A stretch of DNA of 64,000 nt from Streptomyces sp. LUP30 (GTDB lineage Bacteria; Actinomycetota; Actinomycetes; Streptomycetales; Streptomycetaceae), in contig NZ_MJAJ01000003.1 in assembly GCF_001746365.1 (NCBI RefSeq), positions 64,251 through 128,250 on the forward strand. Direction: 5' to 3'. The notes under the pieces were generated by a model. It made no database searches and was not told the DNA's origin. It saw nothing but the letters and a program-made list of their open reading frames with translations. Below, piece after piece: positions 1-64,000 of this stretch (positions are counted from its first letter, which is position 1; the number at the start of each line of letters is the position of its first letter). The position numbers and the translations under genes were made by a program.

Positions 1-1887
1 CTCGCCGAACTCGGCGCGGAGACCACGACCCTGACCGCCTCGCTGCTCCACGACACCGTCGAGGACACCGATGTGACGCTCGACCAGGTCGGGGAGCAGT
101 TCGGCGCCGAGGTGCGCTATCTCGTCGACGGCGTCACCAAGTTGGAGAAGGTCGACTACGGCGCGGCCGCCGAGCCCGAGACCTTCCGCAAGATGCTCGT
201 CGCCACCGGCAACGACGTCCGCGTGATGTCGATCAAGCTCGCCGACCGGCTGCACAACATGCGCACCCTGGGCGTGATGCGCCCCGAGAAACAGGAGCGC
301 ATCGCCAAGGTCACCCGGGACGTCCTCATCCCGCTCGCCGAGCGTCTCGGCGTCCAGGCCCTCAAGACCGAGCTGGAAGACCTCGTCTTCGCGATCCTGC
401 ACCCCGAGGAGTACGAGCACACCCGCGAGCTCGTCGTCGAGAACGCGTCCCGCGCGTACGACCCCCTCGCGGAGTTCGCCGACACGATGCGAGCGATCCT
501 GCGCGACGCCGGCATCCAGGCCGAAGTCCTCATCCGCCCCCGGCACTTCGTCTCCGTGCACCGCTTCTCCCGCAAGCGCGGCCGGATGCGCGGCTCCGAC
601 TTCGGCCGCCTGCTGGTGCTGGTGAACGAGGACGCCGACTGTTACGCCGTCCTGGGCGAGCTGCACACCTGTATGACGCCGGTGGTCTCGGAGTTCAAGG
701 ACTTCATCGCCGTCCCCAAGTTCAACCTGTACCAGTCGCTGCACACCGCGGTCGCCCGCGAGGACGGCCAGGTCGCCGAAGTCCTCATCCGCACCCACCA
801 GATGCACAAGGTGGCGGAGGCCGGCGTCGTGGCGCTCGGCAATCCCTACCCGGCTCCCTCCGAGGAGCAGGCCCGGGAACGGGCCGCGGCGGCCGACGAG
901 GAGCGTGTCGACCCGACGCGGCCCGGCTGGCTCTCCCGTCTCCTGGACTGGCAGGAGGCCGCGCCCGACCCGGACACCTTCTGGTCCACCCTGCGCGAGG
1001 ACCTCGCGCAGGACCGAGAGATCACCGTCTTCCGCCCGGACGGCGGCACGCTCGGCCTGCCCGAGGGCGCGACCTGCGTCGACGCGGCGTACGCGCAGTA
1101 CGGCGAGGACGCCCACGCCTGCATCGGCGCCCGGGTGAACGGCCGTCTGGCGACCCTCAGCACCGTTCTGCGGGACGGCGACACCGTCCAGCTCCTCATG
1201 GGCCAGGACCCGGCCTCGGAGCCGTCCAGGGAGTGGCTGGAGCACGCCCACACCCCGGCCGCCCGGATCGCCATCCAGCGATGGCTGGCGACGCACCCCG
1301 CCCCGGCCGAGCCGGAGGATCCCGCACCGGCGGGGGACCCGGAGGCCGCCAAGGCCGCCGAGGCGACCGCCCGGTCCGCGGCCGACCCCTTCGGAGCCGA
1401 CGTGCCCGCCGAGCGCCCCGGAGCCGCCGTCACGGTGGTCGACCGGCCCGACGCCACCGTGCGGCTCGCCGGGTGCTGCACGCCCGTACCGCTCGACGAC
1501 ATCACCGGGTTCCTGGTGCGCGGGGGAGTGGTCACCGTGCACCGCGCGGAATGCGACGCCGTGGGGCGCATGGCGAGCGCGGGGCGCGAAGAGGCCGACG
1601 TGCGCTGGGGCGACACCACCGGCTGCCGGGTCACCCTGGTCGCCGAATCGTTCGGCCGGGCCCATCTGCTCGCCGACCTCACCGAGGCGATGGCCCTGGA
1701 AGGCGCCGAGATCGTCTCCGCGACCGTCGAGCCCCCGAGCCAGCAGCGAGTACGTCACAGGTACACCGTCCAGCTTCCCGACGCCGCCCACCTGCCGGCC
1801 CTCATGCGGGCCATGCGCAACGTGCCGGGCGTGTACGACGTGGACCGCGCGCAGCACCACGCGCAGACCTCGGCCGAACCGGCGTAG
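1..1887 (+). CDS. rshA: RelA/SpoT homologue RshA, 5' end missing
   Basis: The reading frame is open from base 1, so the start lies outside the window; 628 codons plus stop are visible. It begins inside the HD hydrolase domain: the His-Asp motif LLHDTVEDTD lies at bases 46-75, followed by IKLADRLHNMRTL, so the (p)ppGpp hydrolase half looks intact. The synthetase half is recognisable by EFKDFIAVPKFNLYQSLHT but lacks the usual D-L-x-G-x-R motif, reading SDFGRLLVLV instead, so synthesis may be weak or absent. A TGS-like domain (about bases 1026-1200) and a C-terminal Cys-containing (GCCTP) plus ACT-like regulatory region follow. By family knowledge it controls (p)ppGpp in the cytoplasm. The order rshA - M1 peptidase - hflX is typical of Streptomyces and supports RshA rather than the main RelA. 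A hairpin follows the stop. Confidence 0.9.
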   Translation, partial: LAELGAETTTLTASLLHDTVEDTDVTLDQVGEQFGAEVRYLVDGVTKLEKVDYGAAAEPETFRKMLVATGNDVRVMSIKLADRLHNMRTLGVMRPEKQERIAKVTRDVLIPLAERLGVQALKTELEDLVFAILHPEEYEHTRELVVENASRAYDPLAEFADTMRAILRDAGIQAEVLIRPRHFVSVHRFSRKRGRMRGSDFGRLLVLVNEDADCYAVLGELHTCMTPVVSEFKDFIAVPKFNLYQSLHTAVAREDGQVAEVLIRTHQMHKVAEAGVVALGNPYPAPSEEQARERAAAADEERVDPTRPGWLSRLLDWQEAAPDPDTFWSTLREDLAQDREITVFRPDGGTLGLPEGATCVDAAYAQYGEDAHACIGARVNGRLATLSTVLRDGDTVQLLMGQDPASEPSREWLEHAHTPAARIAIQRWLATHPAPAEPEDPAPAGDPEAAKAAEATARSAADPFGADVPAERPGAAVTVVDRPDATVRLAGCCTPVPLDDITGFLVRGGVVTVHRAECDAVGRMASAGREEADVRWGDTTGCRVTLVAESFGRAHLLADLTEAMALEGAEIVSATVEPPSQQRVRHRYTVQLPDAAHLPALMRAMRNVPGVYDVDRAQHHAQTSAEPA

Positions 1888-1888
1888 G

Positions 1889-1912
1889 GCACACCCCGCG
1901 CGCGGGGTGCGC
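1889..1912 (+). terminator. Hairpin after rshA
   Basis: Starting two bases after the rshA stop there is a 16-bp self-complementary sequence, ACCCCGCGCGCGGGGT (1893-1908), with further G/C flanks. It is a plausible GC-rich Streptomyces terminator without a U-tract. Confidence 0.4.
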
Positions 1913-2056
1913 GCGTCGCGGCGCCGTTCTCCCGAGTTCGCCCGGGTCGGCCCGGTTTCTCCTGGGCGTCCGCTCACGCGCGCGGGCGCCATCCGTTCGG
2001 GTGGGCCGGGAGCGCGTCGCCGACGCGGCCCGCGTCCGCGCTGGTAGCGGTGGTGC

Positions 2057-3601
2057 ATGCTGCTCACCCCCCGCGTCCGGCTCAAGTCCGCGCTGCTCGC
2101 CTCGGCCGTCTCCGTCTGCCTCGTCGCCGCCAGTGCTCCGGCGGACCCGCTCGGCCTCGGCGACCGCCTCTTCCCGTACCTGGGCAACCCCGGGTACGAC
2201 GTCGCCTCGTACGACCTGTCCTTCACCTATTCCGGCGTCAACAGCGAGCCGCTCAAGGCGGTCACCACCATCGACGCCTGGACCACGGCCGCCCTGGACC
2301 GGATCAACCTCGACTTCGCCCACGGCAAGGTCGACTCGGTCGAGGTCGACGGCGAGCCCGCCGCCTTCGCCGGAGCAGGCGACGACCTGGTGGTCACCCC
2401 GTCGAGGTCACTGCCCCCGGGCAGCTGGGTCCGGATCACCGTGCGGCACAGCAGTGATCCCGTGAGCGCCGACGACCGGGACGGCGGCTGGGTCAGGACC
2501 GCGGACGGCCTCGCCATGGCCAACCAGGCGGACGCCGCCCACCTGGTCTTCCCGTGCAACGACCACCCCTCCGACAAGGCGATGTTCACCATCCGGGTCA
2601 CCGCACCCAACGACTACACGGCGGTCGCGGGCGGCCTGCCGGCCGGGGTCGAACGCGTCGGCGCGGCGACCACGTGGACCTATCGCACCCAGCACCCCAT
2701 GGCGACCGAGCTCGCCCAGGTGTCGATCGGGCGTTCCACCGTCGTGCACCGCGAGGGACCGCACGCCCTCCCGGTGCGGGACGTCGTGCCCACCAAGGAC
2801 CGCGAGGCCCTGGAGCCGTGGCTGAAGAAGACCCCCGAGCAGATCGCCTGGATGGAGAGCAAGGTCGGCCCCTACCCCTTCGAGACGTACGGCCTGCTCA
2901 TGGCCGACGCCTCGACCGGGTTCGAGCTGGAGACCCAGACCCTGTCCCTCTTCGAGAAGGACCTCTTCACCGAGCCCGGCTACCCCAAGTGGTACGTCGA
3001 GTCGATCATGGTGCACGAGCTGTCCCACCAGTGGTTCGGCGACAGCGTCAGCCCGCGCAGCTGGTCCGACCTGTGGCTCAACGAGGGACACGCCACCTGG
3101 TACGAGGCGCTGTACGCGCAGGAGAAGGCGGGCCGCACCCTGGAGGCGCGGATGAAGGCCGCGTACGGCGCCTCCGACCGCTGGCGCGCCGCCGGAGGTC
3201 CCCCGGCGCTGCCCAAGGCGCCCCACCCGGGCCAGAAGATCAGCATCTTCCGGCCCAACGTCTACGACGGCGCGGCCCTCGTCCTGTACGCCCTGCGCCA
3301 GGAGATCGGCAGCCCCGCCTTCGAGCGTCTGGAACGGGCCTGGGTGCACAACCACCGCGACTCCACGGCGACCACGGCCGATTTCGAGCGCCTCGCCGAA
3401 GGGATCTCCGGCCGTGAGCTGAGCGGCTTCTTCAAGGCCTGGCTGTACGGCGAGAAGACGCCGGCGATGCCGGGTCACCCGGACTGGAAGCCCGCGCCGC
3501 CGGTCGCCAGGGCCGAGCCCAAGGCCGAACCGAAGGGCGCCTCCAAGGCCGGGCCGAAGACCCCGAAGCCGCAGCCGACGGCCGCGCGGGCGTCGGAATA
3601 A
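2057..3601 (+). CDS. Secreted M1-family zinc metallopeptidase
   Basis: 514 residues. The N-terminus has basic residues followed by a hydrophobic stretch ending near ASAPADP, a likely Sec signal peptide, so the enzyme probably acts outside the cell or at the membrane. The M1 zinc site is complete: HELSHQWFGD, with the third ligand in NEGHATW 18 residues on. The exopeptidase motif is FELETQ rather than the classical GAMEN, as in many actinobacterial M1 proteins. The C-terminal 40 residues are a Lys/Pro/Ala-rich tail, probably disordered or wall-associated. At 514 residues it lacks the long C-terminal domain of PepN. The ATG at 2057 was chosen because the signal peptide starts there; there is no clear SD, but TAGCGG at 2045-2050 could be the -10 of a leaderless transcript. 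Peptide substrate unknown. Confidence 0.88.
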   Translation: MLLTPRVRLKSALLASAVSVCLVAASAPADPLGLGDRLFPYLGNPGYDVASYDLSFTYSGVNSEPLKAVTTIDAWTTAALDRINLDFAHGKVDSVEVDGEPAAFAGAGDDLVVTPSRSLPPGSWVRITVRHSSDPVSADDRDGGWVRTADGLAMANQADAAHLVFPCNDHPSDKAMFTIRVTAPNDYTAVAGGLPAGVERVGAATTWTYRTQHPMATELAQVSIGRSTVVHREGPHALPVRDVVPTKDREALEPWLKKTPEQIAWMESKVGPYPFETYGLLMADASTGFELETQTLSLFEKDLFTEPGYPKWYVESIMVHELSHQWFGDSVSPRSWSDLWLNEGHATWYEALYAQEKAGRTLEARMKAAYGASDRWRAAGGPPALPKAPHPGQKISIFRPNVYDGAALVLYALRQEIGSPAFERLERAWVHNHRDSTATTADFERLAEGISGRELSGFFKAWLYGEKTPAMPGHPDWKPAPPVARAEPKAEPKGASKAGPKTPKPQPTAARASE

Positions 3602-3622
3602 GACGATGACGAGACGGGCCGT

Positions 3623-3657
3623 ACCGTGCGACCATCGTGCGGTCGGCGCGGCACGGT
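3623..3657 (+). terminator. Two-tier hairpin between the M1 peptidase and hflX
   Basis: ACCGTG at 3623-3628 pairs with CACGGT at 3652-3657, and inside it CGACC (3629-3633) pairs with GGTCG (3641-3645). It lies about 20 bases after the peptidase stop. There is no U-tract. Confidence 0.4.
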
Positions 3658-3738
3658 GCACGGGAATCTCCCGGGCTGATCGTGCGTTGTCCCTCATGAA
3701 GGCCGCCGAACCGGCATTCCCAACGACGTAAGGACCCA

Positions 3739-5232
3739 ATGACCTCCTCTTCTTCCCCTTCCCAGGACACCCAGCGCATTGCGCACGCCTACCCCGAAGG
3801 TCTTCGGGCCGATGCCCTGATGGAAGAGGACGTCGCCTGGAGCCACGAGATCGACGGAGACCGGGACGGCGACCAGTTCGACCGCTCCGAGCGCGCGGCC
3901 CTGCGCCGCGTGGCGGGTCTCTCCACCGAGCTCGAGGACGTCACCGAGGTCGAGTACCGACAGCTCCGCCTGGAGCGCGTCGTGCTCGTCGGCGTCTGGA
4001 CCACGGGAACCTCGCAGGACGCGGACAACTCCCTCGCGGAGCTCGCCGCCCTCGCGGAGACGGCGGGAGCGCTCGTGCTCGACGGCGTGATCCAGCGCCG
4101 TGACAAGCCCGACGCGGCCACCTACATCGGCTCCGGCAAGGCGAACGAACTCCGGGACATCGTCCTGGAGACCGGCGCCGACACCGTGATCTGCGACGGA
4201 GAGCTCAGCCCCGGCCAGCTCATCCACCTCGAGGACGTCGTCAAGGTCAAGGTCATCGACCGCACGGCCCTGATCCTCGACATCTTCGCCCAGCACGCCA
4301 AGTCCCGGGAGGGCAAGGCGCAGGTCGCGCTCGCGCAGATGCAGTACATGCTGCCGAGGCTGCGCGGCTGGGGTCAGTCGCTGTCCCGGCAGATGGGCGG
4401 CGGCAAGGGCGGCGGCCTCGCCACCCGTGGTCCCGGTGAGACCAAGATCGAGACGGACCGGCGTCGGATCCGCGAGAAGATGGCGAAGATGCGCCGGGAG
4501 ATCGCGGAGATGAAGACCGGCCGCGAGATCAAGCGTCAGGAGCGCAAGCGCCACAAGGTGCCGTCCGTCGCCATCGCGGGCTACACCAACGCCGGCAAGT
4601 CGTCCCTGCTCAACCGCCTCACCGGTGCGGGCGTCCTGGTCGAGAACGCCCTGTTCGCGACCCTGGACCCGACCGTGCGCCGGGCGGAGACCCCGAGCGG
4701 CCGTCTGTACACGCTGGCCGACACCGTCGGTTTCGTCCGGCACCTGCCGCATCACCTGGTCGAGGCGTTCCGTTCCACCATGGAGGAGGTCGGCGAGTCC
4801 GACCTGATCCTCCACGTGGTGGACGGCTCGCATCCCGACCCGGAGGAGCAGCTGGCCGCCGTGCGCGAGGTCGTCCGGGACGTGGGCGCCACCGGCGTGC
4901 CCGAGATCGTCGTCATCAACAAGGCGGACGCGGCCGACCCGCTGACGCTTCAGCGGCTCATGCGGATCGAGAAGCGCTCCATCGCCGTCTCGGCCCGCAC
5001 CGGCCAGGGCATCGACGAACTGCTCGCGCTGATCGACGACGAGCTGCCGCGGCCGTCGGTCGAGGTCGAGGCGCTCGTGCCCTACACCCACGGCGGCCTG
5101 GTCGCCCGTGCCCACACCGAGGGCGAGGTGATCTCCGAGGAGCACACCGCGGAGGGCACCCTGCTGAAGGCCCGGGTGCACGAGGAACTGGCGGCGGACC
5201 TCGCGCCGTACGTTCCGGCGCCGACCGCCTAG
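3739..5232 (+). CDS. hflX: Ribosome-associated GTPase HflX
   Basis: 497 residues. An N-terminal HflX domain with the glycine-rich segment GGGKGGGLATRGPGE (about residue 215) is followed by a helical linker rich in Arg/Lys/Glu and a Ras-like G domain: G1 GYTNAGKSSLLNRL (residue 280 region), G3 DTVGF, G4 NKAD and a SAR motif. This is the full set for GTP binding. In the family, HflX binds the 50S subunit and splits or rescues stalled 70S ribosomes under stress. AAGGA at 3728-3732 precedes the ATG with 6-base spacing. A long N-terminal extension of about 60 residues compared with E. coli HflX is usual in actinobacteria. A very strong hairpin ends the transcript. Confidence 0.95.
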   Translation: MTSSSSPSQDTQRIAHAYPEGLRADALMEEDVAWSHEIDGDRDGDQFDRSERAALRRVAGLSTELEDVTEVEYRQLRLERVVLVGVWTTGTSQDADNSLAELAALAETAGALVLDGVIQRRDKPDAATYIGSGKANELRDIVLETGADTVICDGELSPGQLIHLEDVVKVKVIDRTALILDIFAQHAKSREGKAQVALAQMQYMLPRLRGWGQSLSRQMGGGKGGGLATRGPGETKIETDRRRIREKMAKMRREIAEMKTGREIKRQERKRHKVPSVAIAGYTNAGKSSLLNRLTGAGVLVENALFATLDPTVRRAETPSGRLYTLADTVGFVRHLPHHLVEAFRSTMEEVGESDLILHVVDGSHPDPEEQLAAVREVVRDVGATGVPEIVVINKADAADPLTLQRLMRIEKRSIAVSARTGQGIDELLALIDDELPRPSVEVEALVPYTHGGLVARAHTEGEVISEEHTAEGTLLKARVHEELAADLAPYVPAPTA

Positions 5233-5261
5233 ACCGCCGCGACCGGCCCGACCCGTCGTAC

Positions 5262-5306
5262 GCCGAAGGCCCGTCCTCCGCTCACCGCGGAGGACGGGCC
5301 TTCGGC
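5262..5306 (+). terminator. Strong hairpin after hflX
   Basis: A perfect 20-bp stem: arms 5262-5281 and 5287-5306 with a 5-base loop TCACC, 29 bases after the hflX stop. The arms start GCCGAAGGCCCG and end CGGGCCTTCGGC. It may also work against transcription of the opposing S1 peptidase gene region. Confidence 0.85.
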
Positions 5307-5451
5307 CTGTCCGGCTCACCGGCCGGAGTGCGTCACGTGCCTGCCGAGGAGCCGCTCCGGTGCGGGCGGACCGCCGGGCGCCGGGGCGAACAGCGGTGGG
5401 ACGGCCCGGGCTCCACTGCCAGATCCCCTCGGCGACCCACCGCCGGTGCGG

Positions 5452-6675
5452 CTACCGCCCGGCGAACTTGCCGCTCACCGAGTCGTAGACGCCCTTGGCC
5501 ACGTCGCCGAGCCGCGGGCCGGCGAGCCACCCCGACTTCACCGGGCCGATCGAGGTGTTGGACACCAGCGCCGGCTTGCCGTCCGAGCCCGTCGCGACCC
5601 AGCCGCCGCCCGACGAACCGCCGGTCATCGTGCAGCCGATGCGGTACATCGTGGGGTCCGCGGCGTTGATCGAGAACCGCCCCGGCCTGTCCTGGCACTG
5701 GTAGAGCTTCTGGCCGTCGTACGGCTTGGCCGCCGGGTATCCGGTCGCGGTGATGCTGTCGACCTTCGGCACCGCCGGGGCCTTGAAGTTCACCGGGAGA
5801 GCCGAACCGACCGTCTCCTCCAGCGACTTGCCCGAACCGCCCTCCTCCGGCGTCACATGGATGACGGCGTAGTCGTAGGAGGCGCCGTCGCCGCCGGTCT
5901 GACCGCCCTGCGCGATCCACTGGTCCGAGGTCTTCGTCCAGTCGCCCCACCAGACGCCGTACGGCGCGGCCTGCTCCTTGGTCGCCGTCTGCAACTGCTC
6001 GGAGGACAGGCCCTGATCGTTGTACGACGGGACGAAGGCGATGTTGCGGTACCAGCCGCCTCCCTTGCCCGCGTGCACGCAATGGCCCGCCGTCCACACG
6101 AGGTTGGACTTGCCCGGGTGGGCCGGGTCCTGCACGACCGTCGCCGAGCAGACCATGGTGCCCTCGGGGGAGTCGAAGAACACCTTGCCCGCCTCGGGCG
6201 CGTTGGCGTGGTACTTCGTCGGCACGGCCTTCGCGTCCACCGCCTGCGGCGTCGGGTCGGTCACGCCCTGGTCGCCGGAGAGGTCGCTGTCGTCGACGCT
6301 GCGGTCCGGGTCCTCCGCCTTGCGCATCCGGTCCGGGTCCCACAGTCCCTTGATGATCGGGTTGACGTAGTCCTGCGCCTCGCGCAGCCAGTCGTCCCTG
6401 TCCCAGTTCTTCCAGGCGCCGTTCTTCCACTTGTCGAGATCGATCCCGTGCTCTTTGAGCTTGTCCTTGATGTCGTCCGGGATCGTGATCTTTCCGTCGG
6501 CGGTGGCCGGCGCGGAGGAGCGCGTCTCGCCGCCGGCGTCGGTGTCGCCCGAGTCGCACGCGGTCGCGGTGAGCGCGAGCACCGAGACGAGCGCCACGGC
6601 GCCCAGCACGGGGGAGGTGCTGCGGCGCGCGTTCCTCCTCCGGCGAACGGTGAACGACGGCCGTGTGGATCGCAT
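5452..6675 (-). CDS. Secreted S1/V8-like serine peptidase, probable lipoprotein
   Basis: 407 residues. The N-terminus has a very basic region (RRRRNARRS), then a hydrophobic core ending in LTATACDSG, a plausible though imperfect lipobox with Cys near residue 40 (Ala rather than Leu at -3). A charged low-complexity propeptide-like stretch follows (about residues 50-150). The protease domain shows a His in WTAGHCVHAG, an Asp in YDYAVIHV and a Ser in GGSSGGGWV, the order of a chymotrypsin-fold enzyme. GSSGG instead of GDSGG resembles V8/glutamyl endopeptidases. ATG at 6675 was chosen as it begins the signal sequence; GGGGGAG lies just upstream on the minus strand. It is transcribed towards hflX. 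The substrate is unknown. Confidence 0.85.
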   Translation of the reverse strand: MRSTRPSFTVRRRRNARRSTSPVLGAVALVSVLALTATACDSGDTDAGGETRSSAPATADGKITIPDDIKDKLKEHGIDLDKWKNGAWKNWDRDDWLREAQDYVNPIIKGLWDPDRMRKAEDPDRSVDDSDLSGDQGVTDPTPQAVDAKAVPTKYHANAPEAGKVFFDSPEGTMVCSATVVQDPAHPGKSNLVWTAGHCVHAGKGGGWYRNIAFVPSYNDQGLSSEQLQTATKEQAAPYGVWWGDWTKTSDQWIAQGGQTGGDGASYDYAVIHVTPEEGGSGKSLEETVGSALPVNFKAPAVPKVDSITATGYPAAKPYDGQKLYQCQDRPGRFSINAADPTMYRIGCTMTGGSSGGGWVATGSDGKPALVSNTSIGPVKSGWLAGPRLGDVAKGVYDSVSGKFAGR

Positions 6676-6955
6676 GGTGTGACTCCCCCTGCTGTGAACG
6701 AACTTGAAACACCTGCCGTTCCCCCGGAGCGGAACTCACGGGTGGCTCCGCCCGAGTTCAGGCGGGCCTCGCGGCCAGGTGCGATGCCTCCACACGATAT
6801 GCGCTCGCTGTGGGGGTCTCCTGACGGAACGGCAACTGTTCGGTCACAGCGGAGATCTTGCGGCAACCCGTAACCGCGAAGACGGTCCGGGGTTGGTATC
6901 GGTGGGGGGTCCGCTGTCCGCGCCCGGCCCCTGAACTGCGGGAGGACGGGAAGCC

Positions 6956-8551
6956 GTGGTCGTCACCGAGCCAGTGCCCGAGGGCATTCTGAGGCGTCAG
7001 TCGGCGCGTGAGTCGGCGGCGCGCACCTATGCGCGTGCCCTGCCCATCGTGCCGGTGCGGGCACGCGGCCTGACCATCGAGGGCGCGGACGGCCGCCGCT
7101 ACCTCGACTGTCTCTCGGGCGCCGGCGCTCTCGCCCTCGGGCACAACCATCCCGTCGTGCTGGAGGCCGTCCGCAACGTGCTCGACTCGGGCGCGCCCCT
7201 TCAGGTGCTCGACCTCGCGACCCCCGTCAAGGACGCCTTCGTCACCGAGTTGTTCCGCACCCTGCCGCCCGGCCTGGCCGACCACGCGCGCGTGCAGTTC
7301 TGCGGGCCGGCCGGCACGGACGCCGTGGAGGCCGCGCTCAAGCTGGTCCGGGCCGCCACCGGCCGTACGGGCGTCCTGGCGTTCACCGGCGCCTACCACG
7401 GGATGACCGCCGGATCCCTCGAAGTCTCCGGGGGCGCCGGCGACGTCAGGGTGGCACGGCTGCCCTATCCGCAGGACTACCGCTGCCCGTTCGGCGTCGG
7501 CGGCGAGCGCGGCGCCGAGCTCGCCGCCCGCTGGACCGAGTCCGTCCTCGACGATCCCAAGTCGGGGGTACGGCGGCCCGCCGGGATGATCATCGAACCC
7601 GTGCAGGGGGAGGGAGGGGTGATCCCGGCCCCGGACGCCTGGCTGCGCCGGATGCGACAGATCACCGCGGACCGCTCCATCCCGCTGATCGCCGACGAGG
7701 TCCAGACGGGCGTCGGGCGGACCGGCGCGTTCTGGGCGGTGGAACACAGTGGCGTCACCCCCGACGTGATGGTCCTGTCCAAGGCCATCGGCGGCAGCCT
7801 GCCGCTCGCCGTCGTCGTCTACCGAGAGGAACTCGACGTCTGGCAACCGGGCGCCCACGCGGGCACGTTCCGCGGCAACCAGCTCGCCATGGCCGCCGGC
7901 ACGGCCACCCTCGCCTTCGTCCGCGAGAACGGCCTCGCCGACCGCGCCGCCGTCCTGGGCGCCCGCATACTGGGCCGGCTCCGGCGCCTCGCCGAGGAGT
8001 TCCCGTGTGTGGGGGACGTACGAGGGCGCGGGCTGATGATCGGGGTCGAGATGGTGGACCCGGAAGCGCCACGCGGGAGCGCGGGGAGCGACGAGACCGG
8101 TGGGGCCGACGACGTCCACCCGGCCGGTGCGATGAGTGGGTCCGCCGGGGCCCATGGGCTCGGTGGTGCGCATCGCCCCCTCCCCGCCGCCCCGGCGCTG
8201 GCCCTCGCCCTCCAGCGGGAGTGCCTGCGGCGCGGCCTGATCGTCGAGCTCGGGGGCCGTCACGCAGGCGTCGTACGACTGCTTCCGCCGTTGACCATCA
8301 CCGACGAGCAGGCCGCCGCGGTGCTGGACCGACTGGCGGACGCCATGGCGGCCGTGGCCGCGAGCCGCGCCCACGGCACGGCCGACAAGGGACACAAGGG
8401 AGGCAAGGGAGGCAAGGGACCCAAGGAGCTGACGGCACACGCGGGGCAGGCGGGGCAGGGGGAGGCGCACGGCCCGGGCAGACGGAACCCGCCGGGCCGG
8501 CCCCCCGAGCAGGTCCCGCGCCAGGACAGCCGCGCCGACCGCGCCGGATGA
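6956..8551 (+). CDS. Class III PLP aminotransferase of a siderophore operon (diaminobutyrate aminotransferase-like)
   Basis: 531 residues; first gene of a three-gene NIS siderophore operon. The fold-type I PLP signature is complete: DEVQTGVGRTG with the cofactor Asp, and the Schiff-base Lys in VLSKAIGGSLP (about residue 277). The closest family by motif is 2,4-diaminobutyrate:2-oxoglutarate aminotransferase (RhbA/Dat type), which makes the diamine for NIS siderophores. It is longer than the usual 430-460 residues because of an inserted Gly/Ala/His-rich stretch near residues 378-420 and a basic Lys/Gly-rich tail after about residue 475. The GTG at 6956 has GGAGG at 6941-6945. I see no iron box upstream. 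The specific diamine product is inferred from family and neighbours only. Confidence 0.85.
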   Translation: MVVTEPVPEGILRRQSARESAARTYARALPIVPVRARGLTIEGADGRRYLDCLSGAGALALGHNHPVVLEAVRNVLDSGAPLQVLDLATPVKDAFVTELFRTLPPGLADHARVQFCGPAGTDAVEAALKLVRAATGRTGVLAFTGAYHGMTAGSLEVSGGAGDVRVARLPYPQDYRCPFGVGGERGAELAARWTESVLDDPKSGVRRPAGMIIEPVQGEGGVIPAPDAWLRRMRQITADRSIPLIADEVQTGVGRTGAFWAVEHSGVTPDVMVLSKAIGGSLPLAVVVYREELDVWQPGAHAGTFRGNQLAMAAGTATLAFVRENGLADRAAVLGARILGRLRRLAEEFPCVGDVRGRGLMIGVEMVDPEAPRGSAGSDETGGADDVHPAGAMSGSAGAHGLGGAHRPLPAAPALALALQRECLRRGLIVELGGRHAGVVRLLPPLTITDEQAAAVLDRLADAMAAVAASRAHGTADKGHKGGKGGKGPKELTAHAGQAGQGEAHGPGRRNPPGRPPEQVPRQDSRADRAG

Positions 8552-8681
8552 TCCGGCCGGCCGCTCCCCACCGGCGTCACCGGAGCCCGGCGCGCCCGGG
8601 GGAGCGGGAGCGACCGGCGGCTTCGTGCCCGCGCCTGCTCGCTTCGCCCTTCATTCCACGAGGACCGACCGAGGACCGACC

Positions 8682-10742
8682 TTGACCACCTCCCCGCAAC
8701 ACGCCGACGCCGAGCCCGGACCCCCTGCGGACGCACCACCGGCGCCGCCCGAGCGGCCGTCCGCCTCCTCCTCCGCCGGGCTCGCCGCCCCCTCCGCGCT
8801 CTCGTTGCCGACGCCGCGTGGGCCGGAAACGGCCCCACCCGCCGAACCGCCGCATTCCGACGCCGACGACCTCCTGGACCACCCCGATCCGCACACCGCC
8901 GCCCAGGCCGCCGCCGTGGAGAACCTGCTGCGCTGCTGGGTCCGCGAGACGGGCCTGGCCGCCCCCGGCGACGGCGTCCTGCGCGTGCCGTTGCCCGCGA
9001 GCGGCGTCAGCCTGCTCGTCCCCGTACAGCACTGGTCGGCGACGGGTTGGCACCGCTTCGGCCCGCCGCGCCTGGCCGGCGCTCCCGAGCAGGCCCCGTC
9101 CGCGGACGCCGTCACGGTCGCCGCCCTGCTGGCCCGCGAGACGCCCGCGAGCGGCCGGGGCGGCGCGGGTGGCAGGGACGGCAGGGACGGCAGCGGTGAC
9201 GAAGGCGTCGACCTGGTCGCGCGGGTCGCCGACTCCGTCCGCCGTACCGCCGCCTTCATCGCCGAGCGCCGAGAGCGCCCCGCCGACGGCCCCGACCTGT
9301 TCCTGGCCGCCGAGCAGGCGCTGCTGCTGGGCCACCCGCTCCACCCGACCCCCAAGAGCCGAGAAGGGCTCACGGAGGGTGAGGCGCGGCGTTACTCGCC
9401 CGAGTCGCGCGGATCCTTCCCGCTCCACTGGCTCGCCGTCGCCCCCACCGTGCTCGCCACGGACTCCGCCTGGACGGAGGGCGGCCGCCCCGTCCCCGCC
9501 GCCCGGCTGACGGCGCGGCTGGCGGGCGCGGGACTGCCGCTGCCCGACGGTTTCGCCGCCCTGCCCGTGCATCCCTGGCAACTGGGCGAGATGCGCCGCC
9601 GACCCGAGGCCGAGGCGCTGTTCGACGCCGGTCTGCTCCGGGATCTGGGCGCGCACGGCCTTCCGTGGCACCCCACCTCCTCCGTCCGCACCGTGCACCG
9701 GTCCGGCGCCGGGGCCATGCTGAAGCTGTCCCTGGGCCTGCGCATCACCAACTCGCGCCGGGAGAACCTGCGCAAGGAACTCCACCGGGGCGTGGAGGTG
9801 CACCGCCTCCTGCGTTGCGGCCTCGCCGAGCGATGGCACGCGGCCCACCCGGACTTCGACATCGTCCGCGATCCGGCCTGGCTCGCGGTGGACGGCCCGG
9901 ACGGCCGCCCGCTGACCGGACTCGACGTGATGATCCGCCACAACCCCTTCGCCCCGGCGGACGACGTCTGCTGCCTCGCCGGTCTCGTGGCGCCCCGGCC
10001 GCATGCCCGCGAGGCGGCCGACGCGGACGGCGCGGACCACCGCCCGCCCGGGACACCGCCCGCCCCCGCGGGCGCGGGGCCGGTCCGGCGCTCCCGGCTG
10101 GCCGTGCTCGTCACGCGTCTCGCCGGGCGCACCGGCCGGCCGCCGGGGGCGGTGGCGGCGGAGTGGTTCCTGCGCTACCTGGAGCAGGTCGTCCGGCCCG
10201 TGCTGTGGCTCGACGGCGCTGCGGGGATCGCCCTGGAGGCGCACCAGCAGAACACGCTCGTCCTGCTGGACCGGGAGGGCTGGCCCAGGGGCGGCCGCTA
10301 CCGCGACAACCAGGGCTACTACTTCCGCGAGTCCCGCCGCGCCGACCTCGACGCCCGGCTGCCCGGAGTCGGCGAGCGCAGCGACTCCTTCGTCTCCGAC
10401 GACGTCACCGACGAGCGGTTCTGCTACTACCTGGGGATCAACAACGTGCTGGGTCTGATCGGCGCGTTCGGCTCCCAGCGGCTCGCCGACGAGCGTCTGC
10501 TGCTCGCGGCCTTCCGGCGCTTCCTCGCCGACGCCGACCGGCCTCGCACCGACGGCCGGCCCGCCTCCGGCCCCGGGCGGACGGGCGGCGGCCGCAGTTC
10601 GCTGCCCGCCCGGCTGCTCGACGCACCCGTCCTGCGCTGCAAGGCCAATCTCCTCACCCGGCTGCACGGGCTCGACGAACTCGTCGGACCGGTGGACACC
10701 CAGTCCGTCTACGTCGACGTCGCCAACCCCCTGCTCGTCTGA
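8682..10742 (+). CDS. IucA/IucC-family NIS siderophore synthetase
   Basis: 686 residues from the TTG at 8682, which has GAGGA at 8671-8675 with 6-base spacing; an ATG at 8625 in the same frame is an alternative. The first 70 residues are Pro/Ala-rich and probably disordered. The IucA/IucC core includes HPLHPTPKSREG (ATP-binding region), PVHPWQL, a SSVRTVH segment, LKLSLGLRITNSRREN, and, near the C-terminus, ALEAHQQNTLVLL and the FhuF-like region with RDNQGYYF. These enzymes adenylate a citrate-type carboxylate and condense it with an amine or hydroxylamine. Two Ala/Gly/Pro-rich insertions (about residues 160-175 and 440-470) are usual Streptomyces padding. It sits between its aminotransferase and acyltransferase. 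The product cannot be named from sequence. Confidence 0.92.
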   Translation: MTTSPQHADAEPGPPADAPPAPPERPSASSSAGLAAPSALSLPTPRGPETAPPAEPPHSDADDLLDHPDPHTAAQAAAVENLLRCWVRETGLAAPGDGVLRVPLPASGVSLLVPVQHWSATGWHRFGPPRLAGAPEQAPSADAVTVAALLARETPASGRGGAGGRDGRDGSGDEGVDLVARVADSVRRTAAFIAERRERPADGPDLFLAAEQALLLGHPLHPTPKSREGLTEGEARRYSPESRGSFPLHWLAVAPTVLATDSAWTEGGRPVPAARLTARLAGAGLPLPDGFAALPVHPWQLGEMRRRPEAEALFDAGLLRDLGAHGLPWHPTSSVRTVHRSGAGAMLKLSLGLRITNSRRENLRKELHRGVEVHRLLRCGLAERWHAAHPDFDIVRDPAWLAVDGPDGRPLTGLDVMIRHNPFAPADDVCCLAGLVAPRPHAREAADADGADHRPPGTPPAPAGAGPVRRSRLAVLVTRLAGRTGRPPGAVAAEWFLRYLEQVVRPVLWLDGAAGIALEAHQQNTLVLLDREGWPRGGRYRDNQGYYFRESRRADLDARLPGVGERSDSFVSDDVTDERFCYYLGINNVLGLIGAFGSQRLADERLLLAAFRRFLADADRPRTDGRPASGPGRTGGGRSSLPARLLDAPVLRCKANLLTRLHGLDELVGPVDTQSVYVDVANPLLV

Positions 10743-10763
10743 ACGGTCCGAGAGGAGTCCGCC

Positions 10764-11369
10764 GTGCCTCTTGCCGGGACGGCCGCAGACCCCGGTGCGC
10801 CTTCGGTCCCCGCCGTCGGCGACCTGGGGGCCGTCGGCACACCCGCCGGTGCGTTCCGGCTCGTCCCCGTGCGGATCGAGCGGGATCTCCCGCTCGTCGG
10901 CCGGTGGATGAACGACCCGGCCGTCGCCGCCTTCTGGGACCTGGCGGGACCCGAGTCCGTGACCGAGCGACATCTGCGCGGACAACTCGCCGCCGCAGGA
11001 CACAGCATCCCGTGCCTGGGCGTGCTGGAGGGGCGGCCGATGAGCTACTGGGAGATCTACCGGGCGGACCTCGACCCGCTGGCCGGCCACTACCCGGCCC
11101 GACCCCACGACATCGGAGTCCACCTCCTCATCGGCGGCGCGGCCGACCGGGGACGAGGACTCGGCGGCCCCCTGCTCGAAGCCGTCGCCGATCTGGTCCT
11201 CGACGGAACGCCCGAGTGCACACGGGTCGTCGCCGAACCCGACCTGCGCAACGTCCCGTCCGTCGCCGCCTTCCTGAGCGCCGGTTTCCGGTTCTCCGCG
11301 GAGCTCGATCTGCCCGCCAAGCGGGCGGCCCTGATGATCCGGGAACGTCGGTTGCGTGATCTCCTGTGA
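10764..11369 (+). CDS. GNAT acyltransferase of the siderophore operon (IucB/RhbD/AlcB type)
   Basis: 201 residues. It starts at GTG 10764 with GAGAGGAG just upstream (10749-10756), 21 bases after the synthetase stop, so it is cotranscribed. The AlcB/IucB-type GNAT pattern is visible: RWMNDPAVAAFWDL, SYWEIYRADLDPL, a cofactor loop with GAADRGRGLG, and VVAEPDLRNVPSVAAFLSAGF. Relatives acylate N-hydroxylated diamines (hydroxylysine, hydroxydiaminopropane) before condensation by IucA/IucC enzymes. No N-hydroxylase or decarboxylase gene accompanies it, so its substrate would have to be supplied from elsewhere in the genome, or the operon makes a different product. Confidence 0.85.
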   Translation: MPLAGTAADPGAPSVPAVGDLGAVGTPAGAFRLVPVRIERDLPLVGRWMNDPAVAAFWDLAGPESVTERHLRGQLAAAGHSIPCLGVLEGRPMSYWEIYRADLDPLAGHYPARPHDIGVHLLIGGAADRGRGLGGPLLEAVADLVLDGTPECTRVVAEPDLRNVPSVAAFLSAGFRFSAELDLPAKRAALMIRERRLRDLL

Positions 11370-11544
11370 AGCCACTCGGGCGACCCTGGTCGGATCCGGC
11401 CATCCCTCGCCGCCGAACGGTCACCTTCTGCCACCATCGGCCCGCCCTCTCCTCCACCACCAGGAAACCCACGGTCTTGATCCCTTCCCTCACGTCCGCC
11501 TCGGCCACCCGTTTGTCAGTGCCGCGCCGTAGGGTGGTCGCGCT

Positions 11545-13620
11545 ATGACGAAGCCCTCACTCCCCGAACTCCTGCATGCCGCCGTCGCCGCCGTCGGAGG
11601 CACGGAGCGCCCCGGCCAGGTGACCATGGCCGAAGCCGTCGCCCAGGCGATCGACGACGGCTCACACCTGCTGGTCCAGGCCGGCACCGGCACCGGCAAG
11701 TCACTCGGCTACCTCGTGCCCGCCCTCGCACACGGAGAGCGCGTCGTGGTGGCCACGGCCACGCTGGCCCTGCAGCGCCAGCTCGTCGAACGGGATCTGC
11801 CGCGCACGGTCGAGGCGCTGCACCCGCTGCTGCGCCGGCGCCCGGAGTTCGCGATGCTCAAGGGCCGGTCGAACTACCTGTGCCTGCACCGCCTGCACGA
11901 GGGCGTCCCGCAGGACGAGGAGGAGGGCCTCTTCGACCAGTTCGAGGCGGCCGCGCCCACCAGCAAGCTCGGCCAGGACCTGCTGCGGCTGCGGGACTGG
12001 TCCGACGAGACCGAGTCGGGGGACCGCGACGACCTCACGCCGGGCGTGTCCGACCGGGCCTGGGCACAGGTGTCGGTGTCCTCCCGGGAGTGCCTCGGCG
12101 CCACGAAATGCGCCTACGGCGCGGAGTGCTTCGCCGAGATGGCCCGCGAGCGCGCCAAGCTGGCCGAGGTCGTCGTCACCAACCACGCGCTGCTGGCCAT
12201 CGACGCCATCGAGGGCGCCCCCGTCCTGCCGCAGCACGAGGTGCTGATCGTCGACGAGGCGCACGAGCTGGTCTCCCGGGTCACCGGCGTCGCCACCGGC
12301 GAGCTCACCCCGGGCCAGGTCAACCGGGCGGTGCGCCGGGCGGCCAAGCTGGTCAACGAGAAGGCTGCCGACCAGCTGCAGACCGCCGCGGAGGGCTTCG
12401 AGCGACTCATGGAGCTGGCTCTGCCGGGCCGCCTGGAGGAGATCCCGGAGGACCTCGGCTACGCCCTCATGGCGCTGCGCGACGCGGCGCGGACGGTGAT
12501 CTCCGCCATCGGCGCCACCCGTGACAAGTCCGTCCAGGACGAGGACGCGGTCCGCAAGCAGGCGCTGGCCTCCGTGGAGTCCGTGCACGACGTGGCGGAG
12601 CGGATCTGCAACGGCTCCGAGTGGGACGTCGTCTGGTACGAGCGCCACGACCGCTTCGGCGCCTCCCTGCGCGTCGCCCCCATGTCCGTCTCGGGTCTGC
12701 TGCGCGAGAAGCTCTTCACGGACCGGTCCGTCACCCTGGCCTCGGCCACGCTGAAGCTGGGCGGGGACTTCAACGGCGTGGGCGCGTCGATGGGCCTCGC
12801 CCCGGAGGGCACGGAGGGCGAGGACGTCCCGCAGTGGAAGGGCATCGACGTCGGTTCGCCCTTCGACTACCGCAAGCAGGGCATCCTGTACGTCGCCAAA
12901 CACCTCGCGCGCCCTGCCCGCGACGGCGACCGTGCCGACATGCTCGACGAACTGACCGAGTTGATCCAGGCGGCCGGCGGGCGCACGCTCGGCCTCTTCT
13001 CCTCCATGCGCGCCGCGCAGCTCGCCGCCGAGGAACTGCGCACCCGTCTGCCGGAGTTCCCGATCCTCCTCCAGGGTGAGGAGACCCTCGGCGAGCTGAT
13101 CAAGAACTTCTCGGCCGACCCGAAGACCTGCCTGTTCGGCACGCTGTCGCTCTGGCAGGGCGTCGACGTGCCCGGTGCCAGCTGCCAGCTGGTCGTCATG
13201 GACAAGATCCCGTTCCCGCGCCCGGACGACCCCTTGATGAGCGCCCGCCAGAAGGCGGTGGAGGAAGCGGGCGGCAACGGCTTCATGGCCGTCGCCGCGA
13301 CCCATGCGGCGCTGCTCATGGCCCAGGGCGCGGGCCGTCTCGTCCGGGCGTCGGGGGACCGCGGTGTGGTCGCCGTCCTGGACCAGCGGCTGGCGACGGC
13401 GCGTTACGGGAGCTATCTGAAGGCCTCCCTGCCCGACTTCTGGTACACCACGGACCGCAACCAGGTCCGCAGGTCCCTGGCCGCGATCGACGCGAAGGCC
13501 AGGCAGGCGGAGTCCGACGTGGAGGCGCAGGCCAGGACGCGGGCGGAGACGCAGACGGGGGTCACTGTGTCGGAGGCCACCGAGACGGAGGCGGATGCCG
13601 AGGCTCAGGTGGACGCGTAG
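11545..13620 (+). CDS. dinG: DinG/XPD-type ATP-dependent DNA helicase
   Basis: 691 residues, superfamily 2 Fe-S helicase. Walker A is in QAGTGTGKSLGYL (about residue 50) and the motif II box is DEAHEL (about residue 235). Four cysteines fit the XPD/DinG iron-sulfur domain: one in NYLCLHRL, then RECLGA, TKCAYG and AECFAEM. Motif VI is represented by QGAGRLVRASGDRG. DinG-type enzymes unwind DNA 5'-3' and act on R-loops, D-loops and damage intermediates. The C-terminus ends in a Glu/Ala-rich tail. The ATG at 11545 has no SD, but TAGGGT at 11530-11535 is a -10 placed for a leaderless transcript. It is convergent with lexA; I do not see a LexA box in its own promoter. Confidence 0.9.
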   Translation: MTKPSLPELLHAAVAAVGGTERPGQVTMAEAVAQAIDDGSHLLVQAGTGTGKSLGYLVPALAHGERVVVATATLALQRQLVERDLPRTVEALHPLLRRRPEFAMLKGRSNYLCLHRLHEGVPQDEEEGLFDQFEAAAPTSKLGQDLLRLRDWSDETESGDRDDLTPGVSDRAWAQVSVSSRECLGATKCAYGAECFAEMARERAKLAEVVVTNHALLAIDAIEGAPVLPQHEVLIVDEAHELVSRVTGVATGELTPGQVNRAVRRAAKLVNEKAADQLQTAAEGFERLMELALPGRLEEIPEDLGYALMALRDAARTVISAIGATRDKSVQDEDAVRKQALASVESVHDVAERICNGSEWDVVWYERHDRFGASLRVAPMSVSGLLREKLFTDRSVTLASATLKLGGDFNGVGASMGLAPEGTEGEDVPQWKGIDVGSPFDYRKQGILYVAKHLARPARDGDRADMLDELTELIQAAGGRTLGLFSSMRAAQLAAEELRTRLPEFPILLQGEETLGELIKNFSADPKTCLFGTLSLWQGVDVPGASCQLVVMDKIPFPRPDDPLMSARQKAVEEAGGNGFMAVAATHAALLMAQGAGRLVRASGDRGVVAVLDQRLATARYGSYLKASLPDFWYTTDRNQVRRSLAAIDAKARQAESDVEAQARTRAETQTGVTVSEATETEADAEAQVDA

Positions 13621-13655
13621 CGCCGGGGGAGGGGCGGGCCCGCCGGCGCAGCGCA

Positions 13656-13689
13656 GGGCCCCGGAACCGGCGCAGGGATCCCGGGGCCC
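13656..13689. terminator. Possible bidirectional terminator between dinG and lexA
   Basis: GGGCCCCGG (13656-13664) is complementary to CCGGGGCCC (13681-13689), with a 16-base loop, between two convergent genes. The loop is long and there is no U-tract. Confidence 0.35.
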
Positions 13690-13730
13690 AGTCAGGGGTA
13701 GGGCGGGGAAGTGCCCGCCCGCTGCCGCGC

Positions 13731-14510
13731 TCAGACGCGGCGGAGCACGGCCACCACCTTGCCGAGGATGGTCGCGTCGTCGCCAGGGATCGGCTCGTAG
13801 GCGGAGTTGTGCGGCAGCAGCCACACATGGCCGTCCTCGCGCTTGAAGCGCTTGACGGTGGCCTCCCCGTCGAGCATCGCGGCCACGATGTCGCCGTTCT
13901 CGGCGACGGGCTGGCGGCGGACGGTGACCCAGTCGCCGTCACAGATCGCGGCCTCGATCATCGAGTCACCGACGACCTTCAGGACGAACAGTTCGCCGTC
14001 GCCCACGAGCTGCCGCGGGAGCGGGAAGACGTCCTCCACCGACTCCTCGGCGAGGATCGGTCCGCCTGCGGCGATCCGGCCGACCAGCGGGACGTAGGAC
14101 GCGGCCGGCTTCCCGGCGGTGTCCGTGGGCTGCACGGAGGCGGCCTGGTCGGAGCCGCGCACCTCGTACGCGCGCGGACGGTGCGGGTCGCGGCGCAGGA
14201 ACCCCTTCCGCTCCAGTGCCATCAGCTGGTGGGCGACCGAGGACGTGCTGGACAGGCCGACCGCCTGACCGATCTCCCGCATGGACGGCGGGTAACCTCG
14301 CCGCTGTACGGAGTCCCTGATGACCTCGATCACTCGGCGCTGCCGGTCGGTGAGCCCCGAGCTGTCGGCGCGGATGCCTGGAGGTCGACCGGGCAACGAG
14401 CGCTTGTGCGCCTCGGGATTCATGGCTTCGTTCATCGCATGCACCGGCTCGAGTCGGCCCTGGGAGCGGTCCTGGGCAGTGATGGTGGCACTGTCTGCGG
14501 TGGTGGTCAC
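13731..14510 (-). CDS. lexA: SOS repressor LexA
   Basis: 259 residues from the GTG at 14510. The N-terminal winged helix reads [16 protein letters not shown]...[20 protein letters not shown] (about residues 54-95). The self-cleavage half carries the Ala-Gly site in IAAGGPI (A148-G149), catalytic Ser183 in GDSMIEA and Lys220 in ATVKRF. The spacings of 35 from the cleavage-site Ala to Ser and 37 from Ser to Lys equal those of E. coli LexA. The first 50 residues are an actinobacterial extension. It represses DNA-damage genes until RecA filaments trigger autocleavage. A LexA box lies 61 bp upstream of the start codon, indicating autoregulation. It is divergent from nrdR. Confidence 0.96.
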
Positions 14511-14570
14511 GTCGGCCCCTCTCGGTTGTCTCCCTGCTGGACAACGGTAGTTGCTTTCGAAAGGTTGCGC

Positions 14571-14584
14571 CAAACACACGTTCG
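14571..14584 (-). promoter_or_regulatory. LexA (SOS) box upstream of lexA
   Basis: On the minus strand CGAACGTGTGTTTG fits the actinobacterial SOS box CGAAC-N4-GTTCG with one mismatch (GTTTG). It is 61 bp upstream of the lexA GTG, as expected for autoregulation. Confidence 0.7.
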
Positions 14585-14907
14585 AGTGAAAAAGCGTGGA
14601 TAACCGGACTTGATCATGTGTCGGGGTGTATGGCTAACGCGGTCTCCAGCGGGCAAAAGGGCTCATCGTTGTACCCTTCACCGCCGGAGACGATGACCTT
14701 GTGAGGCTTGGCCCCAGTCTGCCATCCGGTCTCCGGTCGGCCGAGGACCGGTCCCGCTACTGCGCGAGAGTCCCACCTCTCCTCCTTCCGGCGCTCACGG
14801 TATCGCCGTGGGCGCCGCCGCGATACGCCCGCACACGCGCGTGCCGGGGTGGATTTCGCGTGCTCGGTGTGACGGCCGGATCGCGCGCGGTGAGCGCGGC
14901 GGGCGCG

Positions 14908-14954
14908 ACACGCGATACGGCCTGGATGTATGCGCCAAGCCCCACATCTAGTGG
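14908..14954 (+). promoter_or_regulatory. Tandem NrdR boxes upstream of nrdRJ
   Basis: Two 16-bp sequences resemble the NrdR box ACACWATATATWGTGT: ACACGCGATACGGCCT at 14908-14923 (9 of 16) and GCCCCACATCTAGTGG at 14939-14954 (10 of 16). Their centres are exactly 31 bp apart, the three-turn spacing known for NrdR box pairs. Each match is weak alone; spacing and location in front of nrdR make the pair convincing. Confidence 0.65.
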
Positions 14955-15093
14955 TTGGATTGGCGCAGCGGCCCAGAAGTTGTGGTCCCCGGTGTCTTCG
15001 GATGCTGCTGGATCCCCTATGCTTGGGGCTGCTTCGAGGGGCCCGTGAGGCCTGGCGAGGCCATTGAGTCTGCTGTGAGGAGGGTTGGAGTTC

Positions 15094-15663
15094 ATGCACT
15101 GCCCCTTCTGCAGGCACCCCGACAGTCGTGTGGTCGACAGCCGTACGACGGACGACGGCACGTCGATCCGCAGGCGGCGTCAGTGCCCTGACTGCTCCCG
15201 TCGTTTCACGACCGTGGAGACGTGCTCGCTGATGGTGGTCAAGCGGTCCGGGGTCACCGAGCCGTTCAGCCGCACCAAGGTCATCAACGGCGTGCGCAAG
15301 GCGTGCCAGGGACGGCCCGTCACCGAGGACGCCCTCGCCCAGCTCGGCCAGCGGGTCGAGGAGGCGGTCCGGGCGACCGGGAGCGCCGAGTTGACCACCC
15401 ATGACGTGGGGCTGGCCATACTCGGCCCGTTGCAGGAGCTCGACCTCGTCGCCTATCTGCGGTTCGCCTCCGTCTACCGGGCGTTCGACTCGCTCGAGGA
15501 CTTCGAGGCGGCGATCGGGGAGCTCAGGGACCAGACGGGGCCCCCCGCCGCGGACGACGACGACCGCGCGGACGACGCAGGGGATCTCGCGGGGAGCCGG
15601 AAGGACGGCGGCGGGCGGGGAGGGACCGTGCAGGTCCCCGAGCCGGCCCGGGCCGCCGACTGA
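15094..15663 (+). CDS. nrdR: Transcriptional repressor NrdR of ribonucleotide reductase genes
   Basis: 189 residues from ATG 15094, chosen because the family begins MHCPFC; GAGGAGG lies at 15077-15083. The zinc ribbon uses Cys3, Cys6, Cys31 and Cys34. It is followed by the ATP-cone (about residues 49-139: [16 protein letters not shown] through [15 protein letters not shown]). NrdR senses ATP/dATP and represses nrd operons by binding paired boxes; such a pair lies 140-185 bp upstream, so it probably regulates itself and nrdJ. The C-terminal 40 residues are an Asp/Gly-rich tail beyond the usual 150-residue length. The gene is the first of a bicistronic nrdRJ operon (gap to nrdJ 160 bp). Confidence 0.96.
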
Positions 15664-15823
15664 CCGACGGCCGCACCCGGAGCCTCACCGAGGCGGCAGG
15701 GCGGCGGCGGACGAAGACCTGTTGTGGGCGGTAGCGCGTGGGTGCCCACAGCACCAGACAGAACAATGTGCCACGGGAACAACGTGGCATTTCAGGGCGT
15801 TTTCGCCCGTAGAGGGAGGCGGC

Positions 15824-18724
15824 ATGACAGAGACGGCGAGCGGTCCGGCACGAGGTTCCCGAGCCAAGGGAGCCAAGAACGCCAAGGGCCTGCGCATCGA
15901 GCGCATCCACACGACCCCCGGAGTGCACCCTTACGACGAGGTTGCCTGGGAGCGTCGTGACGTCGTCATGACCAACTGGCGCGACGGCTCGATCAACTTC
16001 GAGCAGCGTGGCGTCGAGTTCCCCGACTTCTGGTCGGTGAACGCGGTCAACATCGTCACCAGCAAGTACTTCCGCGGTGCCGTGGGCACCCCCCAGCGCG
16101 AGACCGGCCTCCGGCAGCTGATCGACCGCATCGTGAAGACCTACCGGAAGGCCGGCGAGGACAACAGCTACTTCGCCTCGCCCGCCGACGCCGAGATCTT
16201 CGAGCACGAGCTGGCCTACGCCCTCCTGCACCAGATCTTCAGCTTCAACAGCCCCGTCTGGTTCAACGTCGGGACCCCGCAGCCCCAGCAGGTCTCCGCC
16301 TGCTTCATCCTGGCCGTCGACGACTCCATGGAGTCGATCCTCGACTGGTACAAGGAAGAGGGCATGATCTTCAAGGGCGGCTCCGGCGCCGGCCTGAACC
16401 TCTCCCGGATCCGCTCCTCCAAGGAGCTCCTCTCCTCCGGCGGCAACGCCTCCGGCCCGGTGTCGTTCATGCGCGGCGCCGACGCCTCCGCCGGCACCAT
16501 CAAGTCCGGTGGCGCCACGCGTCGCGCGGCCAAGATGGTCGTCCTCGACGTGGACCACCCGGACATCGAGGACTTCATCGCCACCAAGGTGAAGGAAGAG
16601 GAGAAGATCCGCGCCCTGCGCGACGCGGGCTTCGACATGGACCTGGGCGGGGACGACATCACGTCCGTCCAGTACCAGAACGCCAACAACAGCGTCCGGG
16701 TGAACGACGAGTTCATGACGGCCGTCGAGAACGGCGCCGAGTTCGGCCTGCGGGCCCGCATGACCGGCGAGATCATCGAGAAGGTCGACGCCAAGGCGCT
16801 GTTCCGCAAGCTCGCCGAGGCCGCATGGGCCTGCGCCGACCCGGGCATCCAGTACGACGGTGTGATCAACAACTGGCACACCTGCCCCGAGTCCGGCCGG
16901 ATCACCGCGTCGAACCCGTGCAGCGAGTACATGCACCTGGACAACACGTCCTGCAACCTCGCCTCGCTGAACCTGATGAAGTTCCTGAAGGACGACGGCA
17001 AGGGCACCCAGTCCTTCCAGGCGGACCGTTTCCAGAAGGTCGTCGAGCTCGTCATCACCGCGATGGACATCTCCATCTGCTTCGCGGACTTCCCGACCCA
17101 GAAGATCGGCGAGAACACCCGCGCGTTCCGCCAGCTCGGCATCGGCTACGCCAACCTCGGCGCCCTGCTGATGGCCACCGGCCACGCGTACGACTCCGAC
17201 GGCGGCCGCTCCCTGGCCGGCGCCATCACCTCCCTGATGACGGGCACGGCCTACCGTCGCTCCGCCGAGCTGGCCTCGGTCGTCGGCCCGTACGACGGTT
17301 ACGCCCGCAACGCGGACGCGCACAACCGCGTCATGAAGCAGCACTCGGACGCCAACGGGACGGCCGTCCGCATCGACGACCTGGACACCCCGGTCTGGGC
17401 CGCCGCCACGGAGGCCTGGCAGGACGTGCTGCGCCTCGGTGAGAAGAACGGTTTCCGAAACGCCCAGGCGTCCGTGCTCGCCCCGACCGGCACCATCGGT
17501 CTGGCGATGTCCTGCGACACCACCGGCGTCGAACCCGACCTCGCCCTGGTCAAGTTCAAGAAGCTCGTCGGCGGCGGCTCGATGCAGATCGTCAACGGCA
17601 CCGTTCCGCAGGCCCTGCGCCGCCTGGGTTACCAGGAGGAGCAGATCGAGGCGATCGTCGCCCACATCGCCGAGAACGGCAACGTGATCGACGCCCCCGG
17701 TCTCGCGCACGAGCACTACGAGGTGTTCGACTGCGCCATGGGCGAGCGGGCCATCTCGCCGATGGGCCACGTCCGCATGATGGCGGCGATCCAGCCCTGG
17801 ATCTCCGGCGCCATCTCCAAGACGGTCAACATGCCGGAGACGGCGACCGTCGAGGAGGTCGAGGAGATCTACTTCGAGGCCTGGAAGCTCGGCGTCAAGG
17901 CACTCGCGATCTACCGCGACAACTGCAAGGTCGGCCAGCCCCTCTCCGCCAAGACCAAGGAGAAGGAGAAGGCCGAGGTCACCGAGAAGGCCGAGGACAC
18001 GATCCGCACCGCGGTCGAGAAGGTCATCGAGTACCGCCCGGTCCGCAAGCGTCTGCCCAAGGGCCGTCCCGGCATCACGACCTCGTTCACGGTCGGCGGC
18101 GCCGAGGGCTACATGACCGCCAACTCCTACCCGGACGACGGTCTCGGCGAGGTCTTCCTGAAGATGTCCAAGCAGGGTTCGACCCTCGCCGGCATGATGG
18201 ACGCCTTCTCCATCGCGGTCTCCGTCGGCCTCCAGTACGGCGTGCCGCTGGAGACGTACGTCTCGAAGTTCACCAACATGCGCTTCGAGCCGGCCGGTAT
18301 GACGGACGACCCGGACGTGCGGATGGCGCAGTCGATCGTCGACTACATCTTCCGCCGCCTGGCGCTGGACTTCCTGCCCTTCGAGACGCGCTCGGCGCTC
18401 GGCATCCACTCCGCCGAGGAGCGTCAGCGTCACCTGGAGACCGGTTCCTACGAGCCGAACCTCGAGGAGGAGGACGTGGACGTCGAGGGCCTCGCCCAGT
18501 CCGCGCCCCGCCAGACGGACCTGAAGGCCGTCGCCACTCCGAAGGCCGAGGTCGAGGCGCCCCGACCGGTGCCGCAGCAGGCCCACACCAGCGCCGAACT
18601 GGTGGAGATGCAGCTGGGCATCCAGGCCGACGCCCCGCTGTGCTTCTCGTGCGGCACGAAGATGCAGCGGGCCGGCTCCTGCTACATCTGCGAGGGCTGC
18701 GGCTCCACCAGCGGCTGCAGCTAG
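15824..18724 (+). CDS. nrdJ: Class II (B12-dependent) ribonucleoside-diphosphate reductase NrdJ
   Basis: 966 residues; ATG 15824 with GGGAGG at 15814-15819. It reduces ribonucleotides with adenosylcobalamin, so works with or without oxygen. The 10-stranded barrel motifs are present: VSACFILAV (redox Cys), TASNPCSEY (Asn, thiyl Cys and Glu) and TSCNLASLN (second redox Cys). GGSGAGLNLSRIRSS and the phosphate loop VLAPTGTIGL are also typical. The C-terminal tail has CFSCG...CYICEGCG, a zinc-ribbon-like Cys cluster, then a terminal GCS redox motif for re-reduction. A Glu/Lys-rich linker lies near residue 710. Its length matches other Streptomyces NrdJ (about 960). Regulation by NrdR is implied by the upstream boxes; I see no B12 riboswitch here. 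Confidence 0.97.
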   Translation: MTETASGPARGSRAKGAKNAKGLRIERIHTTPGVHPYDEVAWERRDVVMTNWRDGSINFEQRGVEFPDFWSVNAVNIVTSKYFRGAVGTPQRETGLRQLIDRIVKTYRKAGEDNSYFASPADAEIFEHELAYALLHQIFSFNSPVWFNVGTPQPQQVSACFILAVDDSMESILDWYKEEGMIFKGGSGAGLNLSRIRSSKELLSSGGNASGPVSFMRGADASAGTIKSGGATRRAAKMVVLDVDHPDIEDFIATKVKEEEKIRALRDAGFDMDLGGDDITSVQYQNANNSVRVNDEFMTAVENGAEFGLRARMTGEIIEKVDAKALFRKLAEAAWACADPGIQYDGVINNWHTCPESGRITASNPCSEYMHLDNTSCNLASLNLMKFLKDDGKGTQSFQADRFQKVVELVITAMDISICFADFPTQKIGENTRAFRQLGIGYANLGALLMATGHAYDSDGGRSLAGAITSLMTGTAYRRSAELASVVGPYDGYARNADAHNRVMKQHSDANGTAVRIDDLDTPVWAAATEAWQDVLRLGEKNGFRNAQASVLAPTGTIGLAMSCDTTGVEPDLALVKFKKLVGGGSMQIVNGTVPQALRRLGYQEEQIEAIVAHIAENGNVIDAPGLAHEHYEVFDCAMGERAISPMGHVRMMAAIQPWISGAISKTVNMPETATVEEVEEIYFEAWKLGVKALAIYRDNCKVGQPLSAKTKEKEKAEVTEKAEDTIRTAVEKVIEYRPVRKRLPKGRPGITTSFTVGGAEGYMTANSYPDDGLGEVFLKMSKQGSTLAGMMDAFSIAVSVGLQYGVPLETYVSKFTNMRFEPAGMTDDPDVRMAQSIVDYIFRRLALDFLPFETRSALGIHSAEERQRHLETGSYEPNLEEEDVDVEGLAQSAPRQTDLKAVATPKAEVEAPRPVPQQAHTSAELVEMQLGIQADAPLCFSCGTKMQRAGSCYICEGCGSTSGCS

Positions 18725-18753
18725 GTCGTGCGGGCCGGGTCCGTGTGATCCGG

Positions 18754-18792
18754 CGAGGGCGGTGGAGCCGGTCTTCGGCTCCACCGCCCTCG
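18754..18792 (+). terminator. Strong hairpin after nrdJ
   Basis: CGAGGGCGGTGGAGCCG (18754-18770) pairs perfectly over 17 bp with 18776-18792, loop GTCTT. It lies 29 bases after the nrdJ stop and before the convergent TerD gene, so may serve both. Confidence 0.8.
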
Positions 18793-18821
18793 GCGTTCCC
18801 GCCCGTTCGTGACCGGCGCGT

Positions 18822-19355
18822 TCAGGAGCCGTGGACCTGGCCCATGACCCTGGTGAACGTCACCGGGTCGTCCTCGAAGCCGTGCACGCCCGAGTGGAAC
18901 GACCAGCTGTCGGACGTCTCGCGCACGAACTCCCCGACCGTCGCCGCGGTCGCGCCGAGGACGTCGCCGAAGTCACCCTCGTCCAGGACGGTGTAGCCCT
19001 CCCGTATGCGGTAGCCCGGGTTCAGCACCCCGACGAAGGTCCGGTGCTCGGGGTTCTGCTGGATGACTACGCCGAGGACCACGCGCGCGTACCGCGCGTC
19101 CAGACGGTCGAGCTCCAGCGTCATGACCTCGTCCCAGCCGAAGCCCTTGCCGTCCTTGCTGTCCCGGTTGAGATAGATCGTGCCGTCGGGCGAACGGCTG
19201 TCGAAGTGGACCACATAAGCAGGGTCGCCGTGCGGATCGCTCGCCAGGTAGGTCGCCGCCACGACGTCCAGGTCGGTGGGCGGCTGCCCCGCCGGACTGG
19301 GATCCCACTTCAGCGCCATCTCGATCTTGCGGATGCCCTTGTTGAGGCCGCTCAC
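18822..19355 (-). CDS. TerD-family protein
   Basis: 177 residues from GTG 19355, which has a strong GGGGAGGGG upstream on the minus strand. The core matches TerD: TDLDVVAATYLA, HFDSRSPDGTIYLNRDSK, GWDEVMTLELDRL, and FVGVLNPGYRI. TerD domains are beta-sandwich, calcium-binding stress proteins found in tellurite-resistance-type clusters; the role is still unclear, but several TerD paralogues affect differentiation in Streptomyces. It is a lone terD gene here, with no TerB/TerC partner nearby. Its start faces away from the DUF4937-like gene, so the 156-bp gap holds divergent promoters. Confidence 0.85.
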   Translation of the reverse strand: MSGLNKGIRKIEMALKWDPSPAGQPPTDLDVVAATYLASDPHGDPAYVVHFDSRSPDGTIYLNRDSKDGKGFGWDEVMTLELDRLDARYARVVLGVVIQQNPEHRTFVGVLNPGYRIREGYTVLDEGDFGDVLGATAATVGEFVRETSDSWSFHSGVHGFEDDPVTFTRVMGQVHGS

Positions 19356-19511
19356 CGGACTTCCCCTCCCCGATTCCCCGTTGCTGTCGCGCCCGAACGG
19401 GCCGTCCGCCAGGGCCGGTTGTCCATCCTGCCACGCGCGCGTGCAGCGTGGCAGCGGAGCACTGTGTACGAGAGTGACCAACGCCACGCCCGCTGGCCTT
19501 ACCATGGCGCG

Positions 19512-20117
19512 GTGCTGGTCAAGTGGATTCGCTGCACCGTGGTGGACCGCCGCGGTTTCGAACGGGGACAGCGAAAGTGGGCGGGGCTTCTGGGGGAGCC
19601 GGGATTTCGGGGACAGGGCGGGGGCTGGAGCAGGGCACGGCCCTCCGTCGCGCATGTCTTCACGTTCTGGGAGAGCCGCGCCTTCTACGACTCCTTCATG
19701 GCCCGCTCCCACGACCGGCTGGCGACGGCCCAGTCGGGCACCTTCAAGGACCCCCAGGTACGGCTGTTCGACTACCGCTTCGACGTCAAGACGGGCTTCG
19801 AGCCCCGGTTCACCGACTCCGACCTGGTGCGGGTCGCCCTCTGCCGGGTCCACGAGGAGCGCGCCGAGCACTTCACGCTGATGCAGGAGAAGGTGTGGAA
19901 CCCCGCGATGGCCGGCTCGCCCGGCATGATCCGCGGGCTGTTCGCCGAGGCGCCCGGTCCCGAGTTCCTCGTCCTGTCGATGTGGCGCTCGCAGGCCGAG
20001 CACGGCAAGTACCGGACGGAACGAGTGGAACGGCTTGCCCTGCGGGCGCAGACGGAGGCCGACGTCTCCTCCCTGACCGGCGACATCGTCGAGCTCGAGC
20101 CCGCCTGGACGGTATGA
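19512..20117 (+). CDS. DUF4937-like conserved protein
   Basis: 201 residues from GTG 19512 (start MLVKWIRCTV). The N-terminal half has VDRRGFERGQRKW and VFTFWESRAFYDSFM; the second half VRVALCRVHEERAEHF and FLVLSMWRSQAEHGKY. The two halves look like repeated dimeric alpha/beta barrel (antibiotic monooxygenase-like) units, in which the W/F-x-S/A-x-x-x-Y/H pattern recurs. I assign DUF4937 from memory of similar actinobacterial proteins; no activity is known. There is no SD; TACCAT at 19499-19504 could be a -10 for a leaderless mRNA. Confidence 0.7.
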   Translation: MLVKWIRCTVVDRRGFERGQRKWAGLLGEPGFRGQGGGWSRARPSVAHVFTFWESRAFYDSFMARSHDRLATAQSGTFKDPQVRLFDYRFDVKTGFEPRFTDSDLVRVALCRVHEERAEHFTLMQEKVWNPAMAGSPGMIRGLFAEAPGPEFLVLSMWRSQAEHGKYRTERVERLALRAQTEADVSSLTGDIVELEPAWTV

Positions 20118-20235
20118 GGCCGTCGCCGTCCGACGTGCGCCGTCCGTGGCCTTCCGGGACAGTATTTGTGTGACCTATGCCGTATGGAGGCCGTACGAGT
20201 GCTCGATCCGCCGTCGATCGATCTAGGGTCTTGGC

Positions 20236-20913
20236 ATGGCACGACCACGGCGCATCGTCCTTGTCCGGCACGGGGAGTCAACGGGCAATGTTGATGACAC
20301 CGTCTACGAGCGTGAACCCGACCACGCACTGGCCCTGACCGACCGGGGCCGCAGTCAGGCCGAGGAGACGGGAAAGCACCTGCGGGAGGTCTTCGGCCGC
20401 GAGCGGGTCAGCGTGTACGTGTCCCCCTACCGGCGCACGCACGAGACCTTGCAGGCCTTCCATCTTGATCCCGAGCTGATACGGGTCCGCGAGGAGCCCC
20501 GGCTGCGCGAGCAGGACTGGGGGAACTGGCAGGACCGCGACGACGTCCAGCTCCAGAAGACCTACCGCGACGCCTACGGGCACTTTTTCTACCGTTTCGC
20601 GCAGGGCGAGAGCGGAGCAGACGTCTACGACCGGGTCGGCGGCTTCCTGGAGAGCCTCTTCCGCAGTTTCGAGGCTCCCGACCACCCGCCGAACGTGCTG
20701 CTGGTGACCCACGGCCTGGCGATGCGCCTGTTCTGCATGCGCTGGTTCCACTGGACGGTCGCCGAATTCGAGTCCCTCGCCAACCCGGGGAACGCGGAGA
20801 TGCGGATGCTCGTTCTCCAGGACGACGACAGGTATGCCCTCGACCGGCCCTTCGACCGCTGGCGGGAACCGGCGCCCTATGGGATCACCGGGGACAGAGT
20901 GGGTGAAAGATGA
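20236..20913 (+). CDS. Histidine phosphatase family protein (phosphoglycerate mutase-like)
   Basis: 225 residues. The catalytic motif LVRHGEST (His about residue 10) and the second His in VTHGLAMRLF (about residue 159) are present, with YVSPYRRTHET providing the second Arg pocket. The family makes phospho-His intermediates and removes phosphate from small molecules or proteins; the substrate is not predictable. TAGGGT at 20223-20228 ends 7 bases before the ATG, so this transcript is probably leaderless. The stop overlaps the next start in ATGA (20910-20913), so it is translationally coupled to the ADP-ribosylglycohydrolase. Confidence 0.88.
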   Translation: MARPRRIVLVRHGESTGNVDDTVYEREPDHALALTDRGRSQAEETGKHLREVFGRERVSVYVSPYRRTHETLQAFHLDPELIRVREEPRLREQDWGNWQDRDDVQLQKTYRDAYGHFFYRFAQGESGADVYDRVGGFLESLFRSFEAPDHPPNVLLVTHGLAMRLFCMRWFHWTVAEFESLANPGNAEMRMLVLQDDDRYALDRPFDRWREPAPYGITGDRVGER

Positions 20914-21815
20914 CCGCTGACTCCGCTTCCGCCGGGCGCCTGGAACGCGCCCTGGCCAGCCTGCGCGGGCTCGCCGTGGGCGACGCCCTGGGCTCGCAGT
21001 TCTTCGTGCCGGTGAACTATCCGCTGCTGCAGCGCCGCGAGCTGCCGCCCGGTCCCTGGCAGTGGACCGACGACACCGAGATGGCCTGCTCCGTGGTGGC
21101 GGTCCTCGGCGCTCACGAACGCATCGACCAGGATGCCCTGGCCCGCTCCTTCGCCGAGCACCACGACTTCGACCGCGGTTACGGCCCCGCCGTCAACCGC
21201 CTGCTCAGACTGGTCAGGGAGGGCGCCGACTGGCGTGAGCTGTCGTCCGCCCTGTTCAAGGGGCAGGGGTCGTGGGGCAACGGCGCCGCGATGCGGATCG
21301 CCCCCCTGGGCGCGTGGTACGCGGGCGACCCCGAGCAGGCGACCCACCAGGCGGAGATCTCCGCCTACCCCACGCATCAGCACCGGGAGGCCGTGGTCGG
21401 GGCCATGGCCGTAGCCGCGGCCGCCGCGCTGGCAGGATCCCCGGGCGGGCCGCCCGGAGCCGAGGCCCTGCTCGACGGTGTCATCGCCCTGGTCCCGAAG
21501 AGCGCCGTGCGCGCGGGCCTGGGCCGTGCCCGGGACATGCTCGACTACGCCGACGCGGCCACGGTCGCGGCCGTGCTGGGCTGCGGCAGACGGACGTCGG
21601 CCCATGACACCGTGCCCTTCGCGCTCTGGTCGGCCGCTCGCGCCCTGGCCGACTACGAGACGGCGTTCTGGACGACGGCGCAGGTGGGCGGGGACGTGGA
21701 CACCACCTGCGCCATCGTGGGCGGGGTGCTCGCCGCGGGCAAGGCCGGGGCGCCTCCCAGCGCCTGGACGCAGCAGGTGGAGGACTTGCCGGGATGGCTC
21801 TTCTCGTCGGCGTGA
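20910..21815 (+). CDS. ADP-ribosylglycohydrolase (DraG/ARH) family protein
   Basis: 301 residues. The dinuclear-metal motifs of ARH/DraG enzymes are intact: GLAVGDALGSQFF, WTDDTEM (Thr-Asp-Asp), GSWGNGAAMRIAPLG and GGDVDTTCAIVGGVLA. The family removes ADP-ribose from proteins or hydrolyses ADP-ribosyl small molecules in the cytoplasm. It is coupled by a 4-base overlap to the upstream histidine phosphatase, suggesting a joint role, perhaps sequential clean-up of ADP-ribose phosphates or a phosphorylated nucleotide; this link is inference. The ATG is at 20910; GTGAAAG lies just upstream. Confidence 0.88.
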   Translation: MTADSASAGRLERALASLRGLAVGDALGSQFFVPVNYPLLQRRELPPGPWQWTDDTEMACSVVAVLGAHERIDQDALARSFAEHHDFDRGYGPAVNRLLRLVREGADWRELSSALFKGQGSWGNGAAMRIAPLGAWYAGDPEQATHQAEISAYPTHQHREAVVGAMAVAAAAALAGSPGGPPGAEALLDGVIALVPKSAVRAGLGRARDMLDYADAATVAAVLGCGRRTSAHDTVPFALWSAARALADYETAFWTTAQVGGDVDTTCAIVGGVLAAGKAGAPPSAWTQQVEDLPGWLFSSA

Positions 21816-21834
21816 GGCGAGAGCCGGGCGAAGG

Positions 21835-21856
21835 GACGGCCAGGTGACCGGCCGTC
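21835..21856 (+). terminator. Hairpin after the ADP-ribosylglycohydrolase gene
   Basis: GACGGCC (21835-21841) pairs with GGCCGTC (21850-21856), with GG/CC pairing extending into the loop, 20 bases after the stop. Confidence 0.55.
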
Positions 21857-22152
21857 GTGCGGCGCAGTGCGGGCCGCCCTGTCCAGGTCGCTTCCCGACC
21901 AGCCGTTGTGAACTCTGTGTGCTCATCAGGAACTCTGTGTGACGGTCGGGCGTTGTTCGGACGACCGCTGTGCGAGGTGTGCGGGCATGGCGGTCGGGAG
22001 AGTGAGCAACGGAGGGGGTGCGCGTGCGGTTCGTACTGTTCATGATCATGCTGTGGTCGTGCAGATGCCGTGCGGGCCGACCGGGGAGCGGGGGACGCGC
22101 CTCCATCGAGCGCAGTGGCGACATTCCGGGGCCGGCCCATGGCACCGTTCGG
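21857..22152. other. Intergenic stretch with a 12-bp direct repeat and a CATGATCATG palindrome
   Basis: This gap between the ADP-ribosylglycohydrolase and the convergent MFS gene has no convincing gene. It holds GAACTCTGTGTG twice (21910-21921 and 21930-21941, period 20) and the palindrome CATGATCATG (22041-22050) in a locally AT-richer stretch. A GTG at 22024 with GGAGGGGG upstream opens a frame starting VRFVLFMIM, but it runs on only as antisense to the MFS gene. Confidence 0.5.
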
Positions 22153-23700
22153 TCAGCCCGCCACGGGGGCCGCCGTGCCGGACAGCGCCTCCAGGTCGCT
22201 CTTGCGGACCCGGATCACGAACCAGGCCGTCGCCAGGGCGAGAACGGCCATCCCGGCAGCCGGGACGAAGGCCGACGAGATGCCGTGGGCGAGCACCTCG
22301 TGCCCCCAGGGCGCGGGCAGTTGATGCGTTGTGGCGAACTCGGCCTTCTGTTCCGCCGAGCCCTCGGCGAGGAACTTCGGCAGTTGCTTCTCCGCCTCGT
22401 CCTTGGCGGCCGTGCCGAAGACGGTCGTCAGGATGGACAGGCCGAGCGAACCTCCCACCTGCTGCATGGCGTTGAGCAGTCCGGATGCCGCGCCGGCCTC
22501 GTGCGGGGCGACACCCGCCACCGCGGTGACCGTCGCCGTCACGAAGTTCAGCCCCATGCCGAAACCGAAGATCAGCATCGGCCCGAGCACGCCGCCGACA
22601 TAGGAGCTGTCCGGGGTGATGAAGGCCTGCCAGGTGAGGCCGATCACCACCAGCGTGGCTCCGGCCACCATGAACGGCCTGGGGCCGAGGACCGGCAGGA
22701 ACCGCTGCGACAGACCTGCGCCGGCGGCGATGGCGAACGTGACGGGCAGGAACGCGAGACCGGCCTTGATGGGGCTGTAGCCCAGCACGTTCTGCACGAA
22801 GAGCACGATGTAGAAGAACATGCCGAACATGGCCGCGGCGAGGCTCAGCATGATCACGTACGTGCCGGAGCGGTTGCGGTCGGTGAACATCCTGAGCGGG
22901 GTGATCGGCTCCTTGGCGCGCCTCTCCGTGAACACGAAGGCGATCAGCAGGAGCAGTGCGGCTCCGAAGGCTCCGAGCGTCAGTCCGTCCCGCCAGCCTT
23001 CCTCCGCGGCCCTGATGAAGGCATAGACCAGAGAGGCCATGCCGGTCGTGGAGGTCAGCGCGCCGGCGATGTCGAAGCGCCCGGGGTGGCGCTCGGACTC
23101 GTTGATGTACATCGGCGCGAGCGAGGCGATGAGTATCCCGATGGGCACATTGACGAACAGCACCCAGCGCCAGTCGAGCCACTCGGTGAGCATGCCGCCG
23201 GCGAGCAGTCCGATGGCGCCGCCGCCCGCGGACACCGCGGCGAAGACGCCGAAGGCCCGGTTGCGTTCGGGGCCTTCGGGGAAGGTCGTGGTGATGAGCG
23301 CCAGCGAAGTCGGCGAGGCGATGGCGCCTCCCATGCCCTGCAGGGCCCGTGCGGCCAGCAACTGCCAGGGTTCCTGGGCCAGTCCGCCGAGCAGCGAGGC
23401 GAAGGTGAAGAGCAGGATGCCGGCCATGAACACCCGGCGTCGGCCGAGTATGTCGCCGGCGCGGGCGCCGAGCAGCAGCAGGCCGCCGAAGGTGAGCGTA
23501 TAGGCGCTGACCACCCAGGTGAGATCGGTGGTGCTGAATTTCAGTGCGCCTTGAATGTGCGGGAGGGCGATGTTCACAATCGTCGCGTCGAGGACCACCA
23601 TGAGTTGGCAGGCCGCGATGACGGCGAGTGCGATGCCCGGGTGTCCCGCACGCCGGGCAGAGCCCGGCTTCCGGTCTTGGATCAACTGAGAGGTTGTCAC
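22153..23700 (-). CDS. MFS multidrug exporter, DHA2 (EmrB/QacA) type
   Basis: 515 residues from GTG 23700, with about 14 hydrophobic segments, the DHA2 number. The loop 2-3 motif A is GARAGDILGRRRVFMAG and motif C-like VSAGGGAIGLLAGG follows in helix 5; Asp/Thr-rich DATIVNIALPHIQ in helix 1 is typical of this family. Such antiporters use the proton gradient to expel lipophilic drugs. It is divergent from a TetR regulator, with two near-identical palindromes between them, so expression is very likely repressed by that TetR and induced by a ligand. The substrate is unknown; the last 30 residues are hydrophilic. Confidence 0.92.
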   Translation of the reverse strand: MTTSQLIQDRKPGSARRAGHPGIALAVIAACQLMVVLDATIVNIALPHIQGALKFSTTDLTWVVSAYTLTFGGLLLLGARAGDILGRRRVFMAGILLFTFASLLGGLAQEPWQLLAARALQGMGGAIASPTSLALITTTFPEGPERNRAFGVFAAVSAGGGAIGLLAGGMLTEWLDWRWVLFVNVPIGILIASLAPMYINESERHPGRFDIAGALTSTTGMASLVYAFIRAAEEGWRDGLTLGAFGAALLLLIAFVFTERRAKEPITPLRMFTDRNRSGTYVIMLSLAAAMFGMFFYIVLFVQNVLGYSPIKAGLAFLPVTFAIAAGAGLSQRFLPVLGPRPFMVAGATLVVIGLTWQAFITPDSSYVGGVLGPMLIFGFGMGLNFVTATVTAVAGVAPHEAGAASGLLNAMQQVGGSLGLSILTTVFGTAAKDEAEKQLPKFLAEGSAEQKAEFATTHQLPAPWGHEVLAHGISSAFVPAAGMAVLALATAWFVIRVRKSDLEALSGTAAPVAG

Positions 23701-23724
23701 GGTGAGTCCCCCACAAGAGCGTTA

Positions 23725-23790
23725 GTGAACGATGGCGTTCACTGGCCCGTCAAAGGTAGTGAGTTCCTCGTAGTGAACGCAAGCGTTCAC
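23725..23790. promoter_or_regulatory. Twin palindromic operators for the TetR regulator
   Basis: GTGAACGATGGCGTTCAC (23725-23742) and GTGAACGCAAGCGTTCAC (23773-23790) share the form GTGAACGNNNGCGTTCAC-like arms; the first has one arm mismatch, the second is perfect. Centres are 48 bp apart. They lie between the divergent MFS and TetR genes, one nearer each promoter. Confidence 0.85.
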
Positions 23791-23884
23791 TTGTGGCGTC
23801 GTCCCCTGGCGAGTCCTCCGCCGCTGCCGCCCGGAACCTCTCCCTGCCCCCTCCCCGTACTTTCTGCTCGCTGGAGACACTCAG

Positions 23885-24508
23885 ATGGTTACTTCGCGCT
23901 GGACGGCCGCCCCCGCTCCGGCGGCCTCTCCTCGCCGGCGCGGCGCCGTGCTCGAACGTGCGATTCTCGATGCCGCGCTGGAGCAGCTGGGCACCGTCGG
24001 CTGGAACGGCCTGACGATGGAAGGCGTCGCGGCCGGCGCCCAGACCGGGAAGGCCGCCGTCTATCGCCGCTGGCCCTCCAAGGAGGACCTCGTCGCGGAG
24101 GCCCTGCGGGCGGGACTGCCGCGACTGGAGGGCGCCCCTGATCGGGGGAGCGTGCGTGAGGACCTGCTGGCGCTGTGCCGAGACGCGCGCGACGCGATGT
24201 TCTCCCGCCCGGGACTGGCGCTGCGCTCAGTGATTCACGAATGCGATCCACTCCAGGCGGAGCGCTTCCAGGTCCTGATCTTCGAGGGCGTGGTCGAGCC
24301 GACGGTCAGGCTCCTGCATGGCGTCATCAGCAGGGGAATCGAGCGGGGAGAGGTGCGAGCCGACGCGGCGAACAGTTACGTCTTCGACGCCATTCCGGCC
24401 ATGATGATGTACCGCTCGAAAATATGCGCCTGCGAATGGGAGGATGCCGAGCTCGAGGAGATGGTGGACCGGCTCATGCTGCCCCTGCTCCGGCCGGGCG
24501 CGTCCTGA
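23885..24508 (+). CDS. TetR-family repressor of the adjacent MFS exporter
   Basis: 207 residues. The TetR helix-turn-helix is at about residues 24-70: AILDAALEQLGTVGWNGLTMEGVAAGAQTG followed by the recognition region KAAVYRRWPSKEDLVAEAL. The C-terminal ligand domain (TetR_C11-like; FEGVVEPTVRLL, AIPAMMMYRSKI) is all-helical. Its start is 94 bp from the second of two 18-bp palindromes shared with the divergent MFS gene, which makes it a local repressor of the exporter and itself. The ligand is unknown, probably an exporter substrate. ATG 23885 was chosen since it directly precedes the HTH with a short basic lead. Confidence 0.92.
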   Translation: MVTSRWTAAPAPAASPRRRGAVLERAILDAALEQLGTVGWNGLTMEGVAAGAQTGKAAVYRRWPSKEDLVAEALRAGLPRLEGAPDRGSVREDLLALCRDARDAMFSRPGLALRSVIHECDPLQAERFQVLIFEGVVEPTVRLLHGVISRGIERGEVRADAANSYVFDAIPAMMMYRSKICACEWEDAELEEMVDRLMLPLLRPGAS

Positions 24509-24602
24509 GCGCGCTGTCGACGCCGATGCGACCGGCCCGCGAGAGAGTCGGTGCCGACCGGGGTGTCGCGACCGGATCGGGGCGGCGTAATCTAGGGGCG
24601 CC

Positions 24603-25304
24603 ATGCCGTACGAACCACCCACTCACACCGTCGAGCGCTCCCTTCGCGCCACGACCGGGGCCAAGGTCATTGCCGGCGTCGACGAGGTGGGCCGGGGTGC
24701 GTGGGCCGGACCCGTCACCGTCTGCGCGGCCGTCACCGGACTCCGTCGACCTCCCGTCGGCCTCACCGATTCCAAGCTGCTCACCGTCAAGCGTCGCAAC
24801 GAGCTTTCCGAGGAGCTGCTGAAGTGGGTGACGTCGTACGCCCTGGGGCACGCATCACCCGAGGAGATCGACGATCTCGGGATGACCGCCGCACTGCGGC
24901 TCGCCGCCGGACGCGCTCTGGAGGCCCTCCCGGTCCGCCCGGACGCCGTGATCCTCGACGGGAAGCACGACTACCTCGGTTCCCCCTGGCGCGTCCGCAC
25001 GGTGATCAAGGGCGACCAGTCGTGCGTGGCGGTCGCGGCGGCCTCGGTGATCGCCAAGGTCCGGCGCGACAAAATGATGGCCGAACTGGGTGCCGAGCAT
25101 GCAGACTTCGGCTTTGCAGCCAATGCCGGGTATCCGTCGCCCGTGCACAAGGCTGCACTGGAGGAGCGGGGGCCCACCCCGTACCACCGGTTGTCGTGGG
25201 CGTATCTTGATGCGCTGCCCCAGTGGCGGCACCTCAAGAAGGCCCGCAGCTGGGCGAACGGAAGCGTTCCGGAGGTCGAAGGTCAACTCGGTTTCGACTT
25301 CTGA
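24603..25304 (+). CDS. rnhB: Ribonuclease HII
   Basis: 233 residues. It removes RNA primers and single misincorporated ribonucleotides from DNA. The acidic active site is complete: Asp and Glu in [13 protein letters not shown] (about residues 25-37), Asp in ILDGKHDYL, and Asp in [12 protein letters not shown]. The [11 protein letters not shown] motif near residue 180 is typical of type 2 enzymes. Length is normal. There is no SD; TAATCT at 24588-24593 is 9 bases before the ATG, consistent with a leaderless transcript. The gene follows tetR in the same direction with a 94-bp gap, which probably holds its own promoter. Confidence 0.96.
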
Positions 25305-25372
25305 CCGTCCCGGTCGCACTGATGTGCCACCCGCTGGCGCGTGCCGCACCAACGTTTGATAGACAACAGCTC

Positions 25373-26008
25373 ATGCCTCTCATTCCCGAGGAGCCTCAGA
25401 TTCACGAGAGTGCCCAGGGTCCCCGCGCCATGCCGGCCAGCGGCCGCACCGCGCCGACCCCTCGACCTGTTCCCGGACCCCGTCCCGCCGCGCCGTCGCG
25501 TCCCGGTCGTCCCGGACCCCTCCGGCCCACGCCGCCGGCGCAACGCGCGCCGCGTGACACGGCCGCCAAGCCCGGGCCTTCGGCCCAGGCCACTCCCGCC
25601 GCCGCGTCTGCACCGGCGACTGCTCAGGTCCAGTTGATCCCGGCCTCGGCCGAGGGCGCGCTGGACGCCGCCGAGGAGGCCGTGGACCTCCTCCTGGAAT
25701 CCGGGCGCGCTCCGGGGGACGTGCTGGTGATCACCACCGGCGAACAGCACCCCTGGGCCGCTCATGAGCTCTCCTTCGGCGAGGCGCCGTACTGGGCGCA
25801 GCATGACGCCGGAGACGACGTCTTCTACGCCGATGCGGCCGCGCTGGCGCGAGCGGGCGTGCGTCCGGTCGTCGTCGTCGCCGTCAACGGCGGATCCGAC
25901 ACCGTCGCCGCCACCGCGGTGCCGTTGGCCCTCGCGCGCGCCTCGGCCCTGCTGATCGTCTGCGGCGACCCGCAGCAGATCAACGGGGTGTTGGGCGCGG
26001 GCGTCTGA
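25373..26008 (+). CDS. Conserved hypothetical protein with Pro-rich N-terminus
   Basis: 211 residues from ATG 25373. The first 85 residues are Pro/Arg/Ala-rich and likely disordered. The second half folds as alternating strands and helices: GALDAAEEAVDLLLE, PGDVLVITTGE, DDVFYADAAALARAGVRPVVVVAVNGG, and ALARASALLIVCGDPQQI. By eye the last segment resembles the C-terminal (motif V-VI) region of UvrD-like helicases, without any ATPase Walker A, so this may be a degenerate helicase-derived domain; I am not confident. It lies between rnhB and a repeat-rich non-coding stretch. Only the coding assignment is firm (codon bias, conserved position in Streptomyces from memory). Confidence 0.65.
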   Translation: MPLIPEEPQIHESAQGPRAMPASGRTAPTPRPVPGPRPAAPSRPGRPGPLRPTPPAQRAPRDTAAKPGPSAQATPAAASAPATAQVQLIPASAEGALDAAEEAVDLLLESGRAPGDVLVITTGEQHPWAAHELSFGEAPYWAQHDAGDDVFYADAAALARAGVRPVVVVAVNGGSDTVAATAVPLALARASALLIVCGDPQQINGVLGAGV

Positions 26009-26581
<573 letters not shown>

Positions 26582-27202
26582 TCAGCGGGCGGCAGCGCGA
26601 CGCATCACCTCGGAGGCGGAGCCCCCGGTCCGAGGCAGCGGCGGCGGAGCCTCGGAAAGGGCGAACGGCTCCGGAGTCGAATCCGCGTTGGGCCGTCGGC
26701 CCCCGCGGCCCTCGCCGAGGACCTGCCAACCGTCCCGAGTCAGAGTGATGTACGCCCCGCAGCGCAGGCCGTGCAACGTGCAGGCGTCCCGCAGGCCCCA
26801 CATCCACGCCCCGTCCTCCTCCGTCCAGCGCGCGTCGCCGTCGCGGCAGTAGAGCAGCACGGCGGTCCGCACGGGAGTCCGCAGACGCAGGTCGTGGGGT
26901 ATGACTCGGCGTAGCTGGGCGAGCAGGGCGTTGCGGAACACCCAGCCGTCACTCGAAGCCTGTCGCCGGGTGAACGATGCGCTGGCCCGCACCCGCTCGT
27001 CCGGGTCGAGGACGGCCACGATCGCCGTGGTCGGCCCCGGCCGGTGCCGCGAGTGCAGTCCGCTGACGACTTCCCGTGGGTTGCGCAGCAGGGGTATCCC
27101 GGCCGCGGCCCATTCGGCAGGCTCGAGCAAGCGGGTGGCGGAGGTGGCGGACGTGGACGTCGACAACGATGCCGCCGAGGACGGAGCGAATCCGAAGGTC
27201 AC
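26582..27202 (-). CDS. Conserved hypothetical actinobacterial protein
   Basis: 206 residues from GTG 27202, chosen because AGGGAGG precedes it with 3-base spacing; upstream in-frame codons look non-coding. The N-terminus is Ser/Thr-rich, followed by EPAEWAAAGIPLLRNPREVVSGLH, then VAVLDPDERVRASASFTRR, LRTPVRTAVLLYCRDGDARWTEED, WMWGLRDACTLHGLRCGAYITLTRDGW. The C-terminal 45 residues are Pro/Arg/Ser-rich. The middle looks like a mixed alpha/beta domain. I do not recognise a named family. An AT-richer region upstream (27310-27440) could hold its promoter. Confidence 0.6.
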   Translation of the reverse strand: MTFGFAPSSAASLSTSTSATSATRLLEPAEWAAAGIPLLRNPREVVSGLHSRHRPGPTTAIVAVLDPDERVRASASFTRRQASSDGWVFRNALLAQLRRVIPHDLRLRTPVRTAVLLYCRDGDARWTEEDGAWMWGLRDACTLHGLRCGAYITLTRDGWQVLGEGRGGRRPNADSTPEPFALSEAPPPLPRTGGSASEVMRRAAAR

Positions 27203-27605
27203 GATCCTCCCTTCGGCTACGGCCCACACTGCGGGCGGGTCGGATTCGGGGGAGCGCACGCCGCAGCAGAGCCCAACCGGACTACGGACCGAGCCGTGCG
27301 GGGAGCGGACTTCAATTCTTCCTGTCGAACTTCGATGCGGCAACGAGCAATTGGGGCCACCGACCGTTATATGGCGGTGAGTGGCTTATATCCCTACCCA
27401 GTGATTCACGGATGGATGCGTGAGTCGATGTTCAAGCCTTGTAGGCGCCTCCGAGACGAGACGTTCGGCGCCTGGTGGCCGCAGACGCCGAGGGGTCGAG
27501 GCGCCCCGTCGACCGGCTCCTTCGGTGTCCGGCCGCACCCGGCGACGAGGGTCTCCAGGCGTCGGCCTGGGTCCGCCGAGTGCTCTCGCGGTCGGCTCCG
27601 CTCCG
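27203..27605. other. 403-bp intergenic region, locally AT-rich
   Basis: No gene is supported. Bases 27310-27440 are clearly richer in A/T than the surroundings, with TTATAT twice (27367-27372 and 27386-27391). Read on the minus strand this gives TATAAC and TATAAG hexamers, possible -10 elements for the hypothetical gene to the left; I cannot identify a matching -35. Confidence 0.35.
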
Positions 27606-29771
27606 TCAGCCCTGCATGGCCAGCACCAACGGCAACACCCCCTGAGCACCCGCCCGCCTGAGCATCCGGGCCGCCACCGCGAGGGTCCAGCCCGTCTCGG
27701 TGTAGTCGTCCACGAGCAGGACCGGGCCCGGGTTCTCGGCGAGGGCGGCAGCGAGGGCGAGCGGCACCTGCAGCATGCCGTCGAGCGCCTTGAGGCGTTG
27801 GGCGCTGTTGCTCCGGGAGATCGGCGAGGCGTCGACGGTGTATTCCACCGCTCCCAGCAGGGGCAACCTTCCGACGTCGGCGATCCGCGCGCCCAGTGAG
27901 TGGACCAGCCGCGGTCGTGTGCGGGAGGCGACGGTGACCACGCCGACCGGGCGTGGTGAGGCGTCGGCCGCTCCGGAGGCCCAACCGCCGGGTCCCTTCG
28001 CCCAGTCCGCCAGCACATCCACCACGGCCCTGGCCACATCGTCCGGAACCTGCGCGTCCGGCGCCTGGGGGGTCAGCATCGGGCGCAGCCTGTTTCCCCA
28101 GCCGATGTCCGAAAGGCGTCCCAGGGCTCGTCCGGTCGCCGCCTGTTCGGTCGCCGGGATGCGCCCCTTGAGGTCCATGCCGATCGCCGCCAGGCCGGTC
28201 GGCCACATCCGACGGGGCTCCACCTCGACGCCCGCGCGGCCCAGATCCACCCGCGCCGCGTCCAGGGCGGCCGAGGACGTGTCGGCGGCGTAGCGCGCTC
28301 CCGCGCAGTTGTCGCATCGTCCGCACGGCTTGGCGCCGTCGTCGTCGAGCTGGCGCTGCAGGAACTCCATCCGGCAGTCCGTCGTCGACGCGTACTGCCG
28401 CATCGCCTCCTGTTCGGTCTTGCGCTGGCGCGCCACCCACGCGTACCGCTCGGTGTCGTAGCGCCACGGCTGTCCGGTCGAAAGCCAGCCGCCCTTGACC
28501 CGCTTGACGGCCCCGTCCACGTCGAGGACCTTGAGCATGGTCTCCAGGCGGGAGCGGCGCAGTTCCACCAGGGGTTCCAGGGCGGGCAGCGACACGGGCC
28601 GCTCCGCGTGCGCGAGGACGTCCAGAGTGCGGCGCACCAGTTCCTCGGGCGGGAAGGCGAGCGAGGCGAAGTACTCCCAGATCGCTTCGTCCTCCCGCCC
28701 CGGCAGCAGCAGCACCTCCGCGTGCTCGACACCACGTCCGGCGCGGCCCACCTGCTGGTAGTACGCGATGGGGGAGGACGGCGAGCCGAGGTGCACGACG
28801 AAGCCCAGGTCGGGCTTGTCGAAGCCCATGCCGAGAGCGGAGGTCGCCACCAGCGCCTTCACCTTGTTGGCCAGCAGATCCTCCTCGGCCTGCTGCCGGT
28901 CGGCGTTCTCGGTGCGGCCCGTGTAGGAGGCGACGACATGGCCGCGCTGCCGGAGGAAGGCGGTGACCTCCTCCGCGGCGGCCACGGTGAGCGTGTAGAC
29001 GATTCCGGAGCCGGGAAGTTCGTCGATATGGTCGGCGAGCCAGGCCATCCGGTGCGCCGCGTCGGGCAGCCGCAGCACGTTCAGGCTGAGGCTCTCGCGA
29101 TCCAGCGGACCGCGCAGCACCAAGGCGTCCGAAGCGCCCCCGGTGCCGAGTTGTTCGGCGACGTCGGCGGTCACGCGCGCGTTCGCGGTCGCGGTCGTCG
29201 CGAGGACCGGCACGCCCGGCGGGAGGTCGGCGAGCATGGTCCGCAGCCGGCGGTAGTCCGGCCGGAAGTCGTGGCCCCAGTCCGAGATGCAGTGGGCCTC
29301 GTCGACCACGAGCAGCCCGGTCGCGGCAGCCAGCCGGGGCAGCACCTGGTCACGGAAGTCCGGGTTGTTCAGCCGCTCCGGACTGACCAGCAGGACGTCG
29401 ACCTCCCCTGCGGCGATCTCGCTCTGCACGGCCTCCCACTCCTCGGTGTTCGAGGAGTTGATGGTCCGAGCACGGATGCCGGCCCGGGCCGCGGCCTCGA
29501 CCTGATTGCGCATCAGGGCGAGCAGCGGGGAGACGATCACGGTGGGACCGGACCCACGGGCGCGGAGCAGCGAGGTCGCCACGAAGTAGACCGCGGACTT
29601 TCCCCATCCCGTCCGCTGGACCACCAGGGCCCGACGGCGGTCGGCGACCAGCGCCTCGATCGCCCGCCACTGATCCTCCCGCAGCCGGGCCACGCCCGAG
29701 GCGTCGCCGACGAGGCGGGCGAGGACGGCGTCGGCGTCGGCCCGGAGATCCGTGTTGCTCGTGTGCTCCAT
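27606..29771 (-). CDS. recQ: RecQ-family DNA helicase with C-terminal phosphoribosyltransferase-like domain
   Basis: 721 residues from ATG 29771; an ATG 12 bases further upstream (29783) is possible. Helicase motifs: Walker A in [13 protein letters not shown] (about residue 55), [29 protein letters not shown], and [10 protein letters not shown] zinc-binding CGRCDNC follows (about residue 490). After a winged-helix-like region, the last 120 residues look like a ComF-type phosphoribosyltransferase: a [20 protein letters not shown] segment, NSAQRLKAL, and the PRPP-loop-like [20 protein letters not shown]. RecQ enzymes unwind DNA 3'-5' in recombination and repair. The fused PRT-like part is unusual against E. 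coli RecQ. The gene is divergent from the DUF4192 gene. Confidence 0.9.
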
Positions 29772-29885
29772 GCCTCCATACAACAGGACGGCGCTGACAA
29801 TCCGGTCACGGCCGTTGCGGGAGCAGGGCTCTCGACCGGTCCGGGCCTCGACGGCCCGGCTTGCCTGACATGTCCGCGATCGGAG

Positions 29886-29894
29886 TTATCCACA
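29886..29894 (+). promoter_or_regulatory. DnaA-box-like sequence between recQ and the DUF4192 gene
   Basis: TTATCCACA, identical to the strict E. coli DnaA box, lies 40 bp upstream of the DUF4192 start. It is single, so its role is uncertain. Confidence 0.45.
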
Positions 29895-29933
29895 GGTCGA
29901 GCAGGATTCCGTCATCCGCGAGATCGTCTGCGC

Positions 29934-32006
29934 ATGACGAATCACAGCGAATCCACTGGATCATCCGAAAACGGCGACATCACCCGACGGGACGCATGGG
30001 ATGGGCAGGCTGCCCACGGCGGGCCCGAGGGGTGGGACCGGAGCCGGGACCGGATCGGTGGGCGCGACGGCGACGGAGGTTTCGGAGAAGGGCTCGGAAT
30101 CGAAGGAGGTGGCGGACCAAAGGCAGGCGACGGTCCCGGGGGAGGAGAGTCCGTGAGTGAGGGCCGTGAGGGACGTGAGGGAGGTGATGGCGGCGATGAA
30201 GGCCCTCCGTACGGCGGCGGGCGGCTGCAGCAAGGGCTGTCGCAGACCGATGGCCGCACGACGTACGTGAGCCACCCGATGTACGACGGTGAGGCCGAGT
30301 ACGGCACTGCCCAGACCGCCCACCAGGTCACGCTGCGTTCTCCGGACGAACTGGCCGATGCGCTGCCCTACCTGCTCGGGTACCGGCCGGAGGACAGCAT
30401 CGTCCTGGTGGCCCTGCACGACCGCGGCGGACGAGGACGGTTCGGCGGCCGGGCCCGGCTCGGCATTCCCGCGAACCCGGACGACTGGGGCGCCGTCGCC
30501 CAACAGTTGGCGCAGGGCCTGGTCAAGGGCAGCGAACGCCGAGGCGACCGCCCGGCACAGATGGTGGCCTACCTCTGTCAGGAACCGGAGCGAGGAGAGA
30601 CGGGCCGTCAGGTCATGGAGCGCCTGGAGCCGCTGGCCGAGCAGCTGCGTCTCGAATGCGGCCGTCTCGACATCCCCGTGATCGAGGCGCTCTGCATCGC
30701 GGACGGTCGCTTCTGGTCGTACTGCTGCGCCGGCGAGGGGTGCTGCCCGGTCGAGGGTGTCCCGATGGGCCTGCCCGGTACCTCCGTGCTGGCCGCGGCC
30801 GCGACCTATGCGGGGATCCAGGTCCGGGGCACCCTGCGCGAGCTGCGGGCCCGGCTGCAGCCGCTGGAGACCGGTGCGGCGCTGGAGCAGGAAGTCGCCC
30901 TGGACACCGCCGCCTTGGCGCTCGTCCCGAGGATCCTCGACGATGCGAGCCGTGCGGCGGTGGCCGCCGAGACGCTCCAACTGGCCGAGCGGGTCATGCG
31001 GCGCCTGGCCACAGCGCCCGTGGTGCCGGGCGTGCTCCTCGCCGATCACCGAGACGACGACCTGCTCGGATGCGACGAGGCCGCGGCTCTGATCCTCGGC
31101 CTTCAGGATCGCGTGACGCGTGACCGGGCCGCCGAGTGGATGGAGGGCGACGAGGCCGCTCCCGCGCTGCGTCTGTGGCGAGCGGTGGCACGGCGCTGCG
31201 TCGGACCCTACGGAGAACACGCGGCGGCGCCGCTCACTCTGGCCGGCTGGGTCGCCTGGTCCGGCGGCGACGAACTCGAAGCGAGGGAGGCGTTCGCCAT
31301 GGCGCTGGGCGCGGACCCGGGATATCTCTTCGCCCACCTGCTGCACCAGGCCTGCAACGAAGGCCTCGACCCCGAGTCGGTGCGGCGTTGCCTGCGCGCC
31401 GAACGGCATGGACGCGGACGGCGCTCTGCGGCCGAGAGGCCGGGCGAGACCCCGCCGGCCCCGCCGACCGAAGGAACAGTGCGGCCGGTGGATACGACGG
31501 CCATCGGCGCGACCAGCACGACGGGCGAGACCGCCACGGCAGGGGATACCGGCGAGGACGTCGCGACCAGCGCCACCAGCGAGACGCGCGAGGCCTTCAT
31601 GACCGACGGTGCGGGCGATCCGGACGACGGGGACGGCATCGGCGAGACCGGCGCCACGGTCCGTCCCCGCGATGTGGGAGGCACAGCGGACTGGGACGTG
31701 TCTGGGGCACCGGTGTGCACGCCAGTGCCCCTGACGACCTCCGCGCGCCCGACTGCCCGCAGGCGTCGCCGACCCCGTTCCACCGCCGGCGGGACGGCCC
31801 CCGCGCAGACTGTGGAAGCAGGTGCTGACGGACCGGAGACGGAGGAGCTTCTCACCCGCCCGACGCGTACGCACGCCACGCGTCCCGCCGCTCCGAGCCG
31901 TGCAGGATCCCGCACGCGCCCTGGAGGGAAGTCCTCCACCCGACATCATGGAGAGGGCATCGAAGGCGTGGGGTCCCGTCCGGGCGATACCCCAGCCGCC
32001 CCCTGA
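29934..32006 (+). CDS. DUF4192 domain protein
   Basis: 690 residues from ATG 29934. Residues 1-105 are Gly/Asp/Glu-rich and disordered. The DUF4192 domain begins near residue 125: HQVTLRSPDELADALPYLLGYRPEDSIVLVAL, a signature of this actinobacterial family, and continues through WSYCCAGEGCCPVEG and GYLFAHLLHQACNEGLDP (about residue 480). The remaining 190 residues are Thr/Gly/Ala-rich low complexity. The family has no known function; it often lies near recQ-like or replication genes, as here beside divergent recQ. No membrane segment or signal peptide. The C-terminal tail is far longer than the domain and would be a natural site for gene-call errors, though codon bias still fits coding. Confidence 0.8.
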   Translation: MTNHSESTGSSENGDITRRDAWDGQAAHGGPEGWDRSRDRIGGRDGDGGFGEGLGIEGGGGPKAGDGPGGGESVSEGREGREGGDGGDEGPPYGGGRLQQGLSQTDGRTTYVSHPMYDGEAEYGTAQTAHQVTLRSPDELADALPYLLGYRPEDSIVLVALHDRGGRGRFGGRARLGIPANPDDWGAVAQQLAQGLVKGSERRGDRPAQMVAYLCQEPERGETGRQVMERLEPLAEQLRLECGRLDIPVIEALCIADGRFWSYCCAGEGCCPVEGVPMGLPGTSVLAAAATYAGIQVRGTLRELRARLQPLETGAALEQEVALDTAALALVPRILDDASRAAVAAETLQLAERVMRRLATAPVVPGVLLADHRDDDLLGCDEAAALILGLQDRVTRDRAAEWMEGDEAAPALRLWRAVARRCVGPYGEHAAAPLTLAGWVAWSGGDELEAREAFAMALGADPGYLFAHLLHQACNEGLDPESVRRCLRAERHGRGRRSAAERPGETPPAPPTEGTVRPVDTTAIGATSTTGETATAGDTGEDVATSATSETREAFMTDGAGDPDDGDGIGETGATVRPRDVGGTADWDVSGAPVCTPVPLTTSARPTARRRRRPRSTAGGTAPAQTVEAGADGPETEELLTRPTRTHATRPAAPSRAGSRTRPGGKSSTRHHGEGIEGVGSRPGDTPAAP

Positions 32007-32367
32007 GTCCCGCCCACCGCGACGCAAGCCGGCGTTCCACGGCGACGCACATCGGCGTCTCACGGCGACGCACATCGGCGTGCCGTGGCGAGCGCTCCCA
32101 CCGGGTGCGGCCGGCCGGACCGGCTCCCGGTCCGGCCCAGGTGGCTTCGCGACCAGCCGCGCCCCGGACCGGCCGACGCTCGCGGAGGCGACCGCCATTC
32201 GGTGGGGCCCGTGGGCCGGGGGCGTGACCTGGGGGAGTCCCACCCAGTTCACCTGAGTGGCGGAACGCCTGCACAGGGCAGGCCGCCACAGCTCACCCGC
32301 CCTGCCGGAGCCTTCCACCAGGCCTCGACCAAGCCCGAGGCGCACAGAGAGCAGAAGAAGTCATCGC
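32007..32367. other. 361-bp intergenic region with a 21-bp direct repeat
   Basis: No gene is supported. The notable content is an exact 21-bp direct repeat at 32038-32058 and 32061-32081. GAGAGCAGAAGAAG just before 32368 may act as a weak ribosome binding site for the next gene. Confidence 0.5.
32038..32081 (+). repeat. Exact 21-bp direct repeat, period 23
   Basis: Two identical 21-base copies (32038-32058, 32061-32081), core GGCGACGCACATCGGCGT, separated by two bases. The period of 23 is close to two helical turns. Confidence 0.9.
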
Positions 32368-34677
32368 ATGTATCAGCCGACTCCGCCCTCCGCCGCCGAC
32401 CACCGCTTCCGCCTCGACGAACGCTCCGGTCCCGCCGTCCCGGCTCCGCCCCATGGCACGGATGCCGACCGGCTACCTCCCGACCCACGAAGCTCCGACC
32501 CACGAAGCTCCGACCCACGAAGCTCCGACCCACGCCTCTCCGACCGGCCGGGTCCGGGCCGCCCGAGTCCGGACGACGGCCCACCCGCCCAGGGCGGTGT
32601 CCTGCCGCCCGGGCCCAACGCCCGCCTCCCTTCCAGCCTCCATCCGTCACCCGGAACCGTCGGTCGCCCGTCAGCGGCGGCGGCCAGGGGCAGCACCCCG
32701 GCACCCGTCTCGTCGGCCCCGCCGCGCATCGCGGGTCTGCCGCCCGCTCACACGGCGATGATCTGTGTCGCCCTGCCAGGTCTCGCCATCTCGACGGAAC
32801 AGGGGCAACTGACAGGACACGGCCTGGAGGGTTTCTACCGCGCGGGCCGGCGGGTCCTGTCCCGTTGCCGGCTGCGGGTGGCAGGACGCGAACCCCTCGT
32901 GGTCCAGGCCCGGATGACATTGGCCGACTCCGCGCGCTTCGTGGGCACCCTGCGTGTCACTCCGCACGGCGGCCCGGACCCGGATGTGATCGTCGAGCGG
33001 ATCCGGTCCGCGGACGGCACGGAGCGGATCACTCTGCGCAGTACCGCCGCCCGCCCGCTGCGCCTCCCGGTCGAGGTGGCCCTCGGGACCGACCTGGCCG
33101 ACCTCGGGGCGATCGCGGCCGGCGCCGTCGGTCCCGAACTGCCCGCCACCGTCTACGACTCCGGGTTGCGGTGGTCCTGTGCCGCCGGGACGTCGAGCGT
33201 CAGCGCCGACCCCGCCCCCGCCGACGCGATCGCGTCCGCGGGACTGCTGCGCTGGGAATTCGACGTGCCGCCCGGCGGCAGCGTCTGCGTCGAGCTGAGA
33301 ATCCGGCTGGACGGCGCGGGCCCGGTCCGTGCCGTCGGCCGAGCGGCGACCAGCCCCCTGGCGCCCGCGCACGCCACGGGCGACGACCCCCGCGTCCGGG
33401 CCCTGCTGGCCACGAGTGTCCAGGACCTGCAGGCCCTGCTGGTGCGCGACCCCGAGCGCCCCGCGGACACCCACCTCGCGGCCGGGGCCCCCTGGCGCTG
33501 CGGTCTGGCCCCGGCCGAGGCGCTCGCCGCGGCCCGCATGACGCTGCCCCTGGGCACCCGCCTCGCCGCGAGCACGCTGCGCACGCTCGCCCGCACTCAG
33601 GTCACCCTCCCGGGACCGCGGTGCGGCATGATTCCCGGACCGCGGCGGGACGCGGGCGTGCACCTGCCGCCGGCCTGCACGGGGACGGAGGCCACACTGC
33701 TCTTCCCGGTGCTCCTCGCGGAGGCCCGCCGATGGGGACTGCCCGACAGCGAGATTGAGGAACTGCTGCCCGCGGCCGAGCGCTGTCTGACCTGGCTGCG
33801 CACGTCGGTCGGCGACGGCCCCTACCTGCGGGACCCGCTGCCCAACGGCCCCGTCCGCTGCGACACCCAGGCCCACGCCCACCGTGCCGCGCTGCTCGGC
33901 GCCGATCTGCTCGACGCCTGTGGAGCCTCGGGCGACGGCGGGCTGCGGGAGTGGGCCCGGACGGCGCGCGCGGTGTTCCGGCGGGACTTCTGGATCGACG
34001 ACCGGGCAGGCGGCCGACCCGCGGCCGCGCTCGGTCCCGACGGGCGACCGCTGCCCCACCTCTGCGCGACCACCGCCCACATCCTCGACACGGGGCTGCT
34101 GGGCGGCGGCGCCCACGCCCCGGGGCTGCTGGACAAGGTGCAGACCGAGCAGCTGGCCCGGCTGCTCGGCGGCCCGGCCATGGACTCGGGCTGGGGGCTT
34201 CGCGGCCTCGGCGCGAAGGAGGTCGGCCACAACCCCTTCGGCCACCGCAGCGGCGCCGTCCGGGTCTACGAAACGGCGATCGCCGTCGCGGGCCTGGCGG
34301 CCACGGGCCATGAGAAGGAGAGCGTTGCCCTGTTGCGCGGAGTACTGGCGGCGGCCGATGCCTTCGGCCACCGTCTCCCGGAGATGTACGCGGGGGAGCA
34401 GCGCGGAGACGGAAGCGCGCCCCTTCCGCATCCGGCCGCCTGCCGTCCCGCCGCCACCGCTGCGGCGGCCGGGGTCCTGCTGCTGACCACGATCGTCGGT
34501 GTCCGGCCGGACGCCCCGGCCGGAACCGTCACCCTGCGCCCCCTGCCCAGCGCGCCCTTGGGCGAGGTCGGTCTGACGGGTCTGCGGGTGGCGGGCGCGC
34601 CCTTCTCCGTACGGGTCAGCCGGCTCGGACTCGCCATGGTGGAGGAGGCGGCCGAAGGACTCCAACTGGGAGTGTGA
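32368..34677 (+). CDS. Glycogen-debranching-enzyme-like protein, active site apparently altered
   Basis: 769 residues from ATG 32368. The first 130 residues are Pro/Arg-rich and contain a repeated Arg-Ser-Ser-Asp-Pro unit encoded by a 15-bp tandem repeat (32481-32525). Then comes a GDE N-terminal beta domain (LTGHGLEGFYRAGRRVLSRCRL), and an alpha/alpha toroid: TEATLLFPVLLAEARRWG, MDSGWGLRGLGAKE, HNPFGHRSGAVRVYETAIA, LPEMYAGEQR, ACRPAATAAAAGVLLL. These match the layout of amylo-alpha-1,6-glucosidase family proteins. However, the usual Gly-Lys-Ile-x-His-Glu-x-Arg region reads MIPGPRRDAG and the Asp of the S-x-D-A-T motif is Glu, so hydrolase activity is doubtful. Role unknown. Confidence 0.75.
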   Translation: MYQPTPPSAADHRFRLDERSGPAVPAPPHGTDADRLPPDPRSSDPRSSDPRSSDPRLSDRPGPGRPSPDDGPPAQGGVLPPGPNARLPSSLHPSPGTVGRPSAAAARGSTPAPVSSAPPRIAGLPPAHTAMICVALPGLAISTEQGQLTGHGLEGFYRAGRRVLSRCRLRVAGREPLVVQARMTLADSARFVGTLRVTPHGGPDPDVIVERIRSADGTERITLRSTAARPLRLPVEVALGTDLADLGAIAAGAVGPELPATVYDSGLRWSCAAGTSSVSADPAPADAIASAGLLRWEFDVPPGGSVCVELRIRLDGAGPVRAVGRAATSPLAPAHATGDDPRVRALLATSVQDLQALLVRDPERPADTHLAAGAPWRCGLAPAEALAAARMTLPLGTRLAASTLRTLARTQVTLPGPRCGMIPGPRRDAGVHLPPACTGTEATLLFPVLLAEARRWGLPDSEIEELLPAAERCLTWLRTSVGDGPYLRDPLPNGPVRCDTQAHAHRAALLGADLLDACGASGDGGLREWARTARAVFRRDFWIDDRAGGRPAAALGPDGRPLPHLCATTAHILDTGLLGGGAHAPGLLDKVQTEQLARLLGGPAMDSGWGLRGLGAKEVGHNPFGHRSGAVRVYETAIAVAGLAATGHEKESVALLRGVLAAADAFGHRLPEMYAGEQRGDGSAPLPHPAACRPAATAAAAGVLLLTTIVGVRPDAPAGTVTLRPLPSAPLGEVGLTGLRVAGAPFSVRVSRLGLAMVEEAAEGLQLGV

Positions 34678-34790
34678 CCCCCATGTGACCTCGGGCGACG
34701 CCGAACAGGGCGGGGGGCGGCCCGTACGGCGAGGGCCGTGTTGGACGGCGGTGGATCAGCCCTCGATGCGACCGGCGAAAGGAGTGTTTA

Positions 34791-34812
34791 TCGTCAGGGA
34801 GACGACTATGAT
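34791..34812 (+). promoter_or_regulatory. Inverted repeat and -10 element of the Nudix regulator gene
   Basis: TCGTC (34791-34795), five bases, then GACGA (34801-34805) form an inverted repeat immediately before TATGAT (34807-34812), a good -10 placed 6 bases before the ATG. It is a candidate operator for the Nudix-wHTH regulator itself. Confidence 0.5.
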
Positions 34813-34818
34813 CACCGC

Positions 34819-35577
34819 ATGTCCTACGACCCGTCAGCCTTTCCGCCTTTCGCCGTCACCGTGGACCTGGTCGTGCTGACCGTGCGCCGTCACGCCCTGT
34901 GCGCGCTGGCGGTACGCAGGGGCGAGGCGCCGTACAAGGGGCGCTGGGCGCTGCCCGGCGGCTTCGTGCGGGCCGACGAGGACCTGACGCAGGCGGCGGC
35001 GCGCGAACTGGCCGAGGAGACCGGTCTGCACGCCCACGACCCCTCGGTCCCCGCGCAGGACAACGGCGCCCACCTGGAGCAGCTCGCCACTTACGGCGAT
35101 CCCGGGCGCGATCCCCGGATGCGCGTCGTCAGCGTCGCGCACCTGGCGCTGGCCCCGGACCTCCCGGCTCCGCGAGCGGGCGGCGACGCCAGCAACGCGC
35201 GCTGGGCGCCCGTGGAGGAACTGCTGCAGCACGGGGGATACGGCCGCGACGGCGAGACGGTCGCACCGCTCGCCTTCGATCATGCGCAGATCCTCGCGGA
35301 CGGGGTGGAACGGGCTCGCTCCAAGATCGAGTACTCGTCCCTCGCGACCGCGTTCTGCCCCACGGAGTTCACGGTCGGCGAACTGCGCCGCGTGTACGAG
35401 GCGGTGTGGGGCGTGGCACTCGACCCGCGCAACTTCCACCGCAAGGTGACGGGCACGCCCGGCTTCCTGGTGCCCACAGGCGGTACCACCACCCGGCAGG
35501 GCGGTCGCCCGGCCCAGCTCTTCCGCGCGGGCGGCGCGACGTTGCTCAACCCGCCGATGCTGCGGCCCGAGGTCTGA
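34819..35577 (+). CDS. Nudix-type transcriptional regulator (NrtR-like: Nudix domain plus winged helix)
   Basis: 252 residues from ATG 34819. The Nudix box is complete: GGFVRADEDLTQAAARELAEETGL fits G-x5-E-x7-R-E-U-x-E-E-x-G-U (about residues 51-74). The C-terminal part (about 165-240) resembles the NrtR winged helix: PTEFTVGELRRVYEAVWGVALDPRNFHRKV, then LVPTGGTTTRQGGRPAQLFRAG. NrtR-type proteins sense ADP-ribose or related nucleotides and control NAD metabolism; in this subgroup the Nudix domain may sense rather than hydrolyse. The TCGTC-N5-GACGA repeat in its promoter suggests autoregulation. With TATGAT 6 bases before the ATG, the mRNA is probably leaderless. Confidence 0.88.
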   Translation: MSYDPSAFPPFAVTVDLVVLTVRRHALCALAVRRGEAPYKGRWALPGGFVRADEDLTQAAARELAEETGLHAHDPSVPAQDNGAHLEQLATYGDPGRDPRMRVVSVAHLALAPDLPAPRAGGDASNARWAPVEELLQHGGYGRDGETVAPLAFDHAQILADGVERARSKIEYSSLATAFCPTEFTVGELRRVYEAVWGVALDPRNFHRKVTGTPGFLVPTGGTTTRQGGRPAQLFRAGGATLLNPPMLRPEV

Positions 35578-35672
35578 AGGTGGACCGTCGCGCGGGTGCA
35601 GCGCGCGGGCGAAGGCCGGCGGGGCGGGCATGCTTGCGCGCCGGACCCGTGCGGTGAACGGAAAAAACGGAC

Positions 35673-35684
35673 ATAGCGCGCTAT
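35673..35684. promoter_or_regulatory. 12-bp palindrome in the promoter of the ABC gene
   Basis: ATAGCGCGCTAT is perfectly self-complementary and overlaps TATCTT (35682-35687), a possible -10 lying 7 bases before the GTG at 35695. It looks like an operator over a leaderless promoter. Confidence 0.45.
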
Positions 35685-35694
35685 CTTGCTTCGG

Positions 35695-37878
35695 GTGATC
35701 CAGGCCTTCGGACTGACCAGCAACTCCCGCAAGGCGCTTCCGCCCGCCGTCGACGACGTCTCCTTCGAGGCGCGCGCGGGCCGCGTCACCGTGCTGCTCG
35801 GGGCGTCGGGCGCGGGCAAGACCACCGTGCTGAGACTGATGCTCGAACTCCAACAGGGCCGCGGCCTCGCCTACTTCAGAGGCCGCCCCCTGCACCGCAT
35901 CGCGCACCCCTCGCGTGAGGTCGGCGTCCTCCTGGGCGATGTGCCGGGGCACCCCGCGCGCACGGTCCGTGGCCATCTGCGCATGCTGTGCGCGGCCGCC
36001 GGGGTGCCGGTCCGACGGGCCGACGAGGTGCTGGAGGTCGTCGGTCTGGTGAGCCTGCGCGACGAACGCCTCGGCTCCCTCTCCCGCGGCGTCGACCGGC
36101 GGCTCGGTCTGGCCTGTGCCCTTCTCGCCGATCCGCACACGCTCGTCCTCGACGACCCCGCCGACGGGCTCTCCGGGCGGGAGAGCCGTTGGCTGTTCGG
36201 CATGCTGCGCGCGCACGCCGCCCAGGGTGGCACGGTCCTGACGACCACGGCCGACCCCAAGGAGGCGGCCCGCACCGCCGACCGCGTCGTCACCCTCGAC
36301 CGGGGCAGACTCGTCGCCGACCAGGAGGCCGTCGACTTCGCCCGTACCCGGCTGCGCCCCCGGGTGGCCGTGCGCACCCCCCACGCCGTTCGCCTGGCCG
36401 CCCTGCTCACCCAGGAGGCCCGGGCCGGACGGCGCTCGGTCGAGGTCGTGCAGGAGGACGGCAACCGACTCTCCGTGTACGGCAGCACGTGCGCCCACGT
36501 CGGCGAGACGGCGTTCCGGCACGGCGTCCTCGTCCATCAACTGGCCGACGAGACAGGGGACATGGGGCCGGGGGCAGGGGTGGGCTCGGCGGCTTCCCTC
36601 CCCGTGCGCGCCGAAGCGGGGCCGCGCCTTGCGGGCGCCGCGCAGCCGAACCCGTCGTCCGGCGGGCGAGCCGTCGTCGGCGCCTTCGCGAAGGGCTCGG
36701 ACGGCCGAAAGCCGTCCGAGGACCCAGGCGTCGAGGACGATGCGCGGGGGACCGCCGCCGTCGCGACGCAGGCGGCCGACAGTGAATCGCCACCCTTCCC
36801 CGTGACGCACCGCCCGGCCGAGGAACCTTCTTCGGGCGTTTCCCAGGCGGAGGGCGGCTCCTCCCGGCCCGGCGCCGCGGCGGTGGACGAGGACGGCGCG
36901 ACCGCGGCCATGCCGACCGCGACCCCGTCGACCCCGACCCCGTCGACCCCGACCGCGTCGACTGCGACGGCGGCCCTCACCCTGGAGGAGCGTCGCCCCA
37001 CCGACGCACCGCCCGTCCTGCCGTCCGCCCGGCGCACCCCGCGGGCCTCCGCCTCCCGTACCCCCGACGCCCTGCCCGACCTCCCACCCCCCATCTCCGT
37101 ACGGTCCGCTCCCAGTCCTCTGCGACCCCTGCGCTACGAACTTCGCCGCGCCACGGGGATCAGCACCGGCTTCGTCACCGGTGCCGTCGTGCTGCTCGTC
37201 TCCGCCCTCACCGCCCTGCTCCTGGCCCACGACGGCCACACCGGGCAGGCACGACTGCTGGCCGCGTGGCCTGTGGAGCTGCCGCTGCCGCCGGCTGCGC
37301 TCGGCGCCGGGCTGCTCGGCGCGCTGGCCTTCGGCGACGAGTTCCGCCACCCCGCCCTGGCGGCGGACCGCGGCACCGTGCCCCGCAGGCTCGGGGTGCT
37401 CACCGCCAAGCTCCTCGTCGCCGCCTTCACCGCCGTGATGCTCGCCTTTCTCGCGGTGGGCTGCGACGCCGAAGTGCTCTACCTCGTCTACGGACGGGAG
37501 CTCGCGCGAGTTCCCGCGGACTGGATGGCGCTGAGCGCGGGTTGGCTCGCTCTCGTGGTCGGCTGCGCCTGGGCCGGTGTGCTGGCCGCCGGCGTCTTCC
37601 GCTCCACCACGGCCGGGCTGGCGGCGGTGCTGGCGGTGCCGGTGGTCGTCGTACCCGTCGTACAGGAGCTCGTGGGTAGTGCGTCCGTGCGGACGGCGGC
37701 CGGGCTGTCCGTGCGGTTGCGGGAGACGCTCCTGGTGCAGTGGCCCTTCGGGGGAGGTCGGTATCTGGCCGCCGCGGCACGCGTGATCGCTCAACCCGTC
37801 GGCGGGGCAATGACCTTGTCCCTCACCGCCCTGGTGTGCGCGTATGTGCTCACCACGCTGCGCAGCAAGGTCCGATGA
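35695..37878 (+). CDS. ABC transporter, ATPase fused to membrane domain
   Basis: 727 residues from GTG 35695. The N-terminal 220 residues are an ABC ATPase: Walker A LGASGAGKTTV, a signature-like SLSRGVDRR, Walker B TLVLDDPAD, and H-loop replaced by TTTADPKEA, so the switch His is absent. A disordered linker (about residues 285-470) follows, rich in Pro/Thr/Ser/Ala, with a TPSTPTPSTPTAST run. The C-terminal 250 residues carry about five to six hydrophobic segments (for example VTGAVVLLVSALTALLL, LLVAAFTAVMLAFLAV, LVVGCAWAGVLAAGVF), an ABC-2-like permease. A half-transporter that dimerises is likely. The substrate is unknown. It lies just upstream of whiH but has a separate promoter. Confidence 0.8.
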   Translation: MIQAFGLTSNSRKALPPAVDDVSFEARAGRVTVLLGASGAGKTTVLRLMLELQQGRGLAYFRGRPLHRIAHPSREVGVLLGDVPGHPARTVRGHLRMLCAAAGVPVRRADEVLEVVGLVSLRDERLGSLSRGVDRRLGLACALLADPHTLVLDDPADGLSGRESRWLFGMLRAHAAQGGTVLTTTADPKEAARTADRVVTLDRGRLVADQEAVDFARTRLRPRVAVRTPHAVRLAALLTQEARAGRRSVEVVQEDGNRLSVYGSTCAHVGETAFRHGVLVHQLADETGDMGPGAGVGSAASLPVRAEAGPRLAGAAQPNPSSGGRAVVGAFAKGSDGRKPSEDPGVEDDARGTAAVATQAADSESPPFPVTHRPAEEPSSGVSQAEGGSSRPGAAAVDEDGATAAMPTATPSTPTPSTPTASTATAALTLEERRPTDAPPVLPSARRTPRASASRTPDALPDLPPPISVRSAPSPLRPLRYELRRATGISTGFVTGAVVLLVSALTALLLAHDGHTGQARLLAAWPVELPLPPAALGAGLLGALAFGDEFRHPALAADRGTVPRRLGVLTAKLLVAAFTAVMLAFLAVGCDAEVLYLVYGRELARVPADWMALSAGWLALVVGCAWAGVLAAGVFRSTTAGLAAVLAVPVVVVPVVQELVGSASVRTAAGLSVRLRETLLVQWPFGGGRYLAAAARVIAQPVGGAMTLSLTALVCAYVLTTLRSKVR

Positions 37879-37926
37879 CGACCGTCCCCGGCCGATCCCG
37901 TCCTGGCATGTGCGCAACTCCCCACA

Positions 37927-37949
37927 GAAAGCCCGTTTCTTTCCGATAA
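37927..37949 (+). promoter_or_regulatory. Possible sigma-WhiG promoter of whiH
   Basis: TCCGATAA (37942-37949) matches 7 of 8 bases of the WhiG/FliA -10 GCCGATAA. GAAA at 37927-37930 resembles the -35 TAAA but is only 11 bases away instead of about 15. It is 92 bp upstream of the whiH start; published work has whiH under WhiG control. Confidence 0.55.
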
Positions 37950-38041
37950 GGCGTCAATTGCGACGAGGTGAGCGATCACCCTTTCGTGTGCTTTTCACCA
38001 AAGACCTCAAGGCAGTTGGAGGCAGCGCCGACAAAGGATCC

Positions 38042-38929
38042 GTGAGTACCCTTGCGCACACCATGATGACCGCCGCCCGCTCCACCGACTCCGGTCTGGC
38101 CGGCCCGGGCGGATTCGACCGCTACCCCTACGCCGAGGCCCCCGCCGCCGACCGCGTCGGAGCTCCCGTCTGGGAGTCCGTCGAGCCCGAGATGGGGCGC
38201 GTGGGGCGCCGCGCCACGGGCAGCCGCGGACGCGGACTGCACGGCCAACTCGTCCAGCAGCTCGGCCAGATGATCGTCTCGGGCGACCTGGGCGCGGACC
38301 GCCCGCTCGTGCCCGAGGAGATCGGCCAGCGGTTCGAGGTGTCCCGCACCGTCGTCCGCGAGTCGCTGCGCGTCCTCGAGGCCAAGGGCCTGGTCAGTGC
38401 CCGGCCGAACGTCGGCACGCGTGTGCGTCCCGTGAGCGACTGGAATCTCCTCGACCCGGACATCATCGAGTGGCGCGCCTTCGGCCCCCAGCGCGACGAC
38501 CAGCGTCGCGAGCTGACCGAGCTGCGCTGGACGATCGAGCCGCTGGCTGCCCGCCTCGCCGCCGGGCACGGGCGGCCCGACATCCAGCAGCGCCTCTCCG
38601 ACATGGTCGAGATCATGGCTCACGCCATGGGGCAGGGTGACGCACTGACGTACTCCCGGGCCGACACCGAGTTCCACTCGCTGCTCATCCAGGTCGCGAG
38701 CAACCGCATGCTGGAGCACCTCTCGGGGATCGTGTCCTCCGCTCTGCAGGTCTCCGGCGGTCCGATCGCGGGGTGCGAGCGTCCCAACGACGCGTCGTTG
38801 GGGCACCACGGCAGAATCGTCGACGCGCTCGCCGCGGGCGACGGCACCGCGGCGGAGACGGCCATGCGGCAGCTGCTCACCGTGCATCCCGAGGTGGAGC
38901 GCGTCGTGCCGGCGCCGCGCGAGCACTGA
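38042..38929 (+). CDS. whiH: Sporulation regulator WhiH (GntR family)
   Basis: 295 residues from GTG 38042, exactly the length of S. coelicolor WhiH as I recall it; a longer frame upstream has no coding character. AAAGGA at 38033-38038 and GGAGG at 38018-38022 precede it. The GntR winged helix (about residues 62-130) includes GLHGQLVQQLGQMIVSGD, LVPEEIGQRFEVSRTVVRESLRVLEAKGLV. The C-terminal FCD domain (about 150-285) has the metal/ligand residues in TEFHSLLIQVASN and LGHHGRIVDAL. WhiH is needed for sporulation septation in aerial hyphae and represses its own gene. The position just upstream of hrdB matches other Streptomyces. The first 60 residues are a nonconserved extension. Confidence 0.94.
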   Translation: MSTLAHTMMTAARSTDSGLAGPGGFDRYPYAEAPAADRVGAPVWESVEPEMGRVGRRATGSRGRGLHGQLVQQLGQMIVSGDLGADRPLVPEEIGQRFEVSRTVVRESLRVLEAKGLVSARPNVGTRVRPVSDWNLLDPDIIEWRAFGPQRDDQRRELTELRWTIEPLAARLAAGHGRPDIQQRLSDMVEIMAHAMGQGDALTYSRADTEFHSLLIQVASNRMLEHLSGIVSSALQVSGGPIAGCERPNDASLGHHGRIVDALAAGDGTAAETAMRQLLTVHPEVERVVPAPREH

Positions 38930-39376
38930 CCGCATCCGCGGATGTCCTCTCCCGCCGCGTCGTCCCCGGGCGACGCGCCCGCCCTCTCACCGGACCCCGC
39001 AGAACCCGCCACGGGGTCTGCGGGGTCCGACGGCCGACAGGGGGAGATTCGGCCAGGGATGCAGGGAGGGCGCAAAGGGGATTCGGCTACGGAGGCTCGG
39101 GTAGACACCACGGGTGACCGCCTCTGCCCGTGTCTGACCGTTTTTGCATGCTTACGCGGTGTGACTCGGGCCACGAAGATTGGGCGTAACGCTTGTGGAA
39201 ACAACGCGATGACCTAAGAGGTGGCTGCCGCGGAGGGAATACGGACGCCGTTCAAGGCGCTGTGAATCCTCCCGGTCCCCGCCCGCACCGTCGGCCCACC
39301 CCCAGGTCGGTGGTCGGCTCCTGTTCGTCTGCGAACGGGGCCGGAAGCCGTTTTCCAACGTTCCGAGAGGTTGTTC
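38930..39376. other. 447-bp intergenic region, hrdB promoter and leader
   Basis: Between whiH and hrdB. No gene is supported. It contains an ECF-type promoter candidate at 39185-39212 and a roughly 150-base leader before the hrdB GTG. A small inverted repeat GTTCG-N4-CGAAC occurs at 39323-39336. Confidence 0.6.
39185..39212 (+). promoter_or_regulatory. ECF-sigma-type promoter candidate for hrdB
   Basis: CGTAAC (39185-39190), exactly 16 bases, then CGATGA (39207-39212). This is one base from the CGTAAC-N16-CGTTGA pattern of BldN-class ECF promoters. It would start the hrdB mRNA near 39219. In S. griseus, hrdB is transcribed by the ECF sigma factor ShbA, so an ECF promoter here is expected. 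Confidence 0.65.
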
Positions 39377-40921
<1,545 letters not shown>

Positions 40922-40940
40922 GTCGCCCCGCCGTACCAGG

Positions 40941-40978
40941 CCGAAGGCCCGGCCCCCCATCGGGGGCCGGGCCTTCGG
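40941..40978 (+). terminator. Strong hairpin after hrdB
   Basis: CCGAAGGCCCGGCCCCC (40941-40957) pairs perfectly over 17 bp with 40962-40978, loop CATC, 20 bases after the stop. Confidence 0.85.
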
Positions 40979-41055
40979 CGTCGGTGCGCGGGTGCGGGAC
41001 AGGTCGCTCTGAATCACTCTGGGTGTTCATCGATCACTTCGAGTGAGGAGCGCGC

Positions 41056-41922
41056 ATGCGTCGTTGCCTGGTCCGGGCGCTGTCCCGGCCGTTGATCCTG
41101 GCGGCCGCGGTGATGGCCATACCGTTGGCCTCCGCCGCCCCGGCAGCCTCCGACGGCGTCGTCCTGGGGGGTGTCCCCATCGACGTCTCCCAGGCGCCCT
41201 GGGTGGTCGCCCTGTCCAGTCGTGACCGGTTCGGAGGTACGCGCTCGGGCCAGTTCTGCGGAGGCGTGGCCGTCGGCCGGTCCACTGTGCTCACGGCGGC
41301 CCACTGCATGGGCGAGGACGTCCTGGGAGGGCCCCCGGGGCGGTTGTCCGATCTGAAGGTCGTCGCGGGCCGTACGGACCTGTACACGGGCGTGGGCCAG
41401 GAGATCTCCGTGCGCAGCGTCTGGGTGAACCCGGGCTACGACAGTTCCAGCAACGCCGGCGACTTCGCCGTGCTCAGCCTCGCCGAGCCGCTCGCGGCGA
41501 CGGCGGTCGCCCCCATGGCCGCCGCGGGAGACACGGCCTACGAGCCCGGCTCGGACGCCGTCGTCTACGGCTGGGGCGACACCTCGGGATTCGGCGCGTA
41601 CGCGCACAGCCTGCGGGCGGCGCACGTCCACGTCCTGGCCGACACGCTCTGTGAGCGGGCCTACCCCGGTTCCACCGACGGCACCTACGAGGCGCGGAGC
41701 ATGGTGTGCGCGGGGGAGGCGCGTGGCGGCCCCGACGCCTGTCAGGGCGACAGCGGCGGACCGCTGGTCGCACAGGGCAGGCTCATCGGGCTCGTGTCCT
41801 GGGGCAGCGGCTGCGGGCGGCCGGGCAGCCCAGGCGTCTACACACGGGTCTCGGACGCCCTGCGGACACTGCACTGGGACGTCGGCACCCGAAGCCCCCA
41901 CGAGGCCCCTGGCGGCGCCTGA
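41056..41922 (+). CDS. Secreted trypsin-like serine protease (S1A)
   Basis: 288 residues from ATG 41056 with GAGGAG at 41045-41050. Signal peptide: basic start, hydrophobic [19 protein letters not shown]. The mature part has the triad His in LTAAHC, Asp in GDFAVLSL, and Ser in [10 protein letters not shown], with oxyanion and specificity residues of trypsin: Asp in [12 protein letters not shown] and [19 protein letters not shown]. It should cut after Lys/Arg. The propeptide is very short, so activation may happen by signal removal. The last 12 residues are a flexible tail. Streptomyces make many such proteases, often checked by inhibitors; none is visible next to this gene. Confidence 0.92.
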
Positions 41923-41975
41923 GCGGGGCTTCTCGGGCGCGACCCGGGCTCACGGGCCGCGCCACGTCACACGAG

Positions 41976-42011
41976 CGGGCGGCCGCCCCTGGAATCAGGG
42001 ACGGCCGCCCG
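41976..42011. terminator. Bidirectional terminator between the protease and DUF7455 genes
   Basis: CGGGCGGCCG (41976-41985) pairs with 42002-42011, and CCCTG (41987-41991) with CAGGG (41996-42000); one mismatch (C/A) and loop GAAT. It sits between convergent genes. Confidence 0.75.
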
Positions 42012-42054
42012 TACGCCGGCCTGTGCCGGTCTGGCTCGTCGTGGACGCGTCGGA

Positions 42055-42285
42055 TCAGCGCTCTTCTTCGGAGGCGGACACGGGAACGGTAGTCAGCCGC
42101 TCCGTCTCGTCCTGTATCTCAGCGGCGATCTTCTTGAGTTCCGGCTCGAACTTGCGGCCGTGGTGGGCGCAGAAGAGCAGTTCTCCACCGCTGAGCAGGA
42201 CGACGCGCACGTACGCCTGGGCGCCGCAGCGGTCGCAGCGGTCAGCGGCCGTCAGCGGGCTCGCGGGGGTCAGAACAGTAGTCAC
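42055..42285 (-). CDS. Small zinc-ribbon-like protein (DUF7455)
   Basis: 76 residues from GTG 42285. The N-terminal part has CDRCGAQAYVRVV followed by LLFCAHHGRK, a Cys-x2-Cys ... Cys-x2-His pattern that likely binds zinc, then a helical, Glu-rich tail. Relatives occur near sigA/sigB genes throughout actinobacteria (for example next to mycobacterial sigB, from memory), as here two genes from hrdB. Its function is unknown; a role near RNA polymerase or sigma factors is only inference from context. The GTG is followed by the conserved TTVLTPASPLTAADRCD start. Confidence 0.8.
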   Translation of the reverse strand: MTTVLTPASPLTAADRCDRCGAQAYVRVVLLSGGELLFCAHHGRKFEPELKKIAAEIQDETERLTTVPVSASEEER

Positions 42286-42731
42286 GTCGCCTCTTCTCTA
42301 GCTCGACGAGCTGTCGTACCAGGGTCAACATCCAACCAGCCCCAAAACGTTCCCGCTCGTGGCTTTCCCTCGAAAAATCTTTTCCGAGGTGGCCGTCTGC
42401 TGCCGGTTTGGCGGCGAATGTGCCGTATTGCGTGGTCTGTGGTGCTTACGGTTTCGCGCTGTCGGTCATGGTCCGGTCCTCCCGGCTGGCTTGCCGGTTT
42501 GTTCATGAGGACGTGCCCGGAGCCTAAATGGTTCATGCCCCGAAGGGAACGTGACATGTACTTCACTCCATCGAGGGATCGAACATGCATACGACGCTGG
42601 ACTAGTGTGAGTCCAGACGCGAGGGTGGCGTGACAACGGCTCTACCAGGCCTCGGTACCCTCGGGGCGGCAACCCAAGCCGCGCCCTTACCCCGAAGGGC
42701 CCCAACTGAAATTCAGCGAGGAGCGAACCGC
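42286..42731. other. 446-bp divergent promoter region of the DUF7455 gene and parE
   Basis: No gene is supported. It is AT-richer than its neighbours. TAGTGT at 42603-42608 is a plausible vegetative -10 for parE, with TCGAAC 18 bases upstream as a weak -35, giving a leader of roughly 115 bases. GAGGAG at 42718-42723 is the parE ribosome binding site. Confidence 0.4.
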
Positions 42732-44852
42732 GTGACCGCCGAAATGTCCGTGCCGTCCACAGCGCTGCTGGCAGGAGCAGACCGGGACGGTTCCAATTAC
42801 ACCGCGCGGCACCTGCTCGTCCTCGAAGGCCTCGAGGCCGTGCGGAAGCGCCCGGGTATGTACATCGGCTCGACCGACAGCCGTGGCCTGATGCACTGCC
42901 TGTGGGAGATCATCGACAACTCCGTCGACGAGGCCCTGGGCGGTTACTGCGACCACATCGAGGTGATCCTCCACGACGACGCCTCGGTCGAGGTCCGCGA
43001 CAACGGCCGTGGCATCCCCGTCGACGTCGAGCCCAAGACCGGTCTGTCCGGCGTCGAGGTCGTCATGACCAAACTGCACGCCGGCGGCAAGTTCGGCGGC
43101 GGCTCGTACGCCGCCTCCGGCGGCCTGCACGGCGTCGGCGCCTCCGTGGTCAACGCCCTGTCCGCCCGACTCGACGTCGAGGTGGACCGCGGCGGCCACA
43201 CGCACGCGATCAGCTTCCGGCGAGGCGTCCCGGGCTCCTTCGCCGCGATCGGTCCGGACGCCGAGTTCGAGACCGGCGGCCTGCGCAAGGTCAAGCGGAT
43301 CGCCAAGAACCGCTCCGGCACGCGCGTGCGGTACTGGGCCGACCGTCAGATCTTCCTCAAGGACGCCAAGCTCTCCCTGGACAACCTCCACCAGCGCGCC
43401 CGCCAGACCGCCTTCCTGGTGCCCGGCCTGACCATCGTCGTACGCGACGAGTACGGGCTCGGCGAGGGCGGCAGCAAGGGCGAGGAGTCCTTCCGCTTCG
43501 ACGGCGGCATCAGCGAGTTCTGCGAGTACCTGGCCACCGACAAGCCCGTCTGCGACGTCCTGCGCCTCACCGGTCAGGGCACGTTCAAGGAGACGGTCCC
43601 GGTCCTGGACGATCATGGGCAGATGACCCCGACCGAGGTCACCCGTGAGCTCGGCGTCGACGTGGCGCTGCGCTGGGGCACCGGTTACGACACGACCCTG
43701 CGGTCGTTCGTGAACATCATCGCCACGCCCAAGGGCGGCACCCACGTCGCAGGCTTCGAGCAGGCCGTCGCCAAGACGATGAACGAGGTGCTGCGGGCCA
43801 AGAAGATGCTGCGCGTCGCCGAGGACGACATCGTCAAGGACGACGCTCTGGAGGGTCTGACCGCGGTTGTCACCGTGCGTCTGGCCGAACCCCAGTTCGA
43901 GGGGCAGACCAAGGAGGTCCTCGGCACGTCGGCGGCCCGGCGCATCGTGAACACCGTGATCTCCAGGGAGTTGAAGGCGTTCCTCACCTCCACCAAGCGC
44001 GACGCGGCCGCTCAGGCGCGGGTCGTCATGGAGAAGGCGGTCGCCGCCGCGCGGACGCGTATCGCGGCCCGGCAGCACAAGGACGCACAACGTCGCAAGA
44101 CGGCGCTGGAGTCCTCGTCCCTGCCCGCGAAGCTGGCCGACTGCCGCAGCGACGACGTCGAGCGCAGCGAACTGTTCATCGTCGAGGGAGACTCGGCGCT
44201 GGGTACGGCGAAGCTGGCCCGCAACTCCGAGTTCCAGGCGCTGCTGCCGATCCGGGGCAAGATCCTCAACGTCCAGAAGTCGTCCGTGACGGACATGCTG
44301 AAGAACGCCGAGTGCGGCGCGATCATCCAGGTCATAGGAGCGGGTTCCGGGCGGACCTTCGACATCGACGCGGCCCGCTACGGCAAGATCATCATGATGA
44401 CCGACGCCGATGTGGACGGCTCCCATATCCGGACCCTGTTGCTGACGCTGTTCCACCGGTACATGCGGCCGATGGTCGAGTCCGGCCGGGTGTTCGCCGC
44501 GGTGCCGCCGCTGCACCGCATCGAGCTGGTCCAGCCCAAGAAGGGCCAGGACAAGTACGTGTACACGTATTCCGACCGCGAGCTGCGCGACAAGCTCATG
44601 GAGTTCCAGAGCAAGGGTGTCAGGTACAAGGACTCCATCCAGCGCTACAAGGGTCTCGGTGAGATGGACGCCGATCAGCTGGCCGAGACGACGATGGACC
44701 CGCGTCATCGCACCCTGCGACGCATCAACCTCTCCGACCTGGAGGCCGCCGAGCAGGTGTTCGACCTGCTCATGGGCAACGACGTGGCACCGCGCAAGGA
44801 GTTCATCTCCAGCTCCGCGGCGACCCTGGACCGGTCGCGCATCGACGCGTAG
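42732..44852 (+). CDS. parE: DNA topoisomerase IV subunit B (ParE; type IIA ATPase subunit)
   Basis: 706 residues from GTG 42732 (GAGGAG at 42718-42723). GHKL ATPase: Asn in EIIDNSVDEALGGYCD, DNGRGIPVD, GLHGVGASVVNALS and the TOPRIM region with EGDSALGTAK, PIRGKILNVQKS and the Mg site DADVDGSHI. The C-terminal QRYKGLGEMD motif is typical. The length of 706 and the GDSALG (not GDSAGG) motif suggest a ParE-type second subunit rather than GyrB. Its partner ParC is encoded 15 kb downstream in the same window (59989-62454) on the other strand. Topo IV decatenates sister chromosomes during hyphal growth and sporulation. A vegetative promoter candidate lies near 42603; a perfect hairpin follows the gene. 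Confidence 0.95.
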   Translation: MTAEMSVPSTALLAGADRDGSNYTARHLLVLEGLEAVRKRPGMYIGSTDSRGLMHCLWEIIDNSVDEALGGYCDHIEVILHDDASVEVRDNGRGIPVDVEPKTGLSGVEVVMTKLHAGGKFGGGSYAASGGLHGVGASVVNALSARLDVEVDRGGHTHAISFRRGVPGSFAAIGPDAEFETGGLRKVKRIAKNRSGTRVRYWADRQIFLKDAKLSLDNLHQRARQTAFLVPGLTIVVRDEYGLGEGGSKGEESFRFDGGISEFCEYLATDKPVCDVLRLTGQGTFKETVPVLDDHGQMTPTEVTRELGVDVALRWGTGYDTTLRSFVNIIATPKGGTHVAGFEQAVAKTMNEVLRAKKMLRVAEDDIVKDDALEGLTAVVTVRLAEPQFEGQTKEVLGTSAARRIVNTVISRELKAFLTSTKRDAAAQARVVMEKAVAAARTRIAARQHKDAQRRKTALESSSLPAKLADCRSDDVERSELFIVEGDSALGTAKLARNSEFQALLPIRGKILNVQKSSVTDMLKNAECGAIIQVIGAGSGRTFDIDAARYGKIIMMTDADVDGSHIRTLLLTLFHRYMRPMVESGRVFAAVPPLHRIELVQPKKGQDKYVYTYSDRELRDKLMEFQSKGVRYKDSIQRYKGLGEMDADQLAETTMDPRHRTLRRINLSDLEAAEQVFDLLMGNDVAPRKEFISSSAATLDRSRIDA

Positions 44853-44983
44853 CCGCAGCGGGGCCGTGCCGGTTCGTGCGGGCTCGGCCAGAAGTCCGTG
44901 CGACGGTCTGGTCGGGCCCGCGAATCCGTGCCGGCCGGATGCCGCGGACCGGTGACCGACCGGCGTCCGGTCCGTCTCCGGTC

Positions 44984-45011
44984 GCGGTCTCCACCCACGG
45001 GTGGAGACCGC
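44984..45011 (+). terminator. Perfect hairpin after parE
   Basis: GCGGTCTCCACCC (44984-44996) pairs perfectly with GGGTGGAGACCGC (44999-45011). About 130 bases after the parE stop. Confidence 0.75.
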
Positions 45012-45134
45012 CCCTGCCGGAGATCCACCCGCGATCCACCCCGGCTCCGATCTGCGGACGGACGGATTTCCGTAGCGTCGAAGGTGTCGGCAGCACTCGC
45101 TGCCGGCCTCCCCTTCCCGCTCACGGAGGCTGTG

Positions 45135-45659
45135 ATGTCCGGGCTCGTCGACGCACTGGTGATCATGGCCGTGATCACGCTCGTGATCGTGCGGCAGTTC
45201 CGCGCAAGCCGCATCGACACGGACCGGCGATGGTGGCTCCTGCCCGGCATCCTGGCCGTCCTGGCGCTGCGCGAACCGCACCTCCTCGACGCGCATCACC
45301 CCACCACGGCGGCTCTGGTGCTCGGCGCCGAAGTGACCGTCGGCCTGGCCATGGGCGCGGCCTGGGCCTGGACCACCCGCATCTGGGTGGAGCCGGACGG
45401 CGCCGTCTGGAGCAAGAGCACCAAGGCGAGCGTCGCCGTCTGGGCCGTCGGCATCGGCCTGCGGCTGGGGCTCTTCGGAGTCGGCACGCTGCTGGGCGTC
45501 CACCAGGACAGCTCCGCCCTGATGCTGGCCCTCGCGACCACCCTGCTGGTCCGCTCGGGCCTGTTGGTCCGGCGTACGCAGTCCCTGCACCCGGCCCCCG
45601 CACCCGCCACGGCGTACGGTGACGGCGTGCCCCGGTCCGCGTGGAAGGAGCGCGTGTGA
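45135..45659 (+). CDS. Membrane protein, DUF1453 (CcdC-like)
   Basis: 174 residues from ATG 45135 with GGAGG at 45125-45129. Four hydrophobic segments: ALVIMAVITLVIV (about 7-20), WLLPGILAVLAL, a long AALVLGAEVTVGLAMGAAWAW, and VAVWAVGIGLRLGLFGVGTLL with ALMLALATTLLV. The pattern fits DUF1453/CcdC integral proteins of unknown role. Its stop overlaps the kinase start (GTGTGA, 45656-45659), so it is cotranslated with the NarL-type two-component system and may act as its membrane input partner; that is inference. In the opposite sense there is nothing coding. Confidence 0.78.
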   Translation: MSGLVDALVIMAVITLVIVRQFRASRIDTDRRWWLLPGILAVLALREPHLLDAHHPTTAALVLGAEVTVGLAMGAAWAWTTRIWVEPDGAVWSKSTKASVAVWAVGIGLRLGLFGVGTLLGVHQDSSALMLALATTLLVRSGLLVRRTQSLHPAPAPATAYGDGVPRSAWKERV

Positions 45660-46807
45660 GGGAGAACGGCTGGACCCGCTGGCCCTCACGGGAGGCTCTG
45701 AGCCCCAAGGAGGTCTCGCGTCCCAGGCGGCTGCTGGCCTGGGCGGTGAGGCTGCTGGTGCTGACCGCGCTGATGTGGGCGGCCTTCCACGACAGTCGTG
45801 TCCACGGGTGGATCGCGGTGGCCGGCGCCGGCGGAGTCCTGGTGGCCGGTGGGCTGGCATGGGCCCTGTTCCGGACCACACTCGAACACCGTCTGTGGCC
45901 GTCCCTGGCACTCGCCCTCATGCTGCTGGGTCTGGCGGTCGGGTCCGAGGCCGCCGGGTTCCGTTCGCCGGCCATCGTCCTGTGCTGCGGATGCGCCATC
46001 ACGGCCCTGGAGCGGTTGCCCTTGATCGCGGCCCTGCCGGTGGCCTCGGCGGGGTTCGCCGCTTTCGCCTTGGTCGACGACGGCAACGGTCTGACCTCGG
46101 CCTCCGTCATCGGGGGAATGGCCCTCGTCGGATACACCCTGCGTCTGGACGCCGAAGCCCGAGGCAACACGCAGCGGCTGCTCGCCCAGGAACGGGCGGC
46201 GCGCGCGGCCGAAGCGGAGTCCGCCGCGCTCGCCGAGCGGGCCCGTATCGCCCGGGAGATCCACGACGTTCTCGCCCACAGTCTCTCGGCCCAGCTCGTG
46301 CACCTGGAAGCGGCCAGGCTGCTGATCGAGCGGGGGGCGGACCGTGAGCGGATTCTCGAGCGCGTGGTGGCGGCCCGCGGGATGGCCCGTGACGGCCTGG
46401 ACGAGGCCAGACAGTCGCTCTCCGCCCTTCGGGGAGAACTGACGCCGCTGGAGGACTTCCTGAGCGATCTCGTCCGTGCCTCCGACGGCGCCGAGGTCAC
46501 GGTGGGGGGTGAACGCCGGCCGCTGTCGGCCGAGGCGTCGCAGGCTGTGCGCAGGGTCGCCCAGGAAGCCCTGACGAACGCCCGGAAGCACGCACCGGGC
46601 GCGAAGGTCCGCGTCAGGCTGGAGTACGGCCCGCGCGAAGTCACCCTGGACGTGCGGGACACGGGGGGTTCGCCGGGCGAACTCGCGGGGGTCGGGGGCG
46701 GGTACGGTCTGCTGGGCATGCGGGAGCGCGCGGAGTTGCTGGGCGGCTCGCTCGCCGCGGGACCGGGTGAGGAAGGGTTCGTGGTGACGCTGAAGGTGCC
46801 GGTATGA
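45656..46807 (+). CDS. NarL-type sensor histidine kinase (HisKA_3)
   Basis: 383 residues from GTG 45656, coupled by a 4-base overlap to the upstream DUF1453 protein; GGAAGGAG lies at 45643-45650. Several hydrophobic segments span residues 25-165, so sensing is within the membrane. The dimerisation and phosphoacceptor motif is ARIAREIHDVLAHSLSAQ (His about residue 205), class HisKA_3. The ATPase part has VRRVAQEALTNARKHAPGA (N box) and GGGYGLLGMRERAELLGG (G boxes). Its stop overlaps the response regulator start (ATGA). The signal is unknown. Confidence 0.9.
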   Translation: MRENGWTRWPSREALSPKEVSRPRRLLAWAVRLLVLTALMWAAFHDSRVHGWIAVAGAGGVLVAGGLAWALFRTTLEHRLWPSLALALMLLGLAVGSEAAGFRSPAIVLCCGCAITALERLPLIAALPVASAGFAAFALVDDGNGLTSASVIGGMALVGYTLRLDAEARGNTQRLLAQERAARAAEAESAALAERARIAREIHDVLAHSLSAQLVHLEAARLLIERGADRERILERVVAARGMARDGLDEARQSLSALRGELTPLEDFLSDLVRASDGAEVTVGGERRPLSAEASQAVRRVAQEALTNARKHAPGAKVRVRLEYGPREVTLDVRDTGGSPGELAGVGGGYGLLGMRERAELLGGSLAAGPGEEGFVVTLKVPV

Positions 46808-47487
46808 CCGAGGAGCCGGAGAGGAAGCCCGCCAGGGTGGTGGTGGCGGACGACCAGACGGTCGTCCGGGAAGGCATCGTGATGTTGCTCGGGCTGCTGC
46901 CGGGAGTCGAGGTCGTGGGGGCCGCGGGGGACGGGGACGAGGCGGTGCGACTCGTCGCCGAACTCGCCCCCGACGTGGTGCTGATGGACCTGCGCATGCC
47001 CCGCTGCGACGGAGTGGAGGCGACCCGGCGCATTCGCACGCAGCATCCGGGGACGCAGGTGGTGGTGCTCACGACCTACGCGGACGACGAGTCCCTGTTC
47101 CCGGCGCTGAAAGCGGGCGCGCGCGGCTATCTCACCAAGGACGCCGGCGGGGACGAGATCGTACGGGCGGTGCACAGTGTGCTGTCCGGGGACGCGGGGC
47201 TGTCGCCGAGCGTCCAGCGAAGGCTGCTGGAGCGTCTGTCGGCCCCCGAACCGGAGCCGGCGGAGCCCGCGGTCCCGCCCGACGGGCTGACCACACGGGA
47301 GGCGGAGGTGCTGGTGCTGATCGCCGACGGTCTCAGCAACCAGGAGATCGCGCGCAGGCTGAGCGTGTCCACTGCCACCGTGAAGACCCACATCAACAAC
47401 ATGTTCACCAAGACAGGGCTCAAAGGCCGCGCCCAGGCGGTGCGTTACGCGTATCGAAAGGGGTTGGTACGGCCGCCCACAGGGTGA
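46804..47487 (+). CDS. NarL/LuxR-family response regulator
   Basis: 227 residues, start ATG 46804 overlapping the kinase stop. Receiver domain residues 10-125: DDQTV acidic pocket, phospho-Asp in DVVLMDLRMP (about residue 61), Thr in VVLTTYADD, Lys in YLTKDAGG. The LuxR-type HTH is at 163-220: TTREAEVLVLIADGLSNQEIARRLSVSTATVKTHINNMFTK. It acts with the preceding kinase. The targets are not obvious from the sequence; the neighbouring DUF485/symporter operon starts 80 bp downstream and could be one. Confidence 0.93.
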   Translation: MTEEPERKPARVVVADDQTVVREGIVMLLGLLPGVEVVGAAGDGDEAVRLVAELAPDVVLMDLRMPRCDGVEATRRIRTQHPGTQVVVLTTYADDESLFPALKAGARGYLTKDAGGDEIVRAVHSVLSGDAGLSPSVQRRLLERLSAPEPEPAEPAVPPDGLTTREAEVLVLIADGLSNQEIARRLSVSTATVKTHINNMFTKTGLKGRAQAVRYAYRKGLVRPPTG

Positions 47488-47567
47488 ATGGCCGATTGGT
47501 CACCTGATGGGGTGAAGCGTGCAGGGAAGAAGAGTCAGGGATCTTCCCGTTCTGTCCATCCTTGGGC

Positions 47568-48146
47568 ATGCAGTCAAGCAACGGTCGTGCCCGTGCCGAC
47601 GGGGACGGTCCCGAGACCGGCGGTCCCACGTCGCACGCGCGTGAACACCACGAAGATCTGGACCGGGCTTTCATCGAGGCGGCAGGAGACCTGCACTACG
47701 AGGACCCGTGGTACGACGCTCTCGCCTCCGGCTGGGGCGAGTCGCCTGCTGTCGGTCCCCACGCGGGCGAGGTGCCGGCGGCGCGCCGGGAGCGGGAGAC
47801 CGGCCCCGCGGCGGCGGCCCAGGTCTATCTCGAGGTGCAGCGCAGTGCCGCATTCCAGGAAGTCCGCCGCCGGTACCGGCGCTTCGTGGTACCCGCCGTC
47901 CTCGGGTTCTTCCTCTGGTACGTGGCCTACGTCGTGGTCGCGACGACCGCGCCCGGGTTCATGGCGCGCCCCGTGGCGGGGGCGGTGAACATGGGGTTGC
48001 TCGCCGGCCTCGGGCAGTTCCTCAGCACGTTTCTGCTCACCTGGGCCTACGCCCGCCACGCTCGGCTGCGCAGGGACCGGGCGGCGCTCGAACTGCGCTG
48101 GGACACCCAGGAGCTGACGCGCGGAGCGAGGGGCGGTGTGTCGTGA
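47568..48146 (+). CDS. DUF485 membrane protein, partner of the solute symporter
   Basis: 192 residues from ATG 47568. About 85 hydrophilic residues rich in Glu/His/Gly precede a DUF485 domain: FQEVRRRYRRFVVPAVLGFFLWYVAYVVVAT, then GAVNMGLLAGLGQFLSTFLLTWAYARHA, two transmembrane segments. DUF485 proteins (YjcH type) are encoded next to ActP-type acetate symporters, as here. Its TGA overlaps the symporter GTG (48143-48146), so the two are cotranslated. The unusually long N-terminal arm, with HEDLDRAFIEAAGDLHYEDPWYDAL, is a Streptomyces feature whose role is unknown. Confidence 0.85.
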   Translation: MQSSNGRARADGDGPETGGPTSHAREHHEDLDRAFIEAAGDLHYEDPWYDALASGWGESPAVGPHAGEVPAARRERETGPAAAAQVYLEVQRSAAFQEVRRRYRRFVVPAVLGFFLWYVAYVVVATTAPGFMARPVAGAVNMGLLAGLGQFLSTFLLTWAYARHARLRRDRAALELRWDTQELTRGARGGVS

Positions 48147-49735
48147 CCGGCAACCATCAGACGCCGGCATTGCTGCTGTTCAGCGTCTTCGTCGCGGTGA
48201 CACTGGGGATCACCACCTGGGTCAGCCGCAGCCGGCGCGGTTCCGCGGAGGAGTTCTACGCGGGCGGACGGCTGTTCTCCCCCATGGAAAATGGTTTTGC
48301 CATCGCGGGCGACTACATGTCGGCCGCCTCCTTCCTGGGTGTCACCGGGCTCATCGCGCTGTTCGGATACGACGGGCTGCTGTACGTGGTGGGCTTCCTC
48401 GTCGCCTGGCTGCTGGTGCTGTTCCTCGTCGCCGAACTGGTGCGCAACTGCGGTCGCTTCACCCTCGCCGACGTGGTCGCCGCGCGCATGAGCGAGCGCC
48501 CGGTGCGCATCGCGGCGGGAACGTCCTCGGTCACCGTGTCCGTTCTCTACCTGGTGGCACAGATGGTGGGCGCGGGCAGTCTGGTCGCACTGCTTCTGGG
48601 CAACACGGGCGAGGCGGCACGGTCCTGGGCCGTCATCGGGGTCGGCGCGCTCATGGTCGTCTATGTGTCCCTGGGAGGCATGCGGGCCACCACCTGGATC
48701 CAGATCGTGAAGGCGGTGCTGCTGCTGGGCGGCACGGTCGTCCTCACCGTGCTCGTCCTGGTGCGCTTCCACGGTGACTTCGACCAGTTGCTGCGCACGG
48801 CCGCCGACCGCAGCGGGCACGGCGCCGCGTTCCTGGCGCCCGGGTTGAAGTACGGCGGGGACTGGACCGCGCGGTTCGACTTCATGAGTCTGGGGCTCGC
48901 GCTGGTGCTGGGCACGGCGGGCCTGCCGCACATCCTGTCCCGCTTCTACACGGTGCCGACCGCACAGGCCGCCCGGCGTTCCGCCGTCTGGGCGATCGGG
49001 CTGATCGGCGGCTTCTACCTGATGACGATCGTGCTCGGGTTCGGCGCGGCGGCGATCGTCGGCCCGCAGGCAGTGCGCGGTTCGAACGCGTCCGGGAACA
49101 CCGCGATGCCACTCCTGGCCCTCGATCTCGGGGGCGGCGCAGACTCCACGGGAGGGACGGTTCTGTTCGCGGTCGTGACGGCCGTCGCCTTCGCCACGAT
49201 CCTCGCCGTCGTGGCCGGCATCACCCTCGCCTCCTCGGCGTCGGTGGCGCACGACCTGTACGCCTCGCTGCGCCGACGGGACGCCGAACCGCGCAGCGAG
49301 GTCACGGTGGCGCGGGTGGCCGCCGTGGGCGTCGGCGTGGTCGCGATCGGCCTCGGTCTGCTGGCCCGCGACCTCAATGTCGCCTTCCTGGTCGGGCTGG
49401 CGTTCGCCGTCGCCGCGTCCGCGAACCTGCCGGCCTTGCTGTATTCGCTGTTCTGGCGGAGCTTCACCACCCGGGGCGCCGTGTGGGCGGTGTACGGCGG
49501 TCTGATCCCGGCCCTGGCGCTCGTCGTGCTGTCGCCGGTGGTGTCGGGCAGCCCCGATTCACTCTTCCCGGACCTGGACTTCCAGTACTTCCCCCTGCAG
49601 AACCCCGGCCTGGTCTCGATCCCGCTGGGCTTCGTGGCGGGCTGGCTGGGCACCGTGACCTCGACCGAGAGCGCGGACGAGGCCAAGCACGCGGAGACCG
49701 AGGTGCGGTCGCTGACCGGGGCGGGGGCCGCGTGA
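48143..49735 (+). CDS. Cation/carboxylate symporter of the SSS family (ActP-like)
   Basis: 530 residues from GTG 48143, 13 or so hydrophobic segments. SSS motifs: EEFYAGGRLFSPMENGFAIAGDYMSAASFLG in helix 1, SLGGMRATTWIQIVKAVLLL, GLPHILSRFYTVP, and ATILAVVAGITLASSASVAHDLY. These are typical of monocarboxylate (acetate, pyruvate) : sodium symporters. It is coupled to a DUF485 protein as in the E. coli yjcH-actP pair. It ends 51 bases from a convergent CitB-type response regulator, a family that often controls C4-dicarboxylate or citrate uptake, so that regulator may act on it; this is inference. Codon use is normal. Confidence 0.9.
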   Translation: MTGNHQTPALLLFSVFVAVTLGITTWVSRSRRGSAEEFYAGGRLFSPMENGFAIAGDYMSAASFLGVTGLIALFGYDGLLYVVGFLVAWLLVLFLVAELVRNCGRFTLADVVAARMSERPVRIAAGTSSVTVSVLYLVAQMVGAGSLVALLLGNTGEAARSWAVIGVGALMVVYVSLGGMRATTWIQIVKAVLLLGGTVVLTVLVLVRFHGDFDQLLRTAADRSGHGAAFLAPGLKYGGDWTARFDFMSLGLALVLGTAGLPHILSRFYTVPTAQAARRSAVWAIGLIGGFYLMTIVLGFGAAAIVGPQAVRGSNASGNTAMPLLALDLGGGADSTGGTVLFAVVTAVAFATILAVVAGITLASSASVAHDLYASLRRRDAEPRSEVTVARVAAVGVGVVAIGLGLLARDLNVAFLVGLAFAVAASANLPALLYSLFWRSFTTRGAVWAVYGGLIPALALVVLSPVVSGSPDSLFPDLDFQYFPLQNPGLVSIPLGFVAGWLGTVTSTESADEAKHAETEVRSLTGAGAA

Positions 49736-49786
49736 CGGGCTACGGACCCGCCGCTTGTCGTGCCGTCCGGGTGTTCCGCGGCCCCG

Positions 49787-50479
49787 TCACGGCGCCACCC
49801 ACGCGTACCGGTGTTCCGGGCGGCCCGTGTCGCCGTACTTGAGGGAGAGGTGCAGCCGTCCCGCCTGTTCCAGCTGTCGGAGGTAGCGCTGGGCGGTGGA
49901 GCGGCTGAGGCCGGTCTCGGCGGCGACCTCGTGGGCCGACAGGGGGTGGCGCGCGCGGTGCAGGACGGCGCAGATCAGGTCGGCGGTCGGTTCGGAGTGG
50001 CCGCTCGGCAGACCGGGGGAGGACGGCCCCGGGCCGGTGCGCAGAGCGCCGAAGATGCGGTCGACCTGCTCCTGACCTGCGACGCCGTAGCCGCCGACCC
50101 GGTCGACCGTGCGGCGCAGCGCGGCGTAGGAGTCCAGACGGGTGCGCAACGCTGCGAACGTGAAGGGTTTGACCAGGTAGTGCAGAGCGCCCAGCCGCAT
50201 CGCGCTCTGCACCGTCGTCACGTCGCCGGCCGCTGTGATCATGATGACGTCGGTGCCATGGCCCTGCTCCCGCATGCGGTGGACCAGGTCGAGACCGGTC
50301 CCGTCGGGCAGGTAGTGGTCGAGCAGGACCAGGTCGATGTTCCCCCGCTGCACGCAGGCGAGTCCCTGGGCAGCACTGTGGGCGCGGGCGGCGACCCGGA
50401 AACCGGGAACCTTTCCCACGTACTTGGCGTTGATCTCGGCGACACGGAAGTCGTCGTCCACCACCAGGACGTCAATCAT
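49787..50479 (-). CDS. CitB/DcuR-type response regulator without its own kinase
   Basis: 230 residues from ATG 50479. The receiver has DVLVVDDDFRVAEIN (acidic pocket), phospho-Asp in DLVLLDHYLPDGTGL (about residue 55), Thr in MITAAGD and Lys in YLVKPFTFAAL. A linker and a C-terminal HTH follow: PLSAHEVAAETGLSRSTAQRYLRQLEQAGRLHLSLKYGDTGRPEHRY. A paralogue with very similar layout and the same terminal GRPEHRY motif lies at 53517-54197 and has a kinase. This copy has none nearby. It is divergent from the ABC importer operon, across a palindrome-rich 160-bp region, so is likely its regulator. Confidence 0.9.
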   Translation of the reverse strand: MIDVLVVDDDFRVAEINAKYVGKVPGFRVAARAHSAAQGLACVQRGNIDLVLLDHYLPDGTGLDLVHRMREQGHGTDVIMITAAGDVTTVQSAMRLGALHYLVKPFTFAALRTRLDSYAALRRTVDRVGGYGVAGQEQVDRIFGALRTGPGPSSPGLPSGHSEPTADLICAVLHRARHPLSAHEVAAETGLSRSTAQRYLRQLEQAGRLHLSLKYGDTGRPEHRYAWVAP

Positions 50480-50531
50480 GGGGCCTCGCTCCTGAGGGCC
50501 AGGCGGGCTTCGAGCCCGTGTTTCGGCTTCG

Positions 50532-50593
50532 CTGTTGTAGCGCGAGCAAAACGAGCACAACAGGCCTTTGCAGGCAAAAGAAGCGCATGCGCT
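50532..50593. promoter_or_regulatory. Palindrome-rich control region between the orphan regulator and ABC operon
   Basis: It contains CTGTTGT ... ACAACAG (arms 50532-50538 and 50557-50563), TTTGC-AG-GCAAA (50567-50578), and the perfect 12-bp palindrome AGCGCATGCGCT (50582-50593). Direct CGAGCA repeats with a 9-base period sit between the outer arms. This is dense for 62 bp and probably binds the CitB-type regulator. Confidence 0.55.
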
Positions 50594-50639
50594 CAGAAGG
50601 CTGATGCTGTCTCGTGGGTCACCTCTACCGTCCCCGGCC

Positions 50640-51455
50640 ATGAGCGCACACACCAGTCCCGCCATCGAGCTGCGGGGCGCGAGCAAGGTCTTCAGGACCC
50701 CGTCGGGAGCTCCGCACACCGCCGTGCGGGAACTCGACCTCACCGTCGGTCACGGCGAGTTCGTGGCCGTCGTCGGACCGACCGGTTGCGGGAAGTCCAC
50801 CACGTTGACGCTGGTCAGCGGGTTGGAGGAGCCCACCCAGGGCGAGGTCCTGGTCGCCGGGCAACCCGTGCGTGGCGTCGGCGACAAGGTCGGTTTCGTC
50901 TTCCAGCAGGACGCGACCTTTCCCTGGCGCACGGTCCTGTCGAACGTCATGGCCGGCCCCCGCTTCCGCGGTGTGCCCAAGGCGGAGGCGAAGAGCAGGG
51001 CTCGTGAATGGCTCGCCCGGGTCGGACTCGCCGCCTTCGAGGACCGCTACCCGCACCAGCTCTCCGGCGGCCAGCGCAAGCGCGTCGCCCTCGCCGCGAC
51101 CTTCGTCAACGATCCCGAGATCCTTCTCATGGACGAGCCGTTCTCCGCGCTCGACGTGCAGACCAGGGCCCTGATGTCGGACGAGCTGCTCGAACTGTGG
51201 GAGGGCACGGGCGCGTCCGTCGTGTTCGTCACCCACGACCTGGAGGAGTCCATCGCGCTGGCCGACAAGGTCGTGGTGATGACCGCCGGTCCCGCGACCG
51301 TGAAGCAGGTCTTCGACATCGATCTGCCGCGGCCGCGCAAGGTCGAGTCGGTACGCCTGGAGCCACGGTTCATCGAGATCTACCGCGAGATCTGGGAGTC
51401 CCTCGGTGAAGAGGTCCGCATCACCCGCGAAAGAAGTGCCGCCCATGTCGCCTGA
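50640..51455 (+). CDS. ABC importer ATPase (SsuB/TauB/NrtD type)
   Basis: 271 residues from ATG 50640. Walker A VGPTGCGKSTTL (about residue 45), Q-loop FVFQQDATFPWRTVLSNV, signature LSGGQRKRVALAA, Walker B ILLMDEPFSALD, and H-loop VTHDLEES. The Q-loop context and DEPFSALDVQTRALM are characteristic of the nitrate/sulfonate/taurine/thiamine-precursor subfamily. The next gene begins 11 bases before this one ends, so they are cotranslated. The operon continues with a permease and lipoprotein. Substrate cannot be fixed from the ATPase. Confidence 0.93.
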   Translation: MSAHTSPAIELRGASKVFRTPSGAPHTAVRELDLTVGHGEFVAVVGPTGCGKSTTLTLVSGLEEPTQGEVLVAGQPVRGVGDKVGFVFQQDATFPWRTVLSNVMAGPRFRGVPKAEAKSRAREWLARVGLAAFEDRYPHQLSGGQRKRVALAATFVNDPEILLMDEPFSALDVQTRALMSDELLELWEGTGASVVFVTHDLEESIALADKVVVMTAGPATVKQVFDIDLPRPRKVESVRLEPRFIEIYREIWESLGEEVRITRERSAAHVA

Positions 51456-52308
51456 TCTCCTCAGCACGCCGGTGGCCGACGCGGTCCCGGCCCCCGACCG
51501 CGCCCATTCACGCGCGCGTGCCGCACGCAGACGCAAGATCGTCGTCATGGTGTTCCGGGTCCTGCTCCTGGTGGCGGTGCTCGCCCTGTGGGAGGGGTTG
51601 TCCCGCGCCGAGGTCATCGATCCGTTCAACTTCTCGATGCCGAGCAAGATCTGGGACCAGATCTACACCTGGCTGACGCACGGGACCGCGCTCGGCTCCC
51701 TGGGCGAACAGATCTGGTACACGCTCTACGAGGCGCTACTCGGCTGGATCATCGGCGTGGTCACCGGTGTCGTGTGCGGGATCGCGCTGGGACGGATCAC
51801 TTTCCTCGCCGACATCCTTGGTCCATACATCAAGGTGCTCAACTCCATACCCAGGATCGTGCTGGCCCCGATCTTCGTGATCTGGTTCGGGCTCGGACCG
51901 GCCTCCAAGGTCGCCTCGGCCGTCGTCCTGGTGTTCTTCCCGGTCTTCTTCAACGCCTTCCAGGGAGCCCGCGAGGTCGACCGCAACCTGGTCGCCAACG
52001 CCCGCATCCTCGGCGCGAGCGACCGCAGGGTGACCCTTCAGGTGGTCATCCCCTCCGCCACCTCCTGGATCTTCACCAGCCTGCACGTCAGCTTCGGCTT
52101 CGCACTCATCGGCGCGATCGTCGGCGAGTACATCGGCGCGACCAAGGGCATCGGGCTCCTCGTCGCCCAGTCCCAGGGCACCTTCAACGCGGCCGGTGTG
52201 TACGCGGCGATGGTCATCCTGGCCGTCGTCGCCCTGGTCGCCGAGGGGCTGCTGACCTTCGCCGAGAGCCGCATCTTCCGCTGGAAGCCGTCGGGCTCGG
52301 ACGGCTGA
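51445..52308 (+). CDS. ABC importer permease (SsuC/TauC type)
   Basis: 287 residues from ATG 51445, overlapping the ATPase gene by 11 bases. Six hydrophobic segments after a basic N-terminal arm; the first is VMVFRVLLLVAVLALWEGL. The EAA loop is AREVDRNLVANARILGASDRRVTLQVVIPSATSWIF. Good match to the BPD_transp_1 permeases of the sulfonate/nitrate/pyrimidine-precursor family. It forms the membrane dimer of the importer with the neighbouring ATPase. Confidence 0.93.
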   Translation: MSPDLLSTPVADAVPAPDRAHSRARAARRRKIVVMVFRVLLLVAVLALWEGLSRAEVIDPFNFSMPSKIWDQIYTWLTHGTALGSLGEQIWYTLYEALLGWIIGVVTGVVCGIALGRITFLADILGPYIKVLNSIPRIVLAPIFVIWFGLGPASKVASAVVLVFFPVFFNAFQGAREVDRNLVANARILGASDRRVTLQVVIPSATSWIFTSLHVSFGFALIGAIVGEYIGATKGIGLLVAQSQGTFNAAGVYAAMVILAVVALVAEGLLTFAESRIFRWKPSGSDG

Positions 52309-52442
52309 TCCCTCCTCGAACGCCCCCGGGTCGCCACCTGGCGAGCCCTCCTTCCCACCCCCCCCGGCTCTTCGCGCGCCGCTCGTTCCGCGCGCCGTTC
52401 CTCATCCCCGCATCGCCCTCTCACAAGGACGTGAACCCCGCC

Positions 52443-53504
52443 ATGCGCACAACCGCCAGATACACGGCCGTGGCCGCCGCCGGCCTGCTCGCCCTCTCCT
52501 CGCTCACCGCCTGTGCCAACGACGCCGCCGGCTCGGCGTCCAGCGGAGCCGACATCAAGGGCGACGGCAAGGGCACCAAGGTCAAGATCATGGTCGGCGG
52601 CCTGGACAAGGTCATCTACCTGCCCGCCATGCTCACCCAGCGGCTGGGCTACTTCGACGCCGAGGGCCTCGACGTCGAGCTGCTCAGCGAACCGGCCGGT
52701 GTGCAGGCCGAGACCGCGCTCGTCTCCGGCCAGGTGCAGGGCGCCGTGGGCTTCTACGACCACACCCTCGACCTCCAGGTGAAGGGCAAGGAGGTGGAGT
52801 CCGTCGTCCAGTTCTCGCAGGCGCCCGGCGAGGTGGAGATCGTGTCGACGAAGGCCGAGGACGACATCACCTCGCCCAAGGACTTCAAGGGCAAGAAGCT
52901 CGGCATCACGGGCCTCGGCTCCTCGACCGACTTCCTCACCAAGTACCTCGCCGTCAAGAACGGCGTGAAGGTCAGCGAGTTCACCCCCGTCGCCGTGGGC
53001 GCCGGGCCGACCTTCATCGCGGCGCTGCAGCAGGGCGCCATCGACGGCGGTATGACGACCGACCCGACCGTGGCGACGATCCTGGACAAGAAGGCCGGCA
53101 AGATCCTCCTCGACATGCGGACGCCGGAAGGCTCCCAGGAGGCGCTCGGCGGACCGTACCCGTCGTCGAGCCTGTACATGCAGACGAGCTGGGTCAACGG
53201 CCACAAGGACACCGTCCAGAAGTTGGCCAATGCGTTCGTCAAGACGCTCAAGTGGATGTCCACCCACAGTGCGAGCGACATCGCCGACAAGATGCCTGCC
53301 GACTACTCGCAGGGCAACAAGATGCTGTACTCCGTGGCCATCAAGAACACGTTGCCCATGTTCACCAAGGACGGCGTGATGCCCAAGAACGGCCCCGAGA
53401 CCGTGGAGAAGGTCCTCAAGGCGTTCAACCCGAACATCCAGAACGCCAAGGTGGACCTCGGCAAGACCTACACGACCGAGTTCGTCCAGAAGGCGACGGG
53501 CTGA
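52443..53504 (+). CDS. ABC importer substrate-binding lipoprotein (NMT1/SsuA type)
   Basis: 353 residues from ATG 52443. A lipoprotein signal ends in SSLTAC (Cys about residue 24). The NMT1/THI5-SsuA fold is seen in KVKIMVGGLDKVIYLPAMLTQRLGYFDAEGLDVEL, GQVQGAVGFYDHTLDLQ, KDFKGKKLGITGLGSSTDFLTKYLAVKNGV and GAGPTFIAALQQGAIDGGMTTDPT. These match proteins that bind aromatic, sulfonate or pyrimidine-like ligands; the ligand is unknown. It is third in the importer operon, after a 134-bp gap with a CACAAGGACG-like weak SD. It ends 12 bases from the convergent regulator gene. Confidence 0.92.
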   Translation: MRTTARYTAVAAAGLLALSSLTACANDAAGSASSGADIKGDGKGTKVKIMVGGLDKVIYLPAMLTQRLGYFDAEGLDVELLSEPAGVQAETALVSGQVQGAVGFYDHTLDLQVKGKEVESVVQFSQAPGEVEIVSTKAEDDITSPKDFKGKKLGITGLGSSTDFLTKYLAVKNGVKVSEFTPVAVGAGPTFIAALQQGAIDGGMTTDPTVATILDKKAGKILLDMRTPEGSQEALGGPYPSSSLYMQTSWVNGHKDTVQKLANAFVKTLKWMSTHSASDIADKMPADYSQGNKMLYSVAIKNTLPMFTKDGVMPKNGPETVEKVLKAFNPNIQNAKVDLGKTYTTEFVQKATG

Positions 53505-53516
53505 CGCTCGAGCGCC

Positions 53517-54197
53517 TCAGGCGCGGGTCGCCCACACGTAACGGTGTTCCGGGCGGCCCGCGTCGCCGTACTTCAGGGTCAGACGGGCCCTCCCCGTGCG
53601 CTCCAGAAGCTTCAGATAACGCTGCGCGGTCTGCCGGCTCACCCCCGTCCGATCGGCGATCTCCTGGGCGGACAAGGGCCCCTCGGCGCTCATCAGCGAC
53701 TGGCGTACGAGTTCGGCGGTGGTGGGGGAGTGCCCCTTGGGCAGGCCGGGCTCCGAACGGGCGGACAGCGCGCCGAAGATCCGGTCGACGTCGGCCTGTT
53801 CGGCCTCGCCGCCGCCGTCCAGGGTGCGGCGCAGATCCGCGTACGCCTCCAGCTTGGCCCGCAGACCGGCGAAGGCGAACGGCTTCACCAGGTACTGCAG
53901 CGCGCCCTGGCGCATGGCCGCCTGCACCGTCCCGACGTCCCGCGCGGCGGTCACCATGATCACGTCGGTCTGGTGTCCGCGTCGGCGCATCTCCTGGACG
54001 ACCGCCAGCCCCGTCTCGTCGGGCAGGTAGTGGTCCAGCAGGAGGAGGTCCACGCGGGGCAGCGTCTCCAGCCGGAGCAGCGCTTCGGCCGCGCTGTGGG
54101 CCTCGCCCGCGACACGGAAGCCGGGCACCTTCTCGACGTAGGCGGCGTTGACGCGGGCGACCCGGGTGTCGTCGTCCACGACCAGGACCTCGATCAT
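53517..54197 (-). CDS. CitB/DcuR-type response regulator
   Basis: 226 residues from ATG 54197. Receiver: EVLVVDDDTRVARVNA, phospho-Asp in DLLLLDHYLPDETGL (about residue 56), MVTAARD, YLVKPFAFAGL. HTH: PLSAQEIADRTGVSRQTAQRYLKLLERTGRARLTLKYGDAGRPEHRY. It is paired with the upstream kinase gene by an ATGA overlap. It closely parallels the orphan regulator at 49787-50479; both flank one ABC importer. The kinase is CitA/DcuS-like, so the signal is probably a small carboxylate or the importer's substrate. Likely targets are the importer genes. Confidence 0.92.
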   Translation of the reverse strand: MIEVLVVDDDTRVARVNAAYVEKVPGFRVAGEAHSAAEALLRLETLPRVDLLLLDHYLPDETGLAVVQEMRRRGHQTDVIMVTAARDVGTVQAAMRQGALQYLVKPFAFAGLRAKLEAYADLRRTLDGGGEAEQADVDRIFGALSARSEPGLPKGHSPTTAELVRQSLMSAEGPLSAQEIADRTGVSRQTAQRYLKLLERTGRARLTLKYGDAGRPEHRYVWATRA

Positions 54198-55894
54198 CGC
54201 GATCCCTCCTCGGCGGCGCCCGCCGGTGCGGACAGGACGGGTTCCGATCCGGACCGCTGACCCGGTGGGCCCGGCCGCGGGCCGGGCTCGGTGAGCGCCT
54301 CCGGCAGGACGACGGTGAACTCGGCGCCCCCGCCGGCCGCATCGCCCACGGACGCGCTGCCGCCCTGCCGCTCGGCGAGCCTGCGCACCAGGGAGAGCCC
54401 GATCCCGCGCTTGCCGTGCGCCGGAGGCTTCTTGGTGGACCAGCCCTCGGTGAAGATCAACTCGTGCTGCTCGGCAGGGATGCCGGGGCCGGTGTCCCGC
54501 ACCCGCAGTACGGCGGTACGGCCCTCGGCGCGCAGTTCGACCTCCACGCGCGCGTGCGGCTTGCCCGCGACGGCGTCGAGCGCGTTGTCCACGAGGTTGC
54601 CCACGACGGTGACCAGTCCGCGCGGGTCGATCAGCCGGTCGGGCAGCCGGGTCCGGTCGGAGACCCACAGGGCGACGCCCCGCTCGGCCGCGACGGTCGC
54701 CTTGCCCACGAGCAGGGCGGCGAGCAGCGGATCCCCGATCTTCTCGGTCACCTGCTCCGCGGTGGCCCGGTGATCGCCCACCACCTCGCCGACGAACTCC
54801 ACGGCGTCGTCGTACATCTCCAGTTCCAGCAGGCCCAGCAGCGTGTGCATACGGTTGGCGTGCTCGTGGTCCTGGGCCCGCAGCGCGTCGATGAGACCGT
54901 GCGTCGAGTCGAGTTCCCGGCCGAGCTGCTCCAGCTCCGTGCGGTCGCGCAGCGTGGCCACGGCGCCGCCGTCGTCGGTGGGCATGCGGTTGACGACCAG
55001 GACGCGCTGGCCCCGGACGGCGATCAGATCCGTGCCGGTCACCCGGCCGGCCAGCACGTCGGCCGTACGTCCCTCGCCGAGTGCCTCGTCGGGCAGCCCG
55101 CCCACCGCCTCGTCGCCGATGCCCAGGAGGCGCTGCGCCTCGTCGTTGAGCAGGCGGACGCGGCCGGTCCGGTCCAGGGCGACGACGCCCTCCCGGATGC
55201 CGTGCAGCATCGCCTCGCGCTCGGCGAGCAGCGCGGAGATGTCCGAGAAGGCCAGGTCGCGGGTCTGCCGCTGGATCCGCCGGGAGATGAGCCAGGCCGC
55301 CAGCGCACCCACGGCGAGCGCTCCTCCGGCATAGGCGAACAGTCCGGGAATGGCGTGGATGAGGCGGGCGCGCACGCTGTCGTACTCGATGCCGACCGAG
55401 ACCGCACCGATGATCTTGCCTTGGCCGTCGCGCAGCGGCACCTTGCCGCGGGCCGAGCGGCCCAGGGTCCCGCTGTCGATCTCCATGACGTCCCGGCCGC
55501 CGAGAGCCTTCTTCGGGTCCGTCGAGACATGGCCGCCGACCTGGGCGGGGTCTTTGTGCGACCAGCGGATGCCGTGCAGATCCATGACCACGACGTACTC
55601 GGCGCCGCTGGCCTTGCGGATCCGCTCGGCCTCCCGCTGCACCGGACCGCCGACCGTCGGCCGCGAATGCTGGAGGTCCTCGGCGATCTGCGGCACCGCC
55701 GCTGTCGTCTGTGCGATGGCCAGCGCGCGGCGCATCGCCTGGTCGTCCAGCTGGTTGCTGAGCGGGGCGAGGAACAGTCCGGTGGCGAGCACCACGACTC
55801 CCGCGGCGATCGTCAGCTGCATGAGCAGGAGCTGCGAGAACATGCGCCGCGGCATTCCGAGGCGCAGGCGACGAGCGGGGGGAGTGGGGCTCAT
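54194..55894 (-). CDS. CitA/DcuS-type sensor histidine kinase
   Basis: 566 residues from ATG 55894. TM1 about residues 19-42 (LLLMQLTIAAGVVVLATGLFL), an extracytoplasmic sensor (Cache/PASC-like) to about residue 175, with RKASGAEYVVVMDLHGIRWSHKDP, TM2 LFAYAGGALAVGALAAWLI, then a PAS domain (REGVVALDRTGRVRLLNDEAQRLLGIGDEA). The phosphoacceptor is in DALRAQDHEHANRMHTLLGLLELE (R-x4-H-E-x2-N type). ATPase: GNLVDNALDAV, RVRDTGPGIP, and KRGIGLSLVRRLAE. The extracytoplasmic pattern follows citrate/C4-dicarboxylate sensors, so ligands may be similar. It is cotranslated with its regulator. An inverted repeat lies 56 bp upstream. Confidence 0.93.
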   Translation of the reverse strand: MSPTPPARRLRLGMPRRMFSQLLLMQLTIAAGVVVLATGLFLAPLSNQLDDQAMRRALAIAQTTAAVPQIAEDLQHSRPTVGGPVQREAERIRKASGAEYVVVMDLHGIRWSHKDPAQVGGHVSTDPKKALGGRDVMEIDSGTLGRSARGKVPLRDGQGKIIGAVSVGIEYDSVRARLIHAIPGLFAYAGGALAVGALAAWLISRRIQRQTRDLAFSDISALLAEREAMLHGIREGVVALDRTGRVRLLNDEAQRLLGIGDEAVGGLPDEALGEGRTADVLAGRVTGTDLIAVRGQRVLVVNRMPTDDGGAVATLRDRTELEQLGRELDSTHGLIDALRAQDHEHANRMHTLLGLLELEMYDDAVEFVGEVVGDHRATAEQVTEKIGDPLLAALLVGKATVAAERGVALWVSDRTRLPDRLIDPRGLVTVVGNLVDNALDAVAGKPHARVEVELRAEGRTAVLRVRDTGPGIPAEQHELIFTEGWSTKKPPAHGKRGIGLSLVRRLAERQGGSASVGDAAGGGAEFTVVLPEALTEPGPRPGPPGQRSGSEPVLSAPAGAAEEGSR

Positions 55895-55949
55895 ACCCAA
55901 GACGGTACGTGGACGGGGCCGCGCAACCGTAGGGGCAGGTGGTGTGGAT

Positions 55950-55968
55950 CTCTTGATCCGCTCAAGAG
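55950..55968 (-). promoter_or_regulatory. Inverted repeat upstream of the CitA-type kinase
   Basis: CTCTTGA (55950-55956), five bases, TCAAGAG (55962-55968): 7-bp perfect arms, 56 bp upstream of the kinase start. A candidate operator. Confidence 0.5.
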
Positions 55969-56057
55969 GAAACGGTTCGGCCGCACCCGCGCGTAGCGCT
56001 GCCCGTCCGCCGGAAAGCCGCGGCCGTGCACAGGGGGCGGTACCGGTCAGAGGCCGC

Positions 56058-56999
56058 TCAGCCCGTCCACGCCGCGCCCGACAGCTCCCGCACCGCCACG
56101 ACGTCCATCCGCGCGGGCGTGCCGAGGACCGACGTTCCGCAGCTCTCCGGCCGGGGCGGCGTCGCGGCGCCCTGGTCCACCACGACCTCCCAGTGGCGTC
56201 CGTCCGTGTGCGCGACGGTCACCTCCCAGCGCGGCGCGCCCCCGGCGGTCCGCACGACGCTCAGCGCTTCCGCCGCGTCCTCGCCGATGGCCGCGCGCAC
56301 CGCCAGTTCCGCCGCCTGGCCGGGCCGCTCCCAGGCGGAGCTCCCCCGACACCCCTGCAGGACGATCCGGCCCTCCTGGACACCGTGCAGGACCTCCTGG
56401 ACGGTGGGTGCTCCGACGCGGCCGTACGCGTATCCGTGCGGTAGGACGAGCAGGGTGGGGGAGAAGCGGTGACCTCCCAGATGGGTGACCTCCCAGGCCC
56501 CCCGCAGTCCGGAGGCGGCCAGTTGCGCGGCCAGCGGACGGCCGAGGAGCGCGCAGCAGCGGTCGCGTCTGCCGTTGGTGCAGACGAGCGCGAGCGGGTC
56601 CCCGGTATGAGGCCCGCCCCCAAGCGCGTCGTCGAAGGTGCGGTGCTCGCCACGGCCGAGCGCGGCGAAGTCGAGGTCCAGCAGCCGGTGCGGATCGTGG
56701 GTCGTGGCGCCGTGCAGCCACACCCGCCCGGGAACGGTGTGGGCCGCGTAGACCTGCCGCAGCGCCGGAGGGCCGAAGTCGGCGTGGCGTCCCGGACGCC
56801 GGATGAGCGCGATACGCACCCCGGTGCCCTGCGCGGCCGCTTCCAGGGCGCGGCCCAGGGAGGGGTCCAGGTGGCTGGAGACCAGCGCTCTGGCGCCCCA
56901 GGGGCCGGGCTGTTCCAGGAGCAGCCAGGTGGTTGCCGTGGCCGCGGTTCCGGCGAGGGGCTCGTCGAGGTCCCGCGAGACGGTCGCGCACGTACTCAC
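56058..56999 (-). CDS. Sucrase/ferredoxin-like protein, iron-regulated
   Basis: 313 residues from GTG 56999. This start was chosen because the -10/iron box ends 1 base upstream and upstream codons look non-coding. The Suc_Fer-like (thioredoxin-like ferredoxin) fold is shown by CTNGRRDRCC (Cys140, Cys148, Cys149: C-x8-C) and HLGGHRF (His173 and His177: H-x3-H), in the order seen in the Apd1/Aim32 proteins, which bind a [2Fe-2S] cluster with two Cys and two His ligands. WLHGATTHDP and LVLPHGYAYGR are other family landmarks. A DmdR/IdeR box overlaps its promoter, so it should be made under iron starvation. A role in electron transfer or ferric-siderophore reduction is inference. Confidence 0.82.
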   Translation of the reverse strand: MSTCATVSRDLDEPLAGTAATATTWLLLEQPGPWGARALVSSHLDPSLGRALEAAAQGTGVRIALIRRPGRHADFGPPALRQVYAAHTVPGRVWLHGATTHDPHRLLDLDFAALGRGEHRTFDDALGGGPHTGDPLALVCTNGRRDRCCALLGRPLAAQLAASGLRGAWEVTHLGGHRFSPTLLVLPHGYAYGRVGAPTVQEVLHGVQEGRIVLQGCRGSSAWERPGQAAELAVRAAIGEDAAEALSVVRTAGGAPRWEVTVAHTDGRHWEVVVDQGAATPPRPESCGTSVLGTPARMDVVAVRELSGAAWTG

Positions 57000-57018
57000 A
57001 GAGGTGAGCCTAACCTGA
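57000..57018 (-). promoter_or_regulatory. Iron box (DmdR1/IdeR operator) of the sucrase/ferredoxin-like gene
   Basis: Minus strand TCAGGTTAGGCTCACCTCT, 15-16 of 19 positions like the actinobacterial iron box TTAGGTTAGGCTCACCTAA. It ends one base before the GTG and overlaps the putative -10 TAGGCT, which would give a leaderless mRNA blocked by iron-loaded repressor. Confidence 0.85.
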
Positions 57019-57331
57019 CTCGCCTCGGGATGGCCTACGGCCCGGTCGGACGGCCGCCCGTCCGCCGGGACCGTGCGGGACGCGTGCGGGCCGGTACGCA
57101 GGTGGGCCGGTACGCGTGCGGGCGGGTACGCGTGCGTGTGCCGTGGTGCAGGGACGCCCCGCCGGCACAAACCTCACGCCGGGACGGGACGAACGGCCTC
57201 CCGGATCCGGCGGCCGGAACGGCAGGCCGTGGCGGAGGGTCGGCCGGGATCCGCCACGTCGTCGTGCCCGCCTCACTCCGGCGGCTCGTCATCGTCCCTG
57301 CCCCTCGGCCGGCTCGTCAGCGTGCCCGGCC
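57019..57331. other. Gap with G/C-rich imperfect repeats
   Basis: 313 bases between two genes on the minus strand; I support no gene here. Bases 57060-57160 contain overlapping variants of GGTACGCGTGCGGGC, an imperfect short tandem array of unclear role. Confidence 0.5.
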
Positions 57332-58588
57332 TCACCCGGGCAGCGGCAGCGGTCGGGGCGGCCTCGGGCCCACGTAGTGTCCGCTCGGGCGCATCCTCAG
57401 GGGGCGTTCGCCGTACTCCTCCAGGGCGTGTGCGACCCAGCCCGCCGTACGGGCGACGGCGAAGATCGTCTCGGCGGCCGAGGCCTCCATGCCGCTCGAC
57501 GCGGTGAGGACGGCGAGCGCCAGGTCCACGTTGGCGTGCAGCGGCGCGTGGCGGGCGGTGGTGGCCACCACGTCCCGGGCCGCGGCGAGGGCGGGCGCGG
57601 CCTCCGGGATCTCCTCCAGGAGGGCGAACAGGGCACGTGCGCGGGGGTCCTCGCCGGGGTAGAGCCGGTGGCCGAGACCGGGGACGCGACGGCCGGCCCG
57701 CAGCTCCTGCGCGATCACGGGCCCCGCGCTGCCGACGTCCAGTACGTCGAGCAGCATGCGGTGGGCGAGCCCGCCGGCCGCGCCGTGCAGCGGCCCCTCG
57801 ATCACGCCGAGGCCGGCGGACACGGCCGCGTAGGCATGCGCGCGGGCCGACGCGGCGACCCGTACCGCGAGCGTCGAGGCCGCGAGATCGTGGTCGGCGA
57901 GCAGGCCGAGAGCCGTGTCGAGGACGTGCAACTGTGCCTTTCCGGCGGGCCGCCCGCTGAGCCGCCCCCACAGGCGGCCGGCGAGGGAGTCCCCGTCGCG
58001 ATGGGTGAGTCGCTTCGGTGGCAGGGCGGCGACCAGGGTGGGGATCAGAACGCGCGCGGTGGCGAGAACCGCTTCCTCGGACAGGTCGAAACGCAGTGGG
58101 TCCGCGGCTGCGGCGGCGACGGCCGCCACCCGCAACCGGTCGGTGGGGCCGGTGTGTTCGGGCAGCGCGTCCACCACACGGCGGGCGGCCGCCACCGACG
58201 CCTCGGGCGCGGTGAAGACGGCCCCGGCTCGGAACCGCCCCGTCCACAGCCACTCCGCGACCTCCTCGTAGGAGTGCCGGACGGCCAGGTCGACCGCGTC
58301 CACGCCCCGGAAGTAGTACCGGTCCTCGTCGATGAGGGTGAGGTGCGTGCGCACGGACGGCTCCGCCCCCGGACCCGGACCGGCCTCGCGCCTGGTGCGC
58401 CGGGCGAGCGCCTCGACCTCCTGGGCGTCGAAGGTGCTGCCCCGGCCGCCGGGCGTGCGCCTGCTGCTCAGCCGGCCGCGGCTGACGTACGCGTACACGG
58501 TGTCGGGTTTCACCCCGAGCAGCTCGGCGGCCTCCCTGGTGCTCAGCCGTCGTTCGGGGTGGCCGGGGCCGGGTTCCTGATCGCGCAT
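57332..58588 (-). CDS. Citrate synthase-like protein with N-terminal helix-turn-helix
   Basis: 418 residues from ATG 58588. Residues 15-45 are a MerR/excisionase-type HTH: LSTREAAELLGVKPDTVYAYVSRGRLSSRR. The remainder is a citrate synthase fold: the first catalytic His in GPLHGAAGG, the second in GLGHRLYPGEDPR, and Asp in HANVDLALAVL. These residues are intact. The family condenses acetyl- or propionyl-CoA with oxaloacetate, or acts as 2-methylcitrate synthase. The fused HTH is unlike ordinary GltA and suggests autoregulation or a sensor role. The gene is divergent from the CobW GTPase with three DnaA-box-like sites between them. Activity is not certain. Confidence 0.85.
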   Translation of the reverse strand: MRDQEPGPGHPERRLSTREAAELLGVKPDTVYAYVSRGRLSSRRTPGGRGSTFDAQEVEALARRTRREAGPGPGAEPSVRTHLTLIDEDRYYFRGVDAVDLAVRHSYEEVAEWLWTGRFRAGAVFTAPEASVAAARRVVDALPEHTGPTDRLRVAAVAAAAADPLRFDLSEEAVLATARVLIPTLVAALPPKRLTHRDGDSLAGRLWGRLSGRPAGKAQLHVLDTALGLLADHDLAASTLAVRVAASARAHAYAAVSAGLGVIEGPLHGAAGGLAHRMLLDVLDVGSAGPVIAQELRAGRRVPGLGHRLYPGEDPRARALFALLEEIPEAAPALAAARDVVATTARHAPLHANVDLALAVLTASSGMEASAAETIFAVARTAGWVAHALEEYGERPLRMRPSGHYVGPRPPRPLPLPG

Positions 58589-58598
58589 GGGGGTCACC

Positions 58599-58639
58599 GT
58601 ATCCACAAGCGCAGGTGTGGATTCCGTGCCTGTGGACAA
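58599..58639. promoter_or_regulatory. Cluster of DnaA-box-like sites
   Basis: GTATCCACA (58599-58607; 8/9 to TTATCCACA), TGTGGATTC (58616-58624; reverse, 7/9) and TGTGGACAA (58631-58639; reverse complement of TTGTCCACA, the Streptomyces DnaA box, 9/9) within 41 bp, upstream of the citrate synthase-like gene. Confidence 0.5.
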
Positions 58640-58822
58640 CGGTGTTCGAGCGTGGGTCGTGCCTCGTCGGCCCGCGTCCCGGTGCGGGGACGCGGGCCGA
58701 CGGCGCACGGCAGGCGTGGACTTCGTGGGGTTCTCCGCGGCTCGTATTCTGGGCCGCAGTCCATCCTCGTAGGTGCGCCGGGCCGCGAACCGGTGCATGC
58801 GCAGGCGCAAGAGAGGTCGTAC

Positions 58823-59992
58823 GTGTCACACAGCCGCAGTCCGCAGCAGATCCCGGTCGTCGTGCTCGCCGGATTCCTCGGCTCCGGCAAGACGACCCTG
58901 CTCAACCATCTTCTGCACCGCAGCGGAGGCAGCCGGATCGGCGCGATCGTCAATGACTTCGGCGCCATCGAGATCGATGCCATGGCCGTGGCCGGTGCGC
59001 TCGGCGACTCCACGGTCTCCCTCGGCAACGGCTGTCTGTGCTGTGCCGTCGACACCAGTGAGCTCGACGTCTACCTCGAACGGCTGGCCCGTCCGGCCGC
59101 CGGCATCGACGTCATCGTCATCGAGGCCAGCGGCCTCGCGGAGCCGCAGGAACTCGTGCGGATGGTGCTGGCCGCCGAGCATCCACGGATCATGTACGGC
59201 GGACTCGTCGAGGTCGTCGACGCGGCCGAGTTCGACGACACCCGGATGAAGCACCCCGAGATCGACCGGCACCTCGCCCTGGCCGACCTGGTCGTGGTGA
59301 ACAAGCTCGATCGCGCGCCCGGCGCCGGCCGGGTCCTCGGGCTGGTCCGCTCGCTGGCCGACGGCGCCGCCGTCGTCCCCGCCACCTACGGCCGCATCGA
59401 TCCCGAGTTCCTCTTCGACTGCAGGCCGAGCGAGGAGCGCGTCGGGCAGCTCACCTTCGACGACCTGCACGACCGTGGCGCGGACGATCACGCCGACCAT
59501 CTCCACACCGCCTACGACAGCGTCTCCTTCACCTCCGAAGCGCCCTTGGGGCCACGGCGGTTGATGGAGTTCCTGGACAGCCGGCCGGAAGGGCTGTACC
59601 GGATCAAGGGATATGTCGACTTCGGTCCGCACGATCCGGCCAACCGGTACGCCGTGCACGCCGTCGGACGCTTCCTCCGCTTCCACCCCGAGCCCTGGCC
59701 GTCCGGGGACTCACGCCGCACCGAGCTCGTCCTCATCGGTTCCGGCATCGACGCCACCGCCCTCGGCGGGGCGCTGGAGGCCTGCGTGAGCGACGCCCCA
59801 CCCGCCGGCGAACACGAGATGTGGGGCGTCCTGCGCTACGTACAGGACCCCGAGGACCCAGAGGACCCAGAGGAGCCCGACGGCCCGGATGATCCCGGGA
59901 GCCTCGGGGAGTTCGACGCGCCCGGGGCGCTCGCGCCGTCCACGGAACCCCGGGACGGCGCGTTCGAGCGGGCCGGAGGGGCCGGGGCCTAG
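58823..59992 (+). CDS. CobW/COG0523-family GTPase (metal chaperone type)
   Basis: 389 residues from GTG 58823 (GAGAGG at 58811-58816). P-loop VLAGFLGSGKTTLLNHLL (residue 12-30), metal-binding motif GNGCLCCAV (C-x-C-C, about residue 72), switch region ASGLAEP, and NKLD specificity motif. The C-terminal CobW_C domain includes EFLDSRPEGLYRIKGYVDF and RFLRFHPEPW. After it comes an acidic tail with PEDPEDPEEPD-like repeats. Family members insert zinc, cobalt or other metals. I see no zur-type operator near the start, so the metal is not settled. Its TAG overlaps that of parC in CTAG (59989-59992). Confidence 0.88.
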   Translation: MSHSRSPQQIPVVVLAGFLGSGKTTLLNHLLHRSGGSRIGAIVNDFGAIEIDAMAVAGALGDSTVSLGNGCLCCAVDTSELDVYLERLARPAAGIDVIVIEASGLAEPQELVRMVLAAEHPRIMYGGLVEVVDAAEFDDTRMKHPEIDRHLALADLVVVNKLDRAPGAGRVLGLVRSLADGAAVVPATYGRIDPEFLFDCRPSEERVGQLTFDDLHDRGADDHADHLHTAYDSVSFTSEAPLGPRRLMEFLDSRPEGLYRIKGYVDFGPHDPANRYAVHAVGRFLRFHPEPWPSGDSRRTELVLIGSGIDATALGGALEACVSDAPPAGEHEMWGVLRYVQDPEDPEDPEEPDGPDDPGSLGEFDAPGALAPSTEPRDGAFERAGGAGA

Positions 59993-62454
59993 ACCGGTCC
60001 CGCCACCACCGACACCGTCTTCGGCAACGACACGCCCGAGCCGTCACGGCGTGGGTCGATCTCCGGGAGATCGGCCGGCAGGCCGTTCTTCTGCGCCGCC
60101 TTCGCCGGGACAGGGCCCGCCCAGGCCAGGGACAGGCAGTCCTCGCCCTTCAGGAACCGCTGGCAGCGCACACCGCCGGTGGCCCGGCCCTTACGCGGAT
60201 ACTGGTCGAAGGGGGTGAGCTTGGCGGTCGTCTGGACCGAGTCGTCCAGGGTTCCGCGCGACCCCGCGATGGTGAAGACGACCGCGTCCGCCGCGGGATC
60301 CACGGCCGTGAACGAGATGACCTTCGCGCCCTCGGTGAGCTTGATGCCCGTCATACCGCCCGCCGGCCGGCCCTGCGGCCGCACCTGCGCGGCCTGGTAG
60401 CGCAGCAGTTGGGCGTCGTCGGTGATGAAGACCAGGTCCTCGTCGCCGGTGCGCAGCTCGACGGCGCCGACGATCCGGTCGCCGTCCCGGAGGCCGATGA
60501 CCTCCAGTTCGTCCTTGTTGGTCGGATAGTCGGGCACCACGCGCTTGACGACGCCCTGTTCCGTGCCGATGGCCAGACCGGGGGACGACTCGTCGAGCGT
60601 GGTCAGACAGATCACGCTCTCGTCGCCCTCCAGGGAGACGAACTCCGCCAGCGGCGCGCCGCCCGAGAGGTTCGGCACCGATGCGGTGTCGGGGAGCTGC
60701 GGCAGATCGACGACGTTGATCCGCAGCAGGCGGCCCGAGGAGGTGACCGCGCCGATCTCCCCGCGCGCGGTGGCCTGGACGGCGGAGACGATCACATCGT
60801 GCTTGGTGCGCCGGCCTTCCGTGTCCTCGGAGTCCTCGGCGAAGGGCTCGCCGTTCGCGGTGCGGGCCAGCAGGCCCGTGGAGGACAGCAGCACGCGGCA
60901 GGGGTCGTCGGCGACCTGCAGAGGCACGGCGGCGGCGGTGGCGCCGGAGGACTCCAGCAGCACCGTACGGCGGTCGGTGCCGAACTTCTTCGCCACCGCG
61001 GCCAGTTCGGCCGAGACCAGCTTGCGCAGCTCCGCGTCCGACTCCAGGATCCGGGTCAGCTCGGCGATCTCCTCGTTGAGCCGCTCCTTCTCCGCCTCCA
61101 GTTCGATGCGGTCGAACCGGGTCAGCCGGCGCAGCGGGGTGTCCAGGATGTACTGGGTCTGGACGTCCGACAGCGAGAAGCGCTCCATCAGGCGTTCCTT
61201 GGCCTGCGCGCTGTTGTCGCTGGAGCGGATCAGCCGGATGACCTCGTCGATGTCGACGAGCGCCGTCAGCAGGCCCTCGACCAGGTGCAGCCGGTCCCGG
61301 CGCTTGGTGCGGCGGAACTCGCTGCGCCGGCGAACGACGTTGAAGCGGTGGTCGAGGTAGACCTCCAGCAGCTCCTTCAGCCCCAGCGTGAGCGGCTGGC
61401 CGTCGACCAGGGCCACGTTGTTGATGCCGAAGGACTCCTCCATCGGCGTCAGCTTGTAGAGCTGCTCCAGGACCGCCTCCGGCACGAAGCCGTTCTTGAT
61501 CTCGATGACCAGACGCAGGCCGTGCGCGCGGTCGGTGAGGTCCTTGACGTCGGCGATGCCCTGGATCTTCTTCGAGCCGACGAGGTCCTTGATCTTGGCG
61601 ATGACCTTCTCGGGGCCGACCGTGAAGGGCAGTTCGGTGACGACCAGGCCCTTGCGGCGGGCCGTGACGGTCTCCACCGCCACCGTGGCGCGGATCTTGA
61701 AGGTGCCACGGCCGCTCTCGTACGCGTCCCGGATGCCGGAGAGGCCGACGATCCGGCCGCCGGTGGGCAGGTCGGGGCCCGGGACGAACTTCATCAGGGT
61801 GTCGAGATCCGCGCCCGGATAGCGGATCAGATGACGTGCGGCCGCGACGACCTCGCCCAGGTTGTGCGGCGGCATGTTGGTGGCCATGCCGACCGCGATC
61901 CCGGAGGCGCCGTTGACCAGCAGGTTCGGGAAGGCGGCGGGCAGCGCGACCGGCTCCTGCTCCTGGCCGTCGTAGTTGGGCGCGAAATCGACCGTGTCCT
62001 CGTCGATCGACTCCGTCATCAGGCTCGTCGCCGCGGCCTGACGGCACTCGGTGTACCGCATGGCGGCCGGCGGGTCGTCGTTGCCCAGCGAGCCGAAGTT
62101 GCCGTGGCCGTCCACCAGCGGCAGCCGCATGGAGAAGGGCTGGGCCATCCGCACCAGGGCGTCGTAGATCGACGCGTCGCCGTGGGGGTGCAGCTTGCCC
62201 ATGACCTCGCCGACGACACGGGCGCACTTGACGTAGCCGCGCTCCGGGCGCAGGCCCATCTCGTTCATCTGGTAGACGATGCGGCGGTGCACCGGCTTCA
62301 GACCGTCACGGGCGTCCGGCAGGGCGCGGGAGTAGATGACCGAGTACGCGTACTCGAGGAAGGAGCCCTGCATCTCGTCGACGACGTCGATGTCGAGGAT
62401 GCGCTCCTCGTACGAGTCGTCGGGCGGCGGGGTCTTCGTGCTGCGGCGGGCCAT
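59989..62454 (-). CDS. parC: DNA topoisomerase IV subunit A (ParC; type IIA cleavage subunit)
   Basis: 821 residues from ATG 62454, AAGGAG upstream on the minus strand. Catalytic Tyr in AAMRYTECR (about residue 129); quinolone-region residues [29 protein letters not shown]. The C-terminal domain shows repeated beta-pinwheel blades with GR-x-L-R motifs. It cleaves and rejoins the DNA gate in topo IV with ParE. It is encoded 15 kb from parE in the same window on the opposite strand. In S. coelicolor the parE/parC pair flanks a comparable set of genes. Convergent with the CobW gene, sharing a CTAG. Confidence 0.95.
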
Positions 62455-62725
62455 CGCTGCCGGCTCCTTGCTGGGGCGTGTGACGGGATCTGATGCGGAC
62501 CATTGTGGACCGTGGCACTGACAGAGCGGGCGAGGGCCCGGCGTCGGCTGTCCGGGCCCGTGCGCAGAGACACCTCCTCCACGGCTGCCCGCAGGCTACG
62601 CGATCTCGCTCTCGGCGTACGTCGCCCGGGAACTTCGCCGACCGTCCGCACGCTTGCATACAGTGGCAGGACCGGCAGGAAAACCGCGGTTTCGACGACC
62701 GCGTCCGCGATCGGAAGGGACGTAC
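62455..62725. other. Divergent promoter region of parC and the M16 peptidase gene
   Basis: 271 bases. TACAGT near 62655 could be a -10 for the peptidase gene and GGAAGGGA precedes its ATG. I see no gene here. Confidence 0.4.
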
Positions 62726-64000
62726 ATGCCCATGGGTCACACGGCCACAGCCCAGGCAGGCTCCGGGGGCCTGACAGCGACCGAGCACCGCCTGGCCAAC
62801 GGCCTGCGCGTGGTGCTGTCGGAGGACCACCTGACCCCCGTCGCGGCGGTGTGTCTCTGGTACGACGTCGGCTCACGCCACGAAGTCAAGGGCCGTACCG
62901 GCCTTGCCCACCTTTTCGAGCACCTGATGTTCCAGGGTTCGGGCCAGGTCAAGGGCAACGGACACTTCGAACTGGTCCAGGGCGCGGGCGGGTCCCTCAA
63001 CGGCACCACCAGCTTCGAGCGCACCAACTACTTCGAGACCATGCCCGCGCACCAGCTGGAGCTCGCCCTCTGGCTGGAGGCGGACCGCATGGGGTCCCTG
63101 CTCACCGCGCTCGACGACGAGTCGATGGAGAACCAGCGCGACGTCGTCAAGAACGAGCGCCGGCAGCGCTACGACAACGTGCCCTACGGCACGGCCTTCG
63201 AGAAGCTGACCGCCCTCGCCTACCCCGAGGGCCACCCGTACCACCACACGCCGATCGGCTCGATGGCCGACCTGGACGCGGCGACGCTGGAGGACGCGCG
63301 CGCGTTCTTCCGCACGTACTACGCGCCCAACAACGCGGTGCTCTCCGTGGTGGGCGACATCGACCCGGAGGAGACCCTCGCCTGGGTCGAGAAGTACTTC
63401 GGTTCCATTCCCGGCCACGACGGCAAGCCCGCTCCCCGTGACGGCGGACTGCCCGACGTCATCGGCGAGCAGCTCCGCGAGGTCGTCGAGGAGGAGGTGC
63501 CGGCCCGCGCCCTGATGGCCGCCTACCGGCTGCCGCAGGACGGCACGCGCGCGTGCGACGCCGCGGACCTGGCGCTCACCGTCCTCGGCGGCGGCGAGTC
63601 CTCCCGCCTGTACAACCGGCTGGTGCGCCGTGACCGTACGGCTGTGGCGGCCGGCTTCGGCCTGCTGCGGCTCGCCGGCGCCCCCTCCCTGGGCTGGCTG
63701 GACGTGAAGACGTCCGGCGACGTCGAGGTGCCCGTCATCGAGGCCGCCATCGACGAGGAGCTCGCCCGGTTCGCCGAGGAGGGCCCCACGGCCGAGGAGA
63801 TGGAGCGCGCGCAGGCCCAGTTGGAGCGCGAGTGGCTCGATCGCCTCGGCACGGTCGCCGGCCGCGCCGACGAACTGTGCCGCTTCGCCGTTCTGTTCGG
63901 CGACCCGCAGCTCGCCCTCACCGCCGTCCAGCGCGTGCTGGACGTGACGGCCGAGGAGGTGCAGGAGGTCGCCAAGGCCCGCCTGCGCCCCGACAACCGT
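62726..64000 (+). CDS. M16-family zinc peptidase, 3' end cut by the window
   Basis: 425 codons are visible from ATG 62726 (ATG 62732 also possible; GGAAGGGA precedes both) and the frame is open to the last base. The inverted zinc motif H-x-x-E-H is HLFEHLMFQG (about residue 60), with the distal Glu in ENQRDVVKNERRQ. Further features: TNYFETMPAHQLELALWLEADRM and YYAPNNAVLSVVGDIDPEE. These show a catalytic M16B subunit; in Streptomyces a second noncatalytic M16 gene usually follows. The protein has no signal peptide. Typical length is 440-460 residues, so little is missing. Role: peptide or processing protease, substrate unknown. Confidence 0.92.
   Translation, partial: MPMGHTATAQAGSGGLTATEHRLANGLRVVLSEDHLTPVAAVCLWYDVGSRHEVKGRTGLAHLFEHLMFQGSGQVKGNGHFELVQGAGGSLNGTTSFERTNYFETMPAHQLELALWLEADRMGSLLTALDDESMENQRDVVKNERRQRYDNVPYGTAFEKLTALAYPEGHPYHHTPIGSMADLDAATLEDARAFFRTYYAPNNAVLSVVGDIDPEETLAWVEKYFGSIPGHDGKPAPRDGGLPDVIGEQLREVVEEEVPARALMAAYRLPQDGTRACDAADLALTVLGGGESSRLYNRLVRRDRTAVAAGFGLLRLAGAPSLGWLDVKTSGDVEVPVIEAAIDEELARFAEEGPTAEEMERAQAQLEREWLDRLGTVAGRADELCRFAVLFGDPQLALTAVQRVLDVTAEEVQEVAKARLRPDNR

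Follow-up and report, generated by a model that had tools for sequence, protein, structure and literature searches.

A candidate iron box abutting the start codon of a Suc_Fer-like gene in Streptomyces, and a possible role of its predicted bis-His [2Fe-2S] protein in releasing bound iron

What a predicted iron-sulphur protein might do under a candidate iron box, with no siderophore gene close by, is the question raised by a Suc_Fer-like gene (56999-56058, minus strand; GTG start, TGA stop, 313 aa) in a 64-kb stretch of Streptomyces DNA, here called the window. Its isolation, already remarked on in the first-pass annotation, agrees with what was found, the only siderophore-type genes identified in the window lying at 6956-11366 (Pfam searches of that locus, the Suc_Fer gene and the adjacent sensor kinase). 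Suc_Fer/TLF proteins are widespread, and a box that is near-invariant in Streptomyces and recurs on other branches offers a testable entry to them, the box suggesting that these proteins probably serve the cell's iron economy.

The 313-aa protein was searched against Pfam and scored 71.8 bits with Suc_Fer-like (PF06999), whose curated cut-off is 34.9, the profile being covered from 1 to 191 of 191, in agreement with its earlier description as sucrase/ferredoxin-like. The only other Pfam match was PepSY at E 0.16, SIP/FAD_binding_9 and FhuF domains were absent, and an NCBIfam search of the same protein assigned no family. PF06999 was matched only once in the 9.18-Mb genome, by the window gene. 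Among the best 80 of 551 loci, the closest protein was from Streptomyces rishiriensis (94%).

A script located CTNGRRDRCC from residue 140 and HLGGH from residue 173, so that the spacings Cys140-x8-Cys149 and His173-x3-His177 given by the first-pass annotation are exact. The codons of the four predicted cluster ligands lie on the minus strand at 56580..56582 (Cys140), 56553..56555 (Cys149), 56481..56483 (His173) and 56469..56471 (His177). Conservation in close relatives, which had been marked for checking, was found: Cys140 was present in 204/204 full-length rows and invariant in A2, Cys149 in 196/196 and His173 in 195/196 unique sequences, and His177 in all 102 unique Streptomyces HxGGH-clade genes, its place being taken by Asp in 47/196 family members. 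The second pair of the predicted cluster motif occurred among the 196 unique homologues in 148 H..H, 47 H..D and 1 S..H forms, and the distance from the second Cys to the first His was 23 residues in the window protein, as in 154 of the 196. Two further cysteines, Cys4 near the N-terminus (56988..56990, minus strand; 196/196 unique sequences) and Cys287 near the C-terminus (PESCG; 56139..56141, minus strand; 190/196, the remaining 6 being gaps), are conserved as well as the predicted ligands and might pair or make a redox-active site. A predicted structure of the protein had a pLDDT of 73.7, with the loop 176-180, at His177, below 50. Foldseek against the PDB returned nothing at E<=0.001 with this model, and VIA-align 2 gave mostly cystatin-like or similar matches over residues 222-313, which indicate a shared arrangement only. 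From its sequence, the Suc_Fer protein is predicted to be a bis-His [2Fe-2S] holder with Cys140/Cys149 and His173/His177 as ligands.

The candidate iron (DmdR/DtxR-type) box TCAGGTTAGGCTCACCTCT (57018-57000, minus strand) abuts the GTG with zero bases between, rather than ending one base from it as first described. In line with the overlap noted earlier, the predicted -10 TAGGCT (TANNNT; 57012-57007, minus strand) is contained in the box and sits 7 nt upstream of the GTG. The box differs by 3 mismatches from TTAGGTTAGGCTCACCTAA, the DmdR1 site of the S. coelicolor desferrioxamine genes as printed in PMC7174319, and by 4 mismatches, counted by eye, from the palindrome TTAGGTTAGGCTAACCTAA, which had no match in the 64-kb window at <=3 mismatches. 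The window holds 1 match to the 19-mer DmdR1 site at <=3 mismatches and 100 shuffles gave 0, so that the near-consensus box already noted exceeds chance; the mismatches are confined to the outer arms and the 15-bp core is perfect. The core searched at <=3 mismatches was not discriminating, with 2 matches in the window, both at this box, against 1.43 expected.

Searching the 9.18-Mb genome for the core AGGTTAGGCTNACCT with <=1 mismatch gave 7 matches at 6 places, against 0 for a reversed-pattern control, and the core was perfect at 3 of the 6, the window Suc_Fer gene included. All six adjoin siderophore or iron-type genes. Besides the window gene, they are a Pyridoxal_deC gene adjoining a SIP gene, a lipoprotein that from its sequence is of the siderophore-binding type, a FecCD permease, an FhuF_C protein whose divergently oriented neighbour is a GntR-type regulator called by eye (L005; G000:C44:95403; one core mismatch) and a penicillin amidase (L007; G000:C98:7579; one core mismatch). 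By comparison with PMC12161575, the amidase is probably the desG counterpart and the L005 pair apparently corresponds to S. coelicolor SCO6158/6159. The genome has one DmdR-type gene for a DtxR-family repressor, at G000:C40, with PF02742, PF01325 and FeoA/DtxR SH3 domains.

Standard sigma-70 promoter and terminator scans of 55800-57400 found none. The transcript is predicted from the sequence to be leaderless, starting at the G of the GTG, with the promoter covered by the box. If transcription began further upstream, the AGG within the box could serve as a weak ribosome site.

Iron regulation of this gene had been predicted in print for its S. coelicolor counterpart. PMC12161575 (2025) places SCO5830 in the predicted DmdR1 regulon under the label 'putative thioredoxin-like ferredoxin', states that its expression was high under copper overload and suggests a metal-ROS role; 26/30 predicted DmdR1 targets were anti-correlated with dmdR1, SCO5830 not being one of the four named exceptions. 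Its gene order, SCO5831 (citrate synthase-like)-SCO5830-SCO5829 (kinase; PMC9739823), is the same in the window, where the 'citrate synthase-like' label was given by eye, and synteny, family name and regulation are the grounds for equating the window gene with SCO5830. In the literature searched, judged by titles and the starts of abstracts, there was no experimental work on bacterial Suc_Fer proteins. A term search of the C. glutamicum DtxR paper PMC1382209 found mention of neither sucrase nor ferredoxin. What is new here is the geometry of a box abutting the start, the conservation of the ligands, the recurrence of the box outside Streptomyces and the Asp variant.

To follow the box across the genus, 150 Streptomyces genomes were sampled, of which 107 had a Suc_Fer homologue and 43 no match. 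From the HxGGH clade, 102 unique Streptomyces genes were fetched, 101 with sufficient upstream DNA. Each box was scored by its mismatches to whichever of three box patterns fitted it best, and scans of class-wide loci were anchored on the Cys4 codon. A box with <=4 mismatches was found at 93/101 genes and a weaker one in the same place at 5/101, with none recognisable at 3/101. A genome-contig scan confirmed 551 loci, and its best 80, each of them named and from Streptomyces, were evaluated; in every one of these 80 the box end directly meets the GTG, two carrying one extra codon. The mismatch counts of the best matches were clearly bimodal compared with the reversed control.

It might still be supposed that the likeness to an iron box is accidental and that DmdR1 makes no use of the site, since three outer-arm mismatches separate it from the printed site and the box is a putative site known from sequence. 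The empty shuffles, the position fixed in the best 80 of 551 loci, the bimodal counts and the recurrence on other branches described below all argue against this, and we consider it very improbable.

The footprint around the start was described from 192/245 segments preselected for GTG and for no more than 3 mismatches to the ten-base AGGTTAGGCT, 172 of them unique. In these 172, conservation was 91-100% over positions -17 to -3, in part owing to the preselection at -17 to -8, and TAGGCT was 98-100% conserved per base, again after preselection on GTG and AGGTTAGGCT. Further upstream, conservation was 35-47% over positions -24 to -26, and a second block at about -41 to -27 reached 56-86%. Streptomyces orthologues carry GGAAGTC about -42 to -33 from the GTG (GGAA in 58 of the best 80 of 551 loci), and this block is absent from the window gene's own upstream. 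The ECF-type -35 form is GGAAT-N18/19-GTT; the block resembles an ECF-type -35 and could reflect input from a stress sigma factor. Codon 2 was AGT in 151/172 unique segments, and across six window genes AGT was used for 1/129 Ser codons, namely Suc_Fer codon 2 itself.

Downstream of the Suc_Fer gene lies a sensor kinase/response regulator (55843-53520), and the Suc_Fer protein might be an accessory to it, reporting redox or iron state. A kinase match was present in the fetched flank of 43/51 Streptomyces loci, mostly directly downstream and in some a few kilobases off, and the shared S. coelicolor order (PMC9739823) points the same way. The downstream kinase is nevertheless missing in 8/51 loci, and because six of those eight keep the box (one of them, L073, weakly and with a 5-nt shift), the box appears to go mostly with the gene and not with the neighbourhood; beside the boxed Streptosporangiaceae loci L204 and L218 no sensor kinase was seen by eye. 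An accessory role is therefore improbable. Between the Suc_Fer gene and the kinase there is an inverted repeat, CTCTTGA-N5-TCAAGAG (55950-55968), possibly an operator of the kinase pair; TGGATCTCTTGA was found again downstream of Suc_Fer in three other loci (L016, L017, L019).

The first-pass annotation had also proposed that the protein might serve the siderophore operon of the window. This NIS siderophore-type locus (6956-11366) was confirmed by Pfam to encode Aminotran_3, IucA/IucC (with an FhuF-like C-terminal domain) and Acetyltransf_8 domains, and a dedicated ferric-siderophore reductase for it could be sought in a protein encoded in the same window and likely made in iron starvation, as predicted here. 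The proposal was not supported, because no iron box was found at the locus with either 19-mer at <=3 mismatches; it is also about 45 kb off, and the Suc_Fer gene mostly keeps its own box where neighbours differ. Beside the boxed loci L204, L218, L210, L221-L223 and L225, no siderophore genes were seen by eye with a simple gene finder, which missed Suc_Fer itself in L204, L218 and L223, and no ferritin gene was noticed near the Suc_Fer gene among the neighbours scanned. Nor does the protein contain a SIP or FhuF domain, although it may act in the same way, and proteins with these domains are abundant: SIP-type reductases occurred in 149/150 Streptomyces genomes and FhuF_C proteins in 148/150, irrespective of Suc_Fer. 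We judge a reductase dedicated to the NIS locus to be distinctly improbable. Of the earlier idea of ferric-siderophore reduction, the dedicated role is weakened because these proteins are present with or without Suc_Fer, and a more general reductive mobilisation of iron is favoured. Complementarity of Suc_Fer with other reductases was also considered and found uninformative, SIP/FhuF_C being near-universal; the sole SIP-less genome (G086) has a boxed Suc_Fer (L069), which is too little to use.

Beyond this clade, most of the Suc_Fer genes examined outside Streptomyces are without a box. The second Suc_Fer of some Streptomyces, 30-36% identical and of the HxGGD form, had no box in 11/11 unique genes. 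In family f17, assigned to the Streptosporangiaceae via named proteins that include a Planobispora longispora protein identical to L204, 12 of the 18 genomes with a match were examined and a box was found in 11 of the 12; the exception (G559) is a divergent SxGGH copy. The Streptosporangiaceae HxGGD genes L204, L218 and L241-L249 have near-consensus boxes about 37-125 nt before the Cys4 codon. In an order-mate family (f3), the second copy, HxGGD, has an upstream box at 9/9 loci, with 3-4 mismatches and placed 35-214 nt ahead of the aligned start, and the HxGGH copies have none. Two loci were examined from the five f26 genomes with a match, with a box at L210 and none at L206. Among the remaining 53 unique loci, 43 had >=8 mismatches, the level of the reversed control, and the six at <=4 mismatches were five Streptomyces loci and L210. 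Boxed HxGGH genes were found only in the Streptomycetaceae, namely in Streptomyces and two of the three other genera of the family; the box was absent from the third and, in the sample, from HxGGH genes outside the family. Over the 196 unique genes, in which Streptomyces is heavily over-represented, a box at <=4 mismatches occurred at 100/149 His177 and 17/47 Asp177 genes.

A FastTree phylogeny of 103 thinned sequences (292 columns, midpoint root, uneven deep supports) placed boxed genes in distinct clades, interspersed with relatives that lack a box. Iron control of the family was thus probably gained more than once; given the uneven deep supports and the midpoint root, the claim is kept to more than one gain, with no number. 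The HxGGD form perhaps holds a Cys2-His-Asp [2Fe-2S] cluster; we know of no such ligand set from nature, and the subgroup lends itself, as a natural experiment, to studying how [2Fe-2S] proteins choose their ligands. A wider generalisation, which we regard as rather doubtful, is that actinobacterial Suc_Fer proteins stand with FhuF/Bfd as one more class of [2Fe-2S] proteins of iron starvation, proton-coupled donors that would have been recruited independently into DtxR-family regulons several times, in both HxGGH and HxGGD forms.

For the window gene itself, the reading we prefer, tentatively and as somewhat less than an even call, is a DmdR1-repressed, starvation-induced, proton-coupled bis-His [2Fe-2S] electron carrier that aids the release of bound iron; DmdR1 binding, the leaderless start, the four-ligand cluster and electron transfer are what we infer here. 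Iron-loaded DmdR1 (DtxR family) would repress the gene via the box on the start site and, since the predicted -10 TAGGCT falls within that box, RNA polymerase would be shut out once the repressor is bound. Iron starvation would switch the gene on, and the predicted bis-His [2Fe-2S] thioredoxin-like ferredoxin would be made and would pass electrons, in a proton-coupled manner, so that iron is released from bound ferric forms. The favoured acceptors would be ferric siderophores after import, or bacterioferritin, the acceptor being the least certain part. Iron mobilisation is favoured because FhuF and Bfd, [2Fe-2S] proteins of iron limitation (for Bfd by its predicted DmdR1 control), do so, because His ligation would give a proton-coupled potential like that of FhuF, and because the control resembles that at siderophore genes.

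Several points weaken this reading. The neighbouring genes show no tie to any iron substrate, nothing points to a further reductase being needed where SIP/FhuF_C are near-universal in the genus, genomes without Suc_Fer are common (43/150), and an Fe-S protein is costly to make when iron is short. The box is not recognisable at 3/101 and weak at 5/101 Streptomyces orthologues and mostly missing outside Streptomyces, in this sample also from the HxGGH genes of all other families and from one of three further Streptomycetaceae genera; the structural model has middling confidence (pLDDT 73.7; His177 loop <50) and Foldseek was empty. The main competing explanation is redox protection, in which an iron-controlled thioredoxin-like ferredoxin, triggered by iron starvation or copper overload, would limit metal-induced oxidative or disulphide damage in the manner of Aim32. 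That Aim32 works in protein-thiol redox control, with aberrant disulphides rising on its loss, that Cys4 and Cys287 are two more invariant cysteines, and that the published suggestion for SCO5830, drawn from copper induction, is a role in metal/ROS stress, all count for redox protection; the predicted control through an iron box of the siderophore-gene kind and the fall of Fenton-active iron in starvation count against it. We hold redox protection to be possible, if on balance unlikely.

Release of bound iron can be set beside known systems at four points. SCO5830 shares the family name, the gene order and the predicted DmdR1 control of the window gene. The yeast bis-histidinyl thioredoxin-like ferredoxins Apd1/Aim32 have CX8C followed by HxGGH in common with the window protein, as compared by motif; the evidence for a TLF fold in the window protein is weak, its Cys-His spacing of 23 is one residue short of the 24-75 quoted in PMC11138216, and it is bacterial and, by prediction, iron-box controlled. 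The function of Apd1 is still described as unknown in PMC11126956. FhuF, a ferric-siderophore reductase with a C-terminal [2Fe-2S] cluster, belongs to a different family with different ligands, and a boxed FhuF_C protein is present in the same genome (L005). It is made under iron limitation. Its measured potential is pH-dependent, which the authors of PMC8068687 regard as a trait under selection among siderophore-interacting proteins, and this matches the expectation for His ligation in Suc_Fer. The S. coelicolor Bfd gene, SCO2114, has a putative DmdR1 site. Bfd and Suc_Fer are unrelated sequence families, and the likeness lies in electron donation, Bfd being the ferredoxin that gives electrons to bacterioferritin.
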